DNA from: Dacryopinax spathularia
Taxonomy: Eukaryota; Basidiomycota; Dacrymycetes; Dacrymycetales; Dacrymycetaceae
Reading direction: 5' to 3'
Length of the DNA: 64,000 nt
NCBI GenBank assembly: GCA_037974965.1
Contig: JBBPFI010000004.1
Span: 1,488,001-1,552,000 of the forward strand
The position numbers and the translations under genes were made by a program. The notes beneath the pieces were generated by a model. It searched no databases and had not been told where the DNA came from. It was given only the letters and a program-made list of their open reading frames with translations. Positions 1-64,000 of the stretch are shown piece by piece. Each line of letters starts with the position of its first letter. The first letter of the stretch is position 1.

Positions 1-3000
1 CGTCTATTTTTAGGGGGGCTTTGACTGCATGTTCTGACATCGTACACAGTCACAGGATGTCGTCAGCGAGCTCGCAGCCCTCGTTTTACCCATCGACGCC
101 ATGCTTTCTCAGCCGGATCTGCTTAAGAAGATACCGGAGACCACCGATCTGACCCGATATTTCCGCAATTTCTGGTATATATGCGTGCTGTTCCGCTTCA
201 CTGATAGCTCGCCGAAGATCAACGAGTGGCAGCGTGCAGCTCTTCTGCGCATCGCCAAACGAACGCCTAACCTGGTTGCCGAAGGTGCCCCGGACTTCGT
301 CTCCGGAGAGCTGGAGTATGATGTGGTGTTGCGAAAGGACTACGTTGCGACGGTGAGTTGTGATTTCTTCTGGATCTTCCTGAGCTATGAACTGATCTTG
401 TCTATCAGGCCGTGAATGAGCATCGCAATATCCTAGCTCAATATTTGCCGACACGAGCATATGACATGAAAGCATTCTCGCCCGCCCAGATCATCTTCCT
501 GCTTACTATGCACGATGTCGAGACTCTCCGAGCTAAGGCGGTGCTGCCTTCATCGTTGCCGTTGTACTTCGTCAACGAGGATGTCAACAACAGCGCTCTG
601 AAGCCGTGTATGGATGCTATAGCGGAAAAGGTGAGTAGCAGCGCTTAACCGGCGATTGTGCGTGCTCATATCTGCCAAGGTGATTCGCGGCTTCGTTGGG
701 GAACTCAGCAAGCAAATCGTCGAACATTCGCTGTCGAAGACTGTATCATCCGAACTACGCGCCCTTCTGTTCGAATCATGTCATCGCATTGCCAAAGTGC
801 GCGAGCTCGCCTTCAAGTATCTCGACAAGCTCATTACCGCTTTCCCCTCCCTGATGTGCGACCAACCCTTCTGCTTCGCGCTATTAGAGACCCTCACGAT
901 CTTAAGGCGTGCATGCGAGGAGGAGTTCCTGTCCGAGGTACGTCTTTACACTGCAAGTATTTTGCGCAACCCGGCCAATCTCCTTGTAGTATTCGCCTTC
1001 CTACCACTTCCAATCCGAGAAATGCGGCTTCTGTCTGGAATTGACGGATTCCTATGCCACGCGGAACGAAATTCTTGCTCTGGTCTACAAGAACGCATGC
1101 CACTGGTTCTCCTTGTCGAATGCTAGAGCTCCTATAGAACTTCAAGTTACTCTTCAGGTACGTGCCATCGTCAGCTTATTTTCGGCGTCCATCCGACGCA
1201 TATATGCAGCAATATCTGGCCGATCATCATGCAGTTGTCCTTCCGAATGACGTCGAGCTCGGAGCATCCGTCGCCTTGCAATTTGCGAGTGCAGTCAGCC
1301 CGTCGGAACGGAAGATTGGTTTGGCGTTTCTCTCCGCGGGCGTTGACGTTCTCTTACCTCGGCTATAGCTCCCGTCGCGAGTCCATGGTTGAACTGGAAA
1401 CCAGATCGAGCCAAGATCTTTACGAGTCACTTCGCCGCGAAGGAGCACTATGCTGGTGAAGGTGCTGGCCTGCGGATTTATGGACACGGTGGTGAGCTGC
1501 ATTATGGCTTTTGCACTGGCCGCTACTGATTGCTTTGTCAGGTCTGGATAGTCTCGAAAAGAGCGTTCCACGTGCCGCGTCAGCGCAAGAGATCCATGCC
1601 ATGAAGCAGCAACTGTCAAAGGCTATTCAAGACATCGGAAATCGAACGAGCACGTTCACTGTTCAAGATCTTCGGCGCCTGCTCTTCCGCTGTACCTCTG
1701 TGTTAATCGCAGTAGATGGGGTGCGTGTGCTGTGATTTCGACGCCGGCCGTTCTCTCTGCTGATAAGCTTCAGTACGATTACGACCTGTTACATTACCTT
1801 GTAGCATTGCCTTTCAAGGCGTTCAACCCGTCTACAATTAGCGCCGGTGTCGACGCCTGGACCTGGCTCGTTTCTGAGCGAGCAGACTTGGAAATCATGC
1901 TGCTGTTGGAGATCGCTAATGCTTGGAACGGCACCATCAAGCATAAGCAAGGCATCTTCTCGACCTTGATGAAGTGAGTCCTGCTCTTGTACAATCAGAA
2001 CTCGTGCTGACGGGTCGCACTAGCTACGACGACCCTTTCAACCATGCAGTGCAGTACACTCCGTCCAATAAGGAACAGATGGAGCACGAGCAAGTGGCTG
2101 CCAGACGGCTTCTCACTCCTCACACCTTGCTACTCCGAGCGCTTACCAGTCGATTCCAAGCTGTTCGGTACCATCATGCTGGACTTATACTGATTCTACT
2201 GCGCTTAGTTCTGCGGTCCACGCGGGCTCATGCTCATCTAAGGTGCGTGTACCGCCATCTAGACCGTGCACGTGCTGATGCAGGACTAGCACGCACCCGC
2301 TGGCACGCGAACCTCGCTTCTCGCTGTTGTTGTTTGGTTTCGAGGTATTAAAGAGCAGCCGGATGGACACTTATGCGGAGCTCAAGATACGAGAAGAGCT
2401 GTATGCTGCAGCTTTCTCCTGGTTTACGGTTAGACCGCAGTACGCCGAACAACCTTCTTCCCCTTTCGCTTCTAACGTCACTGTGATCAGATGGTCTTTC
2501 GGTGGGGACCGTGTGCAAATCGATGCAGACATCAAGATCCTCCAGGAATTCTCTCGCGTCATACACACGGATGGCATACGGGCAGACCACTTGACGACTA
2601 GTCTCTCTACTAGCCATCCTGGATTCTGTATGCCTGGTCATGCCTCGTTAGCGGAATATGCCGTTCAGCACAAGAGTCGTAACGAACTGCTTCGACTTCT
2701 TGTGGAGAACGAGATACAACGGCTAATTGTTTGGGCGAATCCTGCAAATGACCCCAAACGAGAGCAAGACCAGCCAGCCACGATCGAAAAATCCCTGTCT
2801 GATGTGAGTATCCCATTGATTTTTACGCGCGCTCCCTTCTAAACTGTCGCCTAGATGATGTGGGCCCAGTCGGTCCGCACAGCGTGGAAGATCAATCCGG
2901 CAATTGCAGTGCATATGGCAGAGCGGTTCAAGAATGCGATCGTCCACGTCGAAGTTTCGCGTCTTGTGCGCACACATCCGAGAGAAGTTGTCGATATTCC

Positions 3001-4957
3001 CGAGGCACTGCAGTTCATGCTTGGTGATCAGTTGCAAACCGCAAACCGGGCGAGCCTGAAGGTGCGTGATTATGCGTGAAGATCTCTTTAGGTATTCCAT
3101 ATACTGATGTCGTGCGTTCAGTATCTGCTGCTGTGGCGCGCCGTGCCACCAGTCTTGGCCGTCACATACTTCCAGCCGCAATACAAGAATCATCCCCTGC
3201 TTCTGCAATATGCGCACCGAGTCTTGCAGCAGCACCCTGTGGAGTTGACATTCTTCTTCGTACCGCAGGTGGTTCAGGCTCTTCGTAGTGACGCACTGGG
3301 TCCGTCAATTATTCTTTCTTTATTTCTTGCGCTCATGCTTGCTGCAGGGTATGTCGAAAGGTTCATCTTCGAGACCGCCAAGATCTCCCAACTCTTCTGC
3401 CATCAAATCATATGGAATATGAAGGCGAACTGCTACAAAGACGACTTGGCGGAGGAAGAGGATCCCATGAAGCCTATGCTCGACCGGATGACAGACATGA
3501 TCGTGGCATCATTGTCCGGACCCGCACGAAAATTCTACGATCGAGAGTTCAGCTTCTTCAACGAGGTTACGTCCATCTCCGGAAAGTTGAAGCCTTACAT
3601 CAAGAAGTCGAAGCAGGAGAAGAAGGTACGCTGCAATTCTCATCAGATACAGAGAAAGAATGCTGACACCACTCCAGGCCAAAATCGATGAGTGGATGGC
3701 ACAGATACAAGTAGATGTCGGAGTATACTTACCATCCAATCCGGACGGTATAGTCGTGGACATCGATAAGAAGTCGGGCCGACCCTTGCAGAGTCATGCG
3801 AAAGTGAGTGTCCGAGTTTCTCTAAGAGTCGAGCTCTGCTGATGGAATTAACAGGCTCCTTTCATGGCGACTTTCAAAGTTCGAAAAGAGAAAGTTGAAA
3901 CCGACGTCGATCCCGACTCCGTTCTCGGCGACGAGGCACAGATTGCCCAGCGCAAGAAGGAATACGACGTCTGGCAAGCTGCAATCTTCAAGGTTGGCGA
4001 CGACTGTCGGCAAGATGTGCTCGCGCTGCAGGTAATCGCAATGTTCAAGAATATCTTCGAAAGCGTGGGCGTTATGCTGTACCTCTACCCATACCGGGTA
4101 ACCGCCACTGGACCTGGAGTGAGTGCATATTCACATCGCGCGTACACGGTTCTGACTACAGATAGATGGGTGTAATCGATGTCGTTCCCAACGCCACATC
4201 ACGAGACGAAATGGGTCGCGCTAAGATCAACGACCTATACGCTTTCTTCATCGGCAAATACGGCAATCCGGATACGATCGCCTTCCAGCAAGCTCGACTG
4301 AAGTTCATCCAGTCTATGGCAGCGTACTCCGTTGCATGCTATATTCTCCAGATTAAGGATCGTCACAATGGCAACATCATGATAGACGGGGAGGGGCACA
4401 TTGTACATATTGGTGCGTTCTGACACTTCATAGGACAGTGGGTAGTCACTGATGCTTGTCCAGACTTTGGCTTCCTCTTCGACATAGATAAGTGTTTTTG
4501 CCTTGGTGCGGTGTCCCCCCATGCTTACCCCCGCCATTACGTCCAGGAGGTGTTAAGTTCGAGCCAAACTCATTCAAGTTGAACCACGAGATGGTTGTCG
4601 TTATGGGTGGTCGCCAGTCACAAGGTTATCAGCTTTTCGTCAACCTCACCGTCAAGGCATTCCTTGCTATCCGACCTCATGCGGAGCAACTCATCGACAC
4701 AGTCTCGCTGATGCTCGGCACCGGTTTGCCCAGCTTCAAAGGCGAAGGAACGATCAGAAGACTGCGGGATCGGTTCCAGCTGCAGCTCACGGAAAGGGCT
4801 GCTGCGGACTACATGCTTGGTGTCATCAAGAACGCTCACGAGAATGTGCGCAGTACATTCTACGATGGCTTCCAGAAGGTGCGCATACCCGTTTTCGGTG
4901 TCGGACGAACGCTCATTCCGTTCCTAGATGCAAAACGGCATTCCTTACGCTGCTTAA
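1..4957 (+). CDS. STT4: Phosphatidylinositol 4-kinase STT4 (PI4K type III alpha), 5' end outside the window
   Basis: Makes phosphatidylinositol 4-phosphate at the plasma membrane. The window opens inside the gene. Exons recovered early are about 50-352, 409-630, 680-937 and 990-1157, and they match the helical upstream region of STT4. The kinase domain spans roughly 3.7-4.9 kb. The catalytic loop KDRHNGN lies near 4355-4378. The DFG motif sits on a 24-nt exon (4464-4487), split from the preceding exon, which ends at 4412. The last intron is 4879-4927, and the final exon (4928-4957) encodes MQNGIPYAA, the expected PI4K C-terminus. The intron at 4488-4540 appears to have AT-AC ends (separate entry). 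The protein is large and has many short introns; middle exon borders were not all fixed. It converges on the phosphodiesterase gene with only 79 bp between stop codons. Identity is very secure. Confidence 0.95.
4488..4540 (+). other. Apparent AT-AC intron in STT4 just after the DFG motif
   Basis: The exon carrying DFGFLFDI ends at 4487 with a single G. The intron would begin ATAAGT and end ATTAC, 53 nt long, and the next exon starts GTCCAGGAGG. Joining there gives D-I-G-P-G-G-V-K-F-E, the pattern expected between the DFG motif and the following segment in fungal PI4K. No GT-AG pair restores that spacing: the nearest AG (4545-4546) breaks the PGG motif. ATAAGT...AC is the form known for rare AT-AC introns removed by the major spliceosome. 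This is inferred from the reading frame only. Confidence 0.7.
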
Positions 4958-5036
4958 CCTGCTCGTTACCCTTTCATTTATACCCTTATCTTATTCTGCA
5001 CCAGTAGCCTACACTTCAACGCTTGCAATACAGTGT

Positions 5037-5606
5037 TCATGATATGATTGATTCCTTGCCCACGACTTCCCACTGGTCGATTGGCTTGCTGGTATCAACC
5101 ACCCAAATCTCGGTGACGACGAAGTTCTCAACACCGCCGACCTCCACACCGTCTATCCTCTGATCAGCCAGACCTTCTTCGTACATCGCTTGTACGATAG
5201 CGTCCTTCTTCTCCTTGTCGTAATCTCCATATACGAGCGACAGATGCGGGAAGTAGTTGGCTGACTGCTCCGGCGTAATCGCCTTGCGTACTTCCTCTCT
5301 CAGCGCCATAAGGTACTCGGTCTGCTGGACAGGTGCCAGAACGCATTGAAAGAACTGATCTCCGCTCTCGACGCGGGACAGCTTCATATTGAGCGGTTCC
5401 TCAGGCGGTACGACCGACCGAATGCGAACGAGGACTTCCTCAACCGACATCGAGTCCGGGATCTTCCCAAGGAGCGTCACATGCGGATAGAACTTGGGCG
5501 CATCATACTTCTCCGCAAGCTTATTGATGACCGCCTGGAGAGCCTTAGCCTCCTTTGCGGGAGGTGGGAGCCAGAGTGAGAGTCCTAAGGCTTCTGTGTG
5601 AGCCAT
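5037..5606 (-). CDS. CPD1: 2',3'-cyclic-nucleotide phosphodiesterase-like 2H phosphoesterase
   Basis: A single-exon gene of 189 residues. It carries the two H-x-T/S motifs of the 2H phosphoesterase superfamily: HVTL at about residue 42 and HLSLVYGDY at about residue 121. The spacing and length fit the fungal/plant cyclic phosphodiesterases (CPDase), which open ADP-ribose 1'',2''-cyclic phosphate, a by-product of tRNA splicing. The start at 5606 gives MAHTEALGLSLWL, which leads straight into the first strand of the fold. There is no signal peptide or membrane segment, so it is probably cytosolic. It shares a 283-bp divergent promoter region with the SWI3-like gene. The family is secure; the exact substrate is inferred. 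Confidence 0.88.
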   Translation of the reverse strand: MAHTEALGLSLWLPPPAKEAKALQAVINKLAEKYDAPKFYPHVTLLGKIPDSMSVEEVLVRIRSVVPPEEPLNMKLSRVESGDQFFQCVLAPVQQTEYLMALREEVRKAITPEQSANYFPHLSLVYGDYDKEKKDAIVQAMYEEGLADQRIDGVEVGGVENFVVTEIWVVDTSKPIDQWEVVGKESIIS

Positions 5607-5889
5607 TCTCGGCGCTGAGGACCACTACCAACCCATGGTGGACCCCTACTGACGACACTGGGCGGCGGCGACGAAGGTGATGGTGAGGAAGCAGGCTGCG
5701 AAGGCGCGGAAACAAACTGGCTTGTGATGAGAACGGAGGCTGAACGCTTTCTTTTGCCTCCGGAAGCGCCTCGCTCGTTGTTCTCAATCAACGCGCTCGG
5801 GTCGACCGCCACTACCGCCGCTGCTGCTACACTTTCGCGCCAACTACACGTCGTGAAGCAGCAACAGGAGCACGCAAGGCTCGTTCGAC
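5607..5889. promoter_or_regulatory. Divergent intergenic promoter region
   Basis: This 283-bp gap separates the start codons of the phosphodiesterase (-) and the SWI3-like gene (+), so it must hold both promoters. I see no clear TATA box or other named element. Confidence 0.5.
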
Positions 5890-8107
5890 ATGTCATCACC
5901 ACACCCAAAACGGACTGCTTCGCCCGCACCGGGCGGCGACGCGAAACGGTTGCGCGTTACCTTGCCTGCACAAGCACAAGGCGCGACGCCTGTCGACCTT
6001 GCCAACGCACCTGGGAAGAAGACGGAAGCCGAACCGGTCGCGTCGACCGATATTGCCAACCTTCCCAACGAGCCTGATACGTATGGCGAAGCTGGCCCGA
6101 GTGGAGAGGGTGCCGGAGCAGGGGCAAACCCGTCGTCGGAGGCTGATCAGCCTGAGGAGGGCGATGTGGCTATGACTGGCGAGGGCGGGGAGGAGACGAA
6201 AGACGCTGATGAGGATATGGAGGAGGGCGAGGACGCTCAGGAGGAGGAAGACGCCACTGCTCTTGAGCAGAAACGTCAGGCGCTGGAGGAACAAGCACGA
6301 CAGTATCTGGCTGCGCAGACACAAGAAGTAATCATCCCGAGCTATAGCGCGTGGTTCGACATGTCCAAGATCAGCCCGATCGAGCGGAGAACGTTCCCCG
6401 AGTTCTTCAATGGCAAGAATAAGAGCAAGACGCCTGCAACGTACAAGGAGTACCGCGACTTTATGATCAACACTTTCCGGTTACGGCCGCAGGAATACCT
6501 GACGTTCACTGCTTGCCGACGGAACTTGGCTGGAGATGTTGGCGCGATCTGGAGAATCCATGCTTTCCTTAGTCAATGGGGCTTGATCAACTACCAGGTT
6601 CGTACCCATTGTCGTCCTACCCGCATTGTAGACTAACACGAACGCGTAGGTGGACCCTGAGACGCGACCCGCTTCACTCGCTCCTCCATTCACCGGTCAC
6701 TATCGCGTTATTCTCGACACTCCCCGAGGTTTACAGCCCCTTCATCCTGGTACCGCTCCTCCCAAGATCAACGCAGCCCCTGCCGTACCCCATACGCCAG
6801 CAACCGGCGCGAGCGAGACACCCGCCAAGCCCGCCGCGACGAACCTCGAGCTGCGGCAATCGATATACCAAACCGGGGCGAAAGCGGCAAAAGAAGTCAC
6901 TCCTGCAGAAGCAGCCGAGCTGGAGAAGGAGATCAATGCCAGCGGTGCAGTCAGCAAGCCCACTTATGCATGCGACACATGCGGCGTCGACTGCACACGG
7001 GAACGGTATCATTCGCTCAAGGTCCCCCACTTCTCGCTTTGCCCAACATGCTACCTCGATGGTCGGTTCCCGAGTACGATGTACTCTGGCGACTTTGTGC
7101 GGATCGTCCAATCGCCCTTCGCACATGCATCCGGGGAGGAATGGACAGACGAGGAGGTCCTACTTCTGCTGGAGGGTATCGAGATGCACGACGACGACTG
7201 GACGGCCATCTCGGAACACGTTGGCACTCGCACAAGGGAACAATGCGTGCAAAAGTTCTTGCAGCTGCCGATCGAGGATCCGTATATCGAGGCTGAAGCC
7301 GACCTGGGTCCGCTAAAGTACTCGCGCATTCCATTCGAGAGGGTCGACAATCCCGTAATGAGCGTGGTCGCCTTCCTCGCCGCGAACGTCAGCCCTGCCG
7401 TTGCAGCAGAGGCAGCCGGTGCCGCACTGGGCGAGTTGACAGAAGGGCTGAGGAAGAGCTTGAAGAACCCGTCTAAGGAAGCTGCTGCTGCGGAGAAGGC
7501 ACCTGCAGAGGGCGTCGCGCCTGAGGATCATCAGATGGCCGACGCAGAAAAGGTCGCCAAGCAGGAAGAGCAAACACCCGCTCCAGAAGCAGCCGGTGCG
7601 AGCACGGAAGAGGACGCGATCGACGTGGACAAGGTCGCTTCTGAGCCGCCGCGCGATACGCAAACGCCCGCTGCAAACGGCCCATCTGAGCAGCCCAAGC
7701 CTGGTGTTCCGCAGTCCACCGTCCGCCGAGCTGCCGACCTTGCACTCAAAGCGGCCGCTGCACGTGCATCTTCACTCGCGACACACGAGAACACCGTCAT
7801 GCAATCCCTCATCACGAGGATCGTCAAAGCCCAACTGACAAAGCTAGAAATAAAGATGACTGGCTTTGAGCAACTCGAAGAACTGCTCGAAGCCGAACGT
7901 CGCGCGCTGGAAGAACAACGTATAGGGCTGGAGAGGGATCGGGAGAACCTGAGGAAACAGGCTGAGAAGCTTGGGGATAGGGCTAAGGAGCTCGGGCTGG
8001 ATCTGGAGCAGCTGGGCGGGAAGACGCTCGCCCAGGAGGTGGCGGCGCACGTTGAGGAGCCTCAGCCGCCGGCGGGGCAGGCGACGCCTGTCGTTACTGC
8101 TCTATGA
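5890..8107 (+). CDS. SWI/SNF or RSC complex subunit of the SWI3/RSC8 (SMARCC) family
   Basis: A core scaffold subunit of ATP-dependent chromatin remodellers. The two exons are 5890-6597 and 6650-8107, with a 52-nt intron, giving 721 residues. Domains in order: an acidic N-terminal tail; a SWIRM domain from about residue 145 to 250 ([19 protein letters not shown] onward, crossing the intron); a ZZ-type zinc finger at about 355-400 with paired cysteines ([15 protein letters not shown]); a SANT domain at about 415-465 ([20 protein letters not shown]); an Ala/Glu-rich linker; and a C-terminal coiled coil at about 610-690. This order is diagnostic of SWI3, RSC8 and SMARCC. The sequence alone does not tell which remodeller it joins. 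Its 3' end converges on SEC20. Confidence 0.95.
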
Positions 8108-8224
8108 ACGTTCGTGCGTTGAGGGTGGGTATCGTATATACGTATTTGCTGGTTTTGCGGCGAGGCGAGAGGCGCTTGTGACAGTTGTGTTTTACAGAGT
8201 AGTAATGTATTAGTGTATGACTCG

Positions 8225-9675
8225 CTATAGCTCGGCGTGAACGCGTTGCTGCTCTGCCGAGGGTGGCGAAGCAGCAGCAGGCGGTGGTGGTGCAGCCGTG
8301 AATGGGTCTTCTAGTGGTATCGCCTCGTTCGGGTAGGTATTTTCGAGCGCGGGAACCTCTTCGGCTTCTGGCTCAGGGACCTCGGTTGGGCTGACGGGTT
8401 TTGAGGCGAGGTAGTCGTCGGTGTCGATAGTGTGTGACGGGGAAATCGAGGCCAGTTTTTCCAATATTGGGCTCGTCGGGATATCGTCCACCGTTCGCGA
8501 GACTGTAATGACCGAAGTGACACTCTCCACCACCACGCTCGGCTTCGCCGCCGCCGAAGACATCGAAGACATCGAAGCCGCAACAGCGCTCGCAGTAGTC
8601 GTCACAGCCGTCAGAACGCTCGTCACCACCCTAACACTCTCCCTCCCCTTCCTCAGTACGTCCGCATCCTCGACACCCAACCCCTCATCCCCAAAGCTCG
8701 GCAAGAACCTCACCCACCAGAACGCCAACCTAACACCGCGATCCAGCACCCTCTGCTTAAGGATAAAAGCCACAACAAGCAAGAAGAACGCCAGCGCCGC
8801 AAACACCAGCGCTCGGTCCATCCAGTCCGCTCTTTCCAGGGCGGTTATGAGTGCTCTGCTTGTTCCGAGTAAGCCGGTAAGCCGCTCGTAGGTTGTAGAG
8901 GTTGTATGCAGGGTTCGGGAGGAGGAGTCGAGCATCTGGGTGGAGAGGACTGAGCGCTCGACTTCTTGTTGCATGAGCTGCATGGTGCGCCGGAGGGCGA
9001 GGGTCACTTCGTTTGATTTGTTCGTGAGGGCGTCGTCGGTCCTGGGGTATGTCATCAGCAAATTGGGTATTCGCACCCGCCCTCTCTGTCTACCAGCGTA
9101 CAGCGGGGAGCAGAGAGGGGAGGGAGCGTGGAAGGAGGAGGGGACGTACTTCTCTAACGCGAGATCCTCCCCAGCCCCAGAGAGCAGCTCAGACCGATTA
9201 CTAGTGCTCTCGATCCGTTTCTTGCTCTGCAGCACGACAGCCCTCGCCTCTTTCCTCGTCCTGGTCTCCAAATCAGCCTTCCAGGACTCACAAACACAAA
9301 AGCGACGCGAAGAGGCGAAGAGGCAAAGGTAGAAAGACGGGAAAGGAAGTACGGGAGAAGGAGAGAAAAGAAGGAGGAGGAGAGAAGAGAAACAAGAAAA
9401 GCGCACCTCTCCAACTCCCCCTTCAACACCCTCACCCCCTCCCCCAACATCTCCCTCACCCCCTCATCATCCTCATCCTCCACCCCCACCTCAAGCCTCC
9501 TCACCCCCCTCGTAACAGCGTCCAAGTCGTCCCTCAGCTCCGACGCATACTGCGCGTGCTGGGAGAGTGGGCCGCTGAGGGAGGCGAGACGGGGGAGTTG
9601 ATGGGTTCGGATGTCGTGTAGACGACGTTGGAGGGAGGTGAGTTGGGCGGAGGGGGAGGGGGGGAGGGGGGGCAT
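8225..9675 (-). CDS. SEC20: Golgi-to-ER t-SNARE component SEC20 (BNIP1/Sec20 family)
   Basis: SEC20 is part of the ER SNARE complex that receives COPI vesicles. The start at 9675 gives MPPLPPSPSAQLTSLQRRL. Exons: 9675 to about 9407, a middle exon ending at 9150, and 9041-8225. The Sec20 core is in the last exon (RRTMQLMQQEVERS, then SSRTL and LLGTSRAL), followed by one membrane span (ALVFAALAFFLLVVAFIL) near 8830-8780. About 170 residues follow the membrane span and would be lumenal; they are Ser/Thr/Pro/Ala-rich and end in HAEL, resembling the HDEL retrieval signal of yeast Sec20. The join between exons 1 and 2 is unsettled: the donor at 9406 is in phase 2, while the only AG just before the conserved SWKADL segment gives another frame. 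An acceptor further in (before TRKEAR) or an upstream donor would solve it. Confidence 0.85.
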
Positions 9676-10220
9676 GGCGCGTGGGGTGGATGTTGGACGT
9701 GAAGAGTGCTCTCTGACTCTGATGCGTGATGGCCTGGAGAAAGCCTGTCTGAGACGTGCAGTATATTGAGGGGAGAGCGCGACGGTGATGACGATCGGCA
9801 CTTCTCAGAGACAAGCGCTCGTCCCCTACAAAGCACGTGACCGCATATACATACCCAGCTTGCCACCTCGTCCCACGAGCAGAGAGGAAGTCGCCAGATT
9901 CAGACCGCCAATTCTAGCGTTAAATAACTATTTAATCTCTTTCTGATGATTGATTTTCTTCTATAGGACCTTGAGGCCGGATTTACAACAAGCAGGTTAT
10001 GAAGACGCTCTCAACCCGGTTTCCTCGAATCGACCAAACCACACCACCCTCCACGAACGAAAAGAATCGAAAAGCCTCGCAACCCCCAAAAAATAACGAG
10101 CAAAAAAACAGACATCCTCAAAGCAAATCAAAAAAAAAAAAAAAAAAACTGGTATCCCACATACTCATAACACACATCCCTCAACCCCTGCACGACACAC
10201 GGACGCGCGCTGCCACGCCC
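9676..10220. other. Intergenic region upstream of SEC20, with poly-A tract
   Basis: This gap holds the SEC20 promoter and the 3' flank of the zinc-ribbon gene. It has an 18-base A run at about 10131-10148 and an A-rich stretch before it. A G-rich tract (about 9645-9672, + strand) lies just inside the SEC20 start. I recognise no gene here. Confidence 0.5.
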
Positions 10221-11660
10221 TCATCGGATGTCTTCGTACCCCCTATAATCCCAATCCTCATCACTATGCACCTGTCTCCTCGGACTTCCCGGAAGCTGCA
10301 TCCCCCCTCCACTGCCTCCTCCCAGGCCGTAGGGGCTCCTCCGTGCTCCATTCACAGGCGGGGAATACGGATGCGGAGGATACGCTGCCCACCCCGCCCC
10401 GGCTCCTGCTCCCGCTCCCAGGCCGGGGGAAGGGAGGGCAGTGTACGGGTATGAAGGGGACGGGGTGAAGTATCCTGCCCAGGGCCAGGAGAGGTACGGA
10501 TTCGCCCCTGGCGATAAGTACGGGCTTGGCCAGCCATTATTTGCGTTCATATCCGGTGTACCGGGTGCAGAGGCACGCCTGCTTCGCCTCCTAGCCGAGC
10601 TGGAGCCCGAGTTGGATGTTCCGGGTGGTGCGAAGCCCATCTTCTCGAGTTCCTGTAGGACTTGTTCCTGTTTCTGTTCTGCCCTTGGGTGCGGATGGGA
10701 CAACGCCATATTCTCCTCCACCCACCAGATACCCTTGCTCCCTGGGGGAACGATCCCGTTATTCGCCTGCGTTTGTGCTAGCCAGCTTGGAGGCCCGGGG
10801 AGTTCAGGAGTGGAAGCGAGCAGGGATTGGAGTTCTCGGACGGCTTCGTGTGGGTCGTACAGGATTCCATGCTGGAGGTACTGCATCAGGCCTTTGTTTG
10901 TCAGGCAGGGGGCTTCTAAATGCTGAGCAGGCGGGGGGAAGGGCACGAGCGCGTGCTCCAGCCCCATCGTGCGGTAGACAGCCAGGACAGCACCAGGATG
11001 GAGAGAAGAGAGCATATACTCTGGTCGGCGGCCGAGTTTCTCTTCCAGGTATTGCAGGCGGGGGATATCGATCACCCCTCTTTTGCTGTGCGAGCCTGTG
11101 AGGGCGTTCGAGGAGGGGGAGGTGAGGAGGGTGAAGATCGCGTTTGATAGGGCTTGGAGTTTGAGCGTCGGCTTGCCTGTGGGCGTGACGAGCGCTTCGA
11201 CGCCCATTGGGTGGGGGACCTCGGACGGGCGGCGGGGGTCTTCCACTCCCGCCGCGGCTGCGGCGGCGGCGGTGGGCGTCAGCTGGCCGGAGGAGCGTGC
11301 TTGCCGCGTGTCCGAAGTGCGCCGGAGCATGAGGCTTCTCGTCCTTGGTGTCAGGCGAGGATCGGACGCCGGGTCGAGCAAAGGCTGCGGCTGCCCACAC
11401 TCCGTACAATACATCTGTCCCCTCCGCATCGGCCACCCGCAGTACACGCACCCTACCCCATCTTGTCCCACTTCCTGAGCCGCCAGAGCGCGGTCCTCTG
11501 CCGCTCGCTGCGTCGAGGGCACACCATAGCGGAAGGCTTCGAGAAAAATGGGGTTGGCGTACCCGCACGAAGGGCAGTGTTTGCTCCTCTGGGGGAGGGC
11601 GAGTCGACATTGCGGGCAGGTGGTGGATGAAGAAGTGGGGAGGGAGACAGATTGGCCCAT
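10221..11660 (-). CDS. Zinc-ribbon protein with DUF7514-like domain
   Basis: A single-exon gene of 479 residues. The N-terminus MGQSVS fits an N-myristoylation signal (Gly2, Ser6). It is followed by two CxxC...CxxC zinc ribbons (CPQC...CPSC at about residues 15-33, CVYC...CTEC at about 75-92), so a double zinc ribbon. A folded middle part (about 165-315: LQALSNAIFTLL, then RLQYLEEKLGRRPEYML and YRTMGLEHALVPF) resembles the fungal DUF7514 domain. The C-terminal 150 residues are Pro/Gly/Ser/Tyr-rich and probably disordered. The gene is clearly real because the frame is long, uninterrupted and conserved-looking. The function is unknown and the domain name is from memory. Confidence 0.7.
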   Translation of the reverse strand: MGQSVSLPTSSSTTCPQCRLALPQRSKHCPSCGYANPIFLEAFRYGVPSTQRAAEDRALAAQEVGQDGVGCVYCGWPMRRGQMYCTECGQPQPLLDPASDPRLTPRTRSLMLRRTSDTRQARSSGQLTPTAAAAAAAGVEDPRRPSEVPHPMGVEALVTPTGKPTLKLQALSNAIFTLLTSPSSNALTGSHSKRGVIDIPRLQYLEEKLGRRPEYMLSSLHPGAVLAVYRTMGLEHALVPFPPPAQHLEAPCLTNKGLMQYLQHGILYDPHEAVRELQSLLASTPELPGPPSWLAQTQANNGIVPPGSKGIWWVEENMALSHPHPRAEQKQEQVLQELEKMGFAPPGTSNSGSSSARRRSRRASAPGTPDMNANNGWPSPYLSPGANPYLSWPWAGYFTPSPSYPYTALPSPGLGAGAGAGAGWAAYPPHPYSPPVNGARRSPYGLGGGSGGGMQLPGSPRRQVHSDEDWDYRGYEDIR

Positions 11661-12843
11661 CGCTGTGGGTGTGGGCCTTGGGCTGGGGAGAGTGGGTTGG
11701 CGGAAGGAGGAACGCAGGGGTTGTCGGTGTGGTGGGGAGGGGGTGTGCTGGGCTGGTGAGGTCGGTGAGATGGGAGGTGTCGCTGCGAAGTGGACGTGGC
11801 GGGACAGTTTGCCTGGCTGGAGGGGGATAGATAGGGATAGGGATATATGCTCCTTTGCTTGCTCGCAGTCGGTAGGCGGGGCACAGTCAGGAGCGTTGCC
11901 GCGGGTGGTCGAAGGTGGGTCTTCCGTGGCGAGTGGTGCGTGGTGCGTGGTGAGTGGTGCGTAGCGGTCGATGAGTCGAACAAAGGGTATCTTCCTCCTT
12001 CCCCAGATATAAGCTCAAGGTTAGGGGAAGATCAGCCCGCAGCTCCCCGTGAGCGCTCGTCCACCCAGCAGCAGAGGACTTTCGGGTTGCCCACGTCACC
12101 CGACTTCGCGTGAAGATGTGTCAGCGCCTTTTGCCCTCTTACCTCCGCTTCTGAGGCGTCACAGCCCCGAGGTATCGAGTGAACGGACTAAACCCGCAGG
12201 GTGGTATAAAGTGAAAGGCGATGATGAGCTGGTCTGAGCTGGGCGGGAGTCATCACACGAAGGCGCGGGGTGCGGTGCGGTGAGGCGAAGCGCGAGGCAA
12301 CGAACGGGGATCGATCAGCGACGATCAGGGTCTTGGGCTCGGAGGAGGCTTCTGCCCGAGCGGGAGAAGACTGTTTTTGGGCTTCTTTGGGATTTGGGAG
12401 GAGGGGTTCTTTGCTGGAAACTTTAGTGCAGATGTTATCGCGGTCTATCAATTTGTCGTACTGATTGTGCACAATAATCAACAAGAGAACACAGTCACCA
12501 CCCAGCTCATAAACCCGCTCATCGCCCCACAAGTGAAACGCGAGCGTGCATTCCCGTCGTTGACTCTGGCTGGAATGTGGAGGCCCCCCCTCGGAGTTGC
12601 GGAGCCGAGAGAAGCAGCGGGTCCAAATATAGAGTTTTGTGATCGATCGAGCCCTGGACATTGCCACTCCCGCGTTTTGGCGGGGGACGCGTTTTGTTCG
12701 TGCTCTGTTGCTCTACTGCTTTTGCCTGGCTGTTGTGCTTGCTATTTGTGCTTTCCTTCCTTGGAACGTAGGCAGCTCTCGCACCGCGTTCTTCGTACAC
12801 ACCAACTAGCGACCAAACCCACCACCAGCACTAATACACCAAT
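11661..12843. promoter_or_regulatory. 1.2-kb divergent intergenic region between zinc-ribbon gene and OGG1
   Basis: No convincing coding sequence. It holds both divergent promoters. A short imperfect tandem repeat of GTGGTGCGT-like units lies at about 11931-11963. The part before OGG1 (12700-12843) has long pyrimidine stretches. Confidence 0.5.
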
Positions 12844-14547
12844 ATGCAGACCCCCCCAGGCTTCCGCTCCATCCCCCTCACCCCTTGCCAACTAAGGCTC
12901 GACACCGTCCTCCGCTGTGGCCAATCTTTTCTCTGGCATGTATATCCTCTCTCTTCCTCTTCGCTCTCTTCGCCCTCTCCCGCTACTACATCTTCCCCAT
13001 CTTCCTCCTCTTCCTCCTCTGCCTCTTCCTTCTCCACCCCCGCTACTACCGCTGCGAACGGCTCGCCGAGCGTGAAGAAAGAGGATGAAGGGGAGAAGGG
13101 GGTGGAGAAGGAGAAGGAGACGGAGACGGAGAAGCACCAAGAGCCGACGCATGAGTATAGACTGTGTCTGCTCGATAGGCTGGTGTGTCTGCGACAGGGA
13201 CCTCAGCATCTTTTCTATCGGGCCGTCTTCCCCCCGTCCTCACCGTCGTCGTCATCCTTCTCAACTTCTTCAACTTCGCCGACCACCTCGCCAGCTGCGA
13301 GGGCAACCCCGGACGAAGCAGACGACGTCTCCAACTCAACCCTAACCTGGCTCCAGTCCTACTTCCAACTCACATACGACCTTCCGGCTCTCTACTCTCA
13401 CTGGTCCTCCCAAGACCCGATCTTCGCCCGTATCTCCGCTCGGTCCAACCTCACCGGTATCGTCACCCTCCGACAAGACCCGTGGGAATGCCTGCTGTCC
13501 TTTATCTGCTCCCAGAACAACCATATTTCGAGGATTACGAAGATGGTCCATTCACTTCCGCTAAACTACTCGAAGCCCTTGGTGGAGGTCGAGCATCCGA
13601 CGAATGCGGGGGAGAAGGTGGTGTACTACCCATTTCCCGAGCCGGAGGCTCTGGCGGCACCGGAGGTGGAGCAGAAGTTGAGAGAGCTAGGGTTCGGCTA
13701 TCGCGCAAAATATATCCAGAAGACCGCTGCGATGATCGCCTCCTTCGCCACCTCCTCAACATTGTCGCAACTATCCGCATCGTCTACGAGCGAAGGCAGC
13801 ACCAGCACCGAGACGCCAAAAACGGGACGCGAATACCTGCTCTCCCTGCGTGCCGCGCCCCTCCCCGACGCCCGCGCCGCCCTTCTAGCCCTACCTGGAG
13901 TTGGGCCGAAAGTAGCCGACTGCGTCCTTCTCATGTCCCTCGATAAAACCAGCGTCATCCCCGTCGACACCCATGTCCTCCAGATAGCTGAGCGGTGGTA
14001 TGGCCTGAAGCAGGGAAAAGGGAAAGGGATGACGCCGGCGCTCTATGAGGCAGTGGGGGATAGGTTGAGAAGCGTTTGGGGTGAGAGGGCGGGTTGGGCG
14101 CAAACGGTCATGTTTGCTGGGGATCTGAGGATGTTTGCGGAGAAGGCGGAGGGTGCGACCATTAAGGTCGAGGTGAAGGAGGAGGACAGCGTGCAAGTGC
14201 AGTTGCCCCTCTCACCGACCTCGGAGAATGGTACCGACACCCCTCCCGTGGCAAACCGGCGGAAGACAGCCGTCCGAACCGCTGTTGCCGTCGAAACGCC
14301 GACCAAGCAGAGACGGCTGAGGAACCAGATACCACCCACGCCAGACTCGCTGCCCTCCCAGGGAAAGAAACGGAAAGTGGACTACTTTGAGATCGTGGAA
14401 GAAGAGGAGCTTGCGGATTTGAGTACCGGAACAGTCACGAAGATCGAGGAAGTTGTGAAGGTTGAGCTGAGCGAGGTGAATTGGGACATCGCGGGGATGG
14501 CCGAGAGGGTCAAGCTGCGGCGGAGGAGGGCGGTCGTGAGACCTTGA
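12844..14547 (+). CDS. OGG1: 8-oxoguanine DNA glycosylase/AP lyase OGG1
   Basis: Removes 8-oxoguanine paired with cytosine in base excision repair. A single-exon gene of 567 residues. The N-terminal OGG domain starts at residue 1 (LTPCQLRLDTVLRCGQSFLW) and continues after a Ser/Thr/Lys/Glu-rich insertion of about 70 residues. The helix-hairpin-helix GPD motif is PGVGPKVADCVLLMSLDK followed by VPVDTHV-like PVDTHV. The catalytic lysine is K356 (codon 13909-13911) and the catalytic aspartate D375; the 19-residue spacing equals human K249-D268. CSQNNHISRI is the conserved DNA-contact helix. A second low-complexity insertion precedes the HhH. The C-terminus (about 450-567) is a long basic/acidic tail absent from animal OGG1 and may be nuclear targeting. 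A broken copy of the 3' half lies 1.5 kb downstream. Confidence 0.96.
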   Translation: MQTPPGFRSIPLTPCQLRLDTVLRCGQSFLWHVYPLSSSSLSSPSPATTSSPSSSSSSSASSFSTPATTAANGSPSVKKEDEGEKGVEKEKETETEKHQEPTHEYRLCLLDRLVCLRQGPQHLFYRAVFPPSSPSSSSFSTSSTSPTTSPAARATPDEADDVSNSTLTWLQSYFQLTYDLPALYSHWSSQDPIFARISARSNLTGIVTLRQDPWECLLSFICSQNNHISRITKMVHSLPLNYSKPLVEVEHPTNAGEKVVYYPFPEPEALAAPEVEQKLRELGFGYRAKYIQKTAAMIASFATSSTLSQLSASSTSEGSTSTETPKTGREYLLSLRAAPLPDARAALLALPGVGPKVADCVLLMSLDKTSVIPVDTHVLQIAERWYGLKQGKGKGMTPALYEAVGDRLRSVWGERAGWAQTVMFAGDLRMFAEKAEGATIKVEVKEEDSVQVQLPLSPTSENGTDTPPVANRRKTAVRTAVAVETPTKQRRLRNQIPPTPDSLPSQGKKRKVDYFEIVEEEELADLSTGTVTKIEEVVKVELSEVNWDIAGMAERVKLRRRRAVVRP

Positions 14548-14812
14548 TGTGTTGCAGAGTTGTACAGTGCTTTTCGGTGGTTGTACTAACAGCTGTATCA
14601 GTATCAGTACATTAACAGTCGGATATTTCGGGATTGTCCTACAGCAGAGCACGCATCGCGGGGCACGCTCTTTCCGCTGAAGATGACCAAACGGCAGAGC
14701 CTCCGAGACAAGCGGCAGAGGTAGCGGCAGCCGTCGAACGCGCATCGCAAGAAAAAACACAGCAACAAGAATTCGCCAGAGTTCAGTTCGGAAGCCTTGT
14801 GCTCGTGGGTCT

Positions 14813-14905
14813 TGAGGACAGTCTAACGAGTATCAGATCAAAATAATGGGAAATGATTATCCTGCGCACCACGTCTTCCGAAATGAGTCACCGGCGCTAA
14901 GTGAT
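14813..14905 (+). repeat. Repeat family copy 1 (3' flank of OGG1)
   Basis: Begins near GACAGTCTAAC and ends near CTTCCGAAATGAGTCA. It aligns with 16381-16506 and more weakly with 17640-17765. Shared words are GCGCACC and (A)AATGAGTCA. Together with the OGG1 tail it belongs to the segment that was duplicated. Confidence 0.6.
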
Positions 14906-15284
14906 CTTCCCAAATTATCATGCGCTCGAGACGCCTCACCACAAGACGTGAGGTCTTCGTGGCAGTCTCCGGCACCGTTGCCGTCCCGTTCCTGACTCCC
15001 AATCAGTACCACGTATCTACGGAGCAAGGAAGGTCATAACCACCTCGTAGTTCCGCTGCCATGACAGTTCTACTAGGCGCTTGCTGTACACGGGCGTATT
15101 GACACGCCGCCTGATTGTCCTTGATAGATGAAAGTTGGGTAGGAGCCCGTGAAACTGGAGTCTGACATGCAGTTCATAGCGGCAGCCAGGTGCCAGCCCA
15201 CTGGTCGTCTCGTCAGCGGAAATGTCGGTCATCGGACCGTGACGGGCTTGATAGAAAGAGTATCCAACGGTGCCGCGAGTTAGC

Positions 15285-15445
15285 GACTAAGTGAGACCGT
15301 CCAATGGCAACGCCGTCCCGATGCTCGATAAGGGGGAATTTGGTGATGAAATACAGTTTGAATCGATCACAAACGTTCTGCTGCATGAAACAGGCCGTTC
15401 CAAACCAATCAGACGCATATATGCGCTGCTTAACAGACTGACGCA
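15285..15445 (+). repeat. Diverged repeat abutting the OGG1 pseudogene, copy a
   Basis: Ends with AATCAGACGCATATATGCG, directly before the duplicated OGG1 sequence. A second copy with the same end and weaker upstream similarity lies at 16858-17050. It may mark the breakpoint of the duplication. Confidence 0.5.
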
Positions 15446-16107
15446 CCAAAAAAGTAGCGGACTGCGTGCTGCTGATGTCCCCCGACCAAATTCGCGTCAT
15501 CCTCGTCGACACGCATGTCCTCCAGATAGCTGAGCGGTGGTATAGCCTGAAGCAAGGAAGGGGAAAGGGATGAGGCCGGCGCTTTATGAGGCAGTCGGGG
15601 ACAGGCTGAGAGGCGTGTGGGGTGAGAGGGCGGGTTGGGCGCAGACGGTCATGTTCACTGGGGATCTGAGGATGTTTGCGGTGAAGGCGGAGGGTGCGAC
15701 CATTAAGGTCAAGGTGAAGGAGGAGGAGAGCGTGCAAGTGCAGTTCCCCCTTTCACCGATCTCGCAAAATTGTACCGACACCCCTCGCGCGGCAAAGAGG
15801 CGGAAGACAACTGCCCGAACCGCTGCTATCCTACGAACGCCGACTAAGCGGTTACCGTCGAAGAACCAGATACCACCTACACCAGACTCGCTTCCGTCCC
15901 TCGAGAAGAAACGGAAAGCAGACTACTTCGATGCAATCGAGGATGAGGATGTGGTGGATTTACGTGGCGGCCGGGTGGGGGGTGGGCGGGTGGGGGGGGG
16001 GGGTTCGGGGAAGACGTGAAGGTCGAGCTGAGCGAGGTGGACTGGGAGGTATCAGAATGGCGGAGAGGGTTAAGCTGCGGCGTAGGAGGGCGGTTGTGAG
16101 ACCTTGA
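15446..16107 (+). pseudogene. Truncated, frameshifted OGG1 copy
   Basis: Aligns to OGG1 13907-14547 at high nucleotide identity by eye. It begins at the codon for the catalytic lysine (AAA GTA GCG GAC) and runs past the stop into the 3' flank. The whole glycosylase N-terminal half is missing. One base is lost in the purine run at about 15551-15572 relative to OGG1, shifting the frame to a stop at GGGATGAGG. Further on, the C-terminal tail is disrupted by a G-rich expansion (about 15964-16012). A stretch from 15570 to 16019 stays open by chance but cannot make an active enzyme, as it lacks K, D and the DNA-contact helices in one frame. Confidence 0.88.
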
Positions 16108-16380
16108 TGTGTTGCAGAGGCTGTACAAGGCTGTTCGGTGGATGTACTACGGTTGTAGCAGTATCAGTACATTAACAGTCAGATATTTTGGGATTTGTCG
16201 TACAACAGGCGATTCATCGCGGAGCAGGTCTTTTTGCTGAAGATGACTAGGCCGCAGGCGCGAGAGCCGCAGAAACCGGCGGCCGAGATAGCGACAATCG
16301 TCGAGCGTGCCTCGAACTCAACAACACAGCAATAAGAACTTGCCGGGATTCGGCTCGGCAACCTTGTGCTCATGGGTTTT

Positions 16381-16506
16381 GAGGGCAGTCTAACAAGGTT
16401 CAGGGCAAAGTGAGAGGAAATAATTATTTTGCGCACCGCGATTGGGCGGACCTTCCGCAATGAGTCGCCAGTGCCAGGTAAACTTCCGAAATGAGTCATG
16501 CAGTCG
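16381..16506 (+). repeat. Repeat family copy 2 (3' flank of OGG1 pseudogene)
   Basis: Contains GGCAGTCTAAC, TTGCGCACCGCGATTG and two CTTCCG(A/C)AATGAGTC words. It is the paralogue of 14813-14905, carried along with the OGG1 pseudogene. Confidence 0.65.
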
Positions 16507-16857
16507 ACACCGGTCCACGAAACACGCACGTTGCAGGATTTTCTTCTTAGCCATCTGCCCATCTCGGACAACCATTGTAGATCCTGCCCGACTTTGAGTG
16601 AGATACTGTATGATACTTCTGCGGAGCTAGGACCGACGTACGGACTTTCTAGGTGGTAGCTGCGCCGTGGACTCTGCTGACCATCGTGCTCTGTATGTGT
16701 GATATCAGGATCGTCGTGGATGAATGGCGGTGACGGTAGCGCACTTGGCGATTGGGCCAATCCGAACACCTATCAACAGCCAGGCACCTGCCGACGAGCT
16801 TCCGACCAATTCCACTCAGCCAACAACGTAGACCATCAAGCTGTCGCACGCACCGTC

Positions 16858-17050
16858 GCAGCGTTGTCCAACCATGGCACGCATGATAGGAACGCGTGTC
16901 ACTTCATACCGGTTGTCGATAGTAAGAGTTAAGTCAGAGAGGAAGTACAGAGTGAATCAGGGAGGATTGAATACGACATGCATGGGGCAGGCTCCCAAGG
17001 TGTGGGGCATGCCGTTGCCAGCAAAATCAGACGCATATATGCGGTGTTTT
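16858..17050 (+). repeat. Diverged repeat, copy b
   Basis: Shares AATCAGACGCATATATGCG and weaker upstream similarity (AAGTACAG...TGAATC) with 15285-15445. Confidence 0.45.
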
Positions 17051-17639
17051 CGGGAGGATACTTACCATGGGGCTTGCATGCGACGCCCGTCTAACCCTGG
17101 TCCGCGAGCAGCCGCGCGATCGTAGGCAGCCAGGACTAGCAGGAGAGACAGCCGCCTGGGAGGGAGAGAAGCTGGCAAGGCATGAGAGAGGTCCGCGTTG
17201 CAAGCTCGTTGGGGCTCGGAACGCCTCACCAGCTTGTGAGAGAGCCTCGACCGTGCGGAGACGGGCGGATATGGGCCGAGGCTGGTACCAAAGGAACAGG
17301 GTGTCCACAAGTGCGATAGCAGCTTTGCATGTTTGGAGGAGGGGAGGAAGGGATGGAGATGAGGAGGACCGGGACGGGAGAGCAGAGGAAGGTGGATGGG
17401 GGAAGAGAGACGTGAAGACGAGGCATCCAACCAACAACGAGCGCTCTATATACCACGCAGCGGGATCAATAGCGTAGAGTTGAACCTGTGCACTGACGTT
17501 GATCGAAGAGAGCATGCCGACGAGGGAGAGACATACGCTGCAGGCCGCCGAGACAAGGGCGAGGAGCAAGACACCCTCCAAGTGCGCCGATCGCTTGAAA
17601 CTCGAATTCCAAAGTGAGATCGCGTTCCTAACAGCTCCC

Positions 17640-17765
17640 TGAGACCATTGGATGTGGTTTAGACGAAAATGGAGATAGTTGTTTTCTTGCGCACCGCGAT
17701 TGCTCAACTCTTCCAAAATGAGTCATTGGTCAGAGCGAATCTTCGAAAATGAGTCACGCAGAGGG
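17640..17765 (+). repeat. Repeat family copy 3
   Basis: Contains TTGCGCACCGCGATTG, CTTCCAAAATGAGTCA and a second AAAATGAGTCACGCAG, in the same order as copy 2. Here it is not attached to OGG1 sequence, so this unit may be an independent element. Confidence 0.55.
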
Positions 17766-20202
17766 GCTGTGGGAGTCGCGTCACCCACAGCGGGGCCTGC
17801 GGAGTACAACAATTCGAAACCTGACACTTCTCTCCTCCAATGCTTGCTCGATTTGACTAAGTTATTATAGCGTGTCCTTGTGGTTGTACAATGCGGCTGA
17901 AGGTGCGATGGGTACGTGAGCCGCTGACCTTGGGGTGTTGCGACATCAAGCAGCCGTGTCCTGGTGAAGGACTGATGTTTGCAAGCCGAATTTTGCATCG
18001 CATTCCTTGCATTAACTTTCAAGACGAAGACGGGGACCTATCGCAGACACGTATAAGCTACAAAGCGCCATGTTCACCCGCTGGCGAACGTGCTCCAAAG
18101 CCCGGCGCGATTCCCCAGCGAAGCATCCGAGGCCTTGCCGATAGTGGGTTCGATAGCACGTAGGCGGTAAGACCGAAGTAGCGACTCAGTCGACAATGGA
18201 TACACTGTTCTGCGAGGAGGATGGGAAGTTGCCCCGACCCAAAAGCTTCGAAGAGAAGCGGGGCTCGGCGTAGTGTAGTCGATGATCCAGATGTGCCGTT
18301 GCATTGATAATGATACTAAGCCACAACAGGCATACTGTAGCAGACTCTGAGACATTACCCTTCACGGATTCCACTAATCAGGGATCCAGCTCGGATTATC
18401 CTAGGTGCCATCACCGATCGCTGCTCGAAGGCAATGCGAATTTTGATTGCAGTCTGCCAGAGGCCCTAGTGGGCCGACCGTATCGCCCGAGCTGTAACGC
18501 TGAAAAGCAGGGACTGGATCTGACGGAAGTGAAACGCACGCTGATTGTTCTTGGTTCAAGTCAGACGCACGCGTACTTGCATCATATGGCCAGAAGGAAT
18601 GTTCTAGCACGACATCCAACGGACGAATTGCATAAGATAAGGACTGACATTATTGTCGGGACTGACGATGTCACGGCATTGTCGGATTGATTTCAGGTTC
18701 CGGGCAGTCGGTTGCAGTTCCATCTCCGGCTGCGTCACAGGACTCTGGACGTGTGCAGCGAGATGATTGCGCCCATACCTGGGTCCCAAATGCGCTCTGT
18801 GCACACAAACGGACTGGAGCATCCGAGATAAGTGGATTGAACTAGAATTGTGCGGTATTCGTTTTGTGTCTGCGTGAAGGATGTGATGCGGGTAAGGAGG
18901 CAAGCCTGCCGGGGAAGCTTTCATTCGGGCGTCGTCTGCGCGACGAGACGGTATCCCCTTTCCGCGTCGTCGCTCAGGGATTGTGTGATAAGGTAGCATA
19001 ATGAAAAATTCGTGTGGGATCCAATGGAACACGTCAAAATGGAAGATTTGGTTGTGTAACGGGATGCGCTGATAGATCCCGGTGCGACCGAGGACGGCAA
19101 ACGTGGCGGCGACGCCGTCTCTTCCTGAGAATTTTCTGCGTTTTAGCCCGTCGTCGTCGTCTCGCATGCTTCGGTGGAAAGGGGGGAAGAGAACGGGTCT
19201 TGGTATGTTTGGAAGGCGGAGGACAGCGCGGACGCGCGGGCGGATCGGAAGCAATTATGCTCGGCAAGCACGGAAAAGAAGCCGTCAACGTACACCCTTT
19301 AGCTTGGCTACCACCAGAACCCGTCGGCGGAGATCTTTGTTCTCAACGTTATTAGATTGGTTTTTCGGGAAGTCACATGCATTCTGCCGCTAAGGGATTT
19401 GCTGTGTGGGGCAACCCAAATCCGAAGTTCTAGCACACTGTCGGTGAGCAAGAATAATATGTGCCTCACACTTCCAGCGAGACTGTAGGAAAAGCGCAGA
19501 ACGGAAAGGGACAACGGGAGTTCAGGGTATCTCTCTGTTGGGTGTGATAACGCGATGACGATGCCTAGACCCTTAGGGATGGCCAAATTAGGTTGCCGTT
19601 CCATTGGGCTGTTGAGATGCCTCCGTTGGCTGGCCCCGTTCTTCCCGCCTCAAAGGTGCGAGCTTCCAAATGAGTCCGTGTGGCGTTCTTTTGGAACGGT
19701 TCCGCGTTGAACGGTGACCTCTCCGGAGGCAAATCGGGCGAACGGAGTGCTTCGAAGCGTGTCGCAGAGGGAAGTCGCGAGTCAACGCGCGGTCACGGAC
19801 CAGGCTGGAAAATGGGCCATCTTCCCCTCTTTTAGTCGCGCCCCCCTATCTTTCTCTCTCCTCTCTCTCTCTTCCTCCTACAACCATCTCATCCCCCCAC
19901 ACGTCGGCCAACCAGCTGTCGTCGTCCCTTCTTAGCGGCCTATACCCTCATCCATTCCAAAGCGGATCCCCTCCACTCACCTCTTAATCATCTCAACCTC
20001 CAACCACCCTTCACTCAGCCTTAATAACACCTCTCCTGTGTAAAACGTGAGCATCATCATCCTTCTCGGAAAAACCGGAAACGGTACCCCTATCACCACC
20101 GCCCCTCTTCCGTTCCCTTATCTCCCGTGACAAAGACGGTTTCTGACCCTCCTCTCTTCGTCTTTCCCTCCTACAGCCCTCCCTAGACACCCACTAGCCA
20201 TC
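17766..20202. other. Gene-poor region
   Basis: No reading frame that I can support as a gene; the open frames here (for example about 18304-18690 + and 18604-19254 -) have no recognisable domain and biased composition. The last part is the promoter of the next gene: a CT-rich tract at about 19844-19880 and a C/T-rich leader up to the ATG at 20203, a pattern common in strongly expressed fungal genes. Confidence 0.5.
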
Positions 20203-21340
20203 ATGTCCGAGCCTGTTACCACCGAGCCCGTCGCCGCTGCCCCTGCTGAGGAGGTCAAGCCCACCGTTGAGGCTCCCAAGGAGGAGGTTGCTGCCCCGAC
20301 CACCGAGGCTGCGGCTACTGTATGCGCTTATTTTCGGCCACCACAGGCCTATTACTCATGTGTACTTTCGCAGGAGGCGCCTGCCGCGCCCATCACCGCC
20401 GCTGAGCTCGGTGCACCCACGACCGAGGCTGCCAAGCCTGCCGAGGAGTCTACTGCAGCTGTAAGTCGTGGTATTCTCTGCGTCCCTGCCTCACGTGCTC
20501 ATGTCTCACTTCAGCCGGCCGACAAGCCTGCCGAGCCTGCTAAGGCCTCCCCCAAGTCCAGCCCCAAGAAGGGCGGCAACTTCCTCAGCAAGCTGCTCAA
20601 CACGCTCAAGGGTGATGTGAAGAAGGTCGAGGCCAAGGCTGAGGCCATTGTCAAGCCCAAGGCGAAGAAGGAGACTAAGAAGGAAGAAGCTAAGGAGGTC
20701 AGTGGCTCGCAAATTATGTTTCTTTATCTCCTGTTTCTGATAAAATCCCTAGACTGCGCCTGCTGAGGCTGCGCCTGCCGCGACTGAACCTGCTGTCGCT
20801 GCTCCGGCTGAGGAAGCCGCCGCTGTTCCCCTGCCGGCGCCCGCTGCCGAGCCTGCCGCTGAGCCTGCTGCGGAGACCGCCGCTCCCAAGGCGGAGGAGT
20901 CCGCTCCTGTCGACGCCGTCAAGGATACGTGGGTCGCCCATTCTTCTTCACCTAATACTCCTATTTATGATCGCTTTCATTCTGGTCACAGTGAAGGTGC
21001 TGCTCCTACTGCTACTCCGGCTGCCACCGAGACCCCCGCTCCGGCCAAGAAGGAGGAGGCTCCTGCTCGCCCGAAGGTTGTTGGGCGCAACTTCTCCAAG
21101 CGCCTCAGCGGAGTTTTCACCGGCCTCGGCAAGAAGAAGGAAACCCCTGCTTCCACCCCAAAGGTTGACGAGCAGCCTCCCAAGATTGAAGAGCCCGCGC
21201 CTGTTGCCCCGCTTGAGGAGCCCAAGCCTGCGGAGACTGCTGCCGCCGCTCCTACTGCGGAGGCTGAGGCGCCTAAGCCTGCTGAGCCCCCCATCCAGAC
21301 GACCACCAACTCCCCTCAAATCATTTCCGCTGCGGCTTAA
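20203..21340 (+). CDS. Ala/Pro/Glu-rich protein of unknown function with two basic modules
   Basis: Five exons: 20203-20319, 20374-20460, 20515-20697, 20753-20928 and 20992-21340, which join in frame to about 303 residues. The protein is dominated by A, P, E, K, T. Two short basic amphipathic segments stand out: GGNFLSKLLNTLKGDVKK (about 85-105) and GRNFSKRLSGVFTGLGKKK (about 215-235). They resemble each other (NF..K.L......G..KK) and may be lipid- or partner-binding helices in an otherwise disordered chain. Strong codon bias toward C-ending codons and the CT-rich leader suggest high expression. No family is recognised; it could be a lineage-specific cortical or cytoskeletal protein. Confidence 0.75.
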
Positions 21341-21858
21341 ATGGGATTACGGGGTTTTATTTGGATGCAACCCGACTCTACTGCTATCGGCTCTCTCTTC
21401 TCTCTAACGATTCTGTCACGTCTCCCGATTTATCCATCGTTTCATTCCTCCGGTTCGGTGGAGCCGTTATGACCTCTTCTCCGTTCATTTTTCTAATATG
21501 CGCGGTCCATCCTGCCGTTTCGGTCAATGCGCCGCCTGCATTCCTCCTTACGCTGTCCCTTCACCTACCGTAATACTTCGCTACATACATCACCCTTCTA
21601 CCTCGTCATGTTCGACAGCTCGGGTGCCGCAAGGCTCTCGTCTGTCAAGATACCATCCATGTAGTGGAGCTAATTCGTCTCTTGGTGGATTGGAATGACA
21701 TGGTTCTTTTATGCCACAAATCGCCGAATATGGTGCGCAATTACGCGGCCATGTAACGATTCGTGCGTGTCTCTGAATGCGGGGACGCGTAGTGGTTGAG
21801 GCACGCGCCACTTTTTCCGAACATTTGCACCACGACTGTCCCTTACCATCTTCACGCC
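21341..21858. other. Intergenic region, tandem genes
   Basis: 518 bp between two + genes. It holds the terminator of the Ala/Pro-rich gene and the promoter of eIF2B epsilon. Nothing specific recognised. Confidence 0.4.
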
Positions 21859-24491
21859 ATGCCGCCCAAGGATACCCAGAAGGACCGAGGCTCAGAGGAG
21901 GAAGAGGTCCTTCAGGCCGTCGTCCTCGCAGACAGCTTCAACACCAGGTTCAAGCCATTGACACTGAACACGCCGAGAGTGAGTGCGCTCCAAGTTAATG
22001 TTCGCTGGGGCAGTCCCTGACTCGACCGCAACAATTAGTGCCTATTGCCAATATGCAATGTACCGATGCTATTATGGACGTTCGAGAGCCTGGCTCTGGC
22101 CGGTGTGGAGCAGATATTCGTATTCTGCAATGCCCACTCCGACCAGGTTAAGCAGGCGATCCAGTGCGTCCCAAACCTCACCGCACATGATCCGAAGCTG
22201 ACAACGTACCAGGACATCTCGCTTCTCTCAGCCTGCAGCAGGCGTGCGGATCGTGCCTATCGTCTCGCCCCGGGCTATGTCGGTAGGAGACGCGATGCGG
22301 GAGCTGGACGAGAAGCAGCTCATCTCGTCTGATTTTATTCTCGTCGCGGGCGACGTGGTGAGCAACCTCCGGATCGACAAGGTTGTTCAGGAGCATAAGG
22401 AGCGAAGAAAGAAAAATAAGGACGCTATCATGACTATGGTCGTGAAGCAGAGCGGGGCGTTCCATAGGACGAGGTGCGCCATCACTCCCGAGTGCTAGCG
22501 ATTTTATTTTGCTGACTATATGCGCTAGACCCGTGGGCGACACATCCGTCTTCGTGCTAGATCCCAATACCTCCGAATGCGTGCACTACGAGCCCATCCT
22601 GGCCGAGCCGCGAAAGCGCTCCGTGATGATGCCTCGCGAAGTGCTGGAGAAGCATCCCGAAGTGGAAGTACGCAACGACCTGATTGATTGCTCGATCGAC
22701 GTCTGCTCCGTGGATGTGCCGGTACTGTTCAGCGAGAACTTCGACTACCAGGATTTGCGGAGAGACTTCGTACATGGAGTATTGACGAGCGATCTGTTGG
22801 GGAAGTCAATATATTGTCATGTGGTGGAGCAGGGGTATGCGGCAAGAGTGAGGGATACGAAGTCGTATGCTGCTGTCAGGTACGCAATTGTTTTGCACGC
22901 ATCTATGAAAGGCGGAGAGCTAAAATTATTTCAGCAAGGATATCATATCACGATGGACATTCCCCTTGGTACCTGGTGATAATTTGCCAGGCGGCGATGA
23001 ATACGAATATCGGAGAGGAAATCGGTACATCTCTAAGGATAACGTCATGCTTTCAAGGTATTTTTTCTTGCATCTAAGTTCGATGCCACACGCTCATATT
23101 ATCCGGTAGAACATGTACCATAGGCAACGACACTATAATAGGTCCCTCGACCCGCATACACGACAACGCACGAATAGAAAATTCCGTCATTGGTCCGCAC
23201 TGTTCCGTTGGCCCAGGGACGATAATTCGGGACAGCTTTGTCTGGGACGACGCATATATCGATGGTGGCTGCATAATCGAGGGCAGCATTATTGGGCAAG
23301 CGGTGCACATTGGCACGGGGTCGACAATCAAGAAGGGATGCTTGATTGCCGAGGGGACAAAACTGGGACCGAAGGCCGTTATACCGGAGTTCAAGCGGAT
23401 ATCACGAGAGAAGCCTGCGAATGAGGATGACGAAGACAAGGAAGAGGGGGATGAGTATCCTTTTGAGGAAGTTAATGGTCTGACGGATACGAGTGAGCCG
23501 GTGTGACCCACAATGAGCGGACAGATAGCTGACGACCGGCTTTAGCTCTGGAATTGGGCGAACAGGCAGAAGCGTATGTCTGGCCGGACACAGTCGGCGC
23601 CAGTGTCGGTGCAGATGGCAGGTCGTCTAGCGCGAGGGATGCGGATTCGGAGGATGAGGAGACAGAGGCGTGGGGTAACCTCAAGCACTTGCGACTGGGT
23701 GCGCAGACATTATCCGTGCGCAAAACAATTGCTGGCTCACCGTTCTTCGCAGGTGACGAAGGCTTCGACCCATATTTCTCGGATACGGAGTCCTCCGACG
23801 AGGAGGAAGAATCCAGCATCGCCTCACCCGCATCCGGGATGCTGCTTACTCCGAGCGGGGACTCAATACCAGAATTCTCCCTCGCCCCTCGCTCCTCGGC
23901 AAATTTCCGGTCAGAATGCATATCCTCGCTCGAGCGCGCACTCGCAGAAGGACACACGGTCGATGACGCCGCTATTGAGCTCAAAACTCTGCGCATGGCG
24001 AGCAACGTCACGATGACCGAGGTGAAGGAGGTGGTGATTGAGTTTGTGGTCGGGCTGGTGAAGGGCGAGCCGGGCAGCGCTGCGCAGAAAAACAATATCA
24101 GCCCTGTTGTTGAGCGCTGGGCGGGGCTGATAATCAATCTGATGGCTTCTGAGCGGGTGGAGATTCTGCTGCTCCTCCAGGTGAGTCTATTCACCTGTAT
24201 GCGTATATGCTTGCATCCGCTGACGACGGAGAACAGAAAACCTGTGCAAGACTACCCAACTACCTAAGCGCATTCAAATTCTTCTTATATGCGTTCTATA
24301 ACGAGGACATCGTCGACGCGCCCTCAATACGCGCATGGCTGAAAGACCCGCGGTCAAGGGAAGCGCTCGGTAAAGCAAGCCAAGCGAATATGGAAGCGTG
24401 CTGGAAGCAAGGCGCCCAGACGCTAGCGGTGATCGAGGCGGATGAGGAGGACAGTGATGAGGACGATGAGGAAGAGGACGAGGACGAGTAG
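21859..24491 (+). CDS. GCD6: Translation initiation factor eIF2B subunit epsilon (GCD6)
   Basis: Catalytic subunit of the guanine-nucleotide exchange factor for eIF2, cytosolic. Eight exons close in frame: 21859-21978, 22039-22163, 22213-22473, 22529-22879, 22935-23057, 23110-23492, 23546-24180 and 24237-24491, giving 750 residues (yeast GCD6 is 712). Domains: a nucleotidyltransferase-like N-terminus (LQAVVLADSFNTRFKPLT, then SVGDAMRELDEKQL and DFILVAGDVVSNL); left-handed beta-helix hexapeptide repeats at about 335-445 (IGNDTIIGPSTRIHDNARIE); an acidic linker; and a C-terminal W2/eIF5C domain (FLYAFYNEDIV, ACWKQGAQTL) with an acidic end EEDSDEDDEEEDEDE. The canonical LA(D/G)SF motif and W2 acidic boxes are present, so the enzyme looks intact. 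Confidence 0.95.
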
Positions 24492-25050
24492 GCGCCGTGG
24501 CGGGATTAGTGATGTGCGGCCTTTCTTGGATGGGTTGATGATGATCATATTTAATTCTGCATTTTGCTGCATTTGCGTCATCATCATCAGCACTGATCAA
24601 TCAATAATACCAATAACCACCAAACTCCGACCCTTCTTCCTTCCAATCGATGTCCAAACCGGCTAAGGGATTGAATTACAGAACAGGCCGAGCAACTAAT
24701 CTTGTGGCTGCTGCGTGCCTTGCCCCGCACCAGCACTCGTATCAGCCCACCAACCACATCGCCCTCCCGCCCGCATGCGTGGTCAAGTGGCGCACAACGG
24801 GTCCAAAGCAATCGATGACGAGGCTTGGCACGCCTGATGACGCAGGTGCTTCTTGCCCTTAGGTAAAAGCTTCCGCTTCGGTGAGGCGGCGATGGCCTAT
24901 ATGGACAAGGGAGGGCTTGTTGAACGTTCGAGCTGCGCTGGGACCCTGCCTACGCCTTTTGTACTCGATCTGCTACCTGTCTAGCTGCATTCATCTCGTT
25001 CTGCTCCTCCCGATAGTCGAACTTCAAAGTTTAAGAAACGTTAAGCAAAG
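24492..25050. other. Intergenic region upstream of PMP3
   Basis: 559 bp between two + genes; 3' flank of eIF2B epsilon and PMP3 promoter. No gene seen. Confidence 0.4.
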
Positions 25051-25597
25051 ATGCCTTTCACCGGTAGCGATATCATTAAGGTGCGCCGCCCATTCCCTTC
25101 CCCAGAGAGCAGCACGTTGACCGAACTCACGAACATCTAGATCATGTAAGCCCCCTTTCTACCTCAACATACAGGCCTGGGCAACAAAGTTGACGCGCAC
25201 TCGGAAAGCCTCGCGATCATCCTCCCTCCCCTGGGTGTATTCCTCGAGCGTGGATGTAACATGGATCTCCTGGTGAGCCCTCCTTTTCACTCTGCGCAGA
25301 AGGAGGACGGTGGCTGACTGGGCTTGTGTTTTGTGTGGGAGTAGATCAACATTCTGCTTACTTGTGAGTCTCTTTCCCTGAACCGTGTGAGAGAGCGGCT
25401 GCTGATTGGGGTGGCGTAGGCTTGGGTTATATTGTGCGTTTTTTCTATTATTGGCTGGGTTCGGTGACTTGGAGGGTATATGCTGACCCGTTGAACGTCC
25501 TTAGCCCGGCATCCTGCACGGTACGTCTCTCCGTATTCTGACAGTATCACGGGTTACTGACGTCCACCCAGCTCTATACATCATCCTCAAGTTCTAA
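25051..25597 (+). CDS. PMP3: Plasma membrane proteolipid 3 (PMP3/UPF0057 family)
   Basis: A tiny two-span membrane protein that affects plasma-membrane potential and salt tolerance. The 57 residues match PMP3 along the whole length: MPFTGSDIIK, then LAIILPPLGVFLERGC, DLLINILLT, LGYIPGILHALYIILKF. The coding sequence is spread over seven exons: 25051-25080, 25141-25145, 25209-25272, 25345-25363, 25420-25433, 25505-25520 and 25572-25597. These total 174 nt (57 codons plus stop) and every junction has GT and AG. Exon 2 is only 5 nt (ATCAT); without it the frame breaks before the first membrane helix. Introns (373 nt) make up twice the coding length. Confidence 0.95.
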
Positions 25598-26125
25598 GCC
25601 GCCGTCCATCATCAGGACGGCGCCCGCCCTCTTGCCCTCCCGTCCAGGCTCACGCAGTTCTTCCTCGAACTCGAGTAAGTGGGAGACGGCGCAAGCGGCG
25701 CGGAACACATACCCGGACTTCTCTCCTCCTTTCTACTCTTCACGAAGTCTACGATACATGACTTTTCTCCCTTAAATGTAATTCGCGCTTATCAATTATT
25801 CACGTATCGTCCCTCCGTCCCATCCCCAAGCCAAGAGATCTTACGTCCCTTGCTCGTCAAAACTGAGCAACGAGTGTCTGCGATGAGGTAGGCAATTGGT
25901 AAGCACTGATGACGGACGTGGGAACGGTTTGTTGGAAGTGCGGGGAGGACGCGTTTGCCTTGCCGGGAGGACGCCACATCTAGGGTCGCTGCATTCTACA
26001 CGAGTCGTTGGATTTGTACCGAAGGGCCGCTTACTCGTCGTTTGCCCCGTCTAGGAGCGGCGAAGCACCACGTCCCCTCAATCACCAACGGCCGCCTAGC
26101 GGTGTACGACCACGCCATCTCGCAA
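25598..26125. other. Intergenic region
   Basis: 528 bp after PMP3. No supported gene. Confidence 0.4.
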
Positions 26126-26539
26126 ATGTCCACAGCTCTTCCGGGCCCGGACGGCGTCGCAGGACCGTCATCGACCGTAGCACAAACGCAAGACGACGCA
26201 GACTGCCTCACCTGCCGCCTGATAGGCGGCACGGTCCTGACGACTTTCGGCGCCCAACTAACATGGGAAGGTCGTAAACATTTTCTTTTGGCTCGAAGAG
26301 GCGGTGGGAGGGGATTGGGTGCATTGGCAATGGGCGGGATGGGCGTCGGTGCGTCCTTCTCTTTGCTCTTTCCTTTTCTCGCAAAGCAATTTTTTTTTCT
26401 GGGTTGGGTTGGAAGTGGGAAGATGGAGTGGGTGGCTGATGGGATTTTTGTAGGGATGATAGCTGTTGGGCTGCATAGGTGGTTTAGCCCGTATTGGAGG
26501 CGGAGGCCTGGGGCGATGGCACTGAAAGAAGGCGCATAA
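26126..26539 (+). CDS. Small membrane protein with DUF4536/DMAC1-like segment
   Basis: 137 residues from MSTALPGPDG. An in-frame ATG lies upstream (25955), but the sequence before 26126 is not convincing protein. The segment DDADCLTCRLIGGTVLTTFGAQLTWEGRK follows the pattern of DUF4536 proteins (CxxCR, glycine-rich membrane helix, W..RK), which includes the mitochondrial complex I assembly factor DMAC1. Two more hydrophobic stretches follow (about 80-105 and 115-130). The family is usually shorter, near 80-100 residues, so an unrecognised intron in the second half is possible, though I found no GT-AG pair that keeps the frame. Moderate confidence. Confidence 0.5.
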   Translation: MSTALPGPDGVAGPSSTVAQTQDDADCLTCRLIGGTVLTTFGAQLTWEGRKHFLLARRGGGRGLGALAMGGMGVGASFSLLFPFLAKQFFFLGWVGSGKMEWVADGIFVGMIAVGLHRWFSPYWRRRPGAMALKEGA

Positions 26540-27768
26540 ACCAGTACAGGAACCCGACAACATCTTGCCAGGATAAGCGAGGCGCCGACCCTTCGGAATT
26601 GGACGCAAGCTGGGCTGGAGAGGTTCAACCTGCCGCCAGCAGGAAATTGGCTGGGACTGCTGGGATCACGACGCTGCGCTACGCCACGCCACGCTGAGGG
26701 AGAGGACTTCGTCGTGGCTATTCCCAACCCGGTCAACTGGTCGTGTGCCTGAAGCCTCGCCATGACCTGGTCGGTGGGGAAAGGGGAGGTGAAGAGGAGG
26801 CAGAGCGGGTTTATCTTTCCGGACATACCGCCGGAGGTCATATTCCCATAGGTACCGGGAAAACCGCACAATTCCTCTTGCTGGAATAAGTGTATTGAAC
26901 TAATTATTCCGAGCATCTGGACTACGCTACGAGGCCTGGGAATGACGGTTTACGAGGTCGGGAGTGTGTGGTGAAAATGAGTCTTGGCGAGAAGGTTGAT
27001 GAGAACCCGATGCTGTGTATACGTGCTGCGAGGGAGCTGTGGAATGTTCGTCGTACTGCAGCATTACACCACTCTAGAGCAGGCAGAACAATCACACCGT
27101 CCAAACGATCTGCCTTTTTCTGCATGTTCTCTTCGGGAGCCGGGTCTGCCCTCGCCTCCGTCAAGTTGACAAACCCGAGACGCAGACGACAAATCTCCCG
27201 AGGCCCGTTGAGAAGGGTGGGCTATTTTTGCGCACGTAAGCACGCCGCGATCTTCAGGGAAGGGGGATGAGAGGGGATGACGCGCCCCGGCCGTACCGGG
27301 CTGTGGCGCGTTAGGGGACTCTTGGGTCGTCCCAATCTTCGCAGGGGTTTACCGTACTGTGCAGTTCTGCGCCCTGTAATCGGATCACTGCGCCTCCCCT
27401 TTCGCTCCTCACTTTCAACAGGGTGTGGGTTGAGAGATGTCATCGCCTTCTGAGGTATTCGGGTCAGTAGTGAGGATACTGCTCCGCTCAGCCGCGCCAT
27501 CCCCTGCGCCCACGTCTGTGAGGGGCTTATATCAATAGAAGGGGGATCAGAGCGCAGTCGAGGGGTTCGCTCACTCGTCGTTGATCGCTGGTTGTTGATC
27601 GGTTCTCCGTCATCTGATCGTCCTCTTACTCTCCTGGCTGGCTATACACTCCTATCCGGTCTATTGCTACTACACCTGCTGCACATTGTCTTGTCTCACT
27701 CACTTCACCATCATCGGAGCACATTTCCTAGAACACCCTCGTCAATAGACCGCTAGAGGGAGAGCAAC
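26540..27768. other. 1.2-kb intergenic region
   Basis: No supported gene. A 306-codon open frame on the minus strand (25996-26916) mostly runs antisense to the DUF4536 gene and shows no known motif. A TATA-like CTTATATCA lies near 27527, about 240 bp before the next start codon. Confidence 0.45.
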
Positions 27769-29098
27769 ATGCGCCTCATATTCACCTCCCCCGACATAGC
27801 GAACACAACCCTCATCAACGCATCCACCAAAAAGCCCGTGTACGAAGTGCTCTCCTCCCCCCCAACATCCGCAGAACGGTTCACCACGCTCCGGCACTCT
27901 CCGCCCCAAGGGCAAGGGAAGGAGAGATGGGAAGGGAAGTTCGTGGGGAGCATCGAGTGGGGTAGTGGGCTGTTGGACGAAGATGAGAAGGAGAGGCTGA
28001 GGGAGGACGGGGAGGACGTTAGGGAGGGGTGGGTCGTGTGGGGGAAACCGGAGGCGGAGAAGAGGGAGCTGGGGTCGCTCTTACGACCCATAGACGGAAA
28101 GGGGAAGATGTGCGTCTCCATCTCCCTGCCCATCTCCTCCTCTCTTCTTTCATTCTACTGTCCATGGAGAACCGGGAGCTGAACAAGTGAGTAGGGCACG
28201 CGTCTTCACGGGCTACATGCGCGCAGACTATATCTGGCAAATCCAGCGCTCGTTCCTCCCGCACCGAACGGCGGTCTTGCAGCTCGTACCGGCCTTATCG
28301 CCCGACACGCCCATAGCGACCTACCATCCTCCTTCCACCGCTACGACTCGTGCGGCCAAGTCCGAGCCGGCGTGCTTGGGCAGCGGAGAAGGGAAAAAGA
28401 AGAAAGACAGGCCAAAGTCGTTTTCCCTCTCCCGCTCTTCCTCCCGAAAACATCCGGCTAAACCAGACGACGACCCAACCTCTACATCAGCGATCGCCCC
28501 TGGTCCATCCGCAAACGGCACAACAACAGAACCCGACGCACCCTTCGGCTCACTCGAGATCTCCCCCCGGGCAATAGAGATGCTCGACCTCGTCCTCCTC
28601 ACTTTCCTCGCCCTGGCGCTCTCACCATCATCGCAGTCCCATCTCCAGCGCTCGGGGTCCTTAGGCTCGCACTTGTCAAAAAGGAGCAGAAGTAAGAGCA
28701 GGAGTAGGGTGAGGAGCCCGCCAGGGAGTGGGGGGAGCGCGCTTTCGTGGCCTGGGTCTGCCGGGCTTAGTCTGGGCTGGGGCGGCATCGGAGAAGGAAG
28801 AGGGAGTGCGAGCGTACCGGGGAGCACAGCAGTCTCGTCCGCCGGCACCGGTAGCGCACCCTCAACACCAGACGACGAGGAAGGAGAAGAAGACCACCGT
28901 TCCCTCGGCTCCGCACCCGCCAGTACTAGGCCAGTGGGGAAACCGAAGGGCTGGCGAGAGATGCTTGGGTTGCATTCGCCCGCTAATTCGCCTAGTACGG
29001 CGAGTCTGGTGAGTGGGTGGGAAGCGGGCGTGGAGCGGTTGAGGAGGTTTAGTTTTCCTGGGATTGGGAGGGGGAAAGTCGATGCCGCCACTGGCTAA
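27769..29098 (+). CDS. DUF6593-like protein
   Basis: Two exons, 27769-28109 and 28195-29098, join in phase to 414 residues. The start MRLIFTSPDIANTTLIN, the PVYEVLSSP segment, the F.GSIEW strand and MLDLVLLTFLALALSP match the layout of DUF6593, a domain that is abundant in mushroom-forming fungi and has no known function. Here it is interrupted by a long low-complexity insert (K/S/R-rich, about 165-200) and followed by a disordered Ser/Gly tail ending RRFSFPGIGRGKVDAATG. No signal peptide. The domain name rests on motif memory; the gene model is good. Confidence 0.65.
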
Positions 29099-29673
29099 GA
29101 CGCTCACCTGCTCACCTTCCGAGAAGATGGTCGTGCGGGTCTGTTGGTGTCGTGGGAATTTTTACTTTTCTTCTTTCAAGTTGTCTGGATTGTCGTGCAG
29201 GTTCTTCGAGTGGGGATGTTGGATGTTGTTCTGCTGTTGTTTTCAATGGTGTATAAATATACAAACGAAGGATACCCGGTGTTGTGGAATTATTGTACGT
29301 CCGTAGATAACTCGAGTAAATTTCTGTCTGGATTAGAAATCAATATGCCCTCGCCCTCGTAGCCAAGATTTTCCTGTGTGCCGCGCTGGCTCTGCTATGC
29401 GGGGTGGTGTTCGTTGTCCTGGTTCTTGGGATTGTATGCAGGCCGTTTCTGGATTTTTAGAAGGATTTCTGGGAGTCGGAGGAGTTGTCTGAATTAACTG
29501 GCGGAATACTAAGCTCTATCTATTCAAAAAATATTTTTCCACACGGAAGGCCAAATATGAAATCTCTCAGCGCTGCGCTCCACAGGCCAGTGCTCGACCA
29601 GTTCGCGCGCCATCTATTTTTACTGGGACATGCAGCCATGGGCAAAGGCCCATTTCGCACCCCCAACGCACGT
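29099..29673. other. Convergent intergenic region
   Basis: 575 bp between two converging genes. AT-rich in parts, fits 3' untranslated regions. No gene seen. Confidence 0.4.
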
Positions 29674-31303
29674 CTATTTCGCCAAAATACCCCTCAACAC
29701 CCCCACCTGCCGCCTAACCATCTCCTTACTCGGCCCGCCGATCGCGTTCCTCCTCTCCACACTCGCCTCAAAATCAAACACGTCCCTCACGTCCTCCCCG
29801 AACTTGGGCGAAAGCTGCTTGAACTCCTCCAGTGTCAGGTCGGACAGGGGAATGTTCTTCTTTTCTGCAAGGGCGACCGCGCGCCCGGAGATGTGGTGCG
29901 TTTCGCGGAAGGGCGTCCCTTTGCGGACGAGGTAGTCGGCCAGGTCGGTCGCGAGCATGTCCATCGTTAGTGCTGCTTGCATTTTCTCGGGGTGAATCTG
30001 CGCAATGTGAAATCAGCACCGCAAATAATATGTGCAGACGGAGGGGACGCACGTTCAGCGTAGCAATAACACCCTCTGCGATCCGCAACGACGCGCTGAC
30101 GTTGTCGACCGTATCGAACAGCGGCTCCTTGTCCTCCTGCAGATCCTTGTTGTACGTCGCCGGCAGCCCCTTAAGGGTCATGAGGAACCCCGCCATATTC
30201 CCAAACAAACGCCCACTCTTCCCCCTCAGCAACTCGAGCGAGTCCGGGTTCTTCTTCTGCGGCATGATGCTCGACCCTGTGCTGTACGCATCGCTCAGCG
30301 TGACGAACCCGAATTCTGCTGTAGAGTAGACGATCAGGTCCTCGGCGAGACGGGACATGTGCGTCATGCACAGGCTTGCCCACATGAGGAACTCGACGAT
30401 AAAGTCCCGGTCTGCCACGGCCCACATGCTGTTCTCCGCGATGGAGGCGAAGCCCAGCTCGGATCGCAGGAACTCGCGGTCGATCGAGAATGGGTTCCCG
30501 GCGAGCGCGCCAGCGCCGAGCGGGAGGACGGAGATGCGCGGGATGAGCTGCTGGAGGCGGTCGAGGTCGGAGGCGAAGGAGAAGGCGTGGTAGCAGAGGA
30601 AATGCGACCATCGGATAGGTTGTCCGCGCTACTCACGATCGTCAATAAATCATATCCTCCTGCAGCGGTTGGGCGATGCTTACCTGCAAATGCGTATAAC
30701 CAGGCATGAGCACCTCGATCTCCTTATCCGCCCGCTCCGTCAACACCGACAGAAGCGCCTTCAGAGCCGCCTCGATCTCCTTGACCTCATCCAGCAGCCA
30801 AAGCCGCATATCCGTCGCGACCTGGTCGTTCCTCGACCGGCCTGTGTGCAGCTTCCCGCCAAGAGGACCGATAAGCTCGCTCAGCCGCCTCTCATTAGCC
30901 GTATGGATATCCTCGTCGTCAGCCTTGATCTCAAACTGCCCAACGCACCACCCATCAGCAGCCAAGCATCGCCAACAGCGTAGAAAAATATAGGCGTACA
31001 GTTCCGTCCTCCCACTCTTTCAGGACTGTCTGAAGGCCTTGGATCATCTTGGCTTCTTCCTCCTTGGTGAGGATCCCGCGCTGGCAGTTCGCTTTCGCGT
31101 AGGCGATCGAGCCCCGGATGTCGGCGGCGTACATCCGCTTGTCGTACTTGAGCGACTGGTTGAATTCGTGCATCCTGCCCCGACACATTTGTGGTGAGCT
31201 CGAGGGGCACCTTCGTCTCGAGCTAAAGGCGGGCTTACAGCGGGTCTGTCTTCCCCGTAAACCGCCCTCCCCATAGTTTTTGCTTCGTAGGCAAGTCAGA
31301 CAT
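29674..31303 (-). CDS. ARG4: Argininosuccinate lyase
   Basis: Cleaves argininosuccinate to arginine and fumarate, the last step of arginine synthesis. Five exons: 31303-31239, 31174-31000, 30935-30684, 30628-30053 and 29997-29674. They close to 463 residues, the usual length. Motifs: [13 protein letters not shown] at the start, [25 protein letters not shown] (catalytic region), LPGYTHLQ-type MPGYTHLQ, and the superfamily signature [12 protein letters not shown] with its catalytic serine. All key residues are present. Shares a 260-bp gap with the 3' end of PEX10, which lies upstream on the same strand. Confidence 0.97.
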
Positions 31304-31563
31304 GGTCGTAGGTGGAACAGTGAGGAGAGTGCGCTGGAGGAGGAGCAGCTGTATATGTGGGCAAGTTGTGCAGTCGGGCACGTCGGGAAGTTGTCCAACG
31401 ATGTCAGGGTCCTGGGGATTTTTATCTCTCGTTGCCGGTCTCGTGACTCGGGCATTTGACTCGACAATGACAATTATATTACACGTGATATCAGTTGTAC
31501 ATCCTCTGCTGCTCAGCAGGCTGACAGCCAGCACTGGGTATGCTTGTGGTATGGTACAGAATT

Positions 31564-32797
31564 TCACAGGTTGTATATTGGCACGAGACTTTGCATGTCG
31601 ATCCTCTGCCTGCAAAGCGGACACTCGGGCTTCTCCCTCACCCACTCGGACACGCAGCTCCAGCAGAACATGTGTCCACATGAGGTCGCTGCGCTTGCTG
31701 TACGTTCTTCCAGGCAGAGAACGCAGCGGCGGGAAGCGCATTGCTGTGGTGTGAGGGAGGTGAGGGGGATGTAGAGGTGGTCTGGGGGTTTCTCGTCTGA
31801 GGGAGGAGCGAGGAGCCGGGCGAGCGGCTGGGCGTCGAGGAATGTCTGGTTCGTGGTTGAAAAGACTTTGCCTTTTCTGCCGGAAACGGTGGTACCAGAG
31901 CCTTCTGGGGTGGATATGGCGGCGGAGAGGAAGGTATACAATCGATGGGCGAGGCGCAGGGAAAGGAGGATGCCAAGCAAGCCGTAAGATGGTGGACGCA
32001 CACCCGGTTCCGGCGGTGACATAGTATGCTAAATCTCGGTCAGAAAAAATCGTGGCGTCGCAGAAACATGTCTACATACCGGGCGCAATGCAAGGATTCG
32101 GCTGAGCAGGCTGTAATATTTTCCCTGGAAATAAAATAGCGCCAGGTTGACATCCGCCGCTGTCCCCAGGATTGTCTGCAGGATAGCCAGCACGTTAGCC
32201 AGCAAGGGATGTCGTTGTTGTGTGCTCGAAGATCGGGAAAGGAGGGAGAGGAGGTAGGGTGGGATAGTCTCGAGTGCAACGTGGATTGCGCGAAGCTGGT
32301 AGGATATTAGGAAAGGAGCAGGTCAAGGTAAGAACGGGTGCATACACGCTGGGTTGGTAATTGACCTGATCGCGCAGATACTCGGTACACGTCGGTATAT
32401 TCTTCTCCCAGCGTTTGTACGCCTGTGGTACATTGTGAGAATGTCTAGGCAATGGATAAAAATTATTTCGACGCACCTCTGCCTAGCATGAGGTAAAGGT
32501 AAGCCGACCTCACTAAGAGGTCGGCCTCTCGCTCCCATCTACCAAGCACCCGCGTGCCTACAGAATTTTTAGAGACCGCCAGAAAATAGCTAAAATGCTT
32601 ACGCACCCAAAAACGATCTCAGTACGGCCTCTGCTTGATCCTTGAACGCAGCAAGAAAGAATAGATCGCGTTGATGAGCTCGTACTGCGTCCATCATCCT
32701 TTAGGACAGGCCAAAAGAGAGGCACAAATGCGAAGGGCGCACTAATTTGTGGTTGGGTCGCTGGCGGTAGCGACCAGCTTGTGCTGCTCTCTGCCAT
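31564..32797 (-). CDS. PEX10: Peroxisome biogenesis factor 10, RING-finger ubiquitin ligase
   Basis: A membrane RING E3 that recycles the import receptor PEX5. Six exons: 32797-32743, 32684-32607, 32557-32477, 32422-32346, 32295-32080 and 32028-31564, giving 323 residues. The N-terminus LPPATQPQIIRAHQRD is the conserved Pex2/Pex12 start. It is followed by GRWEREADLLVRSAYLYL and TLGEEYTDVY, then hydrophobic helices. The C-terminal RING at about 265-310 has CVLC, CGHMFCWSC and CPLC with the canonical C3HC4 spacing. Ends LVPIYNL. Divergent from NOP2, with 276 bp between start codons. Confidence 0.95.
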
Positions 32798-33073
32798 GTG
32801 TCCAGGCTCCGCGGTGTCCATTCTTGAAGTTTCAAGAACGAATCCAGCACGATACGGGGTCGGACAGAGGGCGAGCGTTCAGCTCGAGGTGAGCAACGAC
32901 GCTCGTTCAGCGACTGCTCATGCGGGGACCACCCATAACCCGCGCACGTGACCGATCCTTGAGTGGCTGTGCAGAAGCGCCCGCCCTTCTCTGCTCAGCC
33001 AAAAATTAGGACATCGCCCAGGGTCCCCTACCAACTTCCAAAAATCATTGCACTCCGAATACCCCTCCAAAAA
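32798..33073. promoter_or_regulatory. Divergent promoter region PEX10/NOP2
   Basis: 276 bp between start codons. A CACGTG-like GCACGTGACC sits at about 32944-32953. No TATA box seen. Confidence 0.45.
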
Positions 33074-35305
33074 ATGGCAAAATCAAAGCAAAAATCGCCC
33101 GCGAAGGCAGAGTTTAGCTCGAAGGTGACAGCGGTACCGAAGAGCATCTTGAAGCGCAAAGCGGTAGATGAGGGAGAAAGGGCGGCGAAGAAGAGTAAGG
33201 CTGTTAATGGGGTTGGTGCGCCTGGGGCGAAGGCGAAGCAGGGGAAGGGGAAGAGGCCGCCGCCGCCTGCTGAGTCGGGTACGGATGAGGATGAGGAGGA
33301 CTCCTGGGGTGGATTCGGGGACGGAGAGGACGATTTGGAGGTGCATAAAAAGTGCGTTGCCACGAGCTGCAATCTCCGCAGTGGACCCAATACTGACGGC
33401 TTGTCCAGGTCATTATTCGACGATAGCGATGCGGACGGAGCTGAAACTGGAGAGGACGATGAAGTAGGAGCAGACGAGTTCGACCTTGATGCGTGCGTGA
33501 TTCTAGCTAATTTATTTCGTCCTCTGTAAATTCCTGACTCCCTGCTAGCGAGGATATCGACCGCCCCGAACCCCAAGAGATGGATTTTCTAGAATCGGAC
33601 GAAGAAGAGGAGGAGGATGAATTTCCCTCTGCTGTGAAGCCCAAGAAGGCACGCTTCGAAGGTCTCTCTTCTTCAGAGGCAGAGTCAGACGAGGACGATG
33701 AGGACGAGGACGAAGACGGTCCCGTCACTGCGCGGAATATGGAGGCACGGTCCCGTGCGCTCGAGGCGAAGGCCGCTGCTGAGCAAGCTGCCGACCTGGC
33801 GGAAGCCGCCACTGCCGGAGCAGGCGAGGAAGCGATGTTCGAGCTCCCCACCGCCGAGCAACGAGAAGCCGAAGAGTCCGGCGCTGCCCCAGTCAACGTC
33901 AACGAACTGCAACTCCGCATGCGGGAATGTGTCAAGGTCCTAGGCGACTTTAAAAAATTCGCTGCGCCCGGTCGGTCACGGAGCGAGTATGTCCAGCAGC
34001 TCATTGCAGATATCTCGAATTATTATGGGTACAACGCATTCCTCGCCGAGAAACTGTTCGACCTTTTCCCCGTGGCGGAGGCGATCGAGTTCTTCGAAGC
34101 GAACGAGCTTCCCCGACCGGTAACGATCCGCACAAATACGCTCCGCACGCGCCGACGAGACCTGGCCCAAGCACTCATCAACCGCGGTGTGAACCTCGAG
34201 CCTGTGGGGAAATGGTCGCCAGTCGGACTGCAGGTATTCGAGTCCTCCGTCCCGATCGGCGCTACGCCCGAGTACCTCGCAGGGCACTATATGCTCCAAG
34301 CGGCCAGCTCGTTCCTGCCCGTCATGGCACTCGACCCGCAGCCGAACGAGCGCGTGCTGGATATGGCCAGCGCACCGGGAGGGAAAGCGACGTACGTCTC
34401 TGCGCTGATGCAGAATACGGGGGTCGTGTTCGCCAATGACGCGAATAAGGAGCGGACAAAGGGGCTGACGGCGAATGTCCACCGGCTTGGGTGTAGGAAC
34501 GTCGTGGTGTGCAACTATGATGGGCGGCAGTTTCCGAAGGTTATTGGAGGATTTGATAGGGTGTTGCTGGATGCGCCGTGTAGCGGGACAGGGGTGATAA
34601 GCAAGGACCAGAGCGTGAAGATCAACAAGGTGCGCCGCGCCCCCCATAATTTTTTCCTGCCTTCTAGGATGTTTGCTGAGATGGCGTGCAGTCCGCACGC
34701 GACTTTGCGCTCCTCTCCCACCTCCAGAAACAGCTCATCCTATGTGCGATCGACAGTGTTTCCCCCACTTCCTCGGGCGCGGCCGTCGTCTACTCCACCT
34801 GCTCCGTAACAGTAGACGAGAACGAGTCCGTCGTCGACTACGCCCTCCGCAAGCGGCCTCACGTCAAGCTCGTCGACACTGGCCTCACGTTCGGCAGAGA
34901 AGGGTTCAAAGCGTACAAGGGCAAGACATTCCACGAGAGCCTGCACCTGACAAGGAGGTTCTACCCGCATGTACACAACATGGACGGGTTCTTCGTCGCC
35001 AAGTTCAAGGTCGGTAAACCGGGGAAGAAGAGGCCCGTGAGGGAGGAGGAGAGCGAGGACGAGAGGACGGCGCCGGTGGGCGCGGAGGAGGAGAGCGGGA
35101 AGACGGGGGCGGCGTTCGACGATGAGGCCGATGCGAAGATTATCAGGGGTGCGTGCTACGATGCTTCCCGTCTGGGATATGTGGGCTGATAATTATTGCA
35201 GAGAGCAAACGCAAGTATCTGCTCAAGCATAAGGGCATCAAGCTTCGCCCCAAAGCAGAGGTGGATGCTGCCCGAGCAGCAGGGGCAGTCGACGACTCCG
35301 ACTAG
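33074..35305 (+). CDS. NOP2: 25S rRNA (cytosine-C5)-methyltransferase NOP2
   Basis: A nucleolar Rsmb/NSUN-family enzyme for 60S subunit assembly. Five exons: 33074-33351, 33409-33492, 33549-34629, 34692-35148 and 35202-35305, giving 667 residues. The start [14 protein letters not shown] leads a basic then very acidic N-terminus typical of NOP2. Methyltransferase motifs: [18 protein letters not shown] (SAM binding), [25 protein letters not shown] (motif IV cysteine) and [12 protein letters not shown] (motif VI catalytic cysteine). [13 protein letters not shown] follows the fourth exon border. The C-terminus is [16 protein letters not shown], the usual basic end. An in-frame ATG upstream (32963) lies in promoter-like sequence and was not used. 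Confidence 0.96.
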
Positions 35306-35779
35306 TGCTCTCCCTAGCCCTCATCCATCCCCTGCTGGGCCCGAGGAATTTTTCCTACTCCCAGGAATAATATCAGCGTGGGTACACGAGCTCAGGAATT
35401 CTTTCCTGAGCTCAGGGACGGTGTGGGCGTTGGCAGAGAGCGCCAGGATTTTTTCTGCCCTTAGCGGAGGTGGTTTCGCGCGCATCTATTCCTTGCCAAC
35501 CTCGGGAGCGGTGTTGGCGCATGCTTACAACATCTACATTTCTTCTGAGTTCAAGGGCGATATTGGCGTATGCATAGATGGCATTATGTACAGTACGAGA
35601 TACCTAATACAGCGTTGGGGTGGTATCGTCCGTGGATAAAGAGGGTATCCCTCGTTATGGTAAAGGTCGTATGGCGTCAAGGAATTGTCCGTCAATACCT
35701 GTGGTCACACTGGCAATCTCCTTCCTTGGAGCTTCAAGTCGAGCGGGATGGGGATGTTGTGAGGCGTGAGACTGGCGAA
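35306..35779. other. Convergent intergenic region with a perfect 11-bp hairpin
   Basis: 474 bp between converging genes. GAGCTCAGGAA at 35388-35398 is followed by TTCT and its exact reverse complement at 35403-35413. Repeated AGGAATTTTTCC-like and CAGGATTTTTTC words flank it. It may act in transcript 3'-end formation, or simply be a chance palindrome. Confidence 0.4.
35388..35413. repeat. Perfect inverted repeat (11-bp arms, 4-base loop)
   Basis: GAGCTCAGGAA, loop TTCT, TTCCTGAGCTC. Lies about 80 bp after the NOP2 stop codon. Confidence 0.75.
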
Positions 35780-36649
35780 TTAATATTGCTCCGGCTTCTG
35801 GTCGTACATGTTGTTGCGCCTACGCCACCGCACGTCAGCCCATCAACCCCATGTAATTTTTTTTAAAAAAAATATAGAAAGCACGCACCTTCCTCCCCGA
35901 GCTCTGCACCAACCCCTCTCGCCGCAGCATGCTCCACCCGTCACAAACACCAGCCCGATCCACTCGGCGATCATCGCTCCCAGCACAAGCCAAACAGCAT
36001 TCCCGAACCCTACGCTCACAGCTCCGTCCGTCGCGTTCCAGATCTTCGACCGTCCCACACAAACGAACACGACATCAACGACAAACGTGACGGTCGTCAC
36101 TATAGCCGCGAGCCACACAGCGGGTAAGACAGCGAGGAGCGAAAACCATCCAGGGTAAGCGACCACGGCGAGCTGGAACGACAGTACTAAGGCGAGGAAT
36201 GCCAGGCCGCAGGAGATGGGATGGAGGACCAGTACGGTCGTGATCCCTTTTAGGATGAGCTGCTCGTTTTGCTCTTCGTTTGTGAGTTGGAGGAGAGCGG
36301 AAACGGTTGGGTCGAGTGTGTAGCCCAGGTGGCGGGCAGAACATTGGGGAGCGATGAGTTCGTGTGTCGAGCCAAGGACGCTTCAATAACGTTAGACTGA
36401 TACTTGAAGGGCAGAATAAAATAAAGACGGAACGCACGTATAGGTTGCCTCGCCGGCACACCATCCCCATACTCCAAAGTGGACCGTCTCTGCCGCTGAA
36501 CCCGCCTGGATGCCCAGCACACTAGCGGATACGTCTGCAGTCGCGGAGAGCAAGTAAATGTTTGGGATTATTGGTGCTGACAGGGCAGCGAGGAGGAGGA
36601 GGATGAACGCCGCGAGCCACCAGAAGGGAGTAAGCCAGCGGAGGAACAT
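35780..36649 (-). CDS. PalI/Rim9-type four-span membrane protein
   Basis: Three exons: 36649-36438, 36380-35889 and 35819-35780, joining to 247 residues. The first helix (WLTPFWWLAAFILLLLAALS) is followed by an extracellular loop with the GVWGWC motif and a later cysteine (APQCSARHLGY), the hallmark of the SUR7/PalI claudin-like family. Three further helices follow: SCGLAFLALVLSFQLAVV, LLAVLPAVWLAAIVTTVTF and FGNAVWLVLGAMIAEWIGLVF. The last exon encodes RRNNMYDQKPEQY. Reading through the last intron would end instead in a Phe/Lys/Ile-rich tail from an A/T run. PalI acts in ambient-pH signalling, but basidiomycete paralogues vary, so the role is inferred from fold only. Confidence 0.85.
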
Positions 36650-38494
36650 CGTGTGACTGTCGTTGCGACGAGTGAAGATCAGCTGAGGAATAGTACTGTC
36701 GCGTTGAGATGTTGGTATTTGGATGGCGATCGTTGAACGATGAGAGCAGGGATGGGATTGTGACTTTTGTAGTTGTGCCAAGGGATCCGACCCACTTATC
36801 CCCTATTTAATCGGCATCATCCCCTTCCCAAACACGCTCTGAACACGATGCCGTTCTGTTGGAGCGCGAAACGACACAATCAAACGTCTCATACCCATCG
36901 CACCGCCGAACGACGCGGATACGGCGGATACGCAGAGAAAAGGATGGTGAGAGAAGTGGGGGATGACGTAGCCGCCGTAGGGGTCCAACAGCGAAGAGCG
37001 TCATCGGGTTTGCAAGTTGGCTGCGCGGGCAAAGGACAACGGAGAAATAGTCGGCACGACTTGAACATACATCTAAACCTCTTAGACTCAACTTGTACAC
37101 GACGCCGATGGACGATGAGCCCGAAGTGGGCGCGACCGGGTTAATAGTTGGGGGGAGAAGTTGTGGTATGGAACTCGCCGGTGCAATCGCCGAGATGATC
37201 GGGACCTGCTCAAAACGCCTAGAATCCGCCGACATCCGACGAAGAAACGCTGCTGAAAGGCTCAGAAAAATTCCTAGCGCTCCAAGAAAAATATGAGGCG
37301 GTCCGCAAGAATCCGGGCTATCGTGCTGGATATAAGCTGGAATTTTGGCATCCGTTTTCGACTTTTGAGAGCGGTCACAGTTGGATGAAAGCAGCGTCAT
37401 GCAAGAGCATATCCACCGGGGTCTGTTATATACGGAATGCTCCCCTGATCCTCTCGCAAAAATAGGGCGCAGAGAGCCAAGGGATGATAGAACATGCTGG
37501 TGGTAGAAATTGGAGCTTATGAATAACGTGCAGCCCAGCAAAAAAAATCGAGAATGACTGACCCATTCTCTGTACCTCGCGCCCAGAAACCACGCCTCCA
37601 CCGCTGCTTTCCCTCCTGACCGATGTACGACGCGCAGATCGCACATTGCCCGCCACGGCGAGCATAGCGAAGGGCAGCGCTTGTGCAGACCCGTTCGGCA
37701 GGTCAACAACTGTCACTGAGCAACTCACAATGCGCGCGGAGCTTCCCAAAGTCACACACACACTCCTCCTCTTCCCTCTGATCCTCCTTTTCCCTCAAAG
37801 CACCGGTCTTCTCACCTGCAGCTCTTCCGTGAATTACAGGGGCGAAGGATAGCGATGACACGGCCGCCGTAGACATCGTAAAGGTGCGGTGAGCGCGATC
37901 GGGTTTGCTGGCCACTGGTGCGCGAGAGGAAGCTCATCTGACCTGGAGGAATTGATGACTGGGTAATTTCAAACCTCTGAGGATCACTCATACGAGGGGG
38001 AGGGGGGGGCAGGGGGGGGAGGGGGGGAGAGGGGGAGACAGCCCATGAGCGGTGCATTTATGGTGGTGGTAGGGCATCGAAAGGATGACACCGCAGGGAA
38101 GCATGATTAGAAACGCTGAAGACCCCTGCTGCCACCGCGAGCTGTATGCATCCTCCACCCACAACGAACCTGAAAAAAATCCCTGCAGCTCAAAAAATAT
38201 ATCAGGAGGAGCGCTGAGACCAGGGCAATCTGAAGGGAGGTGAATGCGAATTTTAGGAAGAGGTTTGGATTGGTGGAGATGCGTCGACGACTGGTCGGTG
38301 GATCTTCTCGTCGACAGTCTGATATGCCACGACCGTTTTTCTTCTGGAAAGTCAGATAAAATTCGTGGGACTGCATGATCGTCTCAACGATATAGGGAGA
38401 CGCCAACGGCACAGATTCGAGAATGCCATGATGGTATAATTGAATATTGTGTGTGTTGTACAATTGCCGTGAAAACTTGTTAGTTACAGTATTA
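36650..38494. other. 1.8-kb region with no firm gene, possible coding relic
   Basis: Several open frames overlap here but none is clean. On + at about 37093-37296 a frame encodes GLIVGGRSCGMELAGAIAEM, weakly like a dinucleotide-binding turn, and continues in another frame as ALQEKYEAVRKNPGYRAGYK to about 37345. On - a 300-codon frame (37709-36807) has no known motif. I treat this as an unannotated or decayed locus. Promoter of the PalI-type gene occupies its left end. Confidence 0.35.
37994..38040 (+). repeat. G-rich tract with potential G-quadruplex
   Basis: Six or more runs of 5-9 G separated by single A or CA. The composition would allow a G-quadruplex on the + strand. No gene assignment. 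Confidence 0.7.
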
Positions 38495-40463
38495 CTAACC
38501 CATTCTCTGCGCCTTGAAGCGGGAGACCTTGGCTGGCGGCGTGCTCGCCTCTACCACTGGGCTGCCAGCTGGAGGTCGCACGTCCTGCTCCGAACGCGTA
38601 GCCCTCTCCTTGACAGAGCTGGCGAGGGCGGCGGTCCGCGGCTGCTGCGCCGCTTTTGATTCGGCCGTTGTTGCTGCGGCACCCTGATCGTGTGCGGCTT
38701 GTTTTGCAGCTTTGAACCGCGAAACCTTCGGCGGTCCAGCTGGCAAGCCGTCCTCCCGTGGCTGCGGACTCGCTGCCACCAGAGGCTTCGAGTTGGAAGC
38801 CGCGCTTGGTCCTCCGTTGGTATCCTGTACCGCAACAGGCATCTCTCCCCGCCTCAGCGCCTCCAGAATCTCATGCCCTCTCGGTCCCAGATCCTCCTCA
38901 TCTTCCACCTCATCGTCCTCATTGACGACCAGCTCGTCATCCCCATCCAACTTCCCTTGTCGTACGAGGCCGACCAGGTCTTTGTCACGGATTGTCGTTC
39001 CAGGTGGCAATGCGCCAGTTTGGATGAACGACCGAGCGACGCGGGCTGATTTGAAGCGCGATACGGTGTACGCTTTCTTTTTAGCGCTTGTGGAACCGAG
39101 AGCGTCGACCTCAATGACGGAGCGTCAGCGTCTTATTTTTTGCAGAGTGGACAGTAGTAAAACGCACCTCCTCTGGATCCCACCCTTCCCCAGGCACCGC
39201 AATCTGGCCAAAACCGGCGAACGCACCCGTACCAGCACGCAGGTCCTCCCGCTTTGAATAGTAGATCGCGGCCGCCTCGCGCTGCAGCATGGCCGTGTCG
39301 AAATCATCGCCCGACCCAATGCTTTCATCGTCGTCGTCCTCCACTCCCTCATCGTCTTCTTCTTCCACATCGTCATCCTCTTGATCGATCTCGCTCTCTC
39401 TTGACCCCGTTTCTGACTGTGATTGCTGCGAATGCGATTGCAACGGAAGGAATCCTCCCTCGCCCTCAGCGAATTCGATCTCGTCATCAGAGTCGTCATC
39501 AACTATTTGCACCTTTGACCCCTTCGATGCCGAAGTTGCGGAGGGTATGCGTTCGACGACATTTAGCTTCATTGGCTGGTCGGCCAGCGCAGCAGAAGTG
39601 CCCTTCTTAGACCGTAGACGACCCAAGATCACATCGCCCAGTTCTTCAGAATTGCCGCTTGCGTGCGGGTCTTCGGAGGCTTCGTCAGCGAATGTCACCT
39701 TTTTGCTGGATTTCCTCTCCAGTGCTGTCGGAGACGGCGGAAGTATTGATGGAGAAGGGCGTGTTGCTGATGGTACTGCCGCAGCTGGCGCTTGTAGCCG
39801 TTCGTGTTGTTGGCTCTGTACTTTGTGCGTCGCAGTCAGCGCCTTGGCCATATTCTCCGCCGCCCTCTCCTTCTCCTCCTTCCGTATCTGCTCCTCCTTG
39901 ACTAGCTCCTCAGCCTGCCTCCTCCTTTCCTCCTCTTCCTCCTCCTTCTCGAGCTCGTCCAACATCCGCTCTACCTCGCGTCTTCGTTCCTCCTTCTGTG
40001 CCTCCGTGAGCGAAGACAGCGGTATATGGGTCGTCACTTGTGGTATAGCTTGCGGCCTCCGTGGCGGTTGATTCGGGGCCGCATTTTCGGTGATCTCGAT
40101 GACGGGCAGCCCCTCTTCGTTCAGAACCTGGATTTTGCACGATTAGCAATTTATTCAACGAGTGATCATATAAAAAGCACTGGTCTCACCTGACCATGCT
40201 CGTTCCGCCTTACAGCCGGTCCAGCAGAATCGTCGCCCAGAATTTCGTGCAGCTTTTCAGCCAGCGCCTGAGCTGACCTGGCATCGAGAGGCTTCGCACC
40301 AGGCTGAGAAGGACCGGTTGTCTTCAGATCCAGCGAAGAGATGAGCTGTGCCAGACCTGGGTAGTCTTCTGTAAGCATCATGGATGATGTGTTATGCGGA
40401 GGGAGAACTACCATTGATATCTCCCTTTGCATTGCTACCATTGGTCGATGATGCGGCCGCCAT
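38495..40463 (-). CDS. URI/Bud27-like protein with DUF3835 motifs, no prefoldin domain seen
   Basis: Four exons: 40463-40412, 40368-40190, 40127-39168 and 39109-38495, closing to 601 residues. An early segment NEEGLPVIEITE is typical of URI1 proteins. A charged coiled-coil rich in E/K/R follows at about 115-165. Three copies of a (K/T)VSRFK(S/A) motif lie in the C-terminal third (TVSRFKSARVA, KVSRFKAAKQA, KVSRFKAQRMG); this motif is characteristic of the fungal DUF3835 region of Bud27/URI. In those proteins a prefoldin-alpha domain normally comes first, but here residues 1-80 (LAQLISSLDL... AEKLHEILGDD) do not resemble prefoldin. Acidic stretches around 285-330 resemble the RPB5-binding type but this is a guess. 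Confidence 0.65.
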
Positions 40464-40712
40464 TGTATACAGAACGATAGGAATAACAGGAGGCGATGTC
40501 ACTTAGTAGCACGCCTATAAGGCTCGCAGACACCAGTAACCGCCGGGCGCCTAAGCCCTGTCAGCCAAATATGAAGCGGATGTAATTTTTCATTTCAGGG
40601 ATCGGCCGGCGCTTCCCCCGACTTTTTCGTGTCCAACCCTCTGCACGCCCTCCCCTTCTCTATCACCGCAAACGAGGCCTGCGTGCTTCTTCATCTATCG
40701 TCCAACGGAAAC
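40464..40712. promoter_or_regulatory. Divergent promoter region, URI-like gene and PNO1
   Basis: 249 bp between start codons. No specific element recognised. Confidence 0.4.
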
Positions 40713-41789
40713 ATGGCACCCACAACATCAACGGCTAAAGTCCTCGGCTCCTCGAAGCTTGGAAGAGCAGCGGCACCGAAATCATCCATGAAGGAGGCCA
40801 TCTTACCGAAACAGGCGGAGGCCGCAAACCAGGAGGAGCTTGAGGAAGGCGACGAGGAGCGGCAGAACTGGTCCTCAGTGCAGCTCGAGGGAACCGCAGA
40901 AGATGGAGATGACGAAGTGATGATTGATGCAGGTGCTGTCCCGACAGAGCAGGCAGTAGCCACACCTTCACTCGACTCCTCCGTTCCCGCCTTTCCGCCT
41001 CTCTCCGCTGCTGCCCAGGCGGGCAAGATCAAGGCTGAGACCCGCAAAATTCCCATACCTCCGCACCGAATGACGCCGTTGAAGAAGGAGTGGATCAAGA
41101 TCTTCACGCCGTTGGTAGAGATGTTGAACCTGCAGGTTCGCATGAATACCCAAAGGCGATGTGTGGAGCTCAGAGTACGTCCCAATCACTGTTTTGTTGT
41201 GATAACAGATATAAATTAAAGAAAAAATAGTCCTCTAAACATACCGACGATATCGGTGCACTGCAGAAGGGCTCGGAGTTTGTGAAGGCGTTTGCCCTGG
41301 GTTTCGATGTTGATGTGAGCACCTCGTCTATCCGCGCTCTTGCTAGCATCATACTCAAACCAACTCTAGGACTCTGTTGCTATTTTGCGCATGGACGATC
41401 TCTATATTGATACATTCGAGATCAAGGACGTGAAGACGTTGCATGGAGACCATCTCTCCCGGGCCATTGGTGCGCGGACATTGTTTTCATCGCAGCTGAC
41501 CGCTGATGTTCGGCTCAGGTCGCATAGCTGGACAGGATGGAAAGACGAAATTCACAATAGAAAATGCTACTCGCACTCGGATTGTATTGGCTGATACGTA
41601 CGTCTTGGGCATATCACGCTGGGATAAAGCCGCTAACAGTGTGACAGCAAAATTCACATTCTCGGATCTTTCCAAAATATCAAGATAGCTCGCGACGCCA
41701 TCAGCAAACTTATTTTGGGTAGCCCGCCAGGCAAGGTGTATGCATCTCTCAGGATCATTGGTGCGAGGTTGAAGCAGAGGGCTTTCTGA
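40713..41789 (+). CDS. PNO1: Pre-rRNA-processing KH-domain protein PNO1 (DIM2)
   Basis: Needed for 18S rRNA 3'-end processing in the 40S precursor; binds NOB1. Five exons: 40713-41174, 41231-41314, 41370-41469, 41519-41597 and 41648-41789, giving 288 residues. The N-terminal 110 residues are acidic and poorly conserved, as usual. The core begins [21 protein letters not shown] and contains [35 protein letters not shown] (KH-type GxxG region) and the terminal LGSPPGKVY signature. All are intact. Converges on SKP1 with 242 bp between stops. Confidence 0.96.
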
Positions 41790-42031
41790 TCGATACTCCC
41801 TCCTGTTTTATACCCTAGTCTTCATGCATGTGTACTATATTCGCACACGTTTTTCCTGCTGTTAAGCCCCCCCGATTCGGGCGTGTCACATTGCTTTGAT
41901 TGCACCTCCAAGTCATGCGCACATTAATGCAGGATGGACCAAGCGTGTAAGACGTACAGCACAAAGTGAATCATACAGAGAGGCCAGGAAAAGCCAGAAA
42001 CGGAATGAATGCATTGCGACATCGACAACGC

Positions 42032-42829
42032 TCAACGATCCTCCGCCCATTCCTAGAGAAAAATCAGCGATCCGTCCATCTTGTCCCTGCACTCAATGCT
42101 TACGTTCTCCTTCTTGATCTGCGCCTCCTCTTCCGGCGTGAAGTCATTCACGATGTTGAAGAGCTTGCGGATCTCCTCGGGCGTCTTGCCCTTGATCATG
42201 TTAGCTACAGTCTTGCAACCAACATCGCTATTGTACAACGTGTCAGTCACTGCATGAAGACATGACATTCGTGCTTACAGAAGAGCCTTGATATCCAGAT
42301 AGTTAGCAGCCTACACGGCACAGGTCAGTCCGAGCACATATATGCACCTCATGCGGCACATACCAGGATTATCTCGAACCTACGAGTGAGGTCAGTCATA
42401 TGCACTCGCACTGGTGCTACATAGTCGTTACTCACAGCATCTCCTGGTCCACAGAAATGAACTTCTGGTCCCACTCGCTGATATCGGTGGTCCGCTTGCG
42501 CGTGTCGTCCTTGTCCTCGTTCTCAGGCGGTGCGGGGTCGTCCTTGTGGTGCTCGCACCACTCCAGGACCTGTAAATGAGAGTTCATAAGCCATCCACGG
42601 AGCGGTTGCAGGCCCGACTGTACCTTCTTCAGGACGCTGGCCGTAACATTAGGCAGAGGGATAGCTTGATCGCTCTCGCCGACATCTTTAGAGTACGTTA
42701 GCCATGAGATCATAGGCCCGGTGGCGAGAGCGCTGTACCCTCGAGCATGTTCTTTATGAGGACGCTCTTCTCAGCGACCTTCTTGTCCACCGTGAAGGTC
42801 TCATTGTCCGACGTTGTGAGAGTGACCAT
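42032..42829 (-). CDS. SKP1: SKP1, SCF ubiquitin ligase adaptor
   Basis: Links F-box proteins to cullin 1; also a kinetochore factor in yeast. Seven exons: 42829-42739, 42685-42624, 42569-42436, 42379-42364, 42310-42279, 42227-42104 and 42052-42032. They total 159 codons plus stop, the family length. Motifs: the BTB/POZ-like N-terminus ([21 protein letters not shown]), the acidic loop replaced by [64 protein letters not shown], and the terminal NEWAEDR-type F-box contact. The last seven codons sit on a 21-nt exon, and exon 4 is just 16 nt. Reading through the last intron instead would give a non-family tail. Confidence 0.96.
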
Positions 42830-43343
42830 AATGTGCTATCAGAAAGCGAGTACTAAAGGAGGCGATGGAGGGAGGAGAGAGCGGTGAACGGTATGCGAGA
42901 GAGTGGGTGGACGCCACGGGTGGGCGGAGACTATTTGTACCCAATAGGCCTGACACCCACATTGCGCGGCGAAGACCCCGATCACCCCTTTGGCGTGCCT
43001 CGGAAGCGGATCCACAGCAACGCTCGTTCACTCACGTCTTTGGGTAGGACGGCCGGATAGTCAGTCATCAGCTTCTCGCCACATTGCTCTGCTGCACACG
43101 AGTCCACCACCAGCCCCGGCACAGTCAGAGATTACACCTTGGTTCATTCTGCTGGAACCTTCTTGGGGGCGAGCAGTGACTCGAGTACTATCCTTGCTGG
43201 GAACAGTCATTGGCTCGCCGGATTTTTCGGGGTCCTGAAGCCGCTATCCGTCTTCCTTCGCGATTGCGCCTTCCTACCGCACTGCATTCAAGGTAGCTAG
43301 CTCCGTATCCCCATTGTTTCCACGTTGCAAAGCCAAAAAGACA
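42830..43343. promoter_or_regulatory. Divergent promoter region SKP1/bL27m
   Basis: 514 bp between start codons. No gene or named element recognised. Confidence 0.4.
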
Positions 43344-43945
43344 ATGTTTGGCCTTGTTCGTAACGTCGTCAACTCTTTTCAATGGAGCAAACCAGGTAGA
43401 TCCTCTCAGATCGCCTCAACAATTCGAAACTGACCGCAAATAATTTTTGCAGGCTTCATCCAAGTACGAACTGCAACGAAGCGCGCTGCAGGCAGTACCC
43501 GAAATCATGGAGGATCACCTGGTCAGCGACTTGGTCTGAAGAAATTTTCTGGTTGGTGATAATGTTTCTCTCGGCGGAACTCATTAACAAGCGGTGTCAG
43601 ACCAGGAAGTGTATCCCGGATGCATTATTGTTCGACAGCGCGGCATGAGGTTTCGTCCAGGACAACACGTTGGTGTCTACAATATCGGCTGCAACTCCTT
43701 CCACTAACGCGATGTGCTCGCAGGTTGGCATGGGTCGTGATCACACACTGTATGCATTGACCCCTGGCTACGTGCGATTCTATACGGAGCTCTTCCGAGG
43801 CAAAGAACGGAAATACGTTGGAATAGTTATGCGACGAGGGGACGTCTTACCGCGAAATGAGGCGGAAGAGGGCAGATCGAGGTTCTTCGGCGAAACCGAA
43901 CTTACTGGCAACTCCGAACCGCAAGCGGAGGCTCAACGATTATAG
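43344..43945 (+). CDS. Mitochondrial large-subunit ribosomal protein bL27m
   Basis: Four exons: 43344-43395, 43453-43551, 43592-43668 and 43724-43945, giving 149 residues. After a 20-residue presequence-like start (MFGLVRNVVNSFQWSKPGFI) come the bL27 hallmarks: TATKRAAGSTRNHGGSPGQR, LGLKKF, PGCIIVRQRGMRFRPGQHV, and GRDHTLYALTPGYVRFY. A C-terminal extension of about 50 residues, common in fungal MRP7/L27m, follows. The intron of 40 nt between exons 2 and 3 is short, and the donor at 43669 (GTTGGT) is weak, so these borders may shift by a codon. Stop codon only 62 bp from the end of the next gene on the other strand. Confidence 0.92.
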
Positions 43946-44007
43946 GTGCCTAGCGCGGAGATGGGGGACACGGTGGGGTGTACGGTTTACTAGTCATAGT
44001 TACATAA

Positions 44008-46159
44008 TTACACAAGCTCAAAATATCGCTCCACTGCACTTGGTGTCAGACCCAGTCACCCTGCAGAGCGCCATGACTCACCTTCCCAGTTCGTGACTGC
44101 CTCGTTCCACAGCGCCACCTCGTGCATGCGCGTTCCCCCAAAGTGGTCAACGAAATCATCTCCTAAAATGTCTCTCGCAGCGCTACCCGCACGCATCATC
44201 CGCTCGGCTGCGGCCTCCAGGCTCATAGGCAGCTTGGTCACCGTCTCCTTGGTGACAGACGGGTCCGACATTGGCGGACATGGGAGTGCCATTCGCTTCT
44301 CTATGCCGCGCAGACCGAGCAAAAAGATGGCGGAAAATGCGAAGTACGGGTTCATGTCTGCGCCCGGGACGCGTACTTCGAAACGCGTTGCAGCTGGCGG
44401 TACGCTTGGCGGTGATATTATCCGAATGGACGCTGCTCGGGAATCGTAGCCGTAGGTGATAGCGTTAGGAGCCCAGAAATTCTATGGCGCAGGTTAGACT
44501 TTTGTCGATGCCGAGGGAGAAAAAGATGACGCACTTCTCCGCCAAGTAGACGCTTGTATCCGTTGATGGTCGGTACTAGCTGTGGCTCAAGCATTACTTC
44601 TCTGTATGACGGCCAAGGAAGGAAAGCGTACCATTGGCATAACTGCATGATACCGATCAGATTATGATAGCAGCGCCGAAAAGAACTCACCATCCGGTAA
44701 ACCATGTAGGATGCCTGCTAAGAACCATTCTGCTTCTTTGCTCAAGAACCTGGTATCGGCGTTGGCTGCATCCTCTCGTGCCTTGTCTGAGTCAAGAGCG
44801 AAGATGTTTTTCCCGTCTTTGTCGCGAAGCGAAACGTGAATATGTCTGGTCGGACATCAGCGCGGTGCAGTCACGACCCATTAAATGTCCCCACCCGCTA
44901 CATCCGGGAAGCTACAGTTGGTTCAGCAAGTGCATCCGTTGGGAAGAGAACTGCTTGCTCACTCCAGCCCACGGTTTTGCCATGAATGTCGGTAATACAC
45001 CCAGCTTCATTCCGACGCTCTTGGCCAGGAACTTGAACAGAACGGCGTTGTCGGCCATTCGTAATGCTGATGTATAGGCTAGCGCTGTCTCGAATACCCC
45101 TGTCGACACGTTAACGTATGTGTCAGATGGCCTCAGGAGGGTATATGCACAGACCTGGTCCTGTTTCCGTATCTGAAAGGGCTCCTTTTGAGAAAAGTCG
45201 TCGACAGTGCGAGTGGAGCACTCACGATGCCCTTCTATCTCTATGCCGAATTTGTTGCTCTCGTCAAACAGGCTGAGAAAATATTCCTGGTTGAGCGTCG
45301 TGCGCAACAGCGAATAGCCATGCACTAGAGAGACCATTAACTACATGAAAATTCGGCAAGCATGAACACTCACTGCCTGTGGTCATGGGAGATAATCCCG
45401 AGAACTTCTTGTCAGATAAGGTCTGCGGTGTCTCTGGATGCAGGTCATGCTCCGTAACCGCCGTCCAGAATGTCCGCTTACCCTTGAAGTTGAAGTACTT
45501 GTGGGGATGATCCAAATTAGTGGAAGGCCGTAAGCGTTTATCTGTTCACATCACCTCATACTCTGCTCCAGCCATACATTCCCATCCCCTTGAAGAAGCC
45601 TGGTCCATCGCCTTTCGGATCACCCCTCTCGGATCGGCGAATACGGGCTCTCGGGTATCGGGGTCGAGGAAGGACACCAAGAAGAATGGGACATTGTCCT
45701 CCCAAGGGATCCGTCGGTACGTCGCCAGGTCGACTTTCGCAAGGAGGTCGCGATATCCGTTCTTCTTATTCGATATAAGCAGCTCTTTCGGATAAACCGT
45801 GTCGTGCATATCCCAGCCACTGGTGTTCCATTAGCGACGTTGTTACATCTACAGCGAGTAACTGACAAGATCACGCTACAAAATCCAAACCCATCTCCCT
45901 GTACAGCGGAGAGAAACTTCGATTTTGACATATACTTGCCCCTGAGTATACCGTCGACTGGTTTCGGCCTAATCAGCATTTAATCGGACCGCATCTGCAT
46001 CGATTTACCATCCACGCCTGTCGAAACATCAGCCTGCGGCTGTGACGGGCGTACGATCCCATACTCACCGGCTACTTTGACCTTGAGATCTTTCTCTAGC
46101 AGCTTCCTCAATTCATCTAGAGTCTCCGGCGCTCCTTCCGTAGCCACTATGGTAGGCAT
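44008..46159 (-). CDS. Glutamine-synthetase-family enzyme (type I-like, eukaryotic branch)
   Basis: Fifteen exons close in frame to 479 residues: 46159-46069, 46017-46009, 45957-45867, 45819-45555, 45497-45482, 45433-45374, 45324-45226, 45172-45155, 45099-44963, 44911-44895, 44845-44691, 44642-44632, 44579-44535, 44481-44082 and 44033-44008. Family motifs: VAGVDVDGILRGKYMSKSKF, GWDMHD, AGAEYEYFNFKETPQ, EGHHTETGPGVFETALAYT, LPGCSGHIHVSLRDKDG, LVPTINGYKRLLGGE, FWAPNAITYGYDSRAASIR, RFEVRVPGADMNPYFA and the end NWEVERYFELV. The active-site Glu/His/Arg motifs are intact. This branch, widespread in fungi, resembles bacterial GS and gamma-glutamyl-amine ligases more than the main fungal GlnA, so the true substrate is open. 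Five exons are 9-18 nt. Confidence 0.93.
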
Positions 46160-46594
46160 CTTGATATACCGTACCCAGCCAACCCGGAACCGATAGACTG
46201 ACGATCTTGGAGAGCCACTCGAAACACAGCCTGTCGTTAACCCAGCTCAAGCACTGTTCGGCGTAGAATGATTTGGAAGTATAGGGTCGCAGAAGAAAAA
46301 GGCAGAGCGATTATACAGAGACGTCGCTGTCTTTACGAGGCCGTAGTAGTTAAGGCAGGCTAGATACGCGATCGTGTGACGTCGCCGGTATAAGGGACAG
46401 CCTAAATGAGGGCACGTGATTGACGCGTGACGGAGGTAAACTGTCGTGTCTGGTCGACCTGAACGACGCGTCGCGTGCTTCCTCTGTCAATCGAACGACC
46501 ACTTCCCGGGCGCTTCTCCTCGTCTTGCATACAGCTACACCCGTTCTACGACTAGCTTGGGCGACAACTCCTTGTTCATATTCTGCTTGTCATT
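46160..46594. promoter_or_regulatory. Divergent promoter region, GS-like gene and NDC80
   Basis: 435 bp between start codons. GGGCACGTGATTG at about 46410 contains a CACGTG E-box core. Nothing else recognised. Confidence 0.45.
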
Positions 46595-48953
46595 ATGGAG
46601 GGACGTCGACGAATGACTCTTTCTCAAACGGACCCCAATGTTCCGCTTCACTCCAACATTCCTGTCCCGGCTTCAGCAATGAAGAAGCGAGTACAACCAA
46701 CATACAATATGCCTCCCCAGGACATGCGAGCATCAGGAAAGTCTCGCATGTCCATGGCCGGACCGCCTATGCGAGCCCAGCTTCCTCCTCAGCTCTCTGG
46801 CTCCCAGAACTCGTCTCAAGGAGCTGCAAGTCAGGGACGCGCACGGCAGAGCTTGTGGGAATCACAACCGAAACTACCCCCCATGAGCGCTAGTCGAGGA
46901 GATGGGGGTTATTACGGAAGGACTCCCAGCCGGAATGCTCCTCCTGGCAGGTATGTAAATCTACCTAACACTTGTTAACGGCCTTTACTTATTGTTGAAT
47001 TCAGTGTAAGGAGGTCATCGCAATACAGTGGTCGCGCCTCTGTAGCTGCTTTAACACAAATGAACCAGCCTAAAACTGAGATGAGGCCAATACGAGACAA
47101 GCAATGGATGGCGATGGCGGCCCAAACTGTCATGGACCACCTTATTGAAAACCGCTTTCCGCTCCCTCTCGAGCGCAAGATGTTCGACCAAGGCCCGACC
47201 CTCAAGCTCTTTCAAGCCATGTTCATGTTCTTGATCCACGATGTCCTCTACCCGGGATACGTGTTCGGCAAGGGCGGCAGGAAGTTTGAGGAGGACGTGA
47301 TCACACTCATGAAGGACCTTCGATATCCACACGCGGATCAAATTAGTCGGACGGCGCTGCAAGCAGCGGGCAGTGGGCACGCTTGGCCTGCGACGCTCGC
47401 TATGCTATACTGGATGGTTGAGCTCAGTCAAGCGAAGTTACAATGGTTCAACCCGGAGATGTGCGACGACCCGAATCTCACACCGATCGAGAAGTTGTCA
47501 CCTGAACAGTCAAACATGGCTGAGCGATACTTTATCGACTATCTATACCATGCGTATCGAGCGTTCCTCGACGGCACCGATGATTTCTCCGATCTCGACG
47601 ATCAACTACGGCAATCATTGGGTATGGAACAGTTATCGAAGCAGTGGCAATGACTAATTTGCCGTCGTGCAGAGCAAAGCAATGGCGGGGTGATACAAGA
47701 GACGGAGGAAAAAACGGCCCAACTGAAGAAGACACTGGCTGAGATCGAGCAAATCATGGCACACGTAAGTTTTGTACTGCGTAATATTTGCACGACTGAC
47801 CGCCGGATGCAGAACGAGATCGATCAACTCGAGAAAGAGCATGAGTTGCAGCTCGCTGACAGCGTCAAGTTCCAGAAAATGATCGAGCACAATAACAACA
47901 AAAAGGCGAAGCTTGAAGAGGCGCTTCAGGTTTTGGATGCGGCTATCAATGACTCTGGTGCGTTCTAACTGCATAACATCGAGGTCACACGATATCTGAC
48001 CTCCTCCTCTTATCTTCTAGAGGAGCGACTATCCAAGCTGCGGTCGGAACATGGTAGTCTGCTAAAAGCTGTCGAAGAGCAGAATTTGTCCCCAGAAGAA
48101 GCCACACGCATGACAACAGAGCGCGATACGCTTGCACGGACACTCGAAGACCTGCGGGTACGCATCGCAGAAGCCAGTAAAGCGGTCTGGGAACGAGAGA
48201 TGGCTGTAGCCAAGCGAGGCGGTGCCATGGAAGACGCAATACAGGAATATATGCAGATCGTGTATCGAGTCGGTCTGTTCCCAGACGCGCCAGAACCCTT
48301 CGATCAAATCCAATTTGGGCTCGACGTGAACCTCACCGCTCCACCGGCGGAGATGCTCAACGCAGACATACGACATACAATCCGGCCCGCCATAGCCCGA
48401 TTTGGTGAAGACCGGCGGCTGGTAAGGACGCGCTTGGATGACGAGAGGATAGCAGTGGAGGACGAGCTGGATCGCCTGGCTCAGTCAGTGGAGAACCAGA
48501 AGGAGGAGCTGGAGAACCGAGAGGTTAGGCTCGGCGCCCTGCTCGAGCGGGCGGAGGAGGTCAGAGAGGTGCGCTCCTCATCCTCCTCATCTACAAAATA
48601 ACACGAAGTGGCTGACTACGTGTCTAGCATACTGCAACCGAGACGGCCGACAGCAATCTGGAGTCTGCTCGGCTAGAGCGTGAGGTCGCAAATATCCGCA
48701 CAGCTGCTCAGCAGAGCGCGCTCGCACTTGACTCCAGGTTACAGGCGCTTGAGATTGAGTATGTCGGGTTCCTACGACTACGACCCTTGATGCTGACCAT
48801 TCAACCAGATATTCGGATCTGCAGCACAAGACCACCAGATTACGGGATGAAGTGCTCAAAGAGGTCGTCAACCACACTGAGGCCATCGTGACTTTCCGAA
48901 CCCAAGTGTCCGCCAGCTTGGATAGCCTGGCGTTGTATGCTGAAAACAATTGA
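46595..48953 (+). CDS. NDC80: Kinetochore protein NDC80/HEC1
   Basis: Microtubule-binding subunit of the outer-kinetochore NDC80 complex. Seven exons: 46595-46950, 47005-47621, 47673-47764, 47813-47957, 48021-48568, 48628-48758 and 48809-48953, giving 677 residues. The basic, disordered N-tail (about 1-145) is rich in S/T/R/Q and would carry Aurora B sites. A calponin-homology domain follows (about 150-325: RPIRDKQWMAMAAQTVMDHL, PTLKLFQAMFMFLIHDVLYPGY, VITLMKDLRYPHADQISRTAL, HAWPATLAMLYWMVEL). The remainder is long coiled coil broken near 390-440, consistent with the NDC80 loop. Ends ASLDSLALYAENN. Confidence 0.96.
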
Positions 48954-49672
48954 ATGGGCGCGGGCGCTTCGGGTGTTTCCTCAGATGTGCTATTTTTCGT
49001 TTTCTGGACGCTCTCGATGCGTTGTATTGTTCGCTGTTGACAACCATACCCCTTCGCTGTACCACCTATTGTTAGATTGACAATTAATCCTCTGGGCAAG
49101 CGCGCTCATTGTTCCACCTCCGCTGATCCCAGCGTATTGCGCACCACGCACCCCGCGCACAGGATATGAACGGGGTTGACACAAGACTGCCCCTAAGTCG
49201 CGTGGGGAGGATGAGGAGATTGCGCAGAAGCCACTTCTTCGGTGGCCCCTCAAGCGTGACTCGATAGAGGAGAGCCAGCAAGTGCTTTGGGAGGAACGAA
49301 ACGCAATATACTCTCTTAAAATTCCGTTTGGCCGCACTTCGGTATCCATGGCTTCTCTCACCTGAGCTCAACGCTTCAAACCCCCTGCATGTTGCCACGC
49401 ATATGATGAGAGTGCCTTTTTTCTGGACACCAGCTCACCGAGTTGGCAATTCACTCCACTAGTTTATCCAACTCCCTCAAGGCAACCGACCAAAGTATGT
49501 CGTGTGGAAGGAGAGCGAAGACGCACCGATCCCGGCGGTAGTCTCGATCTCGATGACCAAGGCGATCGGCCCTCGTCATAGGTCGCCAGTTAACTACTGT
49601 GGTCTTTTACAGAAAGGACCGAAATCCATTGTCACTCTCTTACCATCACTATTTATCCCACTCGAGGCGAAG
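48954..49672. other. Intergenic region
   Basis: 719 bp between tandem + genes. No supported gene. Confidence 0.4.
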
Positions 49673-50705
49673 ATGTCCTACGCCGTCATACAAGGCTGCT
49701 CCAAAGGTTCGTCGTATTCCGCTAGGAGGGAGAAGGAGACGATGAACATGTTAGTATGCAGGTCTGGGTCACTCCTTCGCCCGTCTCCTTCGCGCGCGGA
49801 GCGACATGCCCGTCATCGCCCTCACCCACGCCTCCCAGGAAGAAGTCAAACAATCCCTCCTCTCCCATCAGGATGCGGCCGAAGGGAAGCTGACGGTGCT
49901 CCGCGCGGACGTTACAAAGGAGGACGATGTGCGGAAGGCGGCTGAATGGGTTGACGAGAAGTGGGGAAAGAAGATGGGACTCTTGGTCAATTTCGCCGGG
50001 GTGGTGCGTGTAGTCCACTGTTCTGCTACATATGTGTCAAAACAGGCTGACCGGAGGACACCAGTTGCACCCGGAGAAGAATATCGCTTCGCTCGACCTA
50101 GATCAATTGCGCAGGACATTCGAAATAAACACGTTCGGCCACGCTCTCATGTTCAAACATTTCCTATCCCTCGTCCCGCGGGCTTCTCAGCAGGAGCGTG
50201 CAGGAGGGGAAGGACTGGGCGAGGGAGGCCGGTCGGTGATCGTTAGTCTCACGGCGAAAGTGGGGAGTATTGAGGATAATAAGAAGGGCGGATGGTACTC
50301 GTATCGCTCGTGCGTTGTTTCTCCCATCACGTGGGGAAGACAGACTGACTCATCGGCTGACTCATCGGCCCGCAGTTCGAAAGCGGCTACTAATCAGCTT
50401 GTTCGCACTATCGCACACGAAGTGGAGATGCGTAACCTCTGGGCGACGGCGATCGCGTACCACCCCGGGACGGTCAAAACAGGTTTGGCCGGGAATTACG
50501 CGCATGGAAAGTCCACGAAAGACGACGATGGAGTGCACGAGGCTGACGAGGTGCGCGTGTTCCTTTATTTCCAGTCCCGAGTGCGAGAATGGAGTCTGAT
50601 GGGAATATACAGGCTGCAGAGTTGATGTTCAAAGTGTTGAGCGATTTGAAAGCGAGTGAGAACGGAGTGTTCTTGAACTGGAAACACGAGAAGCTGCCTT
50701 GGTGA
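49673..50705 (+). CDS. Short-chain dehydrogenase/reductase, CsgA/C-factor type
   Basis: NAD(P)-dependent oxidoreductase of unknown substrate. Five exons: 49673-49706, 49762-50003, 50065-50309, 50376-50550 and 50613-50705, giving 262 residues. SDR motifs: the nucleotide-binding QGCSKGLGHSFA (GxxxGxG), LRADVT, LVNFAGV in place of NNAG, catalytic Ser in IVSLTAKVGS, and YRSSKAATNQL (YxxxK). GGWYSYRSSKAA and YHPGTVKTGLAGN are characteristic of the C-factor-like branch. The catalytic Ser, Tyr and Lys are present. No targeting signal seen. Confidence 0.9.
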
Positions 50706-51456
50706 GGGATTGGTCGTAAGGGACGGTTGGCAGCACAGCCACCGTCTATTACCACGTCATCTGAGGCGGCAGAATTGCGGAGATCGGGTGTGTTGTTTAG
50801 ATCGGGAGAGGAACATCAAAAATGATTGATGATGAACGCGGCCTAAGGTCACGATTATTATCGTTCCCCTGCGATAAGATAGAAACCTGCACGAACAGTA
50901 GCATAATTTTACTTTGATGACAATGCCACTATACAAACATTTGTTGAAGTGTTCGGGTGAGGCCAGCTATTTTTTGGATCTCACCCAGCATTTTTTTTTG
51001 GGTTAGTGAAGCAAAGGGGCGTTGAAGGACCTGACCAGAGAGAGAGGTATATAAGCCGGCCGTCAGACGCGGGACACCCCTTTTCACATAATAACCCCTC
51101 CCGCCCCCTCCTCGGGGTCCCTCCTGATTGGTCCACCGCGTTCGTTTCCCTCGGAGTGGCGTGGCCCCGGTACGCGTCCTGACATTTCGCCCTATTCGTT
51201 TATTCGCGCCCATTGATTGCTACGTGACGCTCCCCTCGCCACTTTGATTTTCCCTTTCCGGGTCGATCGGCTGTCCCAAGGAGGAATTCGGCACCGTTCT
51301 GTTGTGCCGACATTGCCACTTCAGCCAATCGGCTCGGGCTCTTTCCCAACGGTGCAAAAGGGGGGCGAGCCGTCATTGGAAAAGGGGGCAGTGTGTGTTG
51401 TGTGAGAGAGAAGAGAGAGAAGGAAGGGAAAGAGAGGGGAAGGTTGTGGTTTCCCG
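50706..51456. other. Intergenic region upstream of ABD1
   Basis: 751 bp between tandem + genes. A TATA-like GTATATAAG lies at about 51048-51056, some 400 bp before the ABD1 start. A CT/GA-rich tract (51400-51440) precedes the ATG. Confidence 0.4.
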
Positions 51457-53695
51457 ATGCCGTTTGACCCGGTGAGGGAAGCAGCGGGGAGTGGGAGCGG
51501 TGGACATAATAACCATAACAACGACAGCAACGGACGGTCGAGTTCGCCATCGACGCCATTGTTCACTCCCATCGCACCGATCCCACCCATTCCACCTTCG
51601 CCATCGATTAAGAAGGGTTCATTGGCCAACATTCTCAACGACGATCCATCGCTCGATCCAAACCTTCGATCACCCGAAGCGCGTATGTCATCGTCGTCAT
51701 ACATCGACAGCACATCGCCCGTATTCGAATTCCCCCCGCGCTCATCGTCCTCCTCGTTCTCACACCCATTCTTCCCATCGCCCTCAATGGCCCCCACACT
51801 CACCCAGACAGCGTCCTCACCAGCATCAGCCAGCCATTCACACCCACCATCAAGACAGTCATCAGAACATCATCCTCATCCTCAACCTAACACCTTCTCA
51901 CTCTCCTCTCCTCCACCACCTCGTCAACAACAACAACAACACCCATCATCATCATTATATCGGCCCACAAAGTCTCACCCAAACACACGCGCCCTCCTCC
52001 CGCTAACGAATCGCGACCTCGACACCTTCGCTCGATCTCGCAACTGGTTAAGGAAAGACGTCGATCGCGCCTCCTTGGGTCCTCCGGTTCCGGTCCAACT
52101 CCCACCCCTCGCGTCTGTCACGTCCCTGAGACAACCAACGAAGCCGTCCCTTTCAGTGGCATCACCGGAAGGACCGACAACCTTCTCGGACGCAGAGGGA
52201 ATAGGGTACTATCTCCCTCCCTCCTCTCGTCAAGAGTTGCCCGCTGAACGACCCGACAGTGGCCGGTATCCCCCCTCCGGTCTAACAACAGGCGGTGGGT
52301 ACTCACCTTCTCGGCCCACCTCCGCCAAGAGGCCAAGGGAAGAGGAGAACATGCCTCTCCCGGATGGGAAACGACGAATGGCGACCTCTACGGCCGCAGG
52401 GGACGATATTTCCGCTGTTGCCGGTCATTGTGAGTTCGTCGCACGGTGTACATAATGCTGCGTCATTGACCTATAATTTAGATAATGCCCGTCCCGAAGT
52501 GGGCCGCATAGCGCGCAAAGACTCGCCCATCATCGCCCTCAAGAATTTTAATAACTGGGTTAAATCTGTTCTCATCCAGAAATACGGGCGCTCCGGCTCC
52601 GGCCGCTCCGCGCAAGTACGCGTGCTCGACATGGGTTGTGGTAAGGGCGGCGATCTGCTGAAGTGGTCCCGGAATGGGATCTCGGAGTACATAGGCTTAG
52701 ATGTCGCCGAGGTGTCAGTCAGACAGGCGGAGGAACGATTCCTGGAGATGAGGCAGACGAGGATGAGAGCGGCGTTTTGGGCTGTTGATTGCTATCGCGT
52801 GCGTACAACTGCGCAGGCTCTTTTTCCACTTTCCGACCGGGTAACTGAGCTGCCCTGACCGTGGTTCGCAGGTACCTATACGAGCAGCCGTACCGCCTGA
52901 AGTCTTTCGCACCCCTTTTCAGACGGTTACGATGCAGTTTTGCATGCATTACGCCTTTTACTCGGAGCAATCGGTGAGGCAGATGCTCGAGAATGTGTCT
53001 ACGAATTTGGAGAAGGGCGGGACATTCATTGGCACGATCCCGAATGCTGAGCATATCCTGTACGAGACAATGCCACAATCTTTGTGTTTCATCTCGTCAC
53101 GTTTGAACCTTACCTTCTCACCCTGCGTCTCCCCCTTCCTATCTCTGCCCTTTTACTGAACAAGCTCATCGGATCCTTAATCCAGCGCGAACCTGCACGC
53201 CTCCAACAGCCTCTCGTTCGGCAACCCCGTCTTTCGCATCACTTTCCCGGAACCACCACCAGACCCGCCGAATCCGTCCGACCGGGACCAGTCAGGCGCG
53301 TTCGGCCACAAGTATTTTTTCTTTCTTCAGGACGCCGTAGGGCAGGATGAAGACGGCGTGCCAGAGTATCTCGTGCACTGGCCGAACTTTGCTAGGTGCG
53401 CTCGTGCGCTGCCGCCATGTTTCTCGAGCCTTATGACTGTCACAGGCTAGCGTCAGAGTACGGGCTTGTTGAGGAGTACAAGAAGGATTTTGCCGACTTG
53501 TTGAATGAGGAGCGGGACCATGAGATCTATGGGCCGTTATTGAGGAGGATGAAGGTCGTCGATGCGGATGGACAGAGCGATATGGACGAGGAGCAGTGGG
53601 AAGCGGCGAGTATGTCGTCAGCCCCCATTCCAGTTGACGCTCTCGCTGAATTTGCCGCAGGTATATATCTGGCTTTTGCATTCCGGAAACGATGA
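51457..53695 (+). CDS. ABD1: mRNA cap guanine-N7 methyltransferase ABD1
   Basis: Adds the methyl group to the 5' cap in the nucleus. Six exons: 51457-52429, 52482-52798, 52872-53059, 53186-53395, 53446-53609 and 53661-53695, closing to 628 residues. The first 310 residues are disordered (Ser/Pro/His-rich, with a poly-Gln run near 51927), longer than in yeast. The catalytic core starts YNARPEVG...SPIIALKNFNNWVKS. SAM motif: VLDMGCGKGGDLLKW. Cap-binding segments: QFCMHYAFYSEQ, GGTFIGTIPNAE, SFGNPVF and KYFFFLQDAV. The end is SIYLAFAFRKR. The 126-nt intron before exon 4 is long for this window; an in-frame stop just before the acceptor supports it. The ATG choice within the disordered tail is uncertain. 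Confidence 0.93.
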
Positions 53696-53937
53696 CAGGC
53701 CTTGCGTACGGCAGCTGCGGTGCGACCCACGGCTCCCATACCCAGATCTCCAGAGCGGTGCCAATGTTCGGTGTTCGAACCGGTACTCTACTGTAATATT
53801 ACATGAATTGGTCGGGTCTCCGAAAAGAGGTCGGTAGAGAGTGAGCGGCATCGATGGGATGGATAAAAAGCAGAATAATAAGGCAGTGTGACGACAAACC
53901 AATGGTCGATGTGGCAGTGACGACTTGCGTAGCGCAC

Positions 53938-56919
53938 CTATTCCTGCCCGAAACCAACGGTCTCCCTAGCAATCTGATCAGCGCCTGATAAATAGTGAGG
54001 TAAGGCTACTTACTCAACCGCTAGCGTTAACTTCTTCTCCAGCGTCTCGTAATCCTTGTATGGCGGCAGATCAATACGGTTGAAGCACGTGTGACTCTTA
54101 GGCAACCCGTTGGGATCGCCAGACTTCTCGATCGTAAACCGCCTGGGTCCATCCGAGCCTTGGAGGTCCTTGAATCCGTTGACGGGAATACGAGACGTCC
54201 CAGTTGCAAATTGCAACAATCGGCTCTTCCGCTCTGGCTGCCACGACCTGACGCATTTCCAGAACCATTGGATGACTTCATCGTTCATCTCGTAGCCTCG
54301 ATAATCAGTGAACTTGGTCCAATCATCCATATCAACCTCGGACATGCCGCCGATAAGCAGCTCAAGCTCGCGCTCGTCAAACACATTGATAAGTTCTTGA
54401 GGAATGAGCTCCAGGAATCCAACCATAAAGGCATCAAACTGTTCCTTGACGCGCTTGTGGATCCTGTACTCGACCACGGCACTGAAATACCCGTTAGCCG
54501 GACATGAGAATGGGTAGATGCGAAACGTACTCTACGTATTCCTTCTTGTTCTCCTCAGTGACGGGAATGTTAGCTCCGCCAGGCTTCAACTCCACGGTCA
54601 CCATTTCACCAAATCGGTCCTCAATCGTAGTGAATGTCTCATCAATGACATCAGTGATATCATTCTCCCTGATAGTCCGTCAGCAACGTCGCCAAGTATG
54701 TTTGTCCAACGTACAGCATCCAGGTCATGCCACGGTGCAGCTCTACGTCCACGCTCTCAAGGTCTGCAAGCACAACCTTCTTACGCAAGATCATCTTGTA
54801 GAACGCTACAATGAAGTATGCGTCCAGGAAACGTCGATGGAAGATGGCCAGTCCTACGCAGCGCCCAATGAACTTGAAATAGTTCAGGTGTTCAGGATTG
54901 ACGCCGGAAGCGGGGTTGATCTGCAGGGTGTAGTTGTCGTGCGCAGAGTACTCGAAAAGGCAGTAAAACGGATTGAACATCTCGTGCGACAGAAGGAAGA
55001 AGAACTCTCTGTTCATGCCTTCAGGATAACTGCGAAACCTCGATCGAATTCAGCACTCACCTCGACAGGCCGCCATAGTCAAGACCGTCTTCGCCGTCGA
55101 ACTTGATCATCAAACGCTTCTTAAGATCGTTCGGCGTTTGACGCATAATCTCCGCATAACTGTCTTCGAAAATATGGTTGCGCCGTACTTTAATTTGGCA
55201 ATTGCCAGGCGTAGGCCGAAGCGCCGGCTGACTCCGGAAGTAGATAAGCTTGCGCCTGAAGTCGCGCTTGTACTGGGGAACATTCTGGTCGAGCGACGAT
55301 GGCAGACGCGGATCATCCCAAGTCGTAGTCTTCGTGTTGTGATCGACGAAGTACACCCGAGCAGTGGACGTGAGACGCATTTCCCAGCCAGACGGAAGGG
55401 GGCCCAGCTGTGAGACGGTCGTTGGCTGCAAGGTGAGGTTGTTGTTGTTCGGTCCCAGAACACGGATGAACTGCTGACGCCGCGGATCCACCCAGGTAGT
55501 GGTGCGCGTGTTGTGATCCACATAGTAGGGACGGCCTTCCGGCGTATGGCGCTCTTCCCATCCTGCGGGAAGAGGACCAGATCCAGCCGCCGTCGGCGAC
55601 GAGGTTGAGGCAACCACCGGTGTTTGGGATGTAGGGGCCACAGAGGACGCGCGGCTACCGCCGACGGAGTTGGATGTCTCCAGCATCTCGTCCACAAGCA
55701 TGCGTCCGTCATGTCTGGCACGCGCGCTTTGGACCTGACCGCCACGCTCGGCGTCATTGACGGATTGATTAGCAGAAGGACGATTCCAGGTTGTCGTTCG
55801 AGTGTTGTGATCAACATAATACTGCCGCCCAAGATGGTCTGTGCGCCTTTCCCACCCCGGCGGAAGGGGTCCATCCCGGTCCTCATGGGGATTGAAGTTA
55901 CGAGGCAAGGTTGAGGTGGTGGCGGCTGCCTCCGCTGTGGGATTCGCATTGGTACTGGCTGTCGCGGCTGTAGGTGTTCCAGCATTGACAGCTGGAGCCG
56001 GGTTTGATGTGATTTGAGATTGCGGGCTTGACACCGCGTGAGAAGCGCTTCGTGCGACCCCAGTGCTCTCCCCAGTCGGCAGCGGGCCCGAGGACGTAGT
56101 CGTCACGGTCTGAGAGGTCGGCCCGCTTTCTCCCGCGCTCATCCTGCTCGCTGCCGAAGCCGAATGCTGCAGGTTTGGTGCTGCAGAAGAACTTGTTGTC
56201 AGGGAAGCCGTACTCGATGCCACATCTGGCACGCCCAAGTTGCCCGACGCTTGCGACGGACCAGGGTTGGTGATAGGGGTTGAAGTATTCGTGGAAAGAT
56301 AGATGATCAATTTGCCATGAACGACTTGATTATCGTTCGATTTCTTCAAGTCGAGAGTTAACATCTCTGCTAGAGGGGATTAGATGTTCTTTCGATGCCA
56401 TCTTTGTAAACGAACCTTGACCTCCGAGCTCAAAATCCAAAACCTCGCTAACTCTGACATTGACTACACCAAGAAAGCCTTGATCCTTGCGTTTGAATTT
56501 CCGCTGATCAAAAATCTGGACAGTTACAACGGAGGAATCCTTTACAGTACTGGGCCACGATCAGCTGGAGCCGGAGCGGACGAAGCTATGTATTACTCAC
56601 AGATCAAAGTTCTCATTCCAATATGGGTTAAGAGTCTTTTTAATCACGCTAGTCGTGTGCGTTTGCTCCGAGTCGACGGTGATAACGGCAAATGGATCCG
56701 GGAGTCGCAGCAAGTCGCGCTTAACCAAGCCGTCCGCTGCGACAACTGTTCGTAATACAAGGTCATCAATAGCTATCCTTCATGAGACCAGCAGCAGAAA
56801 GACTGCGCGCTCACCAGTTATCCGAATCTTCTTGGTCCTGTGAGAGCAAGATAAGCATCACAGATAGAGTGTTTGAGCAAGCAGGATACTCACAGAGATC
56901 TCCTGGATGACTCTGCCAT
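53938..56919 (-). CDS. RSP5: RSP5/NEDD4-type HECT ubiquitin ligase, copy A
   Basis: C2-WW-WW-WW-HECT E3 that ubiquitinates membrane cargo and other PPxY proteins. Nine exons: 56919-56894, 56837-56815, 56745-56601, 56549-56416, 56366-55061, 55008-54715, 54668-54531, 54481-54014 and 53965-53938, giving 853 residues. The C2 domain starts [20 protein letters not shown]. Three WW domains lie at about 55875-55790, 55575-55490 and 55410-55310 ([24 protein letters not shown]). HECT begins [14 protein letters not shown], with the catalytic cysteine in KSHTCFNR at about 54085. The last exon of 28 nt gives the canonical EETVGFGQE end; reading on past the exon-8 donor would stop early. Stops converge with ABD1 (242 bp). 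Confidence 0.96.
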
Positions 56920-57419
56920 GATTGGCAGAATGATGTTTATGGAGACAGGCGGTCGACGATGCCAAAGACGACGATGAGGACGACTGGAAGAGGAGGCTAT
57001 GCGACGGTACGGCGCAAGGGGATGTCGGAGTGTGTAAGCAACCACGGAGGCTTTGCCTCAGGTGCCGTCATCGCCCCCTTTCCACGCAGCCATGGCGCGA
57101 CCCGAAGAACTACTAACTAACTACCAGTGAACGAATGGGAATGCACGGCTGGAATCACCTGGGTACTACTAACCATTTCGGATGGAAACTATCGTGCACA
57201 CACGACTGGTTTAGCAACATGTCTCATCTATGCCAATTACATGTTCGAAACGAAACAGATAGCATCCATTATTCCAGGACAAGGTGTTGATGGAGAAAGT
57301 CAAATGAATGATACAGCGAGGGGAGGGCGTCTATTACAAAGGCGCAAACAGTACAACGGCATAGCAATGGGCGATCGAGAGACCCAAAGGTATAGGGATT
57401 CATCACTTGAGCTAGCTCG
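56920..57419. other. Intergenic region between tandem RSP5 copies
   Basis: 500 bp holding the copy A promoter and the copy B 3' flank. No gene seen. Confidence 0.4.
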
Positions 57420-60341
<2,922 letters not shown>

Positions 60342-60648
60342 GGAGCTTAACGACTGCAAGCGGCGATGACTGAGAATGAAGAGTGGATAGTCAGATGGGA
60401 GGAGGGGTACAGGTGAAGAGAGGGGTGTGGTGGGGAGGGGGGAACACCAGGTGTGATGGCAACCCTAAGCAGTGCCTGCGGAGACGTAAACGGGACCGAC
60501 CCATGATGGCAATGTCCCCGCGCGCTGGGACGGGTCCTGTCACAGCAGCTTCATTCCCCTTCTTTCTTCCCACCCACTGCCGTCTCTTTCTCTCCCAGAA
60601 TCTGACTTTCATCCTAACCTTTTTACGTGAACACGTCGGTCTTTCTGG
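60342..60648. promoter_or_regulatory. Divergent promoter region RSP5 copy B/MZM1
   Basis: 307 bp between start codons, with G- and C-rich strands. No specific element recognised. Confidence 0.4.
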
Positions 60649-61158
60649 ATGATATCAGAACAAGGGCGCGCCGCTGCCAGAGCGGCCTACCGTGCTCTAT
60701 TCAGGGCCAGCGCCTTGACGTTCAAGGGTGAGCCGCAAAATAGATCAGAATGTCAGTTGGGCTCACGCATGCATCTCTGAAGGCGATAACCATCTATTGC
60801 ACGGTCCGTCAATGACATACGATACTGAGAGGAGATGGCGCTAAAGCTACCGCTAGCTTTTCGCCAGAAAGCTCGTGACGCCTATAAGGCGAATCGGTCA
60901 TTGACCGACCAGGCAGCCTATGACGCCGCAGTTGGACATGCAGCAGAGGTCGCCAAAGTGCTTCTGAGAAACGTCGCGCAAGCAAAGCAGCAGGAGGATG
61001 GGTCATGGAGTGCGAACGATGCCCAGATACACCCATTTACCGACACTCACTGTTGTCCCATAGAGTTGCGTATAACACCTCAGACCGAGCTAGGCGACAA
61101 CGACACGATACGGCAATTCAAGCTTTCCAAGCATCCTCAGGCTCGAGTGACGCAGTAG
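60649..61158 (+). CDS. MZM1: Complex III assembly factor MZM1 (LYRM7 family)
   Basis: A mitochondrial-matrix LYR protein that stabilises the Rieske Fe-S protein before its insertion into complex III. Three exons: 60649-60727, 60830-61009 and 61064-61158, giving 117 residues. Exon 1 holds the LYR-like helix (ARAAYRALFRASALTFK, with AYR in place of LYR). Exon 2 has KARDAYKANRSL and HAAEVAKVLLRNVAQAK. Exon 3 ends ELRITPQTELGDNDTIRQFK, matching the conserved LRI..ETELGDNE(S/T)I end of MZM1. The acceptor at 60829 is chosen because it alone keeps the frame. The C-terminal 10 residues are an extension. 86 bp separate it from the next mitochondrial gene on the same strand. Confidence 0.88.
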
Positions 61159-61244
61159 GTCGGGTTTCGTAAACGTAAATCCTGCGGCGTCCTAAGCGAA
61201 GTCTGAGGATCCGCTCGTTCTCAACCACCGCGCGACCGTCTTCC

Positions 61245-61747
61245 ATGAAGGACAAGCGGGAGGCACACCGGAAGCGGGAGCTGCCGGTGTTGAGGGAGGA
61301 GGATTTGGACGAGAAATTCATTCGTGGGTCAGGCCCCGGTGGACAGGCAATCAATAAAACGTCAAACTGTGTCAGCTTGGTACATCGACCTACCGGTATA
61401 CGTGTCCGGGCGCAGCCAACCAGATCGCGAGAGGAAAATCGAAAGATCGCTCGCAAGATACTCCTTGAAAAGGTGCTGCAGCATCTCCACGCATCGGACG
61501 CTGTTCTGAGTGTACTCCACAGCTCGATCAGCTGATGAACCCCGGCTTGTCAAAGGCGGACATGAAGGCGGAGAAAGTACGAGAAAGGAAAAGACAACGT
61601 GCAAAGAAACGTAGAAAGAAGTTGAGAGGGTCTGCAAACGAGCAGGAAGACGACGACTCGGTTGATGAGCTCGCTGCCGCTGAAGGTGGAGACCTAGACC
61701 CCGACGAAGGCACCCGAAAAATATCAGAAGCTGCAAAGGCGATGTAA
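61245..61747 (+). CDS. Mitochondrial GGQ-type release-factor-like protein (MTRFR/C12orf65 family)
   Basis: Two exons, 61245-61472 and 61523-61747, giving 150 residues. The core [22 protein letters not shown] holds the GGQ motif that triggers peptidyl-tRNA hydrolysis. It lacks codon-recognition domains, like human MTRFR and yeast Rso55, which rescue stalled mitochondrial ribosomes. The C-terminus has the expected basic helix ([14 protein letters not shown]) followed by an acidic tail. The start at 61245 leaves only 20 residues before the core and no clear mitochondrial presequence, so an upstream exon or start is possible. Confidence 0.9.
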
Positions 61748-61922
61748 GGGTAAAGGATTGAAGCACGACAGAATGAGCGAAAGCATCGCGAACGGGAGAC
61801 TTCTCATGATGTGGAACGGCCCTGTACAAATGTTGAACTATAATACAAGTGCGCTCGAAATACAAGGCTGAACGGTACGTAAAGCGATCATTGGAGCGCC
61901 AAAGACTTGCCCTACAATGGTC

Positions 61923-62691
61923 TCAATCGATGTGCCCATAATGTCCTGGCACTCTCAGCCTGCATTTTTCGCATCCCTCTCTTGGACCCATGATGAACCG
62001 CTTCCTCGGTGGGGACGGCCCCATAGGCTTAGAGAGGGTGACGGCAGTGGGATGGGAGTCGGGCTTATCATTAGTTCTCGCAAGTGTATCGAAGTGACGC
62101 GGATCTTGCGGTAGTAGCGGCGTGGGAGGTTGAAGGTGTACAGCAGGGATAACAAATTCCCCGGGAGGCAACTCCCGTACCTGTAGCTATAGAACCATCA
62201 GCACGAGCCATGGCTAACGCGAACGGCATGCACACCGGATCTTCTTGGTACGTATCCATGTCTGCGTCGGCATTTCCCGTCGAGTCGTCTATTCTCATCT
62301 CCTGTGTCGCCTGTAGAAAGTCGGCTTGAACTGCATGACTACCCGAACTTTGTTTCCCATGTACGCAGGTGTAATCCGTGTCTCCGTGTCCCCAACCCGA
62401 AGGTGCTGGTGATGGCGTACCAGAAAGGGTCGATTCGAGGGGCGATACACGGTCAGAGCTTAAAGAGTTCTGCACGCATGGGAGGAGTGGTTTGGGTGAT
62501 AACGCAGGAAGTGAAGTGGGAGATTCCGGAATGGCGAGCGTCAATGCGTAATCCAAGGCTGCCCGCTTCTGGAGTTATCCTCAGTTGGCTTGCCGAACCC
62601 AGCAGACAAGCGTTTTGCAGCATACCTTCAACGGTGGTTGCTCGTTCGTCTGCTCGTGACTGCGACGGCGCTTCTGGGAACGGGTTTGCAT
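61923..62691 (-). CDS. Unknown protein with C-terminal CxxC...H element
   Basis: Three exons, 62691-62626, 62565-62236 and 62180-61923, join in phase with GT-AG introns to 217 residues. The N-terminus MQTRSQKRRRSHEQ is strongly basic and could be a nuclear signal. The middle is Ser/Thr/Pro-rich. The third exon encodes VRELPPGEFVIPAVHLQPP and ends KRFIMGPREGCEKCRLRVPG followed by HYGHID, where two cysteines and two histidines might bind metal. I do not recognise the family. Shared splicing signals and open frames support a real gene; function unknown. Confidence 0.6.
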
Positions 62692-63030
62692 CCCAGAACC
62701 CGAGCCGCAAACGTAGCGGATGCGTGATGACAATTGGAGGGCTTCAACGTTGCGAACCTGACTTGAGGAAGAGATGAGGTGAGGTTGATAAAACGTCATC
62801 GTACCATGCTTAGAGTAGACTACGTTGGCTGATTGTTGTAGTGCGTGGGGACATCAGTACGTGCGCGGTCACTTCGAGTAATAAGACGGAGCCAAACCTC
62901 GGACAAATGTCAGTATAGCCAGTTATCGTAGTATAGTTAAGCTTCGCCGCTCCTACTCAACCAGCTATGCGCACCACTTGTACCTCAGACTACAGGTGGG
63001 CAAACAAACTGCTTGTTCTTGCAGGATGTG
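62692..63030. other. Intergenic region
   Basis: 339 bp between two - genes. Nothing recognised. Confidence 0.4.
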
Positions 63031-63870
63031 CTAGTCTTTGATCCTGAGACCGTCGCACCACGTCAAGCTCATAAAGGCTTCCTCATCTAGGACTACTCCG
63101 TACTGTACTTCATCAGGCGCTCCAGGTTCCATGCTGACGAACTTCTTCATCAAGTTGTTCGTCACTCCGGATTTCCGAGCTGCGCGACCTGCGATTGGCG
63201 GGTGTTTGGGGGGTGGAGATAGGTAAACGTTCCGTTTCAGTTCATCGTCCCAGGCGAGCTATAGGGAGAATTTACCGGCACAATAAGCTGGGCTGTGCGG
63301 ACGCCTGGTAATGTACTGGCATACCATGTGAGACCGATCTGAAGCGAACCAGTCCAAAAAATCTGCGGCCCTCACCGCACGAAATTTGCTGCAGAATATC
63401 TATACGGGGTTAAACGTACTTCGCCACCGGAGTATCTTACCAGCTATAAGCCTCCGGTGAGGGCTGGAAAGTCGCGTGAACGTATTCTGCAAGGCGATCA
63501 GCAATAGTTATGCCTTCTCCACGGCGAACACAAGGTTCGGCGCACCGGTCCAGAGGGTCGGGATGCCGAGAAGCGAATTCCCATCATAGACCCAGCTGTC
63601 TCTCAAGTTTTGACGTAGCGTCAATGGATTGTTCGGGACGAGGATGGCGATACAGTGGTAGTCCCAGACCACGAGACCGTCATCCCGTGCTGTGGGCGAT
63701 CGTTGTTGCCAGAGTGCTACGGAGAGATTGGCGTTGGAGATGAAGACGGCGTAGATCATCCACGCTGCGGTAAGTTCGGGCCGAGAGGCAAAACGCTGCA
63801 CGAGCCGATAAACATTCTCCTCGCAGAAATTGGGGGTGTAGAAGAGGTCGTGTGGCCAGGATGGCACCAT
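63031..63870 (-). CDS. NTAQ1: Protein N-terminal glutamine amidohydrolase (NTAQ1)
   Basis: Deamidates N-terminal Gln to Glu, feeding substrates to the Arg/N-degron pathway. Four exons: 63870-63546, 63486-63441, 63388-63325 and 63258-63031, giving 220 residues. The start MVPSWPHDLFYTPNFCEENVY places the catalytic cysteine in FCEENV. The histidine is in VVWDYH and the aspartate in WVYDGNS, completing the Cys-His-Asp triad. Later conserved parts are EYVHATF, DFLDWFASDRSHM, and LMKKFVSMEPGA. A longer frame with an ATG at 63930 adds 20 unrelated residues. Reading through the first intron would end in VFAVEKA, which does not fit the family. Confidence 0.93.
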
Positions 63871-64000
63871 GTAGTGTGGGTCTTCCAGACAATAATCACT
63901 GCTACCGGGATGCAGCGTGCGCTCAAGCACGATTGGTTATGCTGTATTACATACCAGTGCTGGACCCTGAGCGAGCACTACTAGTAGTACGGCGAGGAAC
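63871..64000. other. Window edge upstream of NTAQ1
   Basis: 130 bp of probable promoter. Nothing recognised. Confidence 0.35.

Follow-up and report, generated by a model that had tools for sequence, protein, structure and literature searches.

The five bases ATCAT at positions 25141-25145 of the window, the whole 64,000-nt stretch of DNA that we analysed (C4:1488001-1552000, in a host genome of 29.2 Mb and 24 contigs), very probably form a constitutive 5-nt exon in a gene whose product is an ordinary membrane proteolipid of the PMP3 family. Two independent lines, the splice signals and the protein, converge on these same five bases. As the preliminary description had proposed, seven exons of 30, 5, 64, 19, 14, 16 and 26 nt (174 nt in all) join to a full-length PMP3 free of internal stops, and the exon structure, together with the reading frame that it has to keep, can be read from the DNA. 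Translation of the joined exons of 25051-25597 gave a product of 57 residues followed by a stop: MPFTGSDIIKIILAIILPPLGVFLERGCNMDLLINILLTCLGYIPGILHALYIILKF. The parts of the gene are as follows.

25051-25080, plus strand: PMP3 exon 1, 30 nt, encoding MPFTGSDIIK
25081-25140, plus strand: intron 1, 60 nt, GT-AG, phase 0, donor GTGCGC, branch-like GTTGACC
25141-25145, plus strand: putative 5-nt microexon ATCAT, contributing Ile11 and two bases of the Ile12 codon
25146-25208, plus strand: intron 2, 63 nt, GT-AG, phase 2, donor GTAAGC, branch-like GTTGACG, weak acceptor AAAG
25209-25272, plus strand: PMP3 exon 3, 64 nt
25273-25344, plus strand: intron 3, 72 nt, phase 0
25345-25363, plus strand: PMP3 exon 4, 19 nt
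25364-25419, plus strand: intron 4, 56 nt, phase 1
25420-25433, plus strand: PMP3 exon 5, 14 nt
25434-25504, plus strand: intron 5, 71 nt, phase 0
25505-25520, plus strand: PMP3 exon 6, 16 nt
25521-25571, plus strand: intron 6, 51 nt, phase 1, length divisible by three, without in-frame stops
25572-25597, plus strand: PMP3 exon 7, 26 nt, stop TAA

All six introns are of the GT-AG type, and each contains a branch-like site of the CTGAY or TTGAC type 12-28 nt before the following exon. When exon 1 was joined directly to exon 3, the frame shifted and a stop appeared after 26 residues; retention of intron 1, 2, 3 or 4 likewise introduced a premature stop. ATCAT would be a very short internal exon between usable splice sites, the acceptor of intron 2 being the weak one, and it is required both for the frame, which its skipping destroys, and for the residue spacing seen in the anchored relatives described below. 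As a separate observation, a retained intron 6 would lengthen PMP3 by 17 residues.

Residue spacing in PMP3 relatives

The product matched the Pfam Pmp3 profile (PF01679) with 88.4 bits, above the curated cut-off of 22.9, and across the whole domain (profile positions 1-49 of 49). The protein itself is thus ordinary for its family, with 49/49 positions covered, and only the structure of its gene is unusual. Pmp3, according to the PF01679 description and to general background, is a small plasma-membrane protein affecting membrane potential. The family search returned four places in the genome, with at least three other PMP3 genes, located on C11, C2 and C5.

The N-terminal stretch of the microexon-containing protein aligned without gaps to the three other PMP3 genes and to six bacterial rows; as a gapless N-terminal alignment says little without an upstream anchor, we put the weight on the anchored cases. 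In two of the three other genes (C11 and C2), as in the microexon-containing protein, exactly eleven residues separate the S of an SD pair from the PP motif. The sole solved relative, PDB chain 7ueb_F (Ric1/PscF; E = 4e-05), which was picked up using the whole PMP3 protein as query, reads DIRRLILAFILPP and has the same spacing from a D anchor. Two bacterial loci (L026 and L027) have D where this protein has D7 and R where it has K10, again with the same spacing from the D anchor. The C5 gene, which lacks SD, and the bacterial locus L036, which has neither D nor K/R at the matching places, gave no anchored support. Among the 13 bacterial loci, ten hold the peptide KIILAIIL; because this peptide was itself the search pattern, the letters there are biased and their identity in those ten is no evidence. 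The loci without it are L026, L027 and L036, and two of the six bacterial loci taken into the alignment belong to this group.

Splice signals, chance and competing gene models

Splice-site matrices were trained iteratively on 200 kb of other stretches and on the window with the PMP3 gene masked. The training was confined to GT-AG introns of 40-100 nt (a range that we set ourselves), started from a general splice-site consensus and drew on 316 candidates, giving 105 predicted introns with a median length of 61 nt. With these matrices, the three best donors within 25051-25280 were the proposed ones at 25081, 25146 and 25273, and the two best acceptor-plus-branch scores within 25081-25280 fell at 25141 and 25209. 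Relative to the trained introns, the intron 1 donor stood at the 90th percentile and the intron 2 donor at the 58th; the site-score sums of these two introns lay at the 75th and 37th percentiles of the 105. The acceptor of intron 2 is weak when taken alone, its score of 1.4 falling below the 5th percentile (2.1); with the branch site included, 16% of all AGs do as well. An AG at 25175 looks stronger than this acceptor; it lies 29 nt past the donor and has a poor branch site.

We then estimated how often such an arrangement would arise by chance, with tests that were chosen after the exon had been seen. None of 20000 dinucleotide shuffles of the 128-nt stretch contained an AG-N5-GT that would give Ile-Ile between two introns of 45-100 nt; of 24680 overlapping 128-nt stretches from the genome, 4 did. 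When any two residues of the set ILVFMCA were allowed, the counts rose to 98/20000 and 359/24680. Among 1946 AG-N5-GT occurrences in 528,000 strand-bases, with the PMP3 gene masked, four had inner sites equally good and none combined such inner sites with outer sites about as good. A scan of 264 kb for further microexons of up to 24 nt between long coding exons found none among 204 combinations of outer site and phase, where the control gave 1.2 per round; the scan used strict thresholds, is blind to neighbours with less than 60 nt of coding sequence, so that the PMP3 exon itself would escape it, and has low power. Microexons may be rare in this genome and the PMP3 gene may be unusual for it, as these counts faintly suggest.

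Gene models were enumerated from the start codon to exon 3 with one or two GT/GC-AG introns of at least 35 nt, and 60 models were kept, the unspliced frame included. Among them, the ATCAT-containing model gave the expected protein; the ranking of the 60 was given no weight, as its target was a PMP3 sequence from general background that already included both residues. The best one-intron model dispenses with a microexon: a single 126-nt GC-AG intron at 25083-25208 would join exon 1 to exon 3, with KVLAII in place of KIILAII. It keeps the frame, makes the protein one residue shorter and yields a product that still matches Pmp3 with 81.9 bits, although the first five Pfam profile positions are dropped. 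GC-AG introns may occur in this genome, since the PMP3 gene on C2 seems to use one, but the GC donor in question scored -4.4, under a matrix whose training set contained GT donors only, whereas the GT lying two bases upstream of it reached 7.8. In addition, 126 nt exceeds our self-set modelled range of 40-100 nt, even though one sister gene has an intron of 236 nt. We regard this model as highly improbable. The same holds for a decayed copy in which the PMP3 frame would be a remnant: the genome does carry at least three other PMP3 genes, but none of the seven exons here is damaged, start and stop codons are present and the splice sites are usable, and of the three genes scored together this one matched Pfam best (88.4 bits, against 73.5 and 79.8; the C5 copy stood outside the comparison).

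Proposed order of splicing and known tiny exons

The preliminary description had suggested intron-defined splicing, and the intron lengths of 51-72 nt, close to the genome median, fit this suggestion; in excerpts from PMC2397502 and PMC3642047, intron definition is inferred for fungi, basidiomycetes included. The most likely reading is a constitutive microexon that would be joined by stepwise, intron-defined splicing. The splicing itself, like the order of removal, is what we infer. Introns 1 and 2 would each be recognised as a unit of their own, across the intron, and would probably be removed one after another, because their inner sites, only 5 nt apart, could not be used simultaneously. Once either intron was gone, ATCAT would lie inside an exon of 35 nt or 69 nt, so that its own recognition as an exon would never be needed. 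The five bases would always be continuous in the precursor with an intron or an exon, and a free 5-nt exon would never have to be held. If it is spliced in this way, the gene, with six introns in 174 coding bases, a 5-nt exon and a protein whose conservation gives the right answer beforehand, offers a small natural system for testing splicing that does without recognition of the exon.

It is also conceivable, though unlikely, that the exon is real and acts as a regulatory switch, its skipping or the retention of a flanking intron leading to a dead-end mRNA, so that splicing efficiency would set the level of PMP3. The stops described above, after skipping and after retention of any of introns 1 to 4, would suit such a switch, and an excerpt from PMC11121469 describes a microexon in Trichoderma that switches between two transcription factor isoforms. 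However, the same property is expected of many intron-rich genes. Moreover, as far as the available part of PMC2397502 goes, exon skipping is associated with exon definition, and intron retention with intron definition, so that skipping would not be expected in an intron-defined system. A more specific form, which we consider quite unlikely, is a sensor of splicing order, in which a splicing speed altered by stress would decide whether full-length PMP3 or dead-end mRNAs are made. Were this true, a 5-nt exon would tune a membrane-potential protein by way of two introns that are not removable simultaneously.

Returning to the constitutive microexon, its size is less extreme than the preliminary description had supposed. 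The claim that 5 nt is near the lower limit does not stand, as a 1-nt exon with transcript reads has been reported in Fusarium, and 2-5 bp exons are cited for Arabidopsis, Drosophila and humans, together with small exons in fungi (PMC12940212, in excerpt). The knowledge of the smallest exons is therefore unchanged, and the PMP3 5-nt exon is a further example, not a limit case. The same source, in the portion available, states that micro-exons are frequently missed. The PMP3 gene would also serve well for checking annotation programs.

The Fusarium exon, in CYP621A, resembles the PMP3 one as excerpted in PMC12940212: it is tiny, lies between two short introns, is demanded by conserved protein spacing and was recognised from the reading frame and from a relative without introns, the same kind of reasoning that we applied to PMP3. 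The two differ in that the CYP621A exon has 1 nt, 20 orthologues and transcript reads in two species, whereas the PMP3 exon has 5 nt and is known from one genome, by sequence only. The P450 genes of Phanerochaete chrysosporium, a basidiomycete, are similar in that introns of 45-55 bp are frequent and the shortest exon measures 6 bp; in contrast to PMP3, their microexons lie in P450 genes and are proposed, in the accessible section of PMC1184071, to promote alternative splicing. Stwintrons, in the partial accounts at hand, are comparable in that two introns lie very close and are probably removed in steps, but they leave no exon between them, whereas the PMP3 locus must keep 5 nt: removing the whole tract, ATCAT included, caused a frameshift. 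A literature search for a PMP3 microexon found none among the matches listed (titles and abstract starts), and one for Pmp3 proteolipid introns in fungi gave no match.

Sister genes, intron origin and other genes in the window

A comparison of intron positions in related PMP3 genes, put forward in the preliminary description as a check, lent no support: none of the six introns has a position exactly in common with the three other PMP3 genes of the genome. The closest pair was formed by intron 1 of the C11 gene and intron 2 of the present gene, a single nucleotide apart at coordinates 87 and 86. This C11 intron (L001 1435-1500) and intron 2 could reflect intron sliding or two separate gains. 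The PMP3 gene on C2 seems to use its GC-AG intron at L002 1450-1503, with donor GCACGC and branch-like GCTGACC. The C5 gene (L003, minus strand; reverse-complement 1154-1265 and from 1502) contains the 236-nt intron and has a long polar tail beyond the PMP3 domain.

We also considered an origin of introns 1 and 2 by duplication, as they look alike by eye and their global alignment score of 4 (shuffle mean -7.1) was reached in only 1 of 300 shuffles. This candidate was rejected. When these two introns were compared with the trained ones, 6 of 210 comparisons reached this global score, as did 142 of 5460 other pairs; for the local score the counts were 21/210 and 631/5460. Because 142 of the 5460 other pairs score as high or higher, we attribute the resemblance to splice signals that the introns have in common. 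In a DNA search of its own genome (E up to 1), which scored the best candidates only, the 128-nt stretch matched only itself, with no sign of introner-like copies. A processed intronless copy was likewise rejected, as all four places of the family search, this gene and the three others, have introns.

Elsewhere in the window, two adjacent copies resembling Rsp5/NEDD4 ubiquitin ligases lie on the minus strand at 53800-59900, with WW-domain ORFs at 55057-56379 and 58544-59866. The latter, the only one of the pair compared with the PDB, had RSP5, a yeast protein, as its best solved relative. Together with the short, densely placed introns and the DUF6593 match given below, this makes us regard the host as a fungus and probably a basidiomycete. 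Two further minus-strand ORFs, 54010-54531 and 57420-58010, closely resemble each other on visual inspection and look like HECT fragments. An ORF for an OGG1-like DNA glycosylase occupies 12835-14547 on the plus strand. A short plus-strand ORF 1 kb downstream of it (15546-16019) repeats its C-terminal part with changes, as seen by eye; it had no Pfam match and is probably a partial duplicate of the OGG1-like ORF. We also observed a sub-threshold match (25.9 bits, against 27) to DUF6593, a family typical of basidiomycetes.
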